A DNA stretch of 64,000 nt from Dermatophagoides farinae (taxonomy: Eukaryota > Arthropoda > Arachnida > Sarcoptiformes > Pyroglyphidae), in assembly GCF_024713945.1 (NCBI RefSeq), contig NC_134678.1, positions 4,030,001-4,094,000 on the forward strand, written 5' to 3'. Shown here piece after piece: positions 1 to 64,000 of this stretch (the stretch's first letter is position 1; the number at the start of each line of letters is the position of its first letter). A program made the translations under genes and the position numbers. A model generated the notes under the pieces. The model had not been told where the DNA came from and did no database searches. It was given only the letters and a program-made list of their open reading frames with translations.

Positions 1-2374
1 GGAAAAAAATTGAATAACATTGCGATATGATCCAATCTTTTTCCAATAAAGATTGTGTCGAGGGAATGTAAGAAAAAAATTCTATGATAGATTCAGGAAC
101 CGACTCACAAACAAAATGAGTCAACAATGGAAAAAATGAGAAAATATTCAGCAAAAATAAAAACGAATAAGAAATTGCAAAAAAAAAACTATTCATTCAG
201 ATACGAATGATTATTATAATGGTAACTGAAATATGACGAAACACACAAAAAACAACTTTACAAAGAATTGGAAAAAAATTGAAATAAAATATTCCCTTTG
301 TCAGTTTTGTCCAATTTCTAAAAAAAAAAAAAAATGTGAACAGTCATATACAAATCAATGGGAAGTCAAAAACTTATTGGATAGTTGATTCTGTTCATGA
401 AAAAAAAACGCCAATCGAATCGACCATGGCAGTGCTGAAAAAATCAATCGGCCATTGGCAGGTCTTTTCAGTCTGGTTTCGATTTATTCTGATTTTTTTT
501 TCTTCGTGAATCAACCAATCACTTGGCCATCCAGACAAAGCGTCGACCAGAAGAAAGGTGATTTGTTGTAGCCCATGGTTGCTGTTTCACATATACAGAC
601 AGTCAGCGTAATTTCAAATGGATTCGATTTTTTTGCTACAATCAATTTTCGATTCTTCTAGGAGACCATCAAATTTGGATCGAAATAAAAGGTAAAAGAA
701 AACTTCTTTTCATTATCCAAAATATTGAATGGCAACATGGTTCATTTTGTAGAATACTGAAGTAACATCTATTTTCAATCAAATAAAATATCGTCTCAGC
801 CTAAAATATCAAAAATCTCGACTAATTGATCGGAACGGCTGTCAATACTTCAAGCATTAAGAAATTTTATCAAGAAAACAGTATACACTCGAATGTTTTA
901 TCATCAAAATTAAGCCGGCCGAGATAGATTCGATAGAACGCACATTACCACCACCCCCACTATCAACTGAATTTTGGCTCTTGAGAGAGATCCATTAATC
1001 ATCGATAGTTTATTCGATTGAAATGCAATTATATATAACTCAATATATGTTCACTCAATTGACCGCTACTAACATCATCAACATCATCGTTGTTTGATAT
1101 TTCAAACAGTTTCACATTCGTTAATTTCTATACAAGCTTTCTTGACTTATATATGTGTTTACGCCATATGGATTCAGACAATCCGTTGTAAGTAGTATTT
1201 GAATGCAAGTCTAATCGATCGGCAAATCTTATAGAAATGAATTCAGTCATTAAACATAAGTGTGGAATATAAAAATTGACTTTCAATAAATCAAATTCAT
1301 AGATGTGGTGTGAAACACTGCTAATATGTATGTTACATTTGTTTGTATAATGATTGATGTCGACGACCAAAATAGAGTGCTATCAATTGAATTAGTTTAA
1401 TTAAATCTTAGTTTAGCATACCTGCTCACTGATTTAATCATCTTTGTCAGAAAAAGAGAAAAAAAATTATTTTAAACATCAACCATCCATACAATATCAA
1501 GAATATATAATATATAAATACATTCTTGCCTGCAAGGATATTTTACAAAATTAAAAAAAAAACAGAAAATATCATCCAAGCTTCAATGAATTCAAGTTTA
1601 CCATTGTTAAAACAAAGAAAAGAACATATGTATAATGTAAGAGAAAAAACAAATTTTACTATACTGACGATCAAATCCGTATGGTGAAAAAAAATGTTCT
1701 CATGTTTCTCACATGAAATATAGCTGAATGTAATCCAAATAGGATTCATGATCACATTTCTTTACTATTCTTTTTCTACCGTTATCATTTCGATTAAAAA
1801 TTTGATCAAGATGATAATAATAATAGAATTATCATGATTATTATTGAATGTTTACTGTTTGTTATAAAAACATTTGCACAATTAAAGAAAAGAAAAAAAA
1901 ATTATAAATACAAAAATCAATTAAAGAAATTTCATGATTCATTCTGTTTTTTACATAAATAATAATATTCCGAAATAAAAATAAACAATGGACAAAAATG
2001 AAAAAAGGACAAAGTTTGAAAAAAGGTAGATCAGATGATGATCATCATCATGATAATAATAATAATTTTATTTGGAAAAACCTCTAGAACTAGGAAAATC
2101 ATCATCATGATGCTTATATTTGTTTGCGTGAATTTTTTGTTTTTTGTTTGTTTTGGCTATATATGAGAAAAAAAATAAGCACAAATTTAACCAACCAATT
2201 AAAATCCGACGACAAACTAAGAAAGAAAAAATAAGCTAACCAGGCAAGAAAAATTTTGCAACACGCATCTCATTTTACTATAGCAAAAAAAATTTTCTAA
2301 GTTTCTATGGAATGATTGTTGTTCCAAAATGAGAAAGAAAAATTTCTTTGTTGCTGTTTGTTATTGTTTTGTTA
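1..2374. other. AT-rich non-coding stretch
   Basis: No open frame here looks like a protein: the short ones are low-complexity and have no partner exons or recognisable motif. The sequence is full of A and T runs and simple ATCATC/AATAAT stretches. I saw no RNA gene. It may be intergenic or part of a long intron of a gene outside the window. Confidence 0.6.
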
Positions 2375-2964
2375 AACGAATTGATCAAATTGTATGGAAT
2401 GCAGTTTATATCCATAAAAAAAACTAAAAAAATATGGACCGAGGACAATCAGAAAGAAAAAAGTTTTCCAACCTACAAAATTATTCAATACACCGCAACT
2501 TATCACCAACAACACGACAATGATCAATTTAAACAAACTAAAAATGTTAAACAAATAATCGAATTGAATTCAATTGGAAATTCTTAGTATAAACAGAATT
2601 TAAGATGAAAATAAATACCATGTTTATCAGTCATGTAGCCACATCAATCAATTGAACAGCCATGTCTGAATTGAATGTCTATGATTTGTGAATCATTATT
2701 AGTAAATGATCATAAACAACCAATAATAAATTTATTTTTTCTTTACATTCATTCATCGATCAATCAAATCGATTCGTTAAATGATAAGAAACCTCGTCTC
2801 CAATTGAATTAGGTTTAGTCAAATCAAATTTGACCATCCATCAATGTGAATGGAAAGGAATTGTAACAACTCAATCATTTCATGGCCCATGAGTGTTTTC
2901 GATATATATGTTTGATTTTTGATTTGAAATGAGCAGCAGGAAATAATGGAAAAGAAGTTGATAT
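2375..2964. repeat. Duplicated block, copy 1
   Basis: About 590 bp that recurs almost word for word at 2991-3767. Three sub-blocks appear in the same order in both copies: one starting GAATTGATCAAATTGTATGG, one starting ATACCATGTTTATCAGTCAT and one starting AATTGTAACAACTCAATCAT. Copy 1 lacks short stretches present in copy 2. The first sub-block keeps an open plus-strand frame in both copies (ends 2587 and 3217) rich in K, Q and N. It could be a gene fragment but resembles no family I know. Confidence 0.85.
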
Positions 2965-2990
2965 TGTTAGAGACGAATTAGTTTTGTTAA

Positions 2991-3767
2991 AAAACGAATT
3001 GATCAAATTGTATGGAATGCAGTTTATATCCATAAAAAAAACTAAAAAAATATGGACCGAGGACAATCAGAATAGAAAAAAGTTTTCCAACCTACAAAAT
3101 GAACGAGAATTTATTCAATACACCGCAACTTATCACCAACAACACGACAATGATCAATTTAAACAAACTAAAAATGTTAAACAAATAATCGAATTGAATT
3201 CAATTGGAAATTCTTAGTATACATGAATTGATTATAATCAATAATGATGATGGATTCAATGCCACGGCTAATTTAATCATACAAATGAAATTTCCTTTAA
3301 ATACCATGTTTATCAGTCATGTAGCCACATCAATCAATTGAACAGCCATGTCTGAATTGAATGTCTATGATTTGTGAATCATTATTAGTAAATGATCATA
3401 AACAACCAATAATAAATTTATTTTTTCTTTACATTCATTCATCGATCAATCAAATCGATTCGTTAAATGATAAGAAACCTCGTCTCCAATTGAATTAGGT
3501 TTAGTCAAATCAAATTTGACCATCCATCAATGTGAATGGAAAGNNNNNNNNNNNNNNNNNNNNNNNNNNNNNNNNNNNNNNNNNNNNNNNNNNNNNNNNN
3601 NNNNNNNNNNNNNNNNNNNNNNNNNNNNNNNNNNNNNNNNNNNTTCATCTATTTCGGTAGAATTGTAACAACTCAATCATTTCATGGCCCATGAGTGTTT
3701 TCGATATATATGTTTGATTTTTGATTTGAAATGAGCAGCAGGAAATAATGGAAAAGAAGTTGATATT
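2991..3767. repeat. Duplicated block, copy 2, split by the N gap
   Basis: Second copy of the 2375-2964 block. It differs by a 13-base insertion inside the open frame, about 80 extra bases after the first sub-block (about 3219-3299), and a 100-base N run that separates the second and third sub-blocks. Near-identity next to a scaffold gap fits either a recent tandem duplication or two haplotypes assembled in series. Confidence 0.85.
3544..3643. other. Assembly gap (100 N)
   Basis: Exactly 100 N, the usual placeholder for a scaffold gap of unknown size. It lies inside the second copy of a duplicated block, so the order and copy number of nearby sequence are uncertain. Confidence 0.99.
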
Positions 3768-3910
3768 CCGCGTGTAGAGACGAATGTAGAAAATATTTGC
3801 GTCTGCTAAAAAACAAATGATTGATTTGGTATTTGTGTTGAATGAGTAATTACAAATTCCTTGCAATGGGATTTGAAATGGAAATTACCAGCATAGTAAA
3901 GATTATCTTC

Positions 3911-4020
3911 AAACATGTTAACTTTACTTAATATTCAAGAAGATTATGATGTCAATTAATGTTCGAAACATGTTAACTTTACTTAATATTCAAGAAGATT
4001 ATGATGTCAATTAATGCTCG
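3911..4020. repeat. 55-bp tandem duplication, two copies
   Basis: Two adjacent 55-bp units (3911-3965 and 3966-4020), each starting AAACATGTTAACTTTACTT. They differ at one base near the end (GTTCG versus GCTCG), so the duplication is recent. No coding or regulatory role is visible. Confidence 0.95.
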
Positions 4021-7000
4021 ATAATCGAATTATAGAACTTTATATTATTACTCGAATTATTGTAATTTGAAATGTTCTAAAAACATTTTTGTAAAAAAAA
4101 TACTTGATTATTACACGCCAACAAATGAACATTGTTTTTGTTTTGTTTGATTCTGATTTTCATTATAATACTCGGGCAGCATCCTCTTCAGATTAACTGG
4201 TTTTCTGAATTGAGAGCGAAAAATTTTATTTAAAAAATATATTTATCTTATATCTGCTACCTAATATGGTGAATTTAACCAACAAATATCTTAAATCCCA
4301 TAATTAAACATGAAAGCATCTTTGTCAAAAATAAAACCGAATTCTAAATTAATTTGATCTAGAATTATAGTCTGGAAGGGTGTGTGAGCTGATCAGCAGA
4401 ATTCAAAATGAAATGATGTTCTCAAATGAACCGATTGTTATGGTTGTTTTAGCATTTCTTTCTCTCATTATTATTTTTACCGTCATCATCATTATCATTT
4501 CATTGGCATTTTTTTTCTGACAATGTAATGTTTTCATTTATGTTAAAACACACACACACACAGTGTAATAATCATATAATAAAACTAATAACCAAACAAT
4601 AAAAAGCTGATTGTCATTCGTATTTCTATCAGTATTCCAAAAAAAACACGAAAGATGAATAGATAAAACAATTGATAATTTTTTCTGCTCATTAGACAAA
4701 ATTAGACATTGTTTTGTTATAATTTTTGGCATTGTAAATGACCATGCTAACATAATTATCATTGCACATACACATCATCATTATCATTAAGCGAAATGTA
4801 CGTTCATTTAATCGAATTATGATTATATCAAAGCTGAACAATAAATACAAACAAACAAAACAAAACGGAAGTTCACGTCACATTGCATTTTTGCAATCTA
4901 CTTTTGTGTGACAGAAAAAAATAGATGTTGTTATGTATTGGTGAATAAAAGTGAATAAATTGAGGCCAACAAATTCTAATTATTCTGTCATGAGACATGT
5001 CATATTTTACAAGTCGATTAACTGACAACCGATCAACGGAAATAGAAATGCGGTCATATTTACCTTAAAAAAGATGCATATGAAGATCAATAATGAAATG
5101 AAGACACTTATGATCGCATGATATGTAATGATAATGAGTGAAGATACATGCGATCATCAGATTAAATAAAGGAAAAACTATTCTGGTCGCTGATCAAAAA
5201 AATAAGCAAAAATTGAGTATTTCGGAATTTATTTGTAGAAAAAACACCCATCAATTTAAATAGAATCCATTTTTACTAACGATCCATAACAGGATGAGAT
5301 TGACCTCTGAATTTGAAACAGTAAACATTTTTTACATTAAATTGTGTGGATGGATACAACACATAGATAGACACGAATTCACAATAAAGTTACCACACAT
5401 TTCATATATCGATAAAAAGAATGCGTATGAGGCACAAAACATAAAAATCGATTCAATTTTTTTTGTTGTCGATTGTAGACACACACAAACACATACACAA
5501 ATGTTGGATTTGTTGGTACATCGATGTTGTTCAGGACTAAGAAATTTGTTTTGATGAGTTCTTTTTCTTCATTTCGTTATAGTATGGTTCAAATAATTGA
5601 AACAATGAATGTGTTTTGTTTATGGGAATGGCAATGGTTTTGAGTGATTTGATTATTTTATAGTTATATATTCTATGATATCATTTCTTACCTTTTTTGA
5701 TCATGTACAAATAAATTGAAATTTGATACGATTCATTTTTATTTCATTGTTGATACGAAATTATTATTCAATCTAACTTATGAAAATTCAGCCAGGAAAA
5801 TGAAACAGGATGTGTGAATCAATTGAAAACAAAATTTAAAAACCAAAGCATATTATCTGCAATCGATTCCCATGATTAGGCAGGTTTCGTTTCTCAGAGA
5901 ATTATTTTATAAAGTTCAAGAAGGAAACACATGGTGTTGTCGATGATCGAAGATATTGAAAAAACAATGGATGCGCACAACTGGTGGCGGCGGAAATTCT
6001 TGTCATTGTGTATGTGCTTGTTGGCCCTTGTTCGGATGTGATTAATCATTAATAAATAAAACGCATGTGCATGATTCTATATTTCCAATTAGAATACCTT
6101 TGGATACGACCGTTCTGGCTATATGGCCTTTTCGAAAAAAGCTATCATACATCTTTTAGCAATGGAAAACTAATTCATTTAGAATTCCATAAACATATAT
6201 GAAATGAAATTCCATATTGTATGTGACAAAGAAAAAAGTTACACAAACGGCGGCAACGAAGGCAACCGACCACGAGAACATGTTTAAAATGAAATGAATG
6301 AATGAATGAATTGCAATGGAATTCTATTCACATCGTATCGATGATAACTACGACAACCGCCACTATGCTTTCTACAGAATATATAGTATAGATAGAATAG
6401 CCAGAGCTTGAAACAATCAATAGCATTATGCTGCTAGTTGAGAGCGATCCACATTTATCCGATAGTCGTCGTATCTAATTGATGAAAGACGATGCGCAAT
6501 CGGTGTCTAGGCATTCTGTTCAAGTTAAACATTTGAAGCTTAAAGAAATAGTATTGTACGGATGGAATATTTTTTTTCGGTCACTGAATTCAAAATCAAA
6601 AATGATTTAATCAGAATCATAGTTTGATATCGAAAATGTCTAAGATAAAATCATTTGCTAGCTTCCAGGCATCAAACTATGATCAATACTTTAATGAATA
6701 AATAGTATCATAAGAAGCGTGTGCATTTTTATTGATGAATAAATTAGTTTATGCACATTTTATTCGTAACTATTGCTATTGATTTCAAAATTAATCTGCT
6801 TTAATAAAATGATAAAAATGCACTTTAATCGACTATAATTGGTTGCAATTACTTTGACCAGAGAATTGGAATAGGTTACCGTTTGAAAATTTTTAATTTA
6901 AAATTTACCACACGAATGACAAATGATTCTTGTTTTGCAATGAACAGGATGTATTATCTTTCAATTAAATTAAATGATTGTCATGTACAATCAATAGGCG

Positions 7001-10000
7001 CCGATCAATTAATCACATGTTTTTTGTTCAATTGTCAATAAATTCATCCATTCATAATACCGATAATAATATCCACCAAAAAAAAGGGAATATTAATTGA
7101 AAAATAATCATTATGAATTAGTCAAAAAAAAAATTGTGAACCAATTTTATAATTTATATTCCAACAAATGTCAATTTTTATTATTCGTTTATTGCGAGGA
7201 AAATTTATGTTTTTTTTTATGAAAGAATAAAATGTTTAAATTAATTTTACATTTTATTCAAAACCGTTTGCTTTATTTGAATGAAAAAAAAAGAAAAAAT
7301 TAGAAATGGCTGTTGTTGTTAGCTTCTTATTTGATCCTTCACAAATTAAAGCAGTCAAAATCGTGTATTATGACTAGGGTTATTTTTTCGTATACAACAA
7401 TGGAGCATCATAATCAGTTGTAATCATATTTTTTTTTTTAAATTTACGATCAAGTTTTTTTTTGCGTTTTCATGTGTTTTTTTTCACAATCAATTAAACT
7501 TTATTTATGGAACAACAAAACTAGATCTAATAGATTCGGGTGTAAACCATAATACAGGATCTTTATGAAAAATTCCACTTATACTGGTATTCGGCTTTCT
7601 AGGATGTTGTTCATGTTAAAAAAAATGTTTTCTGGCTTATGTTCAATGAAGAGAGACATTCATACATACACACACACACACAATAATCGTACATTGAAAA
7701 TTCATAGTTAGATTATTGTTTCAAACTTTAAATGTCTATAACTAACTTTATCATCAACAATAATCAAAAAAAAAAAACAAAAAAAAAACAAAAAAAAACA
7801 AAAAAGAAAATTAAAAACCGGCAGACACTAGGCACGAAATTTAGAGGAGGACACACATATGAGAATGTATGTACATACATACACATTTGGATTCCAAAAA
7901 AGCTTCCCTAGGAAATAAAAAATTTCAGTACACACAAGACTGCAATGGCTACCATTTTTGCTTGCTTTCTTTCTCTCTTTCTCTCTCCCTCTCTCGCTCT
8001 TGGTTCCTGTTCTTGCCTATTTCTATCCAATCGAAATGAACCGAAACAAACCACCCTAATTGGATGTCATGTCGACCAAAGCGGCAACTATGAATTGAAA
8101 ATATATTGTATTAAATAACGGCAGGGAGTTGTTGGTTATGTTTTGGCATCTTTTTTAGATGGATGAATATATATTGGATACATGGATTTTTACAAGTTCT
8201 GTTCATATACTTATTCGTTGGTTTGATTTTCAAGTGAGAAAGGCTAATTAAGAATAGGAAATGAAAAAAAATAATACTTATACATTGAAAATTTAATGAC
8301 ATATAAGCTTTGTGTAACCAATAATTAAAAATTTTCTTCAGCTTTTTTTCCATCATCATTGTCATTTATTATTTTTTTTAACACCAAACAAATAGACATA
8401 CATGGATCATTTCTATTAACTTATCGCCCATCTTGTTTGATCATGATCCATTTTCATCATCACAATCATTATCAAAAGGCAACAATTATCGTTCGAAACA
8501 TTTCTATATGTTTATGTTCTAAATGTTTTTAGAATTTTTTTTCCGTCCACTCGTTCATTACTTCGATGATAATGATGATGATGATACAAAAATGCCACTG
8601 TTATGGATAATGGAAAGTGTGATATTAAATCCAAATTCACCAACACATATGCAATTATATTGTTGTTTTCGAAACTTTTTTTTTGATGATGTTTTTATAT
8701 GTTAACAATTATCCACAAGAATAACAACCAAAAAAGGATGTTTTTGTTCATTTGTTATCTTGGATGGGAAAACAGAATTCACTTTGGGTCAGTCCAAACA
8801 AATTTCTGTTGTTTCAAATAATGTCATATGATGAAAATACTTTTATTCGAATGATTTGGAAGTTTGGAAAACGCTGCCCTATAGGATATTTAATGCCATT
8901 CTAATACAATCAATCCGGTATATTGTTAACATAGATTAATTTTATTTTGAATCTTATTATGTAGTTGTTGGTATACTTGGAAACCTCTAGACAAAAAAAA
9001 ACCAATATATAAAAAAAAATTATGTAAAGAAAAATCTTATTTTTGACCAAAAAATGGATCGAATGAATCTAATAAAATCAGGAAGTCAATTATGACTTTT
9101 ATACTGTACATTTTTGTACTACTGATAATGCTGTTGTGTTGTTATTGTTGATATTTTTATTAATAACCAGATTTTGATTATTACACCAATAACATCTAAA
9201 TACGATTCATATAAAAATAATATTCTTTGATTATAATCTCGTTGTTGTCATCGATGCATCTATTTTTTTTTGTTAAAAGCTATAAACAAGAAATTGTTAT
9301 CATCATGAAAACATTACTTGGAAAGAACAGGAACCGATAGAAATCAATGAATGCTTGCTTCTAAATAGCTGGATAGCCGTGTAGTACAATTATTGTACGG
9401 AATGAATTCAATAATAATGTTGAACAATCCAATAAGATCAATTTGAGTTTATCAAATAAAATTGAAAAAAAGATACTGGTAACATTATATTGAGACGAAT
9501 AAAAACTAACTAACTCAAAAACGTGACTAAATTAGTTATGAATCGAATTTTTAAAAAAAATTACATGTGATGCTTTCCATCAACAACTATAGTAAATAAA
9601 ACACATTATCAGATTTAATTGTTTCCATCAAAAACAATATCAACTGTTATCACTTGGAATTATTCAACCATTTTTATTCTATTAGCTAGTCACAAAAATA
9701 TTAGTGTCAGTCATTCTACTGGTTTTATCAATCGTCATAAAAAAACTGGCCTTTTCACACCATAACGATATATTAATTCGTAGCAATTCGAATGTCATTA
9801 TCAACATTGTAACATTTTCATTTTAGTAATTTGATTCACATTTTCATCAGAAAATGAAAATCATTTTATTTATTATCACCATTCAATGCAACTGGGTTAA
9901 AAAGTATAATACAAAACTTTTTAAAAATATTCTATAGCTAGAAAATCCTTTTCTTTCCAATGAACAGGTATAATTTCATGACTCTAAGCATATTCAAATT

Positions 10001-10161
10001 TTCATATTCTCATATATCATATCCATCTTTCTATCGATTAAATTACAATCAAATGACAGTTAAAAAGTAAGAAAAATATCAATTAGAAAATTTAAAAATT
10101 TAAAGAAACATCCCAACATGATAACGAAACGACAGACACCATCTATTGAATGTAAATGCAA
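4021..10161. other. AT-rich non-coding stretch with microsatellites
   Basis: Six kilobases without a supportable gene. It holds a (CA)7 run at 4549-4562, poly-A/C tracts around 7767-7806, a CT-rich stretch near 7970-7999 and TGAA/ATGA simple repeats. Open frames up to 86 codons occur but are low-complexity and unsupported. The right end is the 3' side of MRPS33. Confidence 0.6.
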
Positions 10162-10658
10162 TCACTCCTCATCGCCGGATTGAGCTTGCGAATTTTTGTT
10201 GCCCCAAATTTTATCAGGTTTACCTCTTAATGCTCGTAAACGACTCATCTCTTCTTTTATATCTTTATGTTCATCACTGCAAAAAAAACTAGTTATTAGA
10301 ATTCAAATCGGATTAAAATCTGAAAATTGTTATACCGATATAGGCCATGTTGCCGCAACAATGACATTAGGTCTCCAATTTGTGGATGAGCAGGATAATA
10401 TCGTATGGATCTAATATGGTCCAAATCGCTGGGTAATTGAGCGAATCGATTGACCATTTGTTCGTTTTGAAAATGGTGCGAATCCCAGGCTTGCCGTTGA
10501 CGAGGATCAACTACAACGGCACGTGATATTTCATATGGCATTGGTGTTCGAACATATTCATTAAACAATTTCGACCGTAATTTCATCATTCGAAGCGCAT
10601 ACTTAGACACATGTTTTGGTGGTATTTTTTTGGCGAAATCGCCCATATATTTTACCAT
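10162..10658 (-). CDS. MRPS33: Mitochondrial small ribosomal subunit protein mS33 (MRPS33)
   Basis: Component of the small subunit of the mitochondrial ribosome. Two exons on the minus strand: 10658-10336 and 10276-10162, joined across a 59-nt GT-AG intron that splits an Arg codon (CG|T). The product is 145 aa. Family hallmarks are visible: an early KHVSKYALRMMKLRSKLFNE block, then RYYPAHPQIGDLMSLLRQHG followed across the junction by LYRDEHKDIKEEMSRLRALR, which matches the end of animal MRPS33. It is longer than the human protein (106 aa), mainly through extra N-terminal and central residues. The start is the first in-frame ATG. The C-terminal exon was found by reading past the intron and ends in an acidic SGDEE. 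Confidence 0.92.
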
Positions 10659-11475
10659 TGTTTACGGATAACTTTTGATGAATAGATTATAAACAAACTG
10701 AATTTTAACCTGCAGGTTAAGTTAAATCATGTGTTTTCTAACTTGTTAGTGCGGCCATCTACATCCAAATCTATAAAATAATTTAACCATCCGAACATAC
10801 AGCCCGGTTTACGCACTGCACTGTATTTGCGTTGTATAAACGAAGAAAGCCGAAAAGTCTGAAAAGGTTCCTTTTTAAATGCTGGATTTTTAGCAAAGTC
10901 TGACAATATTCACAATTTCAATTTTTCAATAATGCATTGATTAAACTATATGAAAATTAATTAGTGACGAAAAAAATTCGATAGATAGTTGTACAATAGG
11001 TATATTTAGATCAAATTATATTACGTCGATAATCAGATCAAAGAAATAAAGGGGGTAGATGAATGAATACAATTATATCGAATGCAAATACAATAAAGAC
11101 GTCTATGTAGAGAATAAGTATGAGAGAAAATAAAAAACAAAATAAACAAAAAAAATTCGGGAAAACAATTTTTCGTCCACGTCAATATTCGGTATATATA
11201 TAATGATTAAATAAATAATACAAATTCAAACATGATTCTATTTATGATTGAAAATAGCCCGATTGTTGTTCGTGGGCCAATCAATCATCAATTATTATAT
11301 AAAAAATAAAACTCTGTATAAGATTGTGACCATGTGGTGTGGCTATGGCAATCATATTGTCGCGATTATATGATGAGCAACCAACGCAGAATATAAATTC
11401 ATAAATTACAAGGCAGTATGGCTGACAATACATTTGACTAAAGTAGTTCCCAGAGACGCCTACACACTAATTGAA
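10659..11475. other. MRPS33 5' flank and Mastermind 3' flank
   Basis: 817 bp between the MRPS33 start and the Mastermind stop, both on the minus strand. The left part should hold the MRPS33 promoter. The right part is probably Mastermind 3' UTR; it is AT-rich and contains TTTATT, the minus-strand poly(A) hexamer. No gene seen. Confidence 0.5.
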
Positions 11476-14400
11476 TCAAAAATAACCACCACCACCAGGA
11501 CCAGGACCAGGATTATTACGAGCATAATTTGTCTGCTGCTGTAGCATCGAAGAATATTGCTGTGATTGTTGCTGTTGTTGACTAGGCGCCATCATTGACT
11601 GGGACTGTTGCGGCTGTGACCATCCACCGCTGCTATACTGTTGTGATTGTTGTTGCTCCATGGTCGATGCTGATCCATTCTGATTTGTAATGAATCTTTG
11701 TGATTGTTGCATGGACATCATCGATGATGTAGCGGCACCAACAACACCACCCATAGCATTATTATTATTGTAAGGCGTCATTTGTTGCTGTTGAGGATTA
11801 TTATATCCAGTCGTCGGTCTCATTGGTCCTGTCTGAAATCGTTGCTGCATTCGTTGTTGCTGTTGCATCATTCGCTGGGTTCGGATATTTTGATTACGAA
11901 TCAATTGTTGTTGATTACCCGGTGTCGTAACATTGGGCGATGGGCCACGTTGCTGATAAAAGCTCGGTGTTCTTACTTGATTTGTAGACGTTTGTTGTTG
12001 ATAGGAAGTGGTCGACGAAGGCGGTGGTTGAGTTTGTAGTTGATTCATCATTACAACACGGGGCCTAGTTGCGTATTGCTGCTGTTGTTGATTATTGTTC
12101 AGATTCTGTTGAAGCTGAGCAGACAATATTTGCTGTTGTGGTGAATAGTTGGCCTGTGATTGCATACTGGTCATCATACGTTGAGAGCCGACCAGGCTAG
12201 GATGTCTTAGCATTTGTTGTTGTTGCCCTTGCGCTACTTGTTGCTGTTGAGATGGTTGTTGTTGTGCGGAATTATGATAGAATTCATTGGCTTGTGGAGA
12301 AGCTTGTTGTATTTGATTCCAAGATGATTTATTTTGCTGTGCCTGTGCCATTTGTTTCAAAGCGACCGAAGCATTCGCTCCTGCACCATTGTTATTTGCG
12401 GTCGTCGATAGCGTCGAGGATTGAGGACATGACATCGAAATGGTCGTAGACGTAGAACCATGAGAATGGTGAAGCGGGGATGACATTGTAACGCCGGGTG
12501 ATGGTGTCGTACGTTGACACAAGGCTGATCTAGGAGATGATATCATCATTTTGTTGTTCACCGCCGTCGAATCTGGACTTGGAACAACTGGCTGTAATAA
12601 TAAATTGGAAGCTTGACCTCCACTATTTGGTCCTGTTACTGTGGGTGGTGGTCCAGTCGAATTCGGTCTACCTCCAGCAGATCCACCATATGGAGATTTT
12701 ATCATCACATGACTATTGAGAGGTGATTGTGATCCAAGTGGTGGCGTGGGAGTCATCGATGACGATTGGATATTATTGTTGGTCATTGGTTGTGATTGAG
12801 CGAAATTATTGCTACCATTCGGTTGTTGTTGTTGAGGCACTTGTTGAGAATTTAATCGAGGTGATTGATGGCCGCCACCATTACCAGCATTGTTCGGTAC
12901 CAAGAGATTATTTGTCTGCTGTTGTTGTTTCATTGGTCCAATGGTGTGAAACGATGGTAGCGTGCTATTAGGCTGACCAGTGGGTGTTTGTTGACGTAAT
13001 TGATGGAAATTAGGCAGTTGCTGCTGAGGACCATTTGTTTGTGGTTGTAATTGCTGCTGATGAAAAGGATGTGTATTCATTGGAGACGATGCACCGGATC
13101 CACATGAAGCAGCTGAACCTGGATTCATGTTCATCGAATTCATTGTCGACCCTGGTGTAGATGGATTCGAGAATGAATGAAAAGAATTGCTTGCGGGATC
13201 CATCGTTTGTTGCTGGTGATGGGAACTTAAAGAATTCATCGGATGAATGTGGCCATTCATCATAGGTGAATGGACTGCTTCGCCTGAATTGTTGTTATAA
13301 TGAGGGTTGTAGCCACTACTTTCAACGTTTTGTTGATGTTGATGCGAATTTTGTTGCTGGTATGAATGTTGATTGTTCGTTGCTGTCGGAACAGGGTCAG
13401 TGTTGAATCCGTTGTTCAGATCTTCCAATACTTTCGTAATAAAATCTTCATCACCAAAACGATTCGAAAGAATTGAATCATCAGCCGAAGAACCGAATAT
13501 AGACGAATTATCTGACGGATTGGAAAAAATGGAAAATTGTCCATTTGATTGGCCATTAGTATTGATACCATTAGATGTTTGACCAGTTCCATCCGGGTCC
13601 ATTTCTAAAATTTGATTTATCAAATCTTTGGAATCATCATCCGTGTTTGAATGGTGATAATGGTTTTGTTGCTGCGGTTGTTGTTGTTGTTGATGGTGAA
13701 GATTTTGATTGTTGATCGATGAAGGCCCATTGTCCATAAGTAGATCCTGAAGCGATGTGGCATCCAATTGGTTGAATGGATTAGAACATCCGCTGCCGGT
13801 ACTACTGAAATCTTCTTGTTTGATCGAAACACCTTGATGTTGATGATGAAATGCATGTTGCTGTTGATGATAAGGCGACGACAAACCTAAATTCGGAAAA
13901 AATCAAAATCAAAACTTTAACAAAATTTATTCATCGAATCATACCAGAACTTTGACTTAAAAAGTTCATAGGAGGTGGTTTTATTTCATTTGTATGTGGG
14001 GAATGATGATTCGGATCAAATTTATAGACAGAAGGCGATGATGATCCATTCATTATTATTTCATTGTTTGATTGTTGTTGTGAGGTAGCTTGTTGTTGTT
14101 GGCCATGGTGACCACCACCACTTATCGGCATCATTAATTGAGAATTAGGAATACCACCACTCATCATTTGGTGTTGTTGTTGTTGTTGTTCCAATTGTTG
14201 TTGTTGTTGTTTGAGTTGTTTTCGCTGCTTCGCAGTCAATCTGGGCATTTTGGCTTTGGTTGGACCAGTCGTTGTTGCACCCGTAGCTCCTGGCGTTGGT
14301 GACGATCCGGCCGAAATTGCTGTTCCTGGTGGTGTCATCGTATTTGATGGACTATTCGATGAATCGAGCATTAAACAATTTGCTGATCGTTTGTTTCCAC

Positions 14401-15388
14401 CAGCATTTGCGCCACGTGATCGACCACCTCCGGAAGTAGTATTCGCTCCACCGGCCTGTTTCTTTCTTCCTGTAGATTGTGCTGCAACTTCATTAGCGGC
14501 CTGTTGTTTTTTGACAAGCCGTGAAGTTTCTAGCTTTATTTTTTGATTATATTGTTCGAGAAACGGTTGTTCTTTGGCCAATGATTGGTCATGATGCGAA
14601 CGATAAAGATCCAAACGATTTTTTAGCCTATTAACAACATCGTAACAAGCACCCCCATTTCCTTGTACTGAACCACCTCCAGAACCATGTTCAACATGGT
14701 TTATTGGAGAATGACCATATGATGAGGCCATCGGAGGTGTCCGACTTGGTTGAAATTGGCCATGATGTGGCTGCGGTTGAGGTGATGGTGTCGAGGCATG
14801 ATTTTGTGTCGGAGTCAAAGGTTGATGGAATGGCTGTTGTTGTTGGACGTGATGACTACTGTATCCTGGAGAACTGGATGCAGATGCCCCACCACCACCA
14901 GCTGCACGTGGTGATAATGTCGTCATCATCATTGCCGGTGATGATGATGTTGAAGATGATTGTGGTTGATGGTACATCTGATGACCGTTTGGTGTAGTGG
15001 ATCCATTTCCGCTGCCACACATCATTTGTTGTTGTGAACCAAGAGGACTAGCTTGAGGTTGTTGTTGTGGGTGGTGGTGTTGTTGTTGTTGTTGTTGTTG
15101 ATGGTGATTGATGTTGCTGGCTGAAACAACTGATTGACCACCTCCATTCAGATGAGGCAAATGGTGATGTTGTGAATAGTGATGAGAAGACTGATATGCT
15201 AGATGCGATGAAAGTGAATGATGTTGCTGCTGTGCAGATGATGTAGAGGAATTTGGCCCTAATGATGGTGATGAGGATAATGCGGATGGTATGGGTAGCT
15301 GAGAAGATGCAACTGTGGTAGGTGACGATGAAGGCCAATCAGCCGCCGATGAAATGGATGCCGATGATGACGGCGGCTGATGCGGCAA
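11476..15388 (-). CDS. mam: Mastermind-like Notch transcriptional coactivator (5' end unresolved)
   Basis: Mastermind binds the Notch intracellular domain and CSL/Su(H) in the nucleus and recruits p300. Two exons are clear: about 15388-13945 and 13886-11476, joined across a 58-nt GT-AG intron (Gly codon split G|GT), giving about 1,280 aa. The diagnostic part is the basic N-terminal helix, around residues 250-310 of this model: VVNRLKNRLDLYRSHHD, then KIKLETSRLVKKQQA and basic GRKK, matching the MamL domain. The rest is Q/H/S/P-rich and disordered, with short acidic patches (SKDLINQILEMD and DEDFITKVLEDLNNG) of the kind seen in Drosophila Mam. No ATG lies in frame before the upstream TGA near 15434. 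Either an upstream exon joins at an AG such as the one near 15378, or translation starts at an internal Met (15025). Length fits insect Mam (about 1,600 aa). Confidence 0.82.
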
Positions 15389-18300
15389 TAATGATCCCGG
15401 TGTCGAAGCAATGATTGTAGTTAATGGAGGAAATCAATTAAATCGAGAAATGATTAAATTAATAATAGAATTAAGTCGTTGTGAAATGACTTGTTGATTT
15501 TATTCACGACACTAGCTGCTAAAGAGACGAACACATACGCTCGATGAGATCAGATCACGTTTGATGATCATAAACATAATTAATTGATCTTGATTGAAGT
15601 TATTGGAAATTTCATAGAAATCACTCAATATTTGGTCAAGTCGTAATGGATGTGTGGATATAAATTAAGTCAGTAAAATTGAAAAACAGAAAAACGGCCA
15701 ACACGCTTGAAAAAACGAAGATATTGTTCGAAATAGAATCAGGCAAACAACATCATTATCATATGCATTCTCTTCATTGTCGTTATCAACAATATTTTTG
15801 ATGGCTACCATCCAAAATGAATCGTTCAGCTGATAACATTGATGATAAACAATCATAACCGATAAATGCTGCTGTTGTGCCTTTTATTGAATGGCAATAA
15901 TAATCTGCAAAATAAAATGAATTTTTAATTTCGATGAAAAAAATACATGTATATAAAATTCTATAAACAGCAAAAACAACAAAATACCTATATAATGATG
16001 ATTGGTATATATGAATTTTATTACGATATTGATGATGATTATGGAGCCATTCCAAAATATACTGATATCCAGTTATCCAGTTATTATGGGTAGAGCTTAA
16101 ACTTTTGGCCAATGTTATTTAGATGAATTATGACAATCCAGCAAGTTGATGACGACAGGTTGATAGAAAATAATCATTTGAAGAAGATACGAAAGAAAAG
16201 AGAACAGACCGAACGACCGGCCGAACAAGATTGATGAATGAAACCAACAAATGAATGTATATTGAAGTTGGGCACCATAACAACCACAACTGGAGCCACG
16301 ATGAAGACTTGTTTCCTTATTATTATTATTTTTTTTTCGTATTCAAGAGATCGACTAGCCAACCAACCTCAAACTAACCAAGCAGCCAACAAATCGACGT
16401 CGTGGATGGATAGATGCTGGCCGCCGTTGTTGTTTGTAGTCGCGCGCGCGATCTTTTAAACAGATATGGCCAAGATGCTGCAATTGATGATGATCAATGC
16501 AATGATACGGTTATTGCACAAAAAAACGGAGGATAATGTTGTTCACTTAGTATATACTGAATTTATGGTCGTTCATAGAACTCCAAATACACAGTTAATG
16601 TACGTGTTTGATTAGTGATTGATTACCGAATATCGACAAAAAAGGATCCACTCTCTTCAATAGGGAAGAAGCCGAATGATAACAATTTTTAATGTCAGAA
16701 TAATCACACGAATTGAATACAAAAAATCTATGTAGTTGGTGGTTGTAGAACTGGTTTTTTATCAAATCACTATCTGATAATGAATGAATTCTATTCTTGT
16801 TCAGTGATGAAAGCATTCGATTCTTCATGATCGAATCACAATACACAAGATTGTTGTCATTATAATGGTGGAAAATCGATACGATTATGAAATCAATTAC
16901 TAAAATAATTTAGCCGAATTATTAAGTTTTTAACAATTTTAAAATGCACTGCATCAACAAACACACAAGCGGTTGAGACTATATGATGATGATATTTGAC
17001 ATTGGAACGATTCAATTGTTTAGGCCAAGTTGCTTTGCTGATTTTTTTTAACTAGTTTGTTCGTTCGTTACTAAAAGAGACGATTTTTCATCATCTATTA
17101 TTGTTCAAATGAAGAGTTGAAATTTCTCAAAAAAAAAAATGAAATCGAAAGTTACTTTGGACAATGGATTGCTGTTGATTCGAACATTGAAAACGATTCT
17201 CTATGAATCAAAAGGCTGTTTTGCTTGAGGTTTCAGTAGATGAAGGCATTATCAAATGAAATACAGAATAATAATAATCCATAAATTCATCCGCTATGGA
17301 ACTATGAGTATATTATTATGGCGATGTATTTATAACAAGAATAATTCATAAAAACGATGATAATAGATTAATAGGGAGAAAGAGTGCCAAGAAAGTATGT
17401 TTATTTTTTTCTCTTTAAATTTTTTGAATCAAACGAATAAATTGACAACGGCAACAAATCAAAATTATGATCGTGTTGTCCCTGATTATTATTTTGCTTC
17501 AAAGGTGGTGAATAGTATGAATAGTAAGAACGATAGGGAGAGAGAAACTTGGAAAAATTATTATATTTCAATGTCGATCACAACTAACGTTGTTTGAATG
17601 GTGATTTGTGTGTAGTGGTGGTTTCGGTGATGTTTGACGGTGAGGAATAATAGATTGATAGAAAAAGAAAAAAATGCCTGTTGTTGATTCGATGATACTT
17701 TGGTTTATTTGGATATATACAATAATAATTCAACTACTACATCTCAATGAATGCATCGTCGTATATAATCATCATCATTATCATCGTGTTATGTGTTGAT
17801 GCTGCATTATTATCATTAGATGATTCTCAGTAATCAAATGATCACATTTTAGGAATGCTGCTTTCAGGTGGTTACAAACAATTACCGACAATGATATATT
17901 CAATTTATTCTTAAGGATGTTGGACAAATTTTTAACCGGTTGCAAATTTTCTTTGGAAACACAAACAACATATACAGTAATGGGCAAAGAATTGATCACC
18001 TTGATGATGAATCAAATAAATCAACTAATTCATTCGATAATTTGTTAAAAAATTCAAACGGAAGAATAAAGATTCAATTTGAGTAGCATTAAATTGGTCG
18101 ATCGTCTTTTTGGATCTTTTTGTTTTGAAATCCTGGTTTTATGCTGATCCTGTTTGTTGCCAATTAACGCTGATATACGGATGATAATGGCCAATTCACA
18201 CACAAAATACATGGACATGAACACAAAAAACCAGCACCAAACAACAACAACAACAACAACAAAAGTGGAGACAGATCGTTTTTGTTTGTTGTGTATTTTG

Positions 18301-20612
18301 TATTCACAATGATGTGATACATTTCAGATCTCTTCTCTTTTTGTTTAGTAATTCGTTAAATGGTTGCACTATACTAATACTATACGCAGGATCACACACA
18401 CACACACACACACAAATAGAAGCAGCCTAATACGATGGCCACAGTTTATTTTATGAGCCGATCGAAATTTCTTGGTTTTGATTTGGTTTGGTATTCGGGA
18501 TTGTGTGTTGTGGATTGTTTATGAGAGTGAGGAATACGCGAGCAATTGGCAGAAAAAAAGACATGGAGAGTGAGCCACTAGCACTATGCACTCTCTCAAA
18601 TTTGCAAGGCCAGCCTCGCACTCTGTGTATCTCAATATATGAGGAAGATGAAAACGACAACGAGGAGGATGAATTTTGAAGGAGGTGACAGAATTCAATT
18701 TTTCTTTTCATAAACATTGTTATTTGTTATTATTATTATTATTATTGATCAATAATATATATCTTATATTCTATGTTCAATACGTATAAGAAATATTCTT
18801 CCAATCAATATAAGAATCAATGAGAATTTTAGGTCAAAATTTTTTTAATTTTTAATTTTTAAAAAAAGTACTTGAAATAAATCTTAATTCAGGGTTTGGT
18901 TGGTTACACATCTATGGTCAAAGTGTCGCGCTGGTTGATTCCACTCGCGCGAGTCCGGTGTATCAGTTGCTACTATATTGTTCGTATGTTTCGATCCTTT
19001 CGAATCATGGATTATGGCCGTATATAATACACAAATGTAAAACACTTAGTGGTCCATCTGTTTAACGAATAAGTTGACTCTATTAGCATGTTTTTTTTTT
19101 GCTTGCTTTGTTTCTGATTTTTCGTTGTTGTTTGTGGTCGTGGCCATCGCCATCGTTCTTGTTGTTCCCGAAAAAGATAGACAAATACATGACCAATAAT
19201 GGATGATATATACTGACTGGCATTTGCAATTCATATTCATACAACAACAATTGAAACACACACGGTGAATGGAATGAATACCACTCATGGGATAATGACA
19301 TGAAATAAAGTTTAACCAAAGAATTATATAATTTATCAATCAGAAACTCATTGAATAAAATCAATCGATTAAATTGTCATAAATAAATGAAATTTTGACG
19401 AAATGTTAATATTCTTATTCTTTCATTTATATTCTATCCTAATCCTAATTGAGATGAATGTGACAGCAATATTTTCAGACAGTCTGTATGTGTTTTCCCT
19501 TTAACAGTGGATGCATTTGCTAAGTGATGATAATCACATCAGCATCAATCGACGAAACATTGGTGCAGGCGCACCATGATTATCATCATTTCCTTACGGA
19601 TAGACAAAAAAAAAATGGAAAAAGACCAAAATTTGAAAAACCTGTGCACTAAAAAAGCAACGCACTGCACAGGTGGTTTGATCTTGTACGAATATATTTA
19701 TAATGAAAGTTTCAATTCGATTGGCTACGAATGTTTTTTGTTCTGTTTTTTTTATCTGTTGTTATTATTCAATGTAGTAGAAGTGGATTTCAAGAGTGAT
19801 TGTATGAAAATTCTTCGTTTCACTCTATTGGGATAGGTATGTCATAAAAAAAACTTTCTTTTGGCAATTGGCGCGTTCGTAAATCGAATAGGACGTATAC
19901 GACACGAGTAAACGTTTTGCATTGGCGTATGTACACATGAAGTGAATATAATAATAGTGAAGCAAGGTCGGCTCTCGGTCCAAGGTCTTCCACTTTTTTG
20001 AATGTGATTGTTGCTATTGCAATTGTTACGGCCCGTTTTCCTTGTTGCTCTACACTTTCTTGTCTTGTTCTTTTCGTTATGACAATGCTCAACCAAAGCC
20101 ACAATGTGTGAGTGACAATCCATCATCTCTGATGATGATGAACAATAATGTTAGCTCAAACAATGATACCATTGATGAGGACCACATTGGACTACGCGGA
20201 ACGTATGATGAAATTTTTTTTTCAAGAGTAAAGTTCACTTTTATACATGCAATTAGATGAAATGAATTGAACAGACAATTGAGTAAATGAAAGAGAAAAA
20301 AAATATAGGCCAAGTTTTTTCAACTTTAAAAAAAATCTCTACGGCAATCATTGTTGACTATTTTTTACTTTACTAACGGGATCGTAAAATCAAATAAAAA
20401 AGGCTTCAAATTTAACTTACCCAACCAAGCAATATTGCTTGTAATATGGTCGCGCCAATTCCAAATCAAAATTATTTTTATCGATTTGTTCGCCATCTAT
20501 GGACAGAATCCATCCATCTACCATATTCTATGTTCACATGCTTGCTTATATATATCTATGCTAAATTGGATAAACATCGCAATTTGATGGTCGTCACATG
20601 TGATTTACTACG
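15389..20612. other. Non-coding region between Mastermind and CIAO3
   Basis: Five kilobases between the divergent genes mam (minus) and CIAO3 (plus). It probably contains the first exon, promoter and regulatory DNA of mam, but I could not identify that exon. Visible are a (CAA/ACA)n run near 18241-18262, a (CA)11 run, a (TTA)n run near 18727-18746 and a small CpG-rich patch at about 18930-18965 with the palindrome CTCGCGCGAG. Open frames up to 108 codons show no family resemblance. Confidence 0.5.
18393..18414. repeat. (CA)11 microsatellite
   Basis: Eleven uninterrupted CA units in the region upstream of Mastermind. Confidence 0.95.
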
Positions 20613-23579
20613 ATGAGTGGATTCAGTTCAGCTTTAAAATTGACTGATTTGAATGATTTTATACAGCCATCACAGGTTAGTATTTGTCATTAAAGCCATT
20701 ATAATTTTATCATCATGTCTGACCTGAACGTAACGCAATCAATCAATAACACTGATAATAATAATGGTAGTGAAAGAGGACAGCAAGGCGAAGATGATGA
20801 CTTTGATTTCTATTATGATTATGCAAAAGCAGCACAATTGGATCGTTCGGGCTGTTGGACCGAACAGAATTGGCAAGAAGAAATGGAGAAACATCCACTG
20901 TTTGCAACAAAAGCTCCGGAACCAGGCCATGAACATTCCGAATTGATCGATGCATTTAATCAGCTAAAATATGATCCACAATTTAATTCAATTGAAGAAT
21001 TAATGGATAGTTATCGTCAAGATGGTAATGAAAATTTTCGCCATAAAAAATATCGCTGGGCAGTTGATTCATATTCCGAAGGTATTCGTTTAGCTCGTGA
21101 TCATTTGTCCAAGAATCAATCAGTCGAGAGCATGCAGACAAGTAAATTCAATGAGTCATTATCCGTTTTGTACAATAATCGAGCATCGGCTCATTTTCAT
21201 CTTGGTAACTATAAAAGTTCAATGCAAGATGCAACTAGAGCAATGTTTTTAAATTCGCAAAATATAAAGGCTAAAATCCGATTCGCTCAATGTTGTTTTG
21301 AAATGAAACGATTCGAAAAATGTATCATTTTCTGCAGCAAAGAACTGAACCAATCAAATGAATTGAATGAAAAATTTCAAGAAAAATTTCGCCAAGAAAT
21401 GCGAATACTTTTAGAACAAGCAGAAAAAAATTTCAAAATACAAAATCGAGATGAACGTAAAATGGTCAAAAATGAACAAAAACGTTTGTCTGAACAGAAA
21501 CGGATTGAACAAGCTGTTGAAGAACGTGGAATAAAATATCAAGCGTCATTATTTGAAACAGATCATCCTGCTGTACGAGGATGTTTCGTACAGTTTGACG
21601 ATACACACCAAACGCAAACACTAATCTGGCCGGTTGTGTTTATTTATCCGGATGTTGGTCAAACTGATTTCATTAAGAAATTCTATGAAAACAGTACATT
21701 TACACAATATATTGAAATGATGTTCGAAATAACACCCGAATGGGATCAAAAAGGTCAATATCGATCTGAACGAATACGATGTTATTATCAATCATGTCAA
21801 ACCTATACGGTCGATGGTGAAAAACGTATAGCACAAGAAATTGAATTGACCGAATTCGATAAAAGTTTGACTTTGTTACAGGTGCTTCAATTCGATGACT
21901 ATATCGTTCAGAATGCTGTTCCAATGTTTTTCTTGAAAATTTAACCATTTTTTTGTACGTTTATGTATCCCTTTGAATCTTGAATAAAATTTTTTGCTTT
22001 ATTTCTTCTCGTTTATTGTTGTTTATCTGACAGGTATGCATAAAACCAGCTGAAACAATTCAGGAAAATAAATCTGACAATAGTGAGGGTGATGACATTA
22101 TAAGGATAAATAAATCAAATAAATCATGGAAAAATCGACAATCAGAGAGGAAGATCAAAGAGAATGCTGATACAGAACACCCTAAATTGTCTCCAGTTTC
22201 GGTAACACTGGGAGATTGTCTGGCCTGTAGTGGTTGTATAACATCAACTGAAGCTGTGCTAATATCTGAACAATCACATGAAAAAGTGATCGATATTTTA
22301 GATGAGAAGCAAAAGGTTTGTGCCACTGAGTTTATAATAAATGTTAACTGAATTATTTCTACTTTAATATTATAGAATCCTAATAATAATTTGATCATAG
22401 TGATGACATTATCATTGCAAGCGCTCGCATCTTTGGCCGTCAAACATCATCTCAATTCAATGGAATCGGCTGCCGAACGCATTGGCCATCTATTCCATTC
22501 ATTAGGTGTCGATTACATTTTCGATCTTGCTTTAGCTCGCCATATTTGTCTTCAAGAATCGTGGCAAGAATTATCGCAACGATTTGTCTCGAATTCAAAC
22601 GCTAAACAACCATTATTGTCATCAACTTGTCCTGGTTTTGTGTGTTATGCTGAAAAATCACAAGGTAATATTCTGGTTCCACTTCTCAGTCGTATCAAAT
22701 CTCCACAACAAATTATGGGCCTTTTGGTGAAAAAACGGTTACATTTAGTCGATGGTTCAAGTTTCCAACGTTCTTCCAGATCGAATCTACCACATAACAT
22801 TAATGCCGTGTTATGACAAAAAATTAGAAGCCTCTCGATTGGAAAATCGTCTTGATGAATCGATTCCGGAAGTAGATTGTGTCATCACCCCATTAGAAGT
22901 GGAAAAGATTCTTGAATTCAAGCAAATCAGAAATTTTGATTCACTTGCTTGCCGACCTCTTGATCAATTCAATGTTGGTTTCAGTCCTGATGGAAAAATA
23001 CAATCGCATCGAGGATCAGGATCAGGAGGCTATGCCGATAATTTATTGCGAATGATGACTATATACCAAAAGATAGCCACACAAGATTTGATGCAAAGTG
23101 AGTTTGAATGGAAAATGGTACGAAATGCTGACTTTTTGGAAATTAATCTTTACAAATCGGAAATGGATTCTAAGCCCTTGGTATCCTTTGCCATATTAAA
23201 TGGTTTTCGTAACGTACAGAATTTGGTATCACGATTGAAGCGAAAATCCTGTTCATATGATTATATCGAAGTATCAGCTTGTCCTAAGGGTTGTCTGAAT
23301 GGTGGGGCTCAATTTCGCAATATTCCATTCAATAAGGAGATGAATGAAAAATTAACTCCAGATTCGGATCCGATCTTGATCACTTTCGAACAAGTCCAGA
23401 AACTTTATGATCAATTACCAAAGACCGAATTGGATTTATTCATCAATAATGGCATAGAAAATACTAAAACTGGTGAACTTTATACAAAATTGCAATTGGA
23501 TGATCAATTTCGTCAAAAATTTCGTACAGAATTTAGAGTTTTGGAGAAAAAATTTAATATTTTAAATTCAAATTGGTGA
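20613..23579 (+). CDS. CIAO3: CIAO3/NARFL (Nar1): cytosolic iron-sulfur assembly component
   Basis: Iron-only-hydrogenase-like protein of the cytosolic Fe-S targeting complex. Exons: 20613-20675, 22034-22315 and 22376-23579, all joined in phase 0. Exon 1 encodes MSGFSSALKLTDLNDFIQPS, nearly identical to the human start, and exon 2 opens with VCIKPAE. All eight expected cluster ligands are visible: Cys in VCIKP plus DCLACSGC for the N-terminal cluster; STCPGFVCYAEK, LMPCYDKKLEASR and ACPKGCLNGG for the hydrogenase-like cluster. The protein ends in the conserved Trp (NSNW). Intron 1 contains the entire TTC4 gene. Oddity: within exon 3 the frame changes by one base between about 22749 and 22800; upstream reads PQQIMGLLVKKRL and downstream reads NVLPDRIYHITLMPC. 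A 22-nt GT-AG stretch (22727-22748) would restore frame but would remove conserved LVK, so an indel or sequence error is likelier. About 510 aa; human 476. Confidence 0.95.
20715..21944 (+). CDS. TTC4: TTC4 (Cns1-type Hsp90/Hsp70 co-chaperone), nested in CIAO3 intron 1
   Basis: TPR co-chaperone linking Hsp70 and Hsp90, with known roles in translation-factor folding. A single intronless frame of 409 aa. The family's N-terminal block is present (HPLFATKAPEPG at about 60-71, then LKYDPQFNSIEEL), followed by three TPR motifs at about 98-215 with carboxylate-clamp style residues (GNENFRHKKYRWAVDSY; LYNNRASAHFHLGNYKSSMQ), a charged helix at about 235-275 and a C-terminal Wheel domain (LIWPVVFIYPD; FEITPEWDQ; final VPMFFLKI). 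It starts 39 nt after the CIAO3 exon 1 donor and ends 89 nt before exon 2, on the same strand. Lack of introns in a gene lying inside an intron raises the possibility of retroposition, but none of the usual retrocopy marks remain. Confidence 0.94.
   Translation: MSDLNVTQSINNTDNNNGSERGQQGEDDDFDFYYDYAKAAQLDRSGCWTEQNWQEEMEKHPLFATKAPEPGHEHSELIDAFNQLKYDPQFNSIEELMDSYRQDGNENFRHKKYRWAVDSYSEGIRLARDHLSKNQSVESMQTSKFNESLSVLYNNRASAHFHLGNYKSSMQDATRAMFLNSQNIKAKIRFAQCCFEMKRFEKCIIFCSKELNQSNELNEKFQEKFRQEMRILLEQAEKNFKIQNRDERKMVKNEQKRLSEQKRIEQAVEERGIKYQASLFETDHPAVRGCFVQFDDTHQTQTLIWPVVFIYPDVGQTDFIKKFYENSTFTQYIEMMFEITPEWDQKGQYRSERIRCYYQSCQTYTVDGEKRIAQEIELTEFDKSLTLLQVLQFDDYIVQNAVPMFFLKI
21983..21988 (+). terminator. 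AATAAA poly(A) signal for TTC4 inside CIAO3 intron 1
   Basis: The canonical hexamer lies 38 nt after the TTC4 stop and 45 nt before the CIAO3 exon 2 acceptor, followed by T-rich and GT-rich sequence. It is placed to end TTC4 transcripts. For CIAO3 transcripts it is a premature intronic poly(A) site that splicing must outrun. Confidence 0.75.
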
Positions 23580-23665
23580 AATTTGAATTTCAAAAATAAC
23601 ATTCTTGATCCTTGTTCGGTGAAAATAGCCGAATCTCATCATGATCAGAATTCATTGTTTTGATT

Positions 23666-23671
23666 AATAAA
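23666..23671 (+). terminator. AATAAA poly(A) signal of CIAO3
   Basis: Canonical hexamer 86 nt after the CIAO3 stop. The next gene (AGGF1) starts 212 nt further on, leaving little room for a separate promoter. Confidence 0.6.
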
Positions 23672-23883
23672 TTGCAAAATGTTTATTTAAAAAATTGATT
23701 GGCACGAATATCATCACTAATATTAAAAAGCAGAGTTTGCATTCTATTATATAATAAATGATTATCGTTTGTTCAAAAAACAATTTTCATATGGAACAAC
23801 AATAAAATTTCTAAAATGAAATTCCTTTTCCTTTCGTTTTTTTCACGATTAGATTTGAAAAGCTTTTACAAAAATCAATACGG

Positions 23884-25414
23884 ATGATAATGACGGATGA
23901 AAGTAAAAATGATGGTCGTGAAGAGGAACTTTTACGAAAAAAATTGGCTAACGCGGAAGAACGTTTGGCTCGATTAGAACGTTATAATGAAGAACTACGT
24001 GGTGAACTACGGTTGATGACAGAAAAATTTCTGCTATCCAAACAATTGGATCAACAACAAATATCTAGCGAACTGAAACCGGAATCTCGAGTGGAAAGAA
24101 ATCAAATTATAAAAAAAGAAGAATTAGAACAGATTAAAGCGCTTTCGGCTGAATTCTCCGATTATTACTTTGATTCAAAATCAAACACTTACTTTAGTCG
24201 TTCAACTGGATGGTACTACTATCCAGATAGCGAAACATTCTACAATCCTGGCGATAAGCGTTATTACAAATATGATCAATCGAACAAACTATACACTTTT
24301 GTTTGTAATCTAGACGGTACCACGACCATCACTTCCGATGAATGCAAAAAGAAAAAATTGAAATTTGGCGACGATAATGAGATGGAAGATGGAGAAATCC
24401 AGGACGATGATTGTATGGACCTAAGTTCTGATTCGCAAGAGGATAATACCTTATGTGAACATAATCAACAAGCTGTACAAATTAAATCGAAGCCGAAATC
24501 GTCAGTACGCGATAAAAAGGAATCAACTGAAGACGAGCATCGTCATCAATCAAACTATCTGTTTTCATCACTTCCTAAACATTTCAATAATACGGCACCA
24601 TGTCGTTTGGTGGTCAAACAATCCGAATCGCTGGAAAATAACTCAATTCTTTTGATCAGTTGTATGGGGGGTAAAATTGGTCAACATTCCAATTGTACGG
24701 TCACTATACCTGACAAGACCATTTCACAGGTTTGTATGATCGTTTTCCAGTACTTAAATCCTCTTAGATTGTGTTTTACAGATTCATGCTGAAATAAATT
24801 ATGATCTTTCACGACGAATCTATATGATTCAAGATTTACTATCAAAAAATGGAACATTCGTTAATGGAAAACGATTGGGTCAACTCGAGCGAACTCCCTT
24901 GTGTCATGGTGATGAAATCGGTTTGGCCAATTGCTGTCAGCTCGTTGCTCATATACATTCAAATCGGGACGGCGATTGTGAAGAGTGTGACGGTAGTGCA
25001 AATCTACAACAGAAAGAGGACACTGGAATCTATTCCAATTATCAAGCAAAATCTAGCCGATCAGCCATGAAAATCTTGAAAAGAAAATATGGTCTGGAGA
25101 ATGGGATGGTAGAGAATGAAAACAATGATGGTCAAGACAGACGATCACAGTACCGTGATCGTGCTAATGAACGACAGCAAACCGTGGGCAGTGATTGTCC
25201 ATACGAAAAGACAGCAGCTGGTTCAGCATTGGATCTGCCATTGAATGGCCGGAACAAAGGATATCAGATGCTTGAACGTATGGGTTGGAAAACGGGACAA
25301 ACATTGGGCAAAAAAAGCAAATCGAACGACAGCGCAAAAAAATTAATCGAACCAATTGAAATGGCCGATGATCATTACACGACCGAACGGCGTGGTCTCG
25401 GTTATGGATGTTGA
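23884..25414 (+). CDS. AGGF1: AGGF1-like protein with OCRE, FHA and G-patch domains
   Basis: Orthologue of angiogenic factor with G-patch and FHA domains 1, a probable splicing-associated nuclear protein (its angiogenic role is known only from vertebrates). Exons 23884-24729 and 24782-25414 join in phase 0 across a 52-nt intron that cuts the FHA domain. Order in the 492-aa product: coiled coil at about 12-88; OCRE domain at 93-140 with the tyrosine-rich pattern STGWYYYPDSETFYNPGDKR; acidic linker; FHA at about 240-335 (GGKIGQHSNCTV, then across the junction IHAEINYD and SKNGTFVNGKR); C-terminal G-patch (KGYQMLERMGWKTGQTLGKK). Human AGGF1 is 714 aa; the missing length is mostly linker. Two starts two codons apart (M-I-M) are possible. 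Its stop lies only 10 nt from that of the convergent minus-strand gene. Confidence 0.93.
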
Positions 25415-25424
25415 TCATTAATTT

Positions 25425-26126
25425 TTATTTGAATTTGTTTGAAAATATTTTAAGTTTTTTTTCCTTCATCGAATGTTCACTATCAAATTCGGATGATGTA
25501 AATGTTATGTTTCGTTGACTTTGATTATTGCAATGAATAATAGGTTTGACTTGCTGTGAATTATTGGTCACTGTCTCATGCCAATTCGTTAATTGTTTAT
25601 TAATCTTGTTGAGTATATCAGTTCTATAGTAGCCAATCGATTCTAATTCGGTATCTGAATATCCAAGATTGATTAATTGTCTACGATTTGCACGAGTAAA
25701 TTGTATCATACGCATGATAGGAGTTTGTTCCCGTTTTAATTGACGCATTGCATCGTTTGGCATTTTCAGCATAATTTCAACGTCCACCCAGTTGGTTGCT
25801 GTTGCAGTAGTCGTTGGTATTGTTATCGTACGTTTTTTGCCTGTCGATCCAAGACTTCGGCTCTGACTAAATGATTCGTTGAACGAAAAGGATCCTATCG
25901 ATGTCATTGGATTGCGTGACACTTTTCGGCGAAAATATTTCCGCCAAATACAACCAAACAGGCAATATAAAGCCAGCATCAATAATAAAACGGTTATGGT
26001 GGCCGAAACTAAGATCAGAATAAGCAATTCAAGGGGAACATTATTCCAATCACCATGCCAAAATGATGACGATGTTTGGTTATTATAATCAGTGTGGTAT
26101 CCGATGGTCACGTTGATATCCTTCAT
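25425..26126 (-). CDS. Unrecognised single-pass membrane protein
   Basis: 233 aa in one open frame. Residues about 1-30 look extracellular or lumenal, with two N-glycosylation sequons (NVT, NQT) and no signal peptide. One strong hydrophobic segment at about 31-58 (LELLILILVSATITVLLLML, then ALYCLFGCIW) is followed by basic KYFRRKVSR, predicting an N-out, C-in anchor (type III). The cytoplasmic tail is polar, with a helical stretch around WVDVEIMLKMPNDAMRQLKR. No family is recognised. It is tail-to-tail with AGGF1 with 10 nt between stops, so the two mRNAs must overlap at their 3' ends. An upstream exon is possible. Confidence 0.7.
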   Translation of the reverse strand: MKDINVTIGYHTDYNNQTSSSFWHGDWNNVPLELLILILVSATITVLLLMLALYCLFGCIWRKYFRRKVSRNPMTSIGSFSFNESFSQSRSLGSTGKKRTITIPTTTATATNWVDVEIMLKMPNDAMRQLKREQTPIMRMIQFTRANRRQLINLGYSDTELESIGYYRTDILNKINKQLTNWHETVTNNSQQVKPIIHCNNQSQRNITFTSSEFDSEHSMKEKKLKIFSNKFK

Positions 26127-26995
26127 TTGTTGAATGTAAGTAATCTCCGTGTGGCAAACTGAAATTTTACCGTCTAAATATTACCAAAAACCACCATTGT
26201 TTGCAAATTTAATCAATTATGAATATTGTTGAAATGAATTTTATAACACTGATCATCCACTGTTGTTTTATTTGTAATAATAATTATATTTTTTTCATTT
26301 TATTAATCATAATCATATAATATAATAATAATAATTAGATATCAATTTTCAAAAGTTTTTGTTTGTTGGTATCTAGTCTTAAATAAGAATATTCTTAAAA
26401 AACACAATATTCGAATCGTGTGTGTGTGTGTGTGTGTGTTGGAGTTTATGTAGGTGAAAATTTTTTGAATGGAAAATCAATCCTTTTTCATAAATTATAT
26501 GCAAAAGGGATTGATTTTTCATTATTCATTATATGGGCGTAGTTGTTGATGTAATTGGGATTAATATATAGTATATATGGATATCTGTTTCAAAGTTTTA
26601 TAATAAGAAAAAAAAGAGATTCAAAGAATTGAAAAGAAAGAATTCGGTTTGTTTGATGATCCAAATAGAAAGAGTGAAGATATTATATCAAATGAGAGTG
26701 TACGAATGTGTGTGGGGAAAAGGATGGTCGTGGGTTTCATTGATGTCAAATTTTGTGTGAATGATGATAAAAATTCAATGGTTTCAACTCATTCGTAAAC
26801 GTTTTTGCATGCAAAAAGAATTTTCCCAAGATTTATATGTCTCACTTTTGTCGCTGTATTTTATATATTTGCATGTAGGAGTGTTTTTATGTATTCTGCA
26901 TGCAAAGTTCATACACGGGCAAAGAGAATTAGAGTTGTTTTAGATTAGACATGAATAGTCAGCTGAATTGATGTTTTAAAAATACTAATAACTAA
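26127..26995. other. Non-coding spacer between two minus-strand genes
   Basis: 869 bp, AT-rich, with a (GT)10 run at 26419-26439. It should hold the 3' UTR of the helix-hairpin-helix gene to its right and the promoter of the membrane-protein gene to its left. I see no further gene. Confidence 0.6.
26419..26439. repeat. (GT)10 microsatellite
   Basis: Ten GT units in the intergenic spacer. Confidence 0.95.
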
Positions 26996-29900
26996 TCAAG
27001 CTTCAGCACCTGTTGGTTCGGCAGCTGCAACCAAATCTAATCCAGTTTTCTGTTTTTTCATTGGCGGAGCTTCATCCAAAGAAACTTCATCATCACCGAC
27101 TGAATTATCCACAGAATTCTCTTCCGATGGCGTCAACATCCGTGGTTGTTGATTAATGTTCATGTTGGGCGTTAATGATACAGCCATAATCTGTTGTTGA
27201 TGTTGTTCGTCAGTAGAAAGATTAGAATCCTCTTCACCGATACCAGATGATGTGTTTGATGTCGTCGTTTGATTATTGTTACTGTTGATGACAGCAGCAC
27301 CATTAGCGTTACCATTACCATTGACGCCGTTGGCCATTGTTTGTGAGCCAATAATGATGGGCGTTGGCGTACTAGTTGTTATCATAATTGATGGCGGTGA
27401 TCCCAGCGACGAGGGCATTGTGCATACGGCCGACACATCTGAACCGATCGTGGCAGCTGTCGAATCAACCGAACATGATGCAGCACCTTGACTGCTTAAA
27501 TCTTCTTCAGAATATGGAACCGATGCAGATTCGGAATCTTCTAATGATCCATTCAACGATGATTCATTGAGATGGTGGCTCAGCAACACGTCTTGTGATG
27601 ATGATTCATCTCCATCGGCGTCAATCATCGTTGTCGTAGTTGGTGCCATCACGTTTGCATTATCATCTGCTGCATCCGACAATTGTGATACATTATCAGT
27701 ATTGATTGTTGACGTTGTATCATCACCGCGTGGCATAGAATCTAACAGTGTTGGTTTATAATCTTTAATGAGATAATATATCCACAACACCTGATCCACT
27801 TTGTGTGGAGTCCATTTATAATCTGGATCTATGTTGGAGAATAAATAAATTAAGTATATTTTATAAATTCATGGCATTTATTCATCTATTACCTGATTGA
27901 CGGAGCGATTCAGTCTTGTTTCGAAGTTGTTCCGAATAATTGTTGAATTCGGCAATGGTCGAATCGGTGGCTTCAACACCTGGTGTTGATAGCATACCCT
28001 CATCAGACATGAAGGGTGCTTCCTCAGGATAAGCAGCAGCCAACACAGCTGTGGATTAAGGTAATCACAATAATAATCACAATTTGTTTTTTTTTTGAAT
28101 TAGGAATTTTAACACTCACCAGAAGCAGTAGATGGGCCAATACCCTTAAGATTGACCAATTGAGTGATGGCTTGTTGAAGATTTTTTTGATGTTGCAATT
28201 TTTTAAACGCTTTTCTTGTGATATTAACCACTGAAGTTTCTGTATTAATACGAACCAAATCCAACATTTTTGGACGATATTTACCCATCTATGTTCAAAA
28301 GTGCATTATAAATTGATCAATATTAGTACCATTAATAAAAAAAAAATAAATTCGAATCACACTAACCATAAGACGCCATTTGGCAATTTGTACCAATTCT
28401 TCGTAAAGAACATGTGGATCTTTACGTGAATGTATCATTTGTGGTAGCTTCTCTCGAAACCTGTATGGTAATCGAAAATAAAAATCATTGAGATCAAACA
28501 AACAAGATTGAATTTACATATCCATGACTCCAAAATAAAAACAGTTACACATGCGTATGATTTTATTTTATTGAATTTTAGCAATTCTACTATTCCATCC
28601 ATTCATTTATTAATGATGTTAACAACCTGTTGTTATCGCGTCACCATTTGTTATTTCTACTTCATTCATGTTAAGTATATTATTATATGTAAATCAAGAG
28701 AAAAACTTTCAATTTGATTATAAATAAAATATGAATGTCAACGAGTTGCACATTGTGCACTTGATTCTTTCATAGTATATATATGTATGCATGTCTATAT
28801 AATTGATATGATCAAATTTTATCCATTTGATTCTCAATGATGATTCAATCATACATCATCATCATACTCATAAGCTACTATATATATTATAAATATAAAA
28901 GAAAATCACAAAGTTTTCATTCGGGCAAAACAAGAAAAAAAAACAGACGATATTAAGAGCCCGCCATTGAATATAACTTGGCAGAAGCCAAATCAATGAT
29001 AATTATTATTTTGTGTTTTGATCATAATGTAATGAAACACCGTGTGTACCTCTTACTCTCTCTCTCTCTTTCCCTGCGCCACGATCCGAACCACTACAAA
29101 AATTGTATATTTATTTCCGTTATTATTATCATTAGGAGATTTACCCCGTGTATGTTGATGACCGTAATCATTAATATATACACCACGTGGACTTGAATTT
29201 CCTATTGATTGTTTTGTTTTCGCCTTATATTCAAAAAGTGTATGTTGAACATTTGGCTCAATAATGCATGTATTATATATCTGTGATTGACATTTGCTAG
29301 CAATAGAATATTTCCACCACATGATTAACAAAATATGAGTGTAAACATTATTCCCTTTTACAAGAAATAGTGTCTTATTGTAGAAAAACACATTTTGTTT
29401 TCTGGTTGCTGGAAAATGGGTTCCAAAATCTGAATGCCAGAATTCAAACTTCACAAAGGTAGATGGCGTTCATAAATCGATTAGTATATAATAATTTTTC
29501 ATACAGTAAAGAATTCAATGATTAAAAAAAAGTACATATTTAGCAAACTAACATCAAAGAGATGTGTATATTTATTTGTATTATCACGTGTAAGCCACCT
29601 TCTCAAATATCCTTAACCCAGTGACCTTTGGTCTTTTGATAGTTGTAGATAGAATTGTATAAGTCTAGACATAGTGGTAGATATATGATAATTATAAATG
29701 AAAATGATAGAATTATTATAACTGTGTTGAGTCCAATAACACCATCTTTATGAATAGGAAAAAAAACAAAAAGAGAAAGAAAAAGAATAAATAAATAAAC
29801 AGACGACATGAAACATTTTCAACAAGAACCAAACGAAAAAAAAAATCTATCCAAACCCCAATGAACCAGCACAATGAATTGTATGACTGACAATGTTTCT

Positions 29901-31115
29901 CGTATACACAAGACTGAGAGAAAGAAAGAGAAAAATGAGGATTGATTTAAATTGTAGGCCTGATTCTTTCTTTCACATTTCTAAACTCTATATTCTCTAT
30001 ACTAAAGGAAAAAAAATTTATTTGGCGACCTGATTGCCGGCTGTTAAGCTAACTAAAAAAAATGGAATTAATGGATGGGAATGAAAAAAAAGTGAGAGCA
30101 AAAAACAGCTGATTTTATTACATATTATGGAAGGCGCCAATGCAATGCGTGAATAGTATATTTGATTATTAATCGAAAAGACACTCGATTTTATTCTTGT
30201 GTCTACTTGAATTTTTAAATCATCTTTTACTACCTATTCGTCGTTAACATAAATGATTGGATTTCAATTTCTATTTATTGGTGTAGGAATTGTTATTTTT
30301 CCTGAATGAATGAATTCGATTCTAACAGAATATATATTTTTTTACAAACATATAGAGTTATTCCAATTTTATCAGAAATTAGCTAAAATATCTATCAAAG
30401 GACATTGCCGTTATAAATTAAACTTTGACAGTGACCGTCATTCATCCATTAATAGACACAAGAGTTCCTGAATGATTGTGTGTTTATGCACAGTATATGA
30501 GTGACATTCAATGTTCATTTTTGAGTGTGTGTTTCATTCGATTCTTTTTTTGGGAGCCACGTTATGTGTGTCGTTCTACTGTTGTTGCTGTTGTTGTTGT
30601 TGTTGTTATTTGTTATAGTATGTCTGTCTATCTGCCGGTCGAATGCGTTCGAAATGTTGATGATGCTGTTGCCAATCGTTACTATTAACTAACAGATGAT
30701 GATGATGACGGGCAAGAAATAGAAGGGGAAAAAATTTAAATTTTTTTATCATCATTTGGCGCGAACCAAAACGATAATTATTGTTGGAATTTATCTTGAA
30801 TTGATCGGTGATCTATTCAATTACTACTACTTGATAAAACAATGTGGCTGATGTGACATTTTTTATTATTGAAAAATGGCAAACGAACATTAAATGCAAG
30901 AGTTTGTGTCATGGAATTATAATAGTGCGTAATAATATAATAATAACTACTTACCATGTATCTAATTTGATGAATTCTTCTGGACCACCTTTTTTTGATG
31001 ACCGTTGATCGGCCTTCAATTTGATAGCATCACGACGAAGCTCATATACAAAACGCCATTGATTTGGTGACGCTTTTTGGAAAAATGCCAAACTAGAATC
31101 TGTTGGTTCAACCAT
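26996..31115 (-). CDS. Uncharacterised protein with a helix-hairpin-helix motif
   Basis: Five exons, minus strand: 31115-30955, 28460-28367, 28288-28120, 28048-27893 and 27828-26996. Every junction is GT-AG and in frame, giving 470 aa. Exon 1 begins MVEPTDSSLAFFQKASPNQW. The core at about 85-165 includes ITQLVNLKGIGPSTASAVLA followed by AAYPEEAPFMSDEG. GIGPSTAS is a classic helix-hairpin-helix DNA-backbone motif of the kind seen in HhH-GPD glycosylases, but I see no catalytic Lys/Asp arrangement. A further conserved-looking block is KVDQVLWIYYLIKDYKPTLL. The last about 250 residues are acidic, N/S/T-rich and disordered, with an MKKQK basic patch near the end that may act in nuclear localisation. 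DNA binding is inference from the motif. Intron 1 is 2.5 kb; the other three are 64-78 nt. Confidence 0.85.
28461..30954. other. Long intron 1 of the helix-hairpin-helix gene
   Basis: 2.5 kb, about 40 times longer than the gene's other introns. It is AT-rich, with simple repeats including CTCTCT near 29055 and GTT repeats near 30590. A 133-codon open frame without ATG lies on the minus strand at 29053-29454, but it lacks splice context and resembles nothing known. The length suggests regulatory elements or an alternative first exon; this is inference. Confidence 0.55.
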
Positions 31116-32226
31116 TTGAATCAGCCGTTTTTCAGATTTTTGAGATTATCAGATTTTCACAGTGTTGTCAATGAGAAAAAATGTTTTAAATGAATTTTCT
31201 AAATCACAAAAATGTTAAATGGGCGCCGAATAGATCACGATGATGATGATATACTACAACACGATTCAAAGCAAAATAAATTTCAAGAATCAGGTGTTTG
31301 AATTCTTAGAAACAATACAATCGAAACTCAATATGGTTATGTTCAAATAGCAATAATATTTAGGGATTTTAATGTGATGATGGCCTGGCCGACAACAACA
31401 CCGTGGTTATTATATGTCTCAGTCTCCTGTTTGTAATATCGTATATTGCGAGTTGAATCAAATTATATTGTGGTTGTTGTTGTTGTCGAGCAGTTTTGGC
31501 TTGGTTGTTGTCGTATAAAAACTTTACTTTAATCACATCAGTCCAGCAGTGTTTGTGTGGCTTTTGATGAAACAACACAGTCTCAACTACGATGATAATG
31601 ATGATCAAAGCAATCGACAAAAAAAACGAATGAATGCTTGCTTTCTAATATAGATATGACTATGTTACAAACACAACGAAAAAAAAATGCTATGTTGGCA
31701 ACGACAACAACAAGATGAGACTCACCATTGGCTCAATGCTACATGCAGTGTATGCATTTGCTTTTCTTTTGGTTAATAGCAAATGTTCGTAAAAGGCCAA
31801 CATTTTTGGCTAATATACGCATGCGTTATTTTTCTATTCTTTAAAAGAGCTTAGATTCGAGTTTACTGTATACAACAAATAATGCATTTATATTATACAT
31901 AGATACATAGACATTCATGCAAGAGATTGTGCCCCACCAAAAATAAATCATCAATACGCATGCGGGGGCAGGATACGAGTAAATACGAGATGTGATCAAC
32001 GTCAACATACGATATGCTTGTTTTGATTATAGCCATGGCAAGAGCTACAATACTCTTTTACAGGCTATTTCAATGACCCGTTTGTCGTAGTCATAATGAA
32101 GAATGTTTTAGTATAGAGTTATTATTATATGATGATAAGTGCCATAAAAAATAAAATAATTCCAATTCTAATATCGATCATTCACAATGAATGAGAATAG
32201 CGGTGAAAGAACTTTTATGGAATATA
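31116..32226. other. Non-coding, upstream of the helix-hairpin-helix gene
   Basis: AT-rich sequence with no supportable gene. It should include the promoter of the minus-strand gene starting at 31115. Confidence 0.5.
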
Positions 32227-32484
32227 TCAAAACAACATAATGATTTTTCTAGATGCTAACTCAGGAATACTTGTGGAACAGAATTGATAACGGTCAATCG
32301 GATAAAATTTGGTAAATTGTTCTAAAATTCCACTTCCAACTATTCCCATCCGATTGTATATAATCTGCAAAGGCAAAAGTTCATTGCATTCGTCAAGTTC
32401 CGGAAAATTGAAAAGACGACGATTCATAATGGGATCTATTTTCACCAACTTATTATTGAACAGAGAATGATGACGCCGGTACAT
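32227..32484 (-). pseudogene. Possible NUDT9/ADP-ribose-hydrolase-like fragment
   Basis: An isolated 86-codon open frame. The stretch LPLQIIYNRMGIVGSGILEQ, preceded by NNKLVKIDPIMNRR, resembles the NUDT9-homology block 'PLNPxGRTGIxGRGLL' that precedes the Nudix fold in NUDT9 and TRPM2. The conserved Arg-Thr and second Arg-Gly are changed, and no Nudix box (GX5EX7REUXEEXGU) follows within the next few hundred bases. A plausible acceptor (CGCAG, about 32523) precedes it but leads into another frame. Best read as a decayed exon or gene fragment; it could also be chance. Confidence 0.3.
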
Positions 32485-34624
32485 GATGGATAACCACCGT
32501 CACGAATACCCGAATTGGAACAAACTGCGAATAGGTAAAAAAAATTAAGTTCTTTTCTAATTATCAGAGCCAATCAACACACAGTACCGATGAGCGTGTG
32601 AGTAAGAAACGAAAAAAAAAAAATTTCGCGCTAATAAAAGAAGCAAAAATTTGAATCTGTTTGGAGGCAGCAAGTTGATTGGTATATGTGATCCTCATTG
32701 ATCGAATTGAATTGATAGAGATACGACTAATAACGGAGTGAATGATGTGAGAGAATGAATTGAACCTGAAAACCATTTTATTTTATGCAAGTAGATGTCG
32801 TTCGTATTGAAAATTAAATTTTTCACAATTCTTGGCAGAAAAAACTGTCAATTTTCATTGATTACTCAAATTTCGGAAAACGAGATTCAAATTCTTAAAA
32901 TTTGTGAACAGAAAAAAAACGGCATAGACACATTGATTTGATCGAAATGTGCACACGTGTGTTTTTGTGTCGATGTATACAGACAGAAGGCATGTCGCCG
33001 GGCATCATTTTTTTTTTAGTCGATTCTTCATTCATTCATTCATTCATTCTGTATTGTTGGTTATTGTTGAATAAGAAAAAAAAATAGTTTATCCACTTTC
33101 ATTTGGTCGTCATTTCTGTCGTCTGTTATTTATTAGTTAGTGCTATTATTTGAAAAAAAAAATTTTTACCACGCTATCCGTTTACGGTGGCAATATATAA
33201 CCACACGGTGAACAACAGAAAGATTGAAAAGCTATCTTTTTTTTGTAGTGAGAAAGAGAAATGAATATTGGATAAAGGAAAAAAAAGGAAACGAAAAATA
33301 TATAAAGAAAACAGATGACGATTCAAATTTGATGGCGCCAAGAAAATTTTCAATTCAAAAGTTGTTGTTGTGTCCAATATGAATATCCAGTTCGTTTAGA
33401 TTGTTGTAGATATGTTATGAATAGAATTCAATAATCCATGAGACGGATGAAACGATTTGTTTTGATTCGTCATTCGTCTTATTCATTGTTATTTGGATTT
33501 CATATTCTACCATATGATGATGATGATGATTATATGGCTTGATTGCGGTGGCAGTGTCAATCAATTTTTTTTTCTTCCTTTCGAAATGTCCAGTCATTTC
33601 CCAAATGTCCATCTGCTCTATAAAAAAAATTACATTTTTTCAGTATGATTGAATGGTAGTACCATTCATTAGGGTCCCTTTACGGTTTTTATGCATTTTC
33701 CATTATTTTCTCTCTATTTCTCCCTATTAGAGTTATTGGTAAAAATTGCGCTTTTGACTTGGGTTTTTTCCATCATAGCAAATAGCATTATTTGCATGCA
33801 TTCATTTCGCTGGAAATAACGAAATGTTCTGTATAAATGTAAACGTCGATGGCAGAAAAAAGCCTTTTCAATGTTTGTGTGTTGTTTACGGCCATCATCG
33901 TCATCATCATTCCTAATCGTGTTTCGAAGTTCTGCATTCTCAGTACGCCATCATTATTGAATCGACAAACGGTAGAGGAAAAGAAACTACAACAATAAAA
34001 ACAACAGCCATATATTCAATCACACACACATACACTGTACTTAGAAAAGCTTTTCTTTCTTTCGACGATTGCGTGGTTGTTTTATACGCATGTCGAATAC
34101 AAATCAACTAAAATGTGACAAGCTGCTTATTCGCACACACACAGAAACTCAAACTAGACAAGAGCTTTTTTGTATATTTTCGATCGTACGAAATTCTGTA
34201 TCATTGATGGGGGAGACAAAAAAGCTACATTCATTATATCGAGTATCTCTCTCTTTCAAAAATAATACGTAAAGCTCCTGGCCGGATTCATCATCATCAA
34301 CAATAATAATAATAATAAATACCATAGAACCTACGCATATAAAGCCTGTATAAGTGTCTCTAAATTGGGAACAAAATATCAAAAAACCGGCCCTCTGATG
34401 GCTATCTAATGTCGAATTGGTACAAGCCTCGTTCATATATGTTTGGGAAAATTGTATAAATATACAAAATTCGTTCCGTACATATAAACAACAGAAACAT
34501 TATGAATGATCATCATTTCATTCATTGGCAGCAAACGCAGCCATCCAATCATCCACATCAATCGACAAACACACACAGACAAGCAAACTATTTATTTCTC
34601 CTTTATACCAACATTCATTTAGAG
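32485..34624. other. Non-coding, AT-rich
   Basis: No supportable gene. It includes (CATT)n near 33027-33047 and a 19-bp near-perfect palindrome at 33650-33668. Confidence 0.5.
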
Positions 34625-34703
34625 CAGTGATTCTCAACCTTTTTTTTGTTGCGACACACTTAACAATTTCAAAATTTGGCGGCAGAGTGGTTGAGAATCA
34701 CTG
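34625..34703. mobile_element. hAT-type MITE, 79 bp, with target-site duplications
   Basis: The left end reads CAGTGATTCTCAACC and the right end is its exact inverse (GGTTGAGAATCACTG): 15-bp perfect terminal inverted repeats. The element is flanked on both sides by the identical 8-mer ATTTAGAG (34617-34624 and 34704-34711), and an 8-bp target-site duplication is the hAT hallmark. The termini closely resemble CAGTGGTTCTCAACC-type ends of known hAT families. The 49-bp interior (T-run, then TTGCGACACAC) has no coding capacity, so the element is non-autonomous. Perfect repeats and target sites imply a fairly recent insertion. Confidence 0.9.
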
Positions 34704-34711
34704 ATTTAGAG

Positions 34712-36307
34712 TTAGTAAGGCTTCGATTTATGCCCATAGATCGGATGGCCAAAAAAACTTTACAAAAAAAACCAGCAGTCATGTCTGTGTGTGTTTCTCT
34801 ATGTATATCAAGCCTTGAGTACACACAACACAGACATTATCATCAAAATTGGGATCGGTTCGTTTGTTTCATAATGCTTGTCCAAAATGTTCATGCCATT
34901 TTACATTGTATTTGAGCGAATGTAAAAGCCATTGGTGCATTCAGCAAGTACTTTTCGGAAATGGATATAAATGGCATGTGCGCCGACGCAGGCAATCTCT
35001 TTCTCTCAAAATTGTATGGGCTTTTTTCTCTGTAGTTTTCTCGCAACTCAATTATCGTTTGGTTCGTTGGTCGTCGTCATCATCATCATGAGACTCGTCG
35101 ACCAGTCAGCCAACCAAAAATGTTATTGAAGTGGAGAGATCCCATCCAATTTATTTCCAACCTCACCAAATGGCATAGCAGATTATGTTGAATGGAATAG
35201 AAAATAAGAAAAATGAAACGAGAAAAAAATATAGTTGAATTGAATAATACAAACACGATTTGGATAGTGTTAAAAAACACATCCAACTTTACCAAAAAAC
35301 ATACTAAAGGAAAATGAAAAAACTTGAATTTTTTTTTCACATTTTTCTCCCGCCAACGACTACGATGATGACTAATATCATGTGTGTACTAAAGAATTCT
35401 TCATTTGTTTGGTGATTATTGGATAGATTTGATTGAAAAAATATAAGTACAAAAGTATTTGGACAGATTTACTTGTCAATCCTATCAGATCATAAGTTAG
35501 GGTTGCCATATTTTTTTTTTTTTTTGAAACAGAATCTTTGGTTATTAACAAGTATTATTTTCATTAAGTCAGGTTTAGATTAACAATGTTGATTTAGTCA
35601 TAGGTTATAAACTGATTACTAATGATTGCAAGCCGTCATTTTGGATAATTTTATGCCTTGATCACATATTGAATAGGAAACGCCCCTGACATTGATCATG
35701 ATCAGATTTCTAATAAGTCATCATTCAGTATCGATCGAATGAACGGTGAGAAAAAAAACGCCTAGTTAAATTCATGGTCCACAAAACTGATAAATAAAAC
35801 AGCAACAATATATACAAGATTTGTCTGAATTGATTTGACATATCTATAGATGTGTAATAAATGAGATTTTTTTTCGCGCTTTCATTATAATTTGAAAAAA
35901 TAGATCCACCATACACACACATGAGAATGTCAGTCAAGTGGCCCTAAGCATATAGTAACATGAACCAAGAAAATTCTTTTTTTAGTCGGGCCCACATGCA
36001 AGACATAGCACACGTTTTTCTAGCCGAGGATTGCCGGTTATCTGTTCGTTGTAATGTCGGCAACACATCTTTTTGTCTGCTGAATTAATTAAATGCACCC
36101 ATTATGTAATAATACAGCCATTGTTTAAATGTTGGTTTTTATTCATCACACAAGTTGAAGACATTTCAAAAAGGTTTTAATCATGATTTGAATGAAATTA
36201 ATTTAGTTTCATTGCCTGATAAATATACAACAACAACGACATCGATTTAATTACTTTTTCTTAAAGAAAGATCATCTGCCATCTATTGTCGATATTGTTC
36301 ACTGTAT
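34712..36307. other. Non-coding, AT-rich
   Basis: No supportable gene between the MITE and the minus-strand gene ending at 36308. It includes a T-run at about 35512-35525. Open frames are short and low-complexity. Confidence 0.5.
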
Positions 36308-36889
36308 TTAAGACCATTTTATTCGGATTGGAAGAATGGGCCAAAATGGTGGCTGATGGCGATCACAATATTTTTCAAAATTATATTGCAAATCATTTTC
36401 CATTTCAATTAAATTTTTCAACGCCAACGGTTTTTCATCACCATAAACGCGTGAATAATGATGCATTTTTTTCCCCTCAGATCGTATGTGAGACAGCATC
36501 AGCAATTGGTAGTGATCATTGGTAGATTCTTCGAAATCATCATCTGAATTATCAGGAGCTTTTGATCGAATTGAATAGGATTCGGTTTGACTGAGATCGA
36601 CATATTGGAACCAATCATTATTGGAATTTTCATGTTTACGTTGACGCTCTAGTTCTTGTTGATGTCGGTGCGTTATTTCCAATGTTTTTAAATATTCCGG
36701 ATCAATTTCATCACAGTTAGTAGTATGATGATGATTGTTATCATCAATAGGTTTGCTATCGGCAACATCATTGGAATGCGAAAAAACTTGATCAATAGAC
36801 GTCAAACCTTGATATCCATTCATCCGTAGCCAATTATGGCAATGATTATGATGTTGTCGATAAAATGAATAACAATTTGAAAGTGACAT
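36308..36889 (-). CDS. Unrecognised 193-aa protein, second ORF of a dicistron-like pair
   Basis: 193 aa, single exon. Visible parts: His/Asn-rich N-terminus, a predicted helix at about 62-86 (DPEYLKTLEITHRHQQELER), an acidic Ser/Asp stretch at about 105-125 (DNSDDDFEES), and a C-terminal module SRVYGDEKPLALKNLIEMEN ending FEKYCDRHQPPFWPILPIRI. That last part looks like a conserved domain, but I cannot name the family. Its ATG lies only 12 nt after the stop of the upstream 46-aa micropeptide ORF on the same strand, so the two probably share one mRNA. Confidence 0.75.
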   Translation of the reverse strand: MSLSNCYSFYRQHHNHCHNWLRMNGYQGLTSIDQVFSHSNDVADSKPIDDNNHHHTTNCDEIDPEYLKTLEITHRHQQELERQRKHENSNNDWFQYVDLSQTESYSIRSKAPDNSDDDFEESTNDHYQLLMLSHIRSEGKKMHHYSRVYGDEKPLALKNLIEMENDLQYNFEKYCDRHQPPFWPILPIRIKWS

Positions 36890-36901
36890 TTTATAAATTA
36901 A

Positions 36902-37042
36902 CTAGTTATTGACAAACATTTGAAATCCCATCCATGCCAAAAACACAAAAAATACGGTAGCTATGAACGAAGACGGAATCAAAAATAAATAATACCAAAT
37001 ATCTTCTACAAAGAAAATTTGCTCGCTGGTATCGTTATCCAT
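36902..37042 (-). CDS. 46-aa single-pass membrane micropeptide, first ORF of a dicistron-like pair
   Basis: An ORF of 46 codons plus TAG, beginning MDNDTSEQIFFVEDIWYYLF. An acidic N-terminus is followed by a strongly hydrophobic segment at about 18-42 (LFLIPSSFIATVFFVFLAWM) and a short GFQMFVNN tail: a typical small integral membrane protein. It is not assignable to a named SMIM family from sequence alone. Support for it being real: coherent membrane topology, a position right at the head of the transcription unit, 12-nt spacing to the next ATG, and only 196 nt from its ATG to the divergent AMACR start. It could instead act as an upstream ORF regulating the 193-aa protein. Confidence 0.68.
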   Translation of the reverse strand: MDNDTSEQIFFVEDIWYYLFLIPSSFIATVFFVFLAWMGFQMFVNN

Positions 37043-37238
37043 TCGTTAGAATTTTTCCAATGAATCAACAAATAATTGAAAAAGCTCGTGAGAAAGTTTC
37101 CAGGAATATCGTTTCGAAAGATATTTTCATGTGAGCTTTCTGCTTCTATCATCATCATTGTTTATAAGGTACATATGTTTTTATTTGCTTATTTTATTTC
37201 GAAACCATTTATTGCCAACCTAATTTCTAGTGATCACA
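37043..37238. promoter_or_regulatory. Divergent promoter region between the micropeptide unit and AMACR
   Basis: 196 bp separate two divergent start codons. On the plus strand a possible 5'-UTR intron is visible: donor AAG|GTACAT at about 37168 and acceptor TTTCTAG at 37224-37230, just before the AMACR ATG. A plus-strand upstream ORF starts at 37060 (MNQQIIEKAR...) and ends near 37134. If the intron is real, both promoters must fit into roughly 100 bp. Confidence 0.5.
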
Positions 37239-38439
37239 ATGATGGCTCCTTTGAAAGGTGTCAAAGTTATCGAATTAGTTGGTCTAGCACCGGCTCCATT
37301 TCTAGGCTTAATCCTATCCGATTTTGGTGCTCGAGTCATTCGTGTGGACAATGTGAGATTTTAAATTGATTTTCCTTGCGCAAAAATTTCACATTCGAGT
37401 AATTTATCAATAGCTTGACAACACAAATGGATCAATGTTTTCACAACAAAAGGAATCCATGTACCTGAATCTAAAACACCCAAAAGGTTCGGAAATATTA
37501 CAACGTTTAACAGAAAAATCCGATGTTCTTATAGACCCATATCGCCCTGGCGTTTTGGAAAGACTTGAACTTGGACCCGAACGACTTTGTCAACTTAACC
37601 CTGGTCTTGTATTTGCTAGGTTATCTGGCTATGGTCAAACAGGGCCGATGGCCCGAAAAGCTTCTCATGATATCAATTTTCTAAGTCTTTCAGGTGTCAT
37701 GTCTCGTTTCGGTTACAATGATCGACCACCAATCGCACCATTAAATTTGATGGGTGATATTGGTGGTGGTTCGATACTTTGTGCGATGGCAATAGTTATG
37801 GCCCTTTATGAACGCAATCATTCCGGTAAAGGACAAATAATAGACCATAGTATGACCGAAGGTGTCGGATATCTCGGTAGCTTTCTTTGGGAATCATTGA
37901 AACAAAAAGAATTATTGTGGCCCAATTGGCCGAATCGTGGACAAAACACATTGGATTTTGGTTCACCGTTTTATCGCTGCTATGAATGTGCAGATGGAAA
38001 ATTCATGGCTGTCGGTGCGTTGGAAGAAAAATTCTACCAAAACCTGTTACATACGCTCGGCTTCGAAGCGGAATGTTTCAATCGTTTCGATACTGAATCG
38101 TGGCCTGAAATGGTCGAAGAGATTGGTAAAAAATTCAAAACAAAAACAAGGGATGAGTGGACACATGAATTCGAAAAAGCCGATGCTTGTGTAACTCCTG
38201 TATTGAATATGGAGGAAGTAACGCATAATGAACATAATCGTATACGTAAATCTTATGATCCGAATAGCGGATATCCAAACCCAGCGCCTCGATTCTCACG
38301 AACACCAGCCATCGGAAATCGTGAAGGTTGTATGGAAACAGATGGTAAATGTGAATCACAATCGCGTGACATTCTTATCAAAGAACTTGGCTATACTGAA
38401 CAAGAGTTGGAAGAATTTGGTTCAGACGTTTATAATTGA
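37239..38439 (+). CDS. AMACR: Alpha-methylacyl-CoA racemase
   Basis: Class III CoA-transferase-fold enzyme that interconverts (2R)- and (2S)-2-methylacyl-CoA so that branched fatty acids and bile-acid-type intermediates can enter beta-oxidation. Exons 37239-37352 and 37414-38439 join in phase 0, giving 379 aa (human 382). It starts [20 protein letters not shown]. Catalytic residues are present: His in [10 protein letters not shown] (residue 123) and Asp in [10 protein letters not shown] (residue 153). Counting from the second Met these become 122 and 152, the mammalian numbering, which favours the second ATG. The C-terminus ends GSDVYN, not a peroxisomal PTS1 tripeptide (human SL-type end), and the start lacks an obvious mitochondrial presequence. 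Tail-to-tail with TIGAR, 24 nt between stops; AATAAA lies within that gap. Confidence 0.95.
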
Positions 38440-38463
38440 TTGAAATATTACTAATAAATGAAA

Positions 38464-39251
38464 CTACATAGCGACTTTGGCATTTATCTGTGGTTGATTT
38501 AGAGCATGTTGCTTAGTTTTTTCATCCAAATGCTCGATTTCATGCAAACGCATACATTCAACTGATTCGATTTGATGTTTTGCTGGACAGTAAAATATCC
38601 GGAATTCCGTAACCGATGTGTTGGGAGGAATTAATTTTTTTTTCTTTTCAAATTCTGAAGAATTCAAATCCGTAGGCATAAATTCTGCAAGGAATTCAAT
38701 CATCTGTCGAATGACGCCACCATGTGATACAATTAACACTTGCTCATCAGGTTTGGTGGATAGCAGAATTTTTTCTTGCAAAAAACGAATCACACGTTTT
38801 TGGACATCTGCCAAAGATTCACCACCTTTTGCTATGTATTCTGGTGTCGATAGACCAGCATTACGGGCTGCTGCAACCAATTCTTTCAACGGACGGCCTT
38901 CTTTTTCTCCAAATGAACGTTCTCGTATTAAAGGATCAGTGATGATACATTTAGAATCATCTGACAGCAATATCGTACATGTATCATAAGCACGAGATAA
39001 ATCGGATGCATAGATACGATTGAATCCATTTGAATCGAAATTTTTGGCCAAACACTGTGATTGCTTGCGCCCAGTTTCATTTAGTTTCGTGTCTTTCTGT
39101 CCTTGTACAATGGCTTGATTATTTTCATTAGTTTCACCACTAAAATTTTTCGTATTCTTAAAATGGAAACATCAATAAACAATTGAAAAACTTACTGGCG
39201 TATTAGTGTTAGCAAAAAGCTAGGAAATTTGACTTTGGTCAATGGTGACAT
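38464..39251 (-). CDS. TIGAR: TIGAR/phosphoglycerate-mutase-like histidine phosphatase
   Basis: Histidine phosphatase of the fructose-2,6-bisphosphatase/TIGAR branch, which lowers fructose-2,6-bisphosphate or other phosphometabolites in the cytosol. Two exons: 39251-39196 and 39139-38464. The 56-nt intron cuts the catalytic His codon (CA|T), and joining restores LLTLIRHGETNENN, so exon 1 is only 56 nt. Other motifs: IYASDLSRAYDT; acid-base Glu in IRERSFGEKEGR; second catalytic His in VLIVSHGGVIRQM. 243 aa versus 270 in human TIGAR. A relation to generic PGAM-family phosphatases is also possible, since the TIGAR-specific central insertion is mostly absent. A 238-bp divergent promoter separates it from the plus-strand gene at 39490. 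Confidence 0.87.
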
Positions 39252-39489
39252 GACGATTTAGATGATCTAGTCTAATTAGATGGAGTTCAATTTTAATTAT
39301 TTTTGATTTGATATTGAGATTAGAAAAATTATTAGAAAATTCTTTATTCATAGAGTACGTAAAATGGTTTGAGTTCATATTTCGAATATCACGTGTGTGT
39401 TGCCGAAACATGACAGTAATATAAATAAAAATATTCAGCAATTTCGAATTTGTCATACTTTTGATTCGAAAATTCAAGAAACAACAACA

Positions 39490-39771
39490 ATGGGAAAATT
39501 TAAATTATCCCCAAAATCACAATGGTTACAAGATGTAGATAAATTAATAAAAATACATGATGGATTAGTCCAGAAAGAAGCCGAAAGAAGACGACGAAAG
39601 CAAGAAAAAAAATTGAAACGACATTTAGCCAATGTCATCTCTGCAAAGAAAAACGATAATAAAATTAACACTTCATCATCATCATCATCATCGACATCAT
39701 CATCATCAATAAATTGTTCATTAGGTACATCTGTTGTAGATAAAACAGAAAATGATTCTGAAGGAAAATAG
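39490..39771 (+). CDS. Small basic coiled-coil protein, unrecognised
   Basis: 93 aa from the first in-frame ATG. It begins MGKFKLSPKSQWLQDVDKLI, followed by a strongly basic helix (EAERRRRKQEKKLKRHLANV, residues about 33-52) and a poly-Ser stretch encoded by TCA repeats. The basic helix could bind nucleic acid or act as a nuclear/nucleolar signal; that is inference. No family recognised. An extra exon is possible, but the stop is followed directly by AT-rich UTR. Tail-to-tail with the Cys-containing gene ending at 39878 (106 nt). Confidence 0.6.
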   Translation: MGKFKLSPKSQWLQDVDKLIKIHDGLVQKEAERRRRKQEKKLKRHLANVISAKKNDNKINTSSSSSSSTSSSSINCSLGTSVVDKTENDSEGK

Positions 39772-39877
39772 TTTTTGTTATAATATTATTTGAAACTTTG
39801 AAAATGTGTGCAATCGTTTTTCTATTTGATTTTTTTCACAATATTAAAATTTAATGACTATATAAATCTATAATTCA

Positions 39878-40585
39878 TTATTTTCGTCTCTGATTTTGTT
39901 TCCATTTGGTTTCGAATAAAGTTTGAAATCGTAATAATTTTCGATTTTGTTTTGATAAAATCTTTCTTTCCCTTTGACAATTACATTTGTAACAACAAGG
40001 CCTTTTGGCATATGCATGATCATTGTAAAGATTTTTCACTGTATCATGAGAACAATCAACAAGATGTGATAACGAATTGTTCGATAGAGTAAGCTTATCA
40101 TCACGATGAGATTCAAGTTTTTCGGCGTAAACACCGTAATATTCAGACGTGGAATCGTCAAAAGATTGATCATCGATTTCAATTTCACTTGCAATTGATT
40201 GTGATGGCGATCGAATGGAATGATCGTTCGAATCCGATTCATTTTGACCATAACTATATAAGGATGAATGAATCAAAATTCATTTAGGTTTTCCATATAA
40301 TCGAATCAAAATCTCACTTGATCATGAATATGGCTGCGTTTTTAAGCCAAAATAATCCATTCATAATTCGATAATCATTGTTGGCCATCATAATTTCCTT
40401 TGATAATAAAGATGATGATGAATGACTTAAAAAATTCTTTTTCCTATTAAAAAAAATCAACAAGTAATTAGACGTAAGAATATATTAAAGCATTCATTAA
40501 AAAGTTACTCGATTGAAATAGCAGCATGTTTTAACAATTCAATACCGCAACCACAATGATATATACTTTTAGTATCAATCATCAT
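39878..40585 (-). CDS. Unrecognised three-exon protein with paired Cys motifs
   Basis: Exons 40585-40509, 40443-40318 and 40253-39878, all with GT-AG introns (65 and 64 nt) and frame-preserving joins, giving 192 aa. The start is MMIDTKSIYHCGCGIELLKH; the Cys pair in YHCGCG and the later RPCCYKCNCQRERK could together bind zinc or a disulfide, but no known domain fits. The middle is acidic and Ser-rich (SIASEIEIDDQSFDDSTSEY) and the C-terminus is strongly basic (KQNRKLLRFQ, KQNQRRK). The three clean in-frame junctions are the main evidence that the gene is real. Function unknown. Confidence 0.72.
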
Positions 40586-40895
40586 TTTAATTTATTCGTA
40601 AAAAAAGATAAAGATGATTCATTGAATATTGGGAATGGTCAAGCAAATGATGTTTTCCTTTAGTTGAGCAGGAAATCGATTTATCGAGAATTTTATTCGG
40701 TTATGTTTGTATATAACACATTAAATCTTATAATATAATAATATACAGGATTTTTTCAAGACGGATATAAAATATGCAAGTATAGTGAACGACAAGGACG
40801 AAAATGTACATTTGCACTGCGCATCACATCTTATAAACATTTATTATCCAACATGTACATTGATGCTTTGGTGACGAAAATTATATTAATCATCA

Positions 40896-41699
40896 TCATA
40901 CATATTGGCAAGAATCGAATTCATCATTTTGATGACTACCGTCGGATGATTGTAAATTTATCGATTCTTTTTCATCATTATCATTATGAACATTATTGCA
41001 CTGCAATGGAAGATGTGTAGTGATTATTTCAGCATCATTATGGACGATTTTATTATCGATTTGATCACAATAATCGCCTTCGACCATATTTATCTCTACA
41101 CATTGCTCATCAATGTCTGACTCATCAGCATCGGATAACCAATAATATTCGAAAGTTTTTGTTTTAAGATTATAGAATCCACAATCACGACAGATGTATA
41201 GGTCAACTTTAGGTCTTGATTGCGATGATGATGAAGTCGATAATGGATCATATTCATCAATATGAATCAATTTTAGACGGTACATTTTCCTTATACGACG
41301 TATGAGACCACATCCTTGACAAAAGGTTCTTTCGGCATTAGAATCTGGGGATTTTTTTCTCGGTACATCGGCCACTATGAAAAACCAATTCGAACAACGA
41401 GAACTATTAGAATTATCTTCAAAAGAATGGATTGTCAAGTCATCATTTGTTGTCTGCTGTTCTTGAAACAATGCCACACAAGACGATGACGAAGATTGTT
41501 GCTGTCCTAAATCGGATATTGAAATTTGCTTCAAATTCGTTTGTTCATCTATCTGTAAATTTTCTTCGGTGGTAGTTTTTTTCTTTTTTAATTTTGATTT
41601 AGTTGTCGTTGATTTATTTCGAGTTCGTTGCTTCGTAATTTTGCCCTTTGTCGTTATTGATGAATGAGCATTGAATTTAATTGAATTATCTGATTCCAT
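40896..41699 (-). CDS. Unrecognised protein with a Cys4 zinc-ribbon-like motif
   Basis: 267 aa from the first ATG (MESDNSIKFNAHSS). Residues about 20-50 are Lys/Thr-rich and basic (KLKKKKTTTEEN). The core at about 115-195 has paired CxxC knuckles: ERTFCQGCGLIRRIRKMYRL and, about 37 residues later, LYICRDCGFYNLKTKTFEYY. This looks like a zinc ribbon or rubredoxin-type site. The C-terminal third is acidic (ESDIDEQ, NDNDEKES). No named family recognised. The short distance to the divergent zinc-finger gene at 42154 (454 bp) suggests a shared promoter region. Confidence 0.7.
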   Translation of the reverse strand: MESDNSIKFNAHSSITTKGKITKQRTRNKSTTTKSKLKKKKTTTEENLQIDEQTNLKQISISDLGQQQSSSSSCVALFQEQQTTNDDLTIHSFEDNSNSSRCSNWFFIVADVPRKKSPDSNAERTFCQGCGLIRRIRKMYRLKLIHIDEYDPLSTSSSSQSRPKVDLYICRDCGFYNLKTKTFEYYWLSDADESDIDEQCVEINMVEGDYCDQIDNKIVHNDAEIITTHLPLQCNNVHNDNDEKESINLQSSDGSHQNDEFDSCQYV

Positions 41700-42153
41700 A
41701 TTTTTAAAATTATTTATCAATTATTTTTGATATACCGCGGTCGATTATTGATTCACTGAATTATATATTCAGTCTAAATATCGATACTATCATTATTATC
41801 AAAAACAGAGTAGATGTGTGTGCAAACCCGAATTTTTTTTTTAGTGCGCTTGTGCAGATGGATTCATGTTCTTTGTGCTCAAACATTTATCCAAGAATTG
41901 AGCCGAAACCTAATTCTATTTGTTGAAATTCATAACCAATGATTGAAATTTTTATTAATAACATCGGAATTCTCCAAAGACATCAAATCGAAAAGTGGTT
42001 TTTTCAAAAATAAAAAATAATAAGAATAAAATAAACTTGTGTGTCAATTGAGCTATTTTCCATTTTTAATATATTTTTGTAGATTGATATTTCGTTTTTG
42101 TTTCTATTTTTGTAAATAATTTTCAATTCAAAATTGTCTTAAGCTCATCGACA
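41700..42153. promoter_or_regulatory. Divergent promoter region
   Basis: 454 bp between two outward-facing start codons (41699 minus, 42154 plus). AT-rich; no specific promoter element is convincing. Confidence 0.45.
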
Positions 42154-45100
42154 ATGGATGATGTTTATTACAAGAAATACCCATCTTCTTCAAGAGATCA
42201 TCACACTCGTCATCAAGCTGCTGGAGTTGGCGGCGGTGGTCATCATCCAATCGGAATGGGTCCAGTATTCGCTGGTTCTGCTACTTTGATGAATCAGAAC
42301 TCAAATAGATCTGGGCGTTCATTGATGCAATCTGATCCACCTTTAATGGGAACATCGGCAACATTGGATTATGGCCATGGAAGTAATAGTTGTGGGGCTG
42401 CTGTTGGTGGTAGTCACCATGATTATGATTCATCAACATCATCAGCGATGGTGGTGGATCATCGATCAATATTTGGTGGCCCATCTACATCATCAACGCA
42501 ACCTCCTCCAATGGACATTCCAATGAATGTTAATATTTCAACGGCAAGTCAGAATTATTTCGATTCCCGCATTGGTGATTCACATGCATCGACAACTACG
42601 ACAGTCATGTCTTCATCAGCGGCATCTGCAACATCATCGACAGCATTGGAAAAATATTTTACACAAACTGAATTGAAACGATTTAATGAATTTAATCGTT
42701 TCCTTGTCATGTCATCACCTGAAAGGCAGAAGAAATTTTATTCATCACTTTCAAGTGTTGAATACAAACGTTTCAGTGATTATCTTGATATGGAATCGCA
42801 GGCAAAATCGGTTCCACCACCACCACCACTTCCAAAGGTTCCAACCGCTTCTAGCATTAGTCAGGGACATCAGCAATCCGTACCGGATTCATATTCAAGC
42901 CAGCCGCAACAACCAAAACCAGCATATACGATACAATCATCATATTCATATGATACTTCATACTATGGTAATGGTAGTAATGAAAATATTGCCAATTCGA
43001 CTATGAATAATAATTATCATCAACGGAATACTGGAAAATTCAATTCATCTTTATCACAAGTAACTTCTGATTATTATGGCCGATCATCGACGGTCGATGG
43101 CAGTGCTGATTGTTATCAGCCACCATTACCCCAGATTCATAACGATACTTATAATCAAGATTACATTGACCATCAATACAATGATGGCTACGAAGATAAT
43201 CAAATGTATGGAACATACTCATCAACTTATGGTTCATCATATCATCAAAATGAAATGACAACCGATCGCTATCATCGTTCGAATAAAACTTCAGCTGCAA
43301 GTCGAAGCCGTAGTCGTACTCCCAACAGGTAATTTAGCTTAAAAATATCGTCATACATGTTAAATAACCATAACTCACCTGAAATAGATTTAGGAAATCA
43401 TCGTCTAATCATCGGAACTCCTTGTTCTCAGAACAATCAACCATTCGTCAAAATAGAAATCGTGGCAGTAATGAGCGTTATAAACATTCCAGTTCAAAGG
43501 ATTCACCTGTGAAAAAGCCAACAAATTCATCTTCAACATCGAAAGAGGTAATTATTATTTTAAAAATCCTAGAAAAGCGACTTTTATTTAAATGGATTAC
43601 TCTTTAAAAGTCCCAAAACAAACGTACATCTTCATCAAATTCATTGTCAGCTAAAACTCATGCTAAAGATAGTGACGTGAAAATTCTTGAAGAACGAATC
43701 AAAGAATTAGAAAAACGTCTTGGTGATCGACATGGAAATCGGAGAAGATCTCAGTCTCATTCATCTGAACGATCCTCATCACGTAAACGAAGTCGACCAT
43801 CCCAAGATTCATCATCATTTAAGTCGACTAATTCGAAATCTGAAACGGTAACAAAATCTGCTGAAGTATCGTCGAAGAAACCCAAAATTTCCGAATCAAA
43901 GAAATCGGGTACCAATACGGAATCAACTACTAGCTCGAAATCCAAAGATACAAACAAGACACCATCAGCAAGTGATGGTCCTAAAATATCATCAACGAAC
44001 GAAGGAAAATCAACACAATCACAAGATACAGCCAAAAACTCTAGCGTGAATTCAGTTAAATCCGATTCGAAAACTCCCAATACTGCTGAAATGAAAAATT
44101 ATAAAATACCGAAAAAAAGTGATACTCGTAATGCTGTAGCTACAACGACAACGACAAAACCCACATCATCGTCCTCGAAAGCAACAGCTCCAGCTAAATC
44201 AAAAGATTTGTCACCCAAGTCATTGAAGCTTGAGGCAACAAAAAAACATTCTGACCAACCGGCTATCAAGAATAAAACTTCACCAAGCGGTACTAGCAAT
44301 AGCAATAGTAGGAATCATAATGTCTCTGCAAAACGTCGAGAACCATCACCGGTATCATTAGGGAATTTATATGGATCACATCGATTAATTCAGCAGGATT
44401 TCGAAAATACGTTTACATATTTTCATTGGTGTAATCTGTGTCATTTGTTTTTCAAATCAGAATCTATGTATCTGAAACATTTACATACGGATCGTCATTT
44501 TAGTAAGTTAGGGTCATCGGATTTTCAAATCATACGTAAAGCAGAAGAACGAGTCAATACATCTGAAACACCTGCACAATCTGAATCTAATCCTTTGAAA
44601 CATTCATCATCAACATCGTCGACCATTTCGAGTATGTCCAGCCAATCGATCGACTGTGATAAGGAACAATTTTTAGGTAAACAATCTTCTATTTAATAAT
44701 GTTATTTTTCATTTAATGCATTATCATTCCAGGGACCGAATTTATTTATCCACTCATATCGTTCTATTGTGATTTGTGTTCAAAATTTTTGCCTACAAAT
44801 CAACAAGGTCAAGAACATCTTCGCTCCGAACGACATTTGCTTCTCTATCAGGTTAGACTGTGATATTCGAGCAAAATGAATTGAACGCTAAAACAATGTT
44901 TTTTTTAATAATCTACAATAGAAATATATGAAAAAGAATGTGGATTTCTATAAAAAATTCAATGAAAAACGTATGGAACAATTCAAGAAATCGCCATACG
45001 TACGTCAATACATTCATGAACAATATAGGCAAAAGTTACTTGAACAAAAAAACAAAGGTAAATCCGTAACAGATTCACAATCACAAATGGTATTGAGTAA

Positions 45101-46007
45101 GGCATCCAGTCAAAAAATACCAACTGAGATTAAACAATTAATGGACTCACTTTTGGATCGTATCGTAATAGATTCCAATTCCAAGAATAAAAAAACTTTT
45201 ACAGCAAGTAATGTTTTGGCATCAGTAACAACTATAAAACCTGCCGTAGAGGTTAAAGAATCACCTAAAGATAAATTAACTGTTGCTGTAACCAAACAGT
45301 CAGCCGACGATGAGAAGAAGTTGAAAGAAAAGAATCAAGTACAAGTAATAAAGATCAAAGAGGAAAATTCTGAAACTGTTGTTGTTGCTTCTGTTACTAT
45401 TGTCAATAGTAATACTACAGAGACATCCGAACTTCCAATGGAGAAAAAGAAATGTGCACCTAAAATGGAACAGGACAATGTTGACAAAGTTCAGACGACA
45501 AAAGCAACACCAACAATAAATAAAAAGAAACCCCAAACTATGAATGAATCGAAGAAATCAGTAGCTGCCGAAATCACTAAGAATGATGATAATTTGAAAG
45601 CAATTGAAAAAGCTCCTAAAATCGATAATGTTGTTCAACCGCCTCCTTCATTAACAGGCTACACACGGCGAAGAGCTGCCGCAGCGGCTGCTGCTTCGAT
45701 AATTGCCCAGCAATCACAGCTAACTCGGTCAAAACCAATGAAAAAAACATCAATGAAGCAAAAATTATTAAATGTTATATCGGATACTGAAATGAAAAGC
45801 ACACAGAAAAAGAAGGAAGTTGCTCAAATCGAAGATGATGATACCGAAGTTGAAGAAGAAGAAGAAGAAACGGATAAAAAATCCGAGGCTGATGACAATC
45901 AAAAGGAATCACGTTATCAAATTGTTGATGGCGATGATGATAATGATGAAGAAGAGGACGACGAAGAAGAAGGATTCGATGTAATTGATGAAATGAATGA
46001 TGCATAG
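42154..46007 (+). CDS. Large matrin-type zinc-finger protein, ZNF318-like
   Basis: Five exons: 42154-43328, 43388-43547, 43611-44676, 44733-44851 and 44922-46007, with in-frame GT-AG joins; 1,201 aa. N-terminal half: G/S/H/Y-rich disorder, a helix (YFTQTELKRFNEFNRFLVMS; YKRFSDYLDMESQ), a Pro run (PPPPPPLPK) and an RS stretch (SRSRSRTPNR). Middle: charged coiled coil (VKILEERIKELEKRLGDR) and a long S/K/T-rich tract. Two U1/matrin-type C2H2 fingers follow: FHWCNLCHLFFKSESMYLKH with LHTDRHF, and FYCDLCSKFLPTNQQGQEHL with RSERH, the second split over exons 3-5. The C-terminus is very acidic (E/D runs). This layout resembles ZNF318 and related RNA- or chromatin-associated regulators. Orthology is tentative because most of the length is disordered. 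Confidence 0.8.
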
Positions 46008-46821
46008 ATGACGTTTTCATATGATTTTCAACACGAATTTTGAAACTCATTTGAATCATCACCCTGTTTAAAGTAGCAATCAACAATTCATCTTTTTAAA
46101 CATGCATTTTTTATTACACAAAAATCTCTATGATGATAAATTTCAACCAGGTCGTCGTGTATCACAATAATATCGTAATATTCATTTTTTTTATTTTCAG
46201 CCCCACCCATCACACAAGATTGATTCAAATTAATAACTTTTTACATTTTTATTATCTATTCACACCCACTTCCTATTTTCTCTATGAAGCAAGAATATAA
46301 TTTTATTTTAATTTTCAAAGTTTGCATTCTCTTTTATTGGGGTAAGTTCCTGTAGAAAAAAAAACAATTTTTAGATTTCTCTACTTCATTTGATAGTTCT
46401 TTTCCGTTTCTCACTCGAACCTAAGTGTTTTTTTTTTGTTCGATATAATCACTTCACACCAACGGCATCTGATTTTCACGCATCAATGATTAACAGACGT
46501 TCATCAAGTCATCATTATGATTCGGAAGCTTTTTTTTTCATTTGAAACAGTTGATGATTGATCTCTATAATGATTTTGAATATCTGAAAAGAAAAGCCAC
46601 GAAAAGGTGTGCCCTCGTTCAATCTATCATTACAAACCCTCTCACATGCATAAGTTTTTTTAGGCCCCTATGGCCTTCGATCCATCAATCAAAAAAAAAA
46701 TGTGAAGAAGTAACTAAATTCAATAAAAGAGCAAATAAAATTGATTTTTTTGTTTCTGTTTAAGAAAAAAAAAATTTCTGATTTATTCATAATGACAATG
46801 AGCTTGAAAATTTTTCAAGGC
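46008..46821. other. Spacer between two converging genes
   Basis: 814 bp of AT-rich 3' flank between the zinc-finger gene (plus) and PTF1A (minus). No gene seen. Confidence 0.6.
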
Positions 46822-48033
46822 CTAGCAACATTGCTGTGGATGATGACAATTATAGTCATCATCATTGATTATAATAGTCGAATCTCTTGGATCTTCAGGT
46901 GTCCATACTTTGGCTATCAAAATATTACCATGTCGTAACGAGCCCGGTCGTTTATTCTCATCTGATTCCCATGATAATGAATGTAACAATTCAGCTTGTT
47001 GTTCATGGCTATTGCCATCATCATCGTGTGTAGTGTTCGAGTCGGATGAAGGATCCAATGAAAAATGGGATTTTATTAGAATTTTTTTGACAGGAGGTGG
47101 ACAACAATGTTGATGAGGATGGCTTGAAGGATTTGAATGATGACTATGAAGACCATATCGATTATGGAATGCCGTCACCATTGATATAGTCGTACTCTTC
47201 GATGAGGAAAGGGACGAGGAGGAGGAATTGGATTGTGGTGATTGTGATAAACCTCCGGTTCGAACCAAATCCGCCAAAAATCTTATGTAACCGATTGCTA
47301 AACGAAGCGTATCCACTTTTGACAAACGTTTCTCATACGGTAATGTTGGAATTCGTGCACGAAGACCCTGTGAACAAAAAAAAAAACAAATATTTTTATT
47401 AAATTCTCAACTTATTCAAAACTAAAAAAAAACCGTGAGAACCAATCATCAATGATCATAACATACCTCGAATGCATCATTGATTGATTGCATACGTTTA
47501 CGTTCCCTTAGATTTGCTGCATGTCTTTGGTGTGGCCGATGTGGTTGTTGTTGTTGCTGTGAATGACGACGATGGTGGCGATGATTTGTAGCACTGTATC
47601 TTCGTCGTTTTGTTAATTGTGTTTTTGATCGTTTTGTAGGAGATTCATGTTGTTGATCATCATTATTCCAACAAAATTCACCATACAATTCAAGGGGTCG
47701 TTGATTTTGTGTTGTTGAAGATGATGATGATGATAATGATAATGATAATGATTCGGATATGGGTGACGATATCGATGATGATGATGATGAAGAAGTAGAT
47801 GATTGAGACAATTCGGATGTATGATGGTGATGTTGTTCAATCGATAATTGATTGATAGCCATATCTGATGATAAAGGCGGTGAGGATCGATTATCTTGAT
47901 GATGGTCATGCTGGTGTTGAATATTGGAATGATATGAATATGGCCGAATTAAATTCTGAGCAAGATGCTGTGAGTGTGTATTCATTTGATTATCATTGTT
48001 ATATGAATGGATATCAGTCCAGAATTGTTCCAT
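46822..48033 (-). CDS. PTF1A: PTF1A/Fer1 class bHLH transcription factor
   Basis: bHLH activator that, as the PTF1 complex, pairs with an E protein and CSL/RBPJ (pancreas and neurons in vertebrates; Fer1 in flies). Exons 48033-47467 and 47367-46822 join in phase 0 inside the bHLH; 370 aa. The basic region and helix 1 ([20 protein letters not shown]) and loop/helix 2 ([20 protein letters not shown], then [15 protein letters not shown]) are nearly identical to PTF1A. The two C-terminal RBPJ-binding boxes are also present, C1 as [14 protein letters not shown] and C2 as [15 protein letters not shown], each with its key Trp. The N-terminus is His/Ser-rich and low in complexity. Kilobase-scale non-coding DNA upstream contrasts with the crowded neighbours and suits a developmental gene. 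Confidence 0.95.
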
Positions 48034-49787
48034 CTTGTTTTAAAAAGTTAAACATAAAACACTCATGGATGCTGTAATCATCATTAATCACAACTGGTAC
48101 GTGATATGATGATATACTATCTTGATTTTAATGTAGAGAATTAATAATTGTCGTAAGAAAAAAAACTAGAACTAACACAACGAAATGATTATTGATTAGC
48201 TACCGAGTTAAGTATCACTATTGTGTTGTCAATATCATCAAACAATAATGATCGTCATCATTGATATCGACCACTTGACACAATTTGTAATGGATTCGAG
48301 ATATTTGGTTTAGTTTATTATTATTATCATCAAATTTGTCGGTAGATTGCAACTCTGACGTCGTTTTGTTCGTTTGAATATTTTAGATTTCATTTTGAAG
48401 AATATCATATCGATTCCATACATATAAACATGGAAGAAAGAACAAAAAAATTTATTTTTAAAAGGCGTCATTCATTTCAATTGCTATGTGGATTGGTTAG
48501 AATCCAATGAGAAAAGGGATGGACTTATGGCTTTTTACATTGAAAGATGGTATAAGGAGAACCACATAAGTCTCATCAATGTGAGGATGCGTGTATTTTT
48601 GGGACAGATCTATATTGATTTTGGTTGGACACAAAAATTATAACAGAATTTTCTTTGTTGCTTTGTTTCAAAGTTTGTGATGTTTTCAGGAACAAAAACA
48701 AAATAAAAAATAATCAAAATACAAGCGTCAAGTGTAAGAATTCCCATGTGAATATGGACATTTGTTTCGGCAATCGATTAATGCAATCTTCATGGTCTGC
48801 GAAAAAAATTATTTCGAGTGAATTACTACATGAAATAAAAAAAAATGAGCTGGTTACACAGAGATTCCGGTTTTTTAGATTGAAAATTCTTTGATGTACT
48901 AAGATTTTCGAATTCATGTAAAAACACGCACATGAATGGTGTAAATGAAATAAAAACTAAACAACAAAGAATTTTTAACATTCGATTTATATACCTGAAT
49001 TTCACGGAGTAGGAGTTGTCGTTTTTCCGGTAGTTCAATAAATGAAATACACATTCAAACGTTAAATTGGACAACTAACTACCCAAACAGATGTACCATA
49101 TCTCAGGCCTTATAACCGATGATGAATTCAAATCAAAAAAAGAAAATCGGCTGCTTAGGATTATGAAACTTCTCTACCAGAATGAATGAAAAGTCTGCCG
49201 GCCTCCAATGATATTTCTCCACATGTGTGTGTGATGTGTGTATCAAGAGCTAATGAAGCGTTGACACTATACCGAATCTGGGAAAAATAAAATTAGGAAA
49301 AAACAACAAACCCTCGAGTACGGAAGACCAGCCTACCAATCGTCAGCCAATTAACCAATGGAACAATATATAAAAAGGAACAATCGAAACAGACTGAATA
49401 GCCTGAATGTTATTGTTGATGTTCATCACGAAAACGAAACGAAAACAGGGATTTGTGAATTTATTTTGCCTATTCACCGTTGATTTAGTTTTCAATTTTT
49501 ACTATTCTCTGGATAGATTTGAATGGATTGTTCTTTTTTCATGTTAGTTGGTGTATTGAATGGTTTGAAAATGAAGCTTTCGTCACACACGTACAGGGAT
49601 GGCGAGAAAATTAGCTGACACAAAAAACCGTTGATCAATTAAAGTCAAATCAAAAGTCCATTTTTTTGATATATTGTTTAATCGTGCCATATGATGATTC
49701 CATTGCAAATGGAATGGAAAACAAAATAAAAAATAGCCAGGTTCATGATTCAAACATCTGTGATGATTCAAAAACATCATTTCAAGT

Positions 49788-49820
<33 letters not shown>

Positions 49821-50656
49821 TCAATCAGTCAATCAATGAATCGGATTGAATGATATGCCATTTCATTTTTTCAATTTAACACTTGAGATTTTTTTGATGA
49901 TGAAGAATGAGACAAAAAACTTACTCTTGTCGAAATTGATGACCACAAATGACGATCCCGTATTGATGAGAAACGGAAACCTGAACTTATAATTATTTTT
50001 TTCCATCGGAAACATTATTCTTTAGACCTACGTAAATCGATCAGGAAAAAGGCCTCAGGCTTTTCATGATTTGTAATCACAATTGAAAATCCACCTTCAC
50101 CACCATTATCAGGCAACTAATTTGAATGATCGTTTCATTAATCTCTGTTTGAAATGATTTCAACATAGTCAAAGAAGATGGCTACACAAATGGCTAGATT
50201 TAACCTTTAATTTGAATGTAGATCGCCGGATCAATTAACCGTAAACGTAAAGTATATTTGTCCAACAATCGAAAAATTAAATTAAATCTAATACAAACAT
50301 GTGTTCACAAATAAAAAATTTGCTTTTATAATTGAATTTTATTCAGTTCAGGTTATAGTGATAAAAAATGGCAGACAAAGGAAGAAAATGAAGCAGCAGT
50401 TAAGACACGAGATCTAAATTTAATATTCAAATTTGGTCAATGGTTAAATGTTCTGACACTTATAAAAATCATAACATTGTAATGTTATTGATTTCAATGT
50501 TCAACGAAATTTTTGTCAACAATTAACCATATAATCCAATTCAAAAATTAAAATAGTTCTTGGTATTCAAGATTATGAATGAATTAAATAAAGTAAGTAA
50601 GAATCACCAAAGTAAGTCAAATTATGAAAAAGGATAACTTTATTTTCTTGGTAAAA
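48034..50656. other. Non-coding DNA upstream of PTF1A
   Basis: 2.6 kb with no supportable gene; the 89-codon and 82-codon open frames near 48625-49074 are low-complexity. A (CT)13 run lies at 49791-49816. It probably holds the PTF1A promoter and enhancers and, at the right end, the 3' UTR of the coiled-coil gene. Confidence 0.55.
49791..49816. repeat. (CT)13 microsatellite
   Basis: Thirteen CT units, possibly a GAGA-type element on the minus strand upstream of PTF1A. Confidence 0.95.
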
Positions 50657-51319
50657 TTAGTCTAGGTTTAATCGCTTTAAATGAGTGATGATCATGTCAG
50701 AGTAATCATATTCTTCAAAGATTCTTTTATTATTCGGGAGAGCATTCCTCAAATTCTGTTGAAATAAATTATTTTTAATTAGAAAAAAAGCTAGGAAGAA
50801 TAAGCTATTATATTTACATACCATTATTAACTGATAACGAATCATTCGAATTTCTTTGGCACTTTTCGTAACATGATCTTGTAAATGTTTTAAATATTGT
50901 TGCTTTTCGTTGGGACATTCGCTTATTCTTTCATAGAGTTTGTGCAATTCTTCGCGTAATTCATTTCTGATGGACAACAGCTCACGATCATTATCTTCTT
51001 TCACTTTTACCTTAGTGTTAAAATTGCTGATTATCACCAATTTTTCTATTATATCTGATTGTTGAAGAAAATCTTTAAATTTTTTGTTGAAATGATTTCG
51101 AATCTCGCACAAATATCTTGAACGTATCTCATCAAGACTATGTTCGTGATTGTTCTTGGATCCATCACCACCATCATCGACTTGTTGATTAACTTGTTTT
51201 AAACGTTTACGTAACGATCGAAAACTTTGATCGAATAGCTTCTCAAATTGGTGAATCAATTTCTCCACACAATTATCATGTATTCGTACAAGATCTTGCA
51301 GGAGTTCAATTAGAGACAT
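50657..51319 (-). CDS. Coiled-coil protein, unrecognised (kinetochore-like size)
   Basis: Exons 51319-50822 and 50755-50657 flank a 66-nt GT-AG intron that happens to be open in frame; the spliced product is 198 aa. It is nearly all helix: MSLIELLQDLVRIHDNCVEK at the start, then long heptad-like stretches (IRSRYLCEIRNHFNKKFKDF; LSIRNELREELHKLYERI; EKQQYLKHLQDHVTKSAKEI). Size and helical layout recall Mis12-complex subunits such as NSL1 or PMF1, but no motif proves it. Its start is 175 bp from that of CDC26, which faces the other way. Confidence 0.72.
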   Translation of the reverse strand: MSLIELLQDLVRIHDNCVEKLIHQFEKLFDQSFRSLRKRLKQVNQQVDDGGDGSKNNHEHSLDEIRSRYLCEIRNHFNKKFKDFLQQSDIIEKLVIISNFNTKVKVKEDNDRELLSIRNELREELHKLYERISECPNEKQQYLKHLQDHVTKSAKEIRMIRYQLIMVCKYNSLFFLAFFLIKNNLFQQNLRNALPNNKRIFEEYDYSDMIITHLKRLNLD

Positions 51320-51494
51320 TTTTTATGGACAAAAAAAAATAAGACAAATTTTTTCGCGGCAAATTATACACAAAAATTGTTGTGAGCAGAAACCAACTGC
51401 AAACCGTTTTTATCCTATTTTGCACCAGAGAGCTTACTAGAGTAGAAATCGATTTCGAAAATATAATTTTCTGAAAATATTCCAACGCTCAACC
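51320..51494. promoter_or_regulatory. Divergent promoter, coiled-coil gene and CDC26
   Basis: 175 bp between two divergent start codons must contain both promoters. No TATA box stands out. Confidence 0.5.
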
Positions 51495-51743
51495 ATGTAT
51501 CGTCGCAATTTAACCCGAATTCAAATTAAGTTGGACGATATTCGTGATTATGAACGCAGCAAAAAGAACGAAAAAGATATCGAACAACAGTATGATTCGA
51601 AAAATAGCCAGCAGCAGCAGCAACAACAACAACAGATACAAACTGCCGATGCATCGACCAATACATCACGACCTGACAGTACAGCGGCCAACAATACAAA
51701 TCATATAATAACTCGACAACAACGTATTGGTTATTTTTCTTAA
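51495..51743 (+). CDS. CDC26: CDC26/APC12, anaphase-promoting complex subunit
   Basis: Small APC/C subunit whose N-terminus lies inside the TPR superhelix of CDC16/APC6 and stabilises it. 82 aa versus 85 in human. The N-terminus MYRRNLTRIQIKLDDIRDYE aligns with human [20 protein letters not shown], and the C-terminal RQQRIGY matches the conserved RIGY element. Between them is a Gln run (nine Q, CAG/CAA codons) and an N/T-rich linker, unlike the human linker. Single exon. AATAAA about 35 nt after the stop. Tail-to-tail with TMEM199 (106 nt). Confidence 0.9.
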   Translation: MYRRNLTRIQIKLDDIRDYERSKKNEKDIEQQYDSKNSQQQQQQQQQIQTADASTNTSRPDSTAANNTNHIITRQQRIGYFS

Positions 51744-51849
51744 TTACTCTGGCTTATTTTTATTAAATTTTCATAATAAAGTGAAAAAAAAACAAGAGAT
51801 GTTTCTGTATTTGTATTTTGATCTTGATTATCAAGCTGAATCTGAGATG

Positions 51850-52668
51850 TCAAATTATCCTTATGAGAAAATAGAGTTCAGCCATTGCAACGACCATCGA
51901 TGCACCGAAACTATAGAGTACCACTTTACCAGTATCAAAATCCGGACGAGCATAATGAATAGTGACATAAAAAAAGAAGAATGTTGCCGCAATGACCATC
52001 ATGGCATTTATTGCGGCCAGCAATGTTGAACGTATTTGACGGAAATCTTGTGACATTGAGAATCTAGCACCAATTCTGTTATTGCCAATGACATAATGGG
52101 CAACATTGTGGACCATCGAATCGTATTCGTCGGATGCAGCCTTGAAACGCAGCTTTCGTAATCGTTCATCCAACGATAAATTCGTTCGCCGTTCGGGTAA
52201 TTGCATGACACGAAAATTCCCTTCGAGAAATTCGTAGAAATATTCTTTGGCCACATTCATGTGTTCGCTTGGATCTAAATGTTGTAGCAGACGATGAAGT
52301 TCAATTAAATCATTGTATGTGAACGTTTGTTTTTGTTCATCGTCAGCTCGGTGAAGAATGACTTCTATCTGCTCAATTTTAGCAATGATTATTGTACTCT
52401 GTTCTTTATCACCTTCATCTGTATGCACATTTTCATCATTGACTTTTTTTTTACTATTTCTGCTGGTACGGTTGACTAGATTTTGATTATTAGAATAAGA
52501 CGCTGAATGAAATTGGTTGTAAAAATCCACCGAATCGGATTTAGGATTAATCAATCCGAATTGTAATTTCTTCGTTCTGATTAAACGATCGATTTGTTTA
52601 CGAAGTTTTGATGATGCTAATAACCTGTACGTACAAGTACGAGGATCAATGCTTTTATCTTCAAACAT
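51850..52668 (-). CDS. TMEM199: TMEM199/VMA12-type V-ATPase assembly factor
   Basis: ER/Golgi membrane protein needed for V-ATPase Vo assembly. 272 aa from the first ATG (MFEDKSIDPRTCTYRLL); human 208 aa. Matching blocks: FTYNDLIELHRLLQHL (human FRLIRDLHQHL); FRVMQLPERRTNLSLDERLR followed by FKAASDEYDSMVHNV (human IQLANEEYKRITRNV); then two membrane helices, LAAINAMMVIAATFFFFYVT and VVLYSFGASMVVAMAELYFL, with the closing AELYFLIR. The extra length is an Asn/Lys-rich insertion at about 55-95. A 644-bp divergent gap separates it from HPD. Confidence 0.88.
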   Translation of the reverse strand: MFEDKSIDPRTCTYRLLASSKLRKQIDRLIRTKKLQFGLINPKSDSVDFYNQFHSASYSNNQNLVNRTSRNSKKKVNDENVHTDEGDKEQSTIIIAKIEQIEVILHRADDEQKQTFTYNDLIELHRLLQHLDPSEHMNVAKEYFYEFLEGNFRVMQLPERRTNLSLDERLRKLRFKAASDEYDSMVHNVAHYVIGNNRIGARFSMSQDFRQIRSTLLAAINAMMVIAATFFFFYVTIHYARPDFDTGKVVLYSFGASMVVAMAELYFLIRII

Positions 52669-53312
52669 TTTTGAGGTTCCAGAATTTTTATCGCGAACGC
52701 CCAATTATATACATCGAACTCAGAGAAACAAAATAATGATGAAAAATTGTATTTTTCGACAACAGGTGTCGTTGACGTAGATCTTTATTTGTATTTTTAA
52801 TTCGAATTTTTTTTATTTGATTTATTAAAATCATCATGAAAATAATAACATCAAATGGAAATTGATATTGCGACTGGAAAAACAAGTAAAACCACCTACC
52901 AATAAATGATAAAACAGGTTTAAAAAAAAATTTATTGAAAATTTTGTCACTATTAGTGTCGAAATCAAATATGGTGAATTATAATTGCCACCAAAATGAT
53001 GATAAGAAAAAAAGTGTCATCATCGAAACCGAGGTCATCGCCATGCCTATGGGCTAGTTATTTTTTCGAAATTAAATATAATTTGTCCCTATTCACAAGC
53101 TGCGATTTGATTCATATCAACCACAGATAAACAGATTTATAAGGCTGCTTGAACAAGTTTAAATGGATTTGTCACCCCGGACATTACAATTACAAGTGAG
53201 TTTTTTCGCAAACTAGGATAATTTCAACGTTGATTACGGTCATATAACAATCGAAAAAAAATTCAATCAGCAGTGATTTTGAGTGAAAAAATCGTAATCA
53301 TTTTGAACAATA
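52669..53312. promoter_or_regulatory. Divergent promoter region, TMEM199 and HPD
   Basis: 644 bp of AT-rich non-coding DNA between outward-facing starts; no distinct elements recognised. A 5'-UTR donor-like GTGAGT occurs at about 53194 before the HPD start. Confidence 0.4.
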
Positions 53313-54558
53313 ATGAGTGGTCGATGTCTATCATTATCACATCTTACCTTCTATGTGACCAATGCTAAACAAGCGGCATTAAATTGGTGTATGCAATATG
53401 GATTCAAACCATTTAGATTTCGTGGTTTAGAAACTGGACATCGTCAACAATGTGGACATGCTGTTCGCAATAATGAAATTGTTCTGGTATTTGTTTCGCC
53501 ATATGATGATACCGATAATTCGATGAATGCCTACCTAATTCGACATGGAAATTCAATCAAAGACATTGGTATGTTCTTATCATTGTGATCTTGTTTTATC
53601 AAATTTTTTTTTGTAGCTTTGAATGTGGATTGTTTGTCAAGCATAAGCGATCGAATCAAAAAGTTTGGGGTGCCCATAAGAGAATGGACCGAAGAGGATA
53701 GTCATGGACTCGTCAAATATGCCCAGGTATTAGCATTTGGCGATACGACACATACGCTGGTAGAACGCAACAATTATCCTGGCACTGAATTTTTGCCCAA
53801 TTGGCGTCAAAACCCATTGGAATCACATCTGACCAATAGTGTTTGGTGCCAATTGCCCGATACCGGTTTGAAACGCATCGATCATTTGGCTATGAATCAA
53901 TTAAACGGTACCGGTAAACAAGTTGGCCAATGGTATAATCAAATGTTGAATTTTAAACGTTTCTGGTCAAACGATGATACGATTATCAATACTGATAGTT
54001 CGGGATTACGTGCAATTTTCATGATCAATGGTGATGATGAAACCGTCAAACTAACCATTAATGAACCTATTTCGGGTTCACATAAATCGCAAATACAAGA
54101 ATTTCTTGATTACCATCAAGGACCAGGTGTACAGCATATTGCTTTTCATACGGATGACATATGTGAATCAATTATGCAGTTGGAAAATAGAGGTACGTCA
54201 CATTTACTGGTTTCGATCATAATCCAAATCGACGATCAATAACTTTTAGGTTTTTTAAATTTAAGGTGTTGAATTTTTGGACACACCTTACGCATATTAT
54301 AAAAATTTAGAACAACGATTGGCCAAAGATAAAATTCAGATTGACAGAGATATTCCTCAATTAATCAAACACAACGTTCTGGTCGATTATGATCATCGTG
54401 GACATCTGTATCAGATTTTCACCCGACCAATACAGGATAGACCAACAGTATTCTTGGAATTGATTGAACGACATCAATTTGGAGGTTTTGGTGCAGGAAA
54501 CATAAAAGCATTGTTCGAATCGATTGAAGAGGAACAAAAACAACGAGGCAATGTATAA
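53313..54558 (+). CDS. HPD: 4-hydroxyphenylpyruvate dioxygenase
   Basis: Fe(II) dioxygenase that converts 4-hydroxyphenylpyruvate to homogentisate in tyrosine breakdown. Exons 53313-53568, 53617-54192 and 54266-54558, in-frame GT-AG joins; 374 aa. All three iron ligands are visible: His175 (LKRIDHLAMN), His259 (GPGVQHIAFHTDD) and Glu342 (TVFLELIERH), close to human H183, H266 and E349. Substrate-contact regions are intact, including PGTEFLPNW and the C-terminal FGGFGAGNIKALFESIE. The introns are only 48 and 73 nt. Tail-to-tail with NDUFAF3, 69 nt apart. It is important in blood- or protein-feeding arthropods that must detoxify tyrosine; relevance here is inference. Confidence 0.97.
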
Positions 54559-54627
54559 TAATCGATATTGTTCAGCTATAATATTATATTAAAATATGAA
54601 GAAAATCATGTTACAATCAAAATATCA

Positions 54628-55280
54628 TTAAGCATCAATCAATTTCTGTTCGAGATCCGAAGGCAACGGTAGAAATGCACCGCCAATTAATCTGAAATCG
54701 GCCAACATAAAATTATAGGTGGCAACTGCATCTTTCGTTGACATCATTTCTATCTTCAAATCCTTACGTAATATTCGTAAATTTTCCTGCACTATCTTTA
54801 TCGATTCGGAAGGCCAATAATTTGTCTGACCAATACCAAGAACTATTAGCTCAATTTTAGGTTCAATCATCCGAAGCCATGACAAGGATTCTGGAGTTAT
54901 ATCTTCAATGGTTTTTATTTTCCACTATTCCATATATATATTTAAATTAAAACATTAATTAAAAAACTATTGCTTATTGTATTTTGTTTAACAAATAAAA
55001 GAATTTTACTTACTCTAAATACGAAACTTGGAAACAATATGATCGGACCGACGGCAAAAGCTCCGTTGGTGAGCTTGAAACCATTATCGGTTATCGAATT
55101 GATCATCAAATATTGGCCCACTTCGTCATCCAAAAACGATGCAGTCGTTTTTCCTGGACCTTCATAAGAAAGTTTCTGAGAATCCAAGGTGAATGAGCGA
55201 CGACCAGATGCGATTCTAACCAACAATGATCGGTGTATATTGAATGACAATGATTTTGCAATCAGAAAACAATTGGCCAT
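54628..55280 (-). CDS. NDUFAF3: NDUFAF3, mitochondrial complex I assembly factor
   Basis: Assembly factor that acts with NDUFAF4 on the early Q-module of complex I. Exons 55280-55014 and 54924-54628 join in phase 0 across an 89-nt intron; 187 aa (human 184). The N-terminus is basic and suits a mitochondrial presequence (MANCFLIAKSLSFNIHRSLL). Family blocks: YLMINSITDNGFKLTNGAFA, then GPIILFPSFVFR joined to WKIKTIEDITPESL; IEPKIELIVLGIGQTNYWP; and DAVATYNFMLADFRLIGGAF (human NACATFNFLCHEGRVTGAAL). Confidence 0.93.
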
Positions 55281-55505
55281 ATTGTGATCATCATCAGAAT
55301 TAAAATCACGAACAACCGATTAACACTTGAATATACACATGTGATCGATAAAGCTTGGGCTGTCGAAATAGTTTTAACCTAGTGGTGCTTGGTTTAACCC
55401 TACGTAAAATTTATGTTTTTTGTTCGAAAAGAAGTTCGAAAAAACGCTCTCACACTCACTCATTTACATGCAAAATACGTAGGTTCCCTTTAACGCAATA
55501 TCGAT

Positions 55506-56750
55506 ATGGTTACCTTTCTAGGGTTAATGGATTCAAAATGGAAGGAATTTTATACAAATTTCTTATTCGACATAAACTGGTTGCGATATGAAGAAAAAAT
55601 GAACATGCAAACCATCATCAAGATTGTTCCAACTTTAATCAACCATTGTTTAAAAGCGCTGCCGGAAACAACAGTTGTTGATGAAAGCAGAGAACTATAT
55701 AAAAATATGATAAGCTTATCCGGTAGCAGGTACAAATTGAATCAATTTATCGAAAATTTATCTACGTACATTCCGGCCGGTAAAGTATTCAAACTAAATT
55801 GAATGGATTGATTTATTGTTTATTATTCATTTCACCAGTTCACGAGCAATGGAAGAGCAAAAACATCAATAATTCCGTTCTCAAATTTTCTTGGGTCAAA
55901 CCAAGTGATGTTTGTCGATTGATTTTATCAAACAAATCAATAATTTAGCGATTATTGATGGAAAAAAATTGCAAAGAACATAATTCGGAAGAATTACGAT
56001 TCACAGAGCATTTGCAATGTTCTGCTGAGCGTAAAAATCGTCTCTTAGCTACGCTTCAATTAGAGTTTGGATTTGACGATTTTTCAATCGTCAACCAACT
56101 CGGTGTAAAACGCAACCATCAAACATATATAGGCCTTATTTGGCCTTTCCACATATACCTTTGAAAATGCGATTGAAACAGCGGAACATTTTTATGGTTA
56201 TGCTGGTAAACCGAAAAGACATGAAAGATGCTGGTTACGATCTTAATGACATTTTCAAACCAGTGGTTAATGATTTGAAAAGGGCTATGTCTGAAGGTAT
56301 CTCCGGACATTCACAATTTCCATTAGCGCCGTTTGTGGCGATAATAAAAGAATTTATGAATTTCTAGGTATTATTATCATCATATATTATTGCTTATAAA
56401 TATATTAACACCTGAATCGATTATTTTAGGCTACAACACGGCATTTCAAACCCGTTCATTTATATGTCGGGTATGTGGAGCACAAGTACAATACCAGGCT
56501 GTAAATTAACGCCGGAATTCCATAACATTTTACATTATTGGAAAAATGCATTGGAATTTGGTCCGATTTACAGACATTCATCATATAAATATGAAAGATT
56601 TCACCAATTGAACAAACGTTCAATTTCGACATCGAAGAATATGAAAAACCCATCATATTCAATGATGAATTTCATTCAAAAAAAATTGCTCTTACACTCA
56701 TGAAAGAAAATTTTTTTGAACAAAATTTTTACGAAGAATTTTCGGAAAAT
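55506..56750 (+). pseudogene. Decayed coding debris, possibly transposon-derived
   Basis: Several short open blocks lie on the plus strand in different frames between about 55.5 and 56.75 kb, without splice signals that would link them, so the unit looks broken in several places. Recognisable bits include YTNFLFDINWLRYEEKMNMQ, YDLNDIFKPVVNDLKRAMSE and LTPEFHNILHYWKNALEFGP. The last recalls the 'LPxKFHxxLHYPxxxxxFGP...FExxH' segment shared by some mobile-element-derived arthropod and vertebrate proteins. I cannot name the element and see no terminal repeats. An old insertion is likely. Confidence 0.5.
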
Positions 56751-56923
56751 TAGGGATCAAATGTATTTATTCATAAAAAATTTTATTAATAACTTTTTTC
56801 ATAATTTTTTATATTTTTCCATGCAGTTATCGATGGAAATAAAAAACAATTTTATTTAATTGTAAAACGTCATTTTATTTTACTATTTTTCTCATTTTTT
56901 TATTTGTAAAAAAGTTTTATGTC

Positions 56924-58699
56924 TCAAAATCTCGGTTCGAATTTTAAAGTAATTTTGTTTTTCGGTCCAACTGTTGATCCAAACGCCAATTCCACCTTTT
57001 CCATTGGCACCATCGATTCGATTCGATATTTACGCAAGATCGAAGATAACAAAGCTTTGGCTGTTTGCATAGCGAATCTATTAGAGAAGATTATATAGCT
57101 TGTTAAGTGATATTTTTTCTTATCCACTACCTACCTTTGTCCAATGCAATTTCGAGGCCCAGCCGAAAACGGTGTATAGGCAAATGCGTGTCTTCCGTTC
57201 ATTTGTTCAAACGAAAATCTCTCTGGATCAAATTTTTCTGGATTCGGAAACCATTTAGGATCACGATGAAGTTGATAAAATAAAACCATGACCGTCGTGC
57301 CTATCGGAAGTGTTTGACCTTTGATTTGAAATTCCTCACGAATGTTGCGGGCAATGAATAGTACGGGTGGAAATATACGCAACGTTTCTTTGATACATTT
57401 CTCCAGATATTTCATTTGGCGAAGATCTTCAAACTGGATCTCTCGATCTGCATCATCGGCATAAATAGTGTCTAATTCTTCGTGGATTTTTTCCTGTAAT
57501 TCTGGATGATGACCAATTAATTGCAACGCAAATTGTACTGTTGCTGAGCTTGTATCTTGTCCTGCACTCATGAAAGTGTCGACTTCAGATCGAATATCTT
57601 CATCCGTCAATGATTGAGGATCTCTGATGTTTTGTGTTAGCAAACTGTCGAGAAAGGCAAGCACACGTTTAGTGCCTATCTCATTCATGGTTGTGGCAAG
57701 GTCACCACCCCCATTTGCCATCCGATCGACAATTTCCTTTCGTTTTCGTTGAATAACTGTGTTGGTAAAATCATGAAGGAATTTAATCGTTTCACGTTGT
57801 TCCCGTGCCGTTGGTGATAGGCCGAAAAAAAAATCGTTCCAAAGCCATGGTGATAATAAACGTTGAGTAAAGAGATCCAAAACTTTTCGTACGGATTTTG
57901 AATATTTAGAAGTCAAATCTGTTTGAGCATCAATACTAACACCCATAGCCGTTTCTTTATTTGAAAAAAACTAAAATCAGAGCAGCCTCTTATGATACCT
58001 ATAACCTACCACAAATGATATCCAAAGCACAATTTGTAATCAATGGTTTGATATCATCAACGATCGAATTAGATTTTGGGTCTGAAATTCTCTCTTTTAT
58101 CAATTTCATCATGATCGCTTGTTGTTTCTGTATAATTGGAATGAAGGATTCGAGTATACGAAAATGAAATGCAGGTGTCAACATTTTCCTATGCAAACGC
58201 CATTTATCACCAGTACTTGTAAACAAACCGAGACCCAACCACGGAATGGCGAAATCATATTCACGCGATTTATCAATGTTACTATTGCTGGTCAATATAC
58301 CTTCGGCACACTCAGCATTGAATATTATGACTACCGGTTGTGTTGGACCGACCCATAATCGCATGAAGCCTTCGCCTTCCTGTTGATAGATTTTGGTGAT
58401 ACCTACCAACAAGTTGAATATTTCTAAGCAACAAAATAATCTCAAGAATTACTAGAATTTTATTTCATTTTTAACTCACGTTGAAGATAATTGGCACTTT
58501 GGCTGGCCGATTTCCAGACCAACGAAAGATGGCCAAATAGATTGGATGAAACTTTAGGCCCAGGAAGTTGATCAATTTGCTTGGCAATTTTTCTGAATCG
58601 ACGATATCGTTGCCATATATGAGTGATGAGCATAAATATGCCTACACTTGAAAGAATCAATGTTAATGGAGAAAATGTTGATATAAGTATGCAGTACAT
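56924..58699 (-). CDS. Cytochrome P450, CYP4 family
   Basis: Membrane-bound microsomal monooxygenase. Exons 58699-58480, 58423-58010, 57954-57135 and 57077-56924 with in-frame GT-AG joins; 535 aa. N-terminal anchor (MYCILISTFSPLTLILSSVG) and hinge QLPGPK. CYP4 hallmarks: WRLHRKMLTPAFHFRILESF; LDIICETAMG (restored across introns, a CYP4 signature); I-helix TFMSAGQDTSSATVQFAL with acidic-Thr (here QDTSS); ExxR in CIKETLRIFPP; PERF in FDPERFSFEQ; heme loop FSAGPRNCIGQRFAM with the axial Cys. The heme-loop exon junction lies right after GQ. The likely subfamily is CYP4V/4C-like, but the substrate cannot be told. It starts 140 bp from the stop of the next minus-strand gene. Confidence 0.95.
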
Positions 58700-58839
58700 G
58701 TTCAATCGAATCAAATGTTGAAGTGACAAAATCAAATTTAATACATCTCAAGAAGAAAAATGTGGTTAAAATATTTTCACTCCAATCTGGGGGATGTAGT
58801 AAAAAATTTATTTCAATCAAAATGTATATAGGATTTGTT

Positions 58840-59877
58840 TTATCGATGACAATTTGGTTGAAAAATGAATGAATCAATATCCTGTTGTTGGCTTATCATC
58901 AAATCAATGGCAGCATAAAGATCACGTTGCCTTAATTGAAAATAATCAACAGTTTTGCCCAAAATCGACTGAAATCGATCACGAGTAATCGGGAAAAAAA
59001 TTTGCTCTACAAACAGTGCGCCAGCTAGCTCTTGACGTAAATGGTCAATACATTCCCGTAATGATGATGTACATCGTTGCTCATTTGAATGTAACAAACG
59101 AATCAATGATTGATCGAAGAAAAAACATAAATTCTGATAGATTGGCTCCTTACGACATGGCTCAATATGGAAATAGAGATGAAGTTCTCCAAGATGAATC
59201 ACATCTTCATCATTGATCATCAATTTATCAGGATTCAATACCCCCATAGCGAATATATTATATCGCATACGCCAACTAGATCCTGTGCCAGAATACAATG
59301 GTTTCGGGTAATTTCCACGCGGAAATAGACTTGCCATTAATGAATATGGTGAATGGCAATTATCGAAATTGTTCAAAATTATATAGTTTCGTAGCTCATC
59401 TCGATGAATGAATAATTTCTCCCTTCCTTGATCATCATAAAGGTTGACAAAATTGCCCCATGATTTAAGAAAAAGGTTATGATTTCTGTTGACCATCTTA
59501 TCGGTGTTATTCCATGTCGGTGTTTGTCCTTCGATTGATTGTTGTCCACTCATATCATCATCATCATCCTCTTCATCAATCGTGCCTGTATCAACAAGCC
59601 ATGAATTTTTCAAATCATGACAATTAAGACGGATATTTTCTCTTGATCTATCCTTTTTTTTCTGTTGTTGGTCCTTATTTAAATATTGATCATCACCACC
59701 GGCAGATGTTGAACATTGATCAATCTCCTTATCTCCATAGAAGCTGGTCAATGCTAATTGTTTCCTATTACTAAACATTTGAGACGGTCTCTTATCTTTA
59801 AAATTTGTTAGATTGATCAGAAAATTTTTCAATAAACTCATTTTTTCACCTGTTGTTCGAATTCGATTCATGCTCAT
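58840..59877 (-). CDS. Unrecognised 345-aa protein
   Basis: 345 aa in one exon, starting MSMNRIRTTGEK (or two codons later). Residues about 1-130 are polar and partly acidic (TIDEEDDDDDMSGQQ). The rest looks folded: NLFLKSWGNFVNLYDDQGRE, SLFPRGNYPKPLYSGTGSSW, VIHLGELHLYFHIEPC and a C-terminal helical part (LRECIDHLRQELAGALFVEQ). Composition and codon use match neighbouring genuine genes, unlike the chance frames, but I recognise no domain. It precedes the P450 on the same strand, with 140 bp between. Confidence 0.72.
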   Translation of the reverse strand: MSMNRIRTTGEKMSLLKNFLINLTNFKDKRPSQMFSNRKQLALTSFYGDKEIDQCSTSAGGDDQYLNKDQQQKKKDRSRENIRLNCHDLKNSWLVDTGTIDEEDDDDDMSGQQSIEGQTPTWNNTDKMVNRNHNLFLKSWGNFVNLYDDQGREKLFIHRDELRNYIILNNFDNCHSPYSLMASLFPRGNYPKPLYSGTGSSWRMRYNIFAMGVLNPDKLMINDEDVIHLGELHLYFHIEPCRKEPIYQNLCFFFDQSLIRLLHSNEQRCTSSLRECIDHLRQELAGALFVEQIFFPITRDRFQSILGKTVDYFQLRQRDLYAAIDLMISQQQDIDSFIFQPNCHR

Positions 59878-60570
59878 TTTTTCCCTTAGTTTTTTTTATA
59901 TATAATGCTCTCAAATTCAATTTCGAACTCTGATCGAGGGGCGAATTAATGGTATTTCATATATGAAAAAAAAATTCAAAAAAAAACCCCTTTCCCCCTT
60001 TTCCCGGAGGGATTTTTTTCTGTGTACAGAAAAAATTCCTTTATTTTGCTTTAAATTCAGAGTTTCTATATGAAGTGAAATGGTAAAATTCAAAAATAAT
60101 CCCAAGTGTTGAATAAACTACTCGGTGTTTGTAAAAATCAAAGATCAATTTTATTTAAAAACGAAAAACGAAATTTGTGCTTCGGTGTCCAATGTGTCAG
60201 TGTGAATGTTTTGTTTGTAAAAAATGTTTGTTCAAATAAAAAGTTTGAAAAAATGCCTTTGTTCAAAAAAAATAAGAGTTTGAAATAAAAAACTAAAATA
60301 TTGCCCTAAGCACATGTTTTTGTGTGCTGCTCACACTGGCCATCAATTCGGTATATCGTTAAATTTTGCTGCACTAAGCCATTTGATTAGCTATATAGCA
60401 ACCAAACATGATTTCAAACTTATTCCCAAGACTATTTCGACACCGAATATGAGCATGTTGGCATGCACATGGCATATTATTATTATATATAAGTTGATGA
60501 TGATTACGACGAAACCACCACTTGTACGATTTTCAACCTTGATGTCCATATTCATTCCTCTGTTCAAATC
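59878..60570. other. Spacer between an orphan gene and UMPS
   Basis: 693 bp between divergent starts. It contains a C-run patch near 59987-60007 and a hairpin at about 60010-60036 (arms GGATTTTTTTCTG and CAGAAAAAATTCC around TGTA). No gene is supported; the plus-strand frames here are low-complexity. Confidence 0.5.
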
Positions 60571-62052
60571 ATGGCCAATGATCACCATTCCGTTGATATA
60601 TTTTCAGTCATACGGCGGCTGTACGAATATAATGCATTAAAATTTGGCCAATTCAAATTAAAATCTGGTATCGAATCGCCCGTCTACATTGATCTTCGAA
60701 CTATCATTTCGCAGCCGGATTTGATGATCGATCTTTGTCATCAATATGTTCCTTTGATGAAACAATGTCGTTTCGACCTGATCTGTGGCGTTCCCTATAC
60801 GGCATTGACAATGGCTACATATCTGTCAACCAAATTCCGTCATCCAATGGTCATGCGACGTAAGGAAACGAAACAACATGGAACCAAACAAATATTGGAA
60901 GGCGTTTATCAACGAGGCAATCGCGTTCTTATTATCGAAGATCTTATCTCTTCGGGTTCGTCCATTTTAGAAACAGCATTAACCTTACGTCAAGCCGGAC
61001 TGATTGTAACGGATGCAATCGTTTTTATCGACCGTGAACAGGGCGGAATTCGAAACCTTCAACATTCAGACATTGATATCAAAGTGCATAGTTGCATTCA
61101 TTTTAGTGAAATGATCACCTATCTGAAAGATGAAGGTCATATAACAGGTGAGAAATCCAGTGAGGTTCTTGAGTGGATCCAATCAAATTATTGTGCCATA
61201 CCTGCTACGTTGCATAATCAGCTTGCATTAACCACTTGTTCGTCATCGTGGAAAAGCTATGAAGATCGAGCCCGGTTATGCCAGAATCCTCTTGGCAAAC
61301 GTCTGTTTGAATTGATGGCGATGAAACGTAGCAATCTTTGCGTATCAGCCGATCTAACCGATTGCCATTCGATACTCAAATTGGCCGAACTAGCTGGTCC
61401 ACATATCGTGATGCTCAAAACTCATGTGGATATAATCGATGATTTCAGCATGGATTTTGCTCGCAGATTGCGAGATTTGGCTAAAAATCATAATTTCATA
61501 TTGTTCGAAGATCGTAAATTCGCCGACATTGGTTCAACCGTCCAGAAACAATATGCTGGAGGCTTATTTCGGTTATCTGAATGGACCGATCTAATCAATG
61601 CTCATCTGTTGCCTGGACCGGGTCTTATTGAAGCTCTACGTCAAGAATTTATGGCCCGATCATTTAAAGATAGTCAACAACGCGGTTGCCTCTTGATTTC
61701 TCACCTTAGTTCTCAAGGAAATTTAGTACCGGTTGATTATGCTCAAGAAGCTTACAAGATGGCCATTAAAAATCCTGATTTCATTGTCGGTTTTATTAGC
61801 CAGACTAAAGTGTGTGCTGACCCTGCATTCATCCATATGACGCCTGGTGTAAGAATCGGAAACGAGAAAAATGACAAGCTCGGTCAACAGTATACAACTC
61901 CCGAAGATGCTATCCAGAATAAGGGAGCTGATTTAATCATCGTCGGCCGCGGTATAATATCGAAATTGGATTCTTCCTGTGAAGAATTCGAAACAAACGT
62001 TATCTTATATAAACAGCGCGGTTACAATGCATATATTAATCTTTGTCAATGA
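60571..62052 (+). CDS. UMPS: UMP synthase (OPRT-ODC fusion)
   Basis: Bifunctional enzyme for the last two steps of de novo pyrimidine synthesis: orotate to OMP to UMP. One intronless frame of 493 aa (human 480). OPRT half at about 1-215: KFGQFKLKSGIESPVYIDLR, CGVPYTALTMATYLS, and the PRPP loop RVLIIEDLISSGSSILET. ODC half at about 230-493: LCVSADLTDCHSILKLAE; catalytic Asp-x-Lys-x-x-x-x-Asp in FEDRKFADIGSTVQKQY; PGPGLIEALR; phosphate-binding LGQQYTTPEDAIQNKGADLI and IIVGRGI. Both active sites look intact. The start ATG is first in frame with the OPRT block. Tail-to-tail with TRMT10C (45 nt); several AATAAA copies lie in that gap. Confidence 0.97.
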   Translation: MANDHHSVDIFSVIRRLYEYNALKFGQFKLKSGIESPVYIDLRTIISQPDLMIDLCHQYVPLMKQCRFDLICGVPYTALTMATYLSTKFRHPMVMRRKETKQHGTKQILEGVYQRGNRVLIIEDLISSGSSILETALTLRQAGLIVTDAIVFIDREQGGIRNLQHSDIDIKVHSCIHFSEMITYLKDEGHITGEKSSEVLEWIQSNYCAIPATLHNQLALTTCSSSWKSYEDRARLCQNPLGKRLFELMAMKRSNLCVSADLTDCHSILKLAELAGPHIVMLKTHVDIIDDFSMDFARRLRDLAKNHNFILFEDRKFADIGSTVQKQYAGGLFRLSEWTDLINAHLLPGPGLIEALRQEFMARSFKDSQQRGCLLISHLSSQGNLVPVDYAQEAYKMAIKNPDFIVGFISQTKVCADPAFIHMTPGVRIGNEKNDKLGQQYTTPEDAIQNKGADLIIVGRGIISKLDSSCEEFETNVILYKQRGYNAYINLCQ

Positions 62053-62097
62053 TAAATAATAAAAATAAATGTGTTTATTATTATTTATATGTGTTTA

Positions 62098-63405
62098 TTA
62101 TTGAACAAATCGATAACTACGTTCAATTCGATGAAGCCGTTTGGCGATAGCTTTCATTCGAATCTGATCCTCTAGATGTTGTTCTTCCATCGAACGGACT
62201 TTACGTTGTGGAGCGAATTTCCGGATAGCCAATTGCCAATCACCGGTAGCTTTGACTGCATGTAAGATTGCTGCCACTTGATTTAGGCATAGATTCTTAT
62301 CTCCTTGTTTCCATAGAACATTCTCATCTAATGGCAAGCGATAGCATCGAATACCTTCCGATTGGGCTTTCACATGTGAAACTTGTCGATGAGAACTTCG
62401 ATCATTATAACCACCTAGTATATAGATGTCATCGTGATCATATCGTTTAAGTGAAAGTTTAGCATGTGGACTTAGGTAGACCAATTTATTCTTAGGAAAT
62501 AGATCCGGACGACTGAGATAACTTTCCAGGTGAAAGTAATGTTGTTTTAAATCGTCCATTCGTTTTATATGCCGCGATAATTCATACACAGTATGGTCGC
62601 CAGCACGACAATTGGTGAAATGTACGTCATAGGATAATGATTCAGGATAATCACGATTGATACGATTCTCATAAAACATTATGGAAATCTGTTTGGCCAG
62701 CAAGCCAATCTCTGACGGTTTCATGTATTGATCATAATCCAAATCGACAATCAATTTCTGTCCAAACAAGCACGTATGTCGTAAAAAGTGATTGTTACGA
62801 TAATCACGTACAGCTTGTTTCGTTATGCGAGATAGTAAGGAATTGTGCCATAAACCATAAACTAGCTGGCCTTGTCTGTCGAATATTCCATGTTCCCAGT
62901 CATCGTTATCACCATATTTTTCTCGTTTCTTTTCTTGAATTTCTTGCTTTTTGTAGAATTTTTTCTTGTATGAATTGAATTTATCACATTCACGAGTGTA
63001 GAAAAATTTGATCATCTTACGTAGTTCCTTCTCATCATGGTATGTGGTCAACAGTTTTTTCATATCGTTCATAGACAGAACCGATGGTACCTGTTGAGTC
63101 GTGTACTTTTCTAGCTCATAGATGTTCAGGATTTCTTCGATCTGAGTTTTACGTTCCGGATTGATTTTGAATAACATTTGAAATTGATCGACACTAACCA
63201 CTTTGAATTCTCGAGCATTCTCGTATAATTGCGATGTTAGATTCAATTTTTGATCCTTGTTACTTACAGCCAACAAATGTAGATCTCGATTGGTTCGAAA
63301 GATTAACGAGCCAAATGATTTTTTCCATGAATTCAAAAAAGAATTAATCATTTTTTTCATGAGTGTTGATTTTTTTTTAATTAAAATTCGACCAAAACAA
63401 TGCAT
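62098..63405 (-). CDS. TRMT10C: TRMT10C/MRPP1, mitochondrial tRNA m1R9 methyltransferase and RNase P subunit
   Basis: SPOUT-fold methyltransferase that, with MRPP2 and MRPP3, processes mitochondrial tRNA 5' ends and methylates position 9. 435 aa, single exon (human 403). The basic N-terminus MKKMINSFLNSWKKSF suits mitochondrial import, so the downstream Met may be the true start. A Lys/Glu-rich helix (FYKKQEIQEKKREKYGD) comes before the SPOUT domain at about 215-410: LIVDLDYDQYMKPSEIGLLA, LVYLSPHAKLSLKRYDHDDI, YILGGYNDRS, GIRCYRLPLDENVLWKQGDK and LCLNQVAAILHAVKATGDWQ. The mitochondrial rather than nuclear TRMT10A/B branch is favoured by length and N-terminus. Confidence 0.9.
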   Translation of the reverse strand: MHCFGRILIKKKSTLMKKMINSFLNSWKKSFGSLIFRTNRDLHLLAVSNKDQKLNLTSQLYENAREFKVVSVDQFQMLFKINPERKTQIEEILNIYELEKYTTQQVPSVLSMNDMKKLLTTYHDEKELRKMIKFFYTRECDKFNSYKKKFYKKQEIQEKKREKYGDNDDWEHGIFDRQGQLVYGLWHNSLLSRITKQAVRDYRNNHFLRHTCLFGQKLIVDLDYDQYMKPSEIGLLAKQISIMFYENRINRDYPESLSYDVHFTNCRAGDHTVYELSRHIKRMDDLKQHYFHLESYLSRPDLFPKNKLVYLSPHAKLSLKRYDHDDIYILGGYNDRSSHRQVSHVKAQSEGIRCYRLPLDENVLWKQGDKNLCLNQVAAILHAVKATGDWQLAIRKFAPQRKVRSMEEQHLEDQIRMKAIAKRLHRIERSYRFVQ

Positions 63406-63568
63406 GCTTTACATCTGTTGATACTCATGCCATCTATTGATGATTGAATAAAAAATTTGATAAAAGCTTTAAAAATTTTAAAAAATCTAGAATTTCACCA
63501 TGGAAACCATTATGTAATATAAAATAAATAATATATAATATTTATCATGATGATGAAATCCTATAAAA
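63406..63568. promoter_or_regulatory. Divergent promoter, TRMT10C and the gene at the window end
   Basis: 163 bp between two divergent ATGs; AT-rich, no clear element. Confidence 0.4.
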
Positions 63569-64000
63569 ATGGACAAATCTTTTGAAGGTAATGTTTTTTA
63601 ATCGCAATTGTTTGATATATTGATTGATCTTTTCAAAAGTTCAAGGCAATCTGAATGGAAAATATCGCAAAGCTGTTCGCAGCAAAATTCTAAAACGAAT
63701 ATACGATAAGAATATTTTAGATCCTTTCGAAGATCCAGAAAACAATAGTAACGAGCCTAATCAAAATGATGCATCCTCATCATCACAACTTTTAATTCCA
63801 GATGATTCATCAATCGACCAAAAAATTAGACGTCGTTTGTCAAATGATTGGAGAAAAACATTGGAACGTGTTCTCAACTGCAGCGATGGTTATCTGGATA
63901 ACAAGCTCGAAATATCGCGTAAAGATGCCATTCAATTTTTTATCAACAATGTTTGGCAAGATGATTGTGAAGAAAGCGATGGTGGTGACGATGAATACCC
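63569..64000 (+). CDS. Partial unrecognised gene running off the window
   Basis: Exon 1 (63569-63587) encodes MDKSFE plus one base; a 58-nt GT-AG intron follows; exon 2 starts at 63646 and stays open to the window end. The join gives MDKSFEGNLNGKYRKAVRSK, then KILKRIYDKNILDPFEDPE and a folded-looking RRLSNDWRKTLERVLNCSD. It is charged and hydrophilic, with no recognised domain in the 124 or so visible residues. The 19-nt first exon is inferred from splice signals only. Confidence 0.6.

Follow-up and report, generated by a model that had tools for sequence, protein, structure and literature searches.

How can two unrelated genes be expressed separately when one of them lies entirely within the first intron of the other, on the same strand, and begins only a few dozen nucleotides after the host's 5' splice site? 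The question is raised by a locus in the 64,000-nt stretch of DNA analysed here ('the window'), in which the coding sequence of TTC4 occupies the first intron of CIAO3. The pair represents a very tight natural test of whether a 5' splice site shields a host gene from a nested poly(A) signal, and also of promoter sharing by two unrelated housekeeping genes in a compact animal genome.

Anatomy of the nested pair

The first exon of CIAO3 (20613-20675, + strand; MSGFSSALKLTDLNDFIQPSQ) comprises 21 codons and ends at a phase 0 donor, CAG/GTTAGT, which matches U1 at 8 of 9 positions. The intron that follows, as predicted from the sequence, spans 20676-22033 (+, 1358 nt) and contains TTC4, of the Cns1/Dpit47 family, as a single uninterrupted open reading frame (ORF) of 409 codons (20715-21944, +; ATG at 20715, TAA at 21942-21944). 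An AATAAA (21983-21988, +) lies 38 nt past the TTC4 stop, and a T-rich tract then runs to the acceptor of CIAO3 exon 2 (22034-22315, +; 94 codons), which is preceded by ...ATCTGACAG. A second intron of 60 nt (22316-22375, +), a third exon (22376-23579, +) and a further AATAAA (23666-23671, +), 86 nt past the CIAO3 stop, follow in turn. The host donor and the TTC4 start codon are separated by 39 nt, and the TTC4 stop and CIAO3 exon 2 by 89 nt; intron 1 minus the TTC4 coding sequence amounts to 128 nt. These coordinates bear out what the first-pass annotation had given for the 21-codon first exon ending at 20675, for the AATAAA at 21983 and for the second exon from 22034. The whole of TTC4 lies within one predicted intron of CIAO3, and the two genes form a very tight same-strand nested pair, an arrangement that is itself of known kind.

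Several observations, taken together with known features of the family, indicate that the host gene is probably CIAO3 and not another hydrogenase-like protein. The Pfam profile Fe_hyd_lg_C (PF02906) matches two adjoining pieces of the predicted protein (1.4e-20 and 6.1e-26, spanning positions 4-114 and 119-245 of the 245 in the profile), and the PDB matches of that protein include FeFe-hydrogenases. A cysteine stands at the beginning of exon 2, which also contains CLACSGC, and the C-terminus reads ...NSNW; an N-terminal cysteine motif and a C-terminal tryptophan are features of the CIAO3/Nar1 family, and both are present here. When exon 1 is set against the start of human CIAO3, in what we presume to be the correct human sequence, 14 of 18 residues are alike. 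Exon 2 needs a spliced-on start exon, because its frame is closed upstream by a TGA at 22028-22030 and it contains no methionine. Both exon 1, of 63 nt, and exon 2, of 282 nt, consist of whole codons, and their junction is therefore in phase 0, with the frame open through exon 1, exon 2 and the early part of exon 3. The closed frame and the phase 0 junction support the host-gene model more strongly than does the evidence offered in the first-pass annotation.

The nested gene carries the combination of a TPR domain (PF00515, 7.7e-8) and a C-terminal Wheel domain (Cns1/TTC4; PF18972, E 1.4e-18) that places it in the TTC4/Cns1 family, and these matches, with the single ORF, confirm the earlier description of an intronless TTC4 at 20715-21944. 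In the PDB it matches human TTC4 (6hfo, E 1.8e-13) as well as yeast Cns1 (6hft, E 1.5e-11). Human TTC4 corresponds to Drosophila Dpit47 and binds HSP90 and HSP70 (PMC2253824). Since an in-frame stop at 20691 closes the frame upstream and the next methionine downstream is residue 57, the ATG at 20715 is the sole start for residues 1-56. When TTC4 and the C-terminal piece of CIAO3 were sought in bacterial or archaeal and viral contigs, as possible contaminants, none was confirmed, and the collections searched yielded no eukaryotic relative.

A survey of local introns, in which 15 ORF pairs were examined, yielded five introns judged credible (60, 48, 73, 52 and 99 nt, with U1 matches of 7, 6, 7, 7 and 7 of 9), while ten pairs were set aside. 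The first intron of CIAO3, at 1358 nt, contrasts with the 48-99 nt of the five other credible local introns, and its donor exceeds all of theirs (6-7 matches); one candidate donor among the ten set-aside pairs likewise reaches 8/9. Two likely short introns, of 48 and 73 nt, occur in a glyoxalase-fold gene at 53307-54555, which resembles 4-hydroxyphenylpyruvate dioxygenase. An assembly gap of 100 N is located at 3544-3643.

For Dermatophagoides pteronyssinus, the published values are 75 bp for introns and 542 bp for intergenic distances (columns 'M', taken here as medians), with 25.29% of genes intronless (PMC7738191); given that last figure, an intronless TTC4 would in itself not be surprising in such a mite. 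The same abundance of intronless genes in D. pteronyssinus makes the single 409-codon ORF weak evidence for a nested retrogene, although an intronless copy is what such an origin predicts. No target-site duplication was found at TTC4 (the longest word shared by the flanks is 6 nt, against a simulated mean of 7.2), and no long A-tract, as a poly(A) remnant, follows 21988; an old insertion could have lost both marks.

A frame break in CIAO3 exon 3

The layout of exons 1 and 2 stands, but over 20613-23579 the gene as assembled is not intact, a point that the first-pass annotation had missed. Exon 3 is carried by two overlapping frames (22376-22816 and 22749-23579), offset by one position. The hydrogenase-like homology switches frames at a point between about 22745 and 22776, with conserved sequence on both sides, and the break is placed between 22749 and 22776 because the second frame has no open extension upstream of 22749.

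The possibility of an overlooked intron was addressed by listing GT/GC..AG pairs, 11 nt or longer, that would restore the frame; there are 22, five of them between the conserved flanks. A tiny intron was rejected, three of those five candidates measuring only 19-25 nt, as was a GC-AG intron: candidates of 43 and 61 nt have poor GC donors, and would also delete an LVK stretch that aligns with hydrogenases. Past the break a frame of 276 codons continues, with the remainder of the hydrogenase-like domain and the C-terminal tryptophan, and because this frame remains open we attribute the break to an assembly error or to a real (recent) lesion. The geometry of intron 1 is unaffected by it.

Start sites and a proposed sorting of transcripts

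The DNA surrounding the two start codons was scanned for core-promoter motifs, and none of those tested exceeded the simulated expectation; motif content therefore discriminates between no models of where TTC4 transcripts begin. A search of 20450-20720 for paired TATA-like and Inr-like elements (at most 3 and 1 mismatches, respectively, at a spacing of 27-33) returned four pairs (20658 or 20660 with 20689, and 20687 or 20688 with 20715), against 8.2 expected in simulated sequence, and no pair above the CIAO3 ATG in that interval. In the 75 nt before TTC4 two pairs were seen against 1.5 expected by chance, and such a pair was dropped as promoter evidence. Within and just after CIAO3 exon 1 the word TCAKT occurs twice (A+1 at 20625 and 20689), against 0.83 expected in 102 nt, which is not significant. 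Farther upstream, before the CIAO3 ATG, there is a TATATATAT run (20547-20555).

The dinucleotide AG is absent from 20507-20612, the 106 nt before the CIAO3 ATG, where about 4.2 would be expected, so that no ordinary acceptor is available there and the CIAO3 leader is probably unspliced just upstream of its ATG. A 9-codon upstream ORF at 20587-20616 ends in a TGA that overlaps the CIAO3 start codon (ATGA), and CIAO3 may be under upstream-ORF control if transcription starts above 20587. A Pfam search with nine ORFs (69-110 codons each) located between 15789 and 20584 produced no match, and Rfam and tRNA scans of the 64,000-nt window were empty.

At the other end of TTC4, the intronic AATAAA is credible by its position and not by its rarity. 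The hexamer occurs at 1.84 per kb per strand, which gives a probability of 0.14 that 89 nt contain one or more. Among 16 gene ends tested (some of the gene models being uncertain), an AATAAA was found within 400 nt in nine and within 100 nt in seven; the latter count, at a chance of 0.16 for each end, corresponds to a binomial P of 0.008, or of 0.023 when TTC4 is left out (6/15). It is plausible that the element serves TTC4 as a poly(A) signal.

An RNA that retained intron 1 would encounter this signal only after presenting two other ORFs ahead of TTC4. The CIAO3 ATG, with A at -3, would open a 26-codon frame (20613-20693, +) that ends 21 nt before the TTC4 ATG; this read-through of exon 1, with its stop at 20691-20693, is as the first-pass annotation described it. 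A further ATG at 20653, in a weak context (T at -3), begins a frame of 24 codons (20653-20727, +) whose end at 20725-20727 lies past the TTC4 start codon, which it overlaps out of frame. Under the rules of ribosome scanning, both upstream ORFs are expected to depress translation of TTC4.

On balance, we consider it somewhat probable that TTC4 is a same-strand nested gene with start sites of its own just downstream of those of CIAO3, and that transcripts of the two genes are told apart by the 5' splice site at 20675/20676. The TTC4 start sites would most likely fall between 20656 and 20714, within the same open promoter region as those of CIAO3, and the DNA of the TTC4 core promoter would overlie CIAO3 exon 1. 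The earlier contention that 39 nt are too few for a separate promoter fails for this reason: a core promoter serving starts at 20656-20714 can extend over the exon. RNAs begun upstream would carry the donor, at which U1 binding and splicing would silence the signal at 21983 and remove TTC4, to give CIAO3; RNAs begun downstream, lacking the donor, would use the same signal and yield TTC4 mRNA whose leader is very short and free of upstream ORFs. The nested anatomy, the consensus splice sites, the AATAAA and the upstream ORFs are seen in the sequence, whereas the positions of the starts and the way in which transcripts are sorted are inferred.

Several observations favour separate TTC4 starts: the CIAO3 donor is stronger than that of any of the five credible local introns; a start at 20656-20714 would bypass the CIAO3 ATG as well as the ATG at 20653 (and one at 20676 or later would escape the donor too); the ATG at 20715 is the sole start available for the first 56 residues; the distance of the AATAAA from the TTC4 stop resembles that at other local 3' ends; and in the Drosophila nested pairs ytr-eIF6 and xl6-nop5 each gene uses its own poly(A) signal while the host transcripts ignore the nested one, deletion of the donor from reporters bringing back intronic poly(A) use (PMC3890989). 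Weighing on the other side are the lack of any promoter motif better than chance, a TTC4 leader that would be under about 60 nt, the set-aside candidate donor that scores as highly as that of CIAO3, and a sorting mechanism that would be carried over from Drosophila; the TATATATAT run fits a single upstream promoter for both genes equally well.

That single promoter, serving one pre-mRNA, is the arrangement that was first proposed for the locus, with splicing of intron 1 giving CIAO3, and retention followed by cleavage after 21983 giving TTC4 behind the 26-codon upstream ORF. We regard it as unlikely, even though the short distance from donor to TTC4 ATG agrees with it, as does the upstream run, and the T-rich tract at approximately 21989-22030 could double as a downstream poly(A) element and a polypyrimidine tract. 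It also has precedents, in the form of unc-60 (PMC3469465) and ChAT/VAChT, ticks included (PMC7524744), where one transcript can give either of two proteins by a choice of processing, and of Drosophila, where 16 of 70 genes gave both spliced and intron-terminated forms in a changing ratio (PMC3890989), a fraction that makes such an arrangement possible but a minority case in that animal. Against it stand the strength of the exon 1 donor, the pair of upstream ORFs, one of which overlaps the TTC4 start, the disregard of intronic poly(A) signals by the Drosophila host transcripts tested (PMC3890989), and the fact that unc-60 and ChAT/VAChT splice the nested product to a shared exon, which the 39 nt prohibit here. 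The sequence leans away from intron retention as the principal route to TTC4, and a switch in which the balance of splicing and intronic cleavage would set the ratio of CIAO3 (an Fe-S assembly factor) to TTC4 (an Hsp90 co-chaperone), while the CIAO3 start would tune TTC4 translation by opening an upstream ORF, is likewise doubtful. Were the shared-transcript reading true, RNA processing would couple Fe-S cluster assembly to the folding of Hsp90 clients; to our knowledge, the CIAO3 and TTC4 proteins are not partners.

A blend of separate starts and a single promoter, namely one dispersed promoter with starts across about 20560-20714, in which the product would depend on where each start lies with respect to the CIAO3 ATG and donor, seems to us quite unlikely; Inr-like sequences at 20623-20628 (TCAGTT) and 20687-20692 (TCATTA), both downstream of the CIAO3 ATG, suit it, but their number is within chance. 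It is highly improbable that TTC4 possesses a noncoding leader exon upstream, spliced past CIAO3 exon 1 to an AG at 20694-20695: that AG exists, and the stretch with nine unmatched ORFs (15789-20584) may hold leader or regulatory sequence, but the acceptor context is weak. As little credence can be given to CIAO3 being a broken copy, or the locus misassembled, which would make regulation of the host moot and leave only TTC4 of consequence; the exon 3 break speaks for it, whereas the long open frame beyond the break (with its domain remainder and tryptophan), splice sites that fit the consensus, and a lesion that is single and fits an assembly error or recent event speak against it. The nesting itself makes the mature RNAs of CIAO3 and TTC4 exclusive per molecule, because an RNA cleaved after 21983 lacks CIAO3 exons 2-3 and one from which intron 1 has been spliced lacks TTC4.

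Comparison with known nested genes

No description of a nested CIAO3 (NARFL) and TTC4 was found among the matches listed in searches of titles and the starts of abstracts in the open literature. A paper on hub genes in Turner syndrome (PMC10684194) reportedly contains both gene names, NARFL and TTC4, and the human MROH7-TTC4 readthrough involves a different neighbour of TTC4.

Same-strand nesting is well represented in Drosophila, where 865 host genes contain a total of 1,651 nested genes, of which 727 are oriented in the host direction (PMC3890989). The present pair is like ytr-eIF6 and xl6-nop5 in that a nested gene with its own AATAAA resides inside a same-strand host intron; it differs in that separate poly(A) use was demonstrated for the Drosophila pairs (PMC3890989) and is here a prediction. 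The distance from host donor to nested ATG is 39 nt in the present pair.

The ChAT/VAChT locus, including that of Ixodes ticks, likewise places a second ORF in the first intron of its host, after the host's first exon, but there the exon with the VAChT ORF is joined by splicing to the shared first exon, which measures 82 bp in the tick; the two products both serve acetylcholine signalling (PMC7524744). At the present locus, in contrast, CIAO3 exon 1 is coding and the 39 nt before TTC4 are too short for an intron, so that no first exon is spliced to both products. Much the same comparison applies to unc-60 of Caenorhabditis elegans, which resembles the present case in drawing two proteins from one pre-mRNA, by use of an upstream unit or by splicing past it, and differs in that its products are ADF/cofilin isoforms and that exon 1 is spliced to both (PMC3469465). 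The H13/Mcts2 pair offers a further parallel, with a nested gene in a host intron and possible interference between host and nested transcription, although Mcts2 is a retrocopy whose promoter, located in intron 4, is an imprinted CpG island (PMC13309782). Active transcription of the nested gene there promotes intronic polyadenylation of the host (PMC13309782), and by analogy transcriptional interference between CIAO3 and TTC4 may therefore be another possibility.
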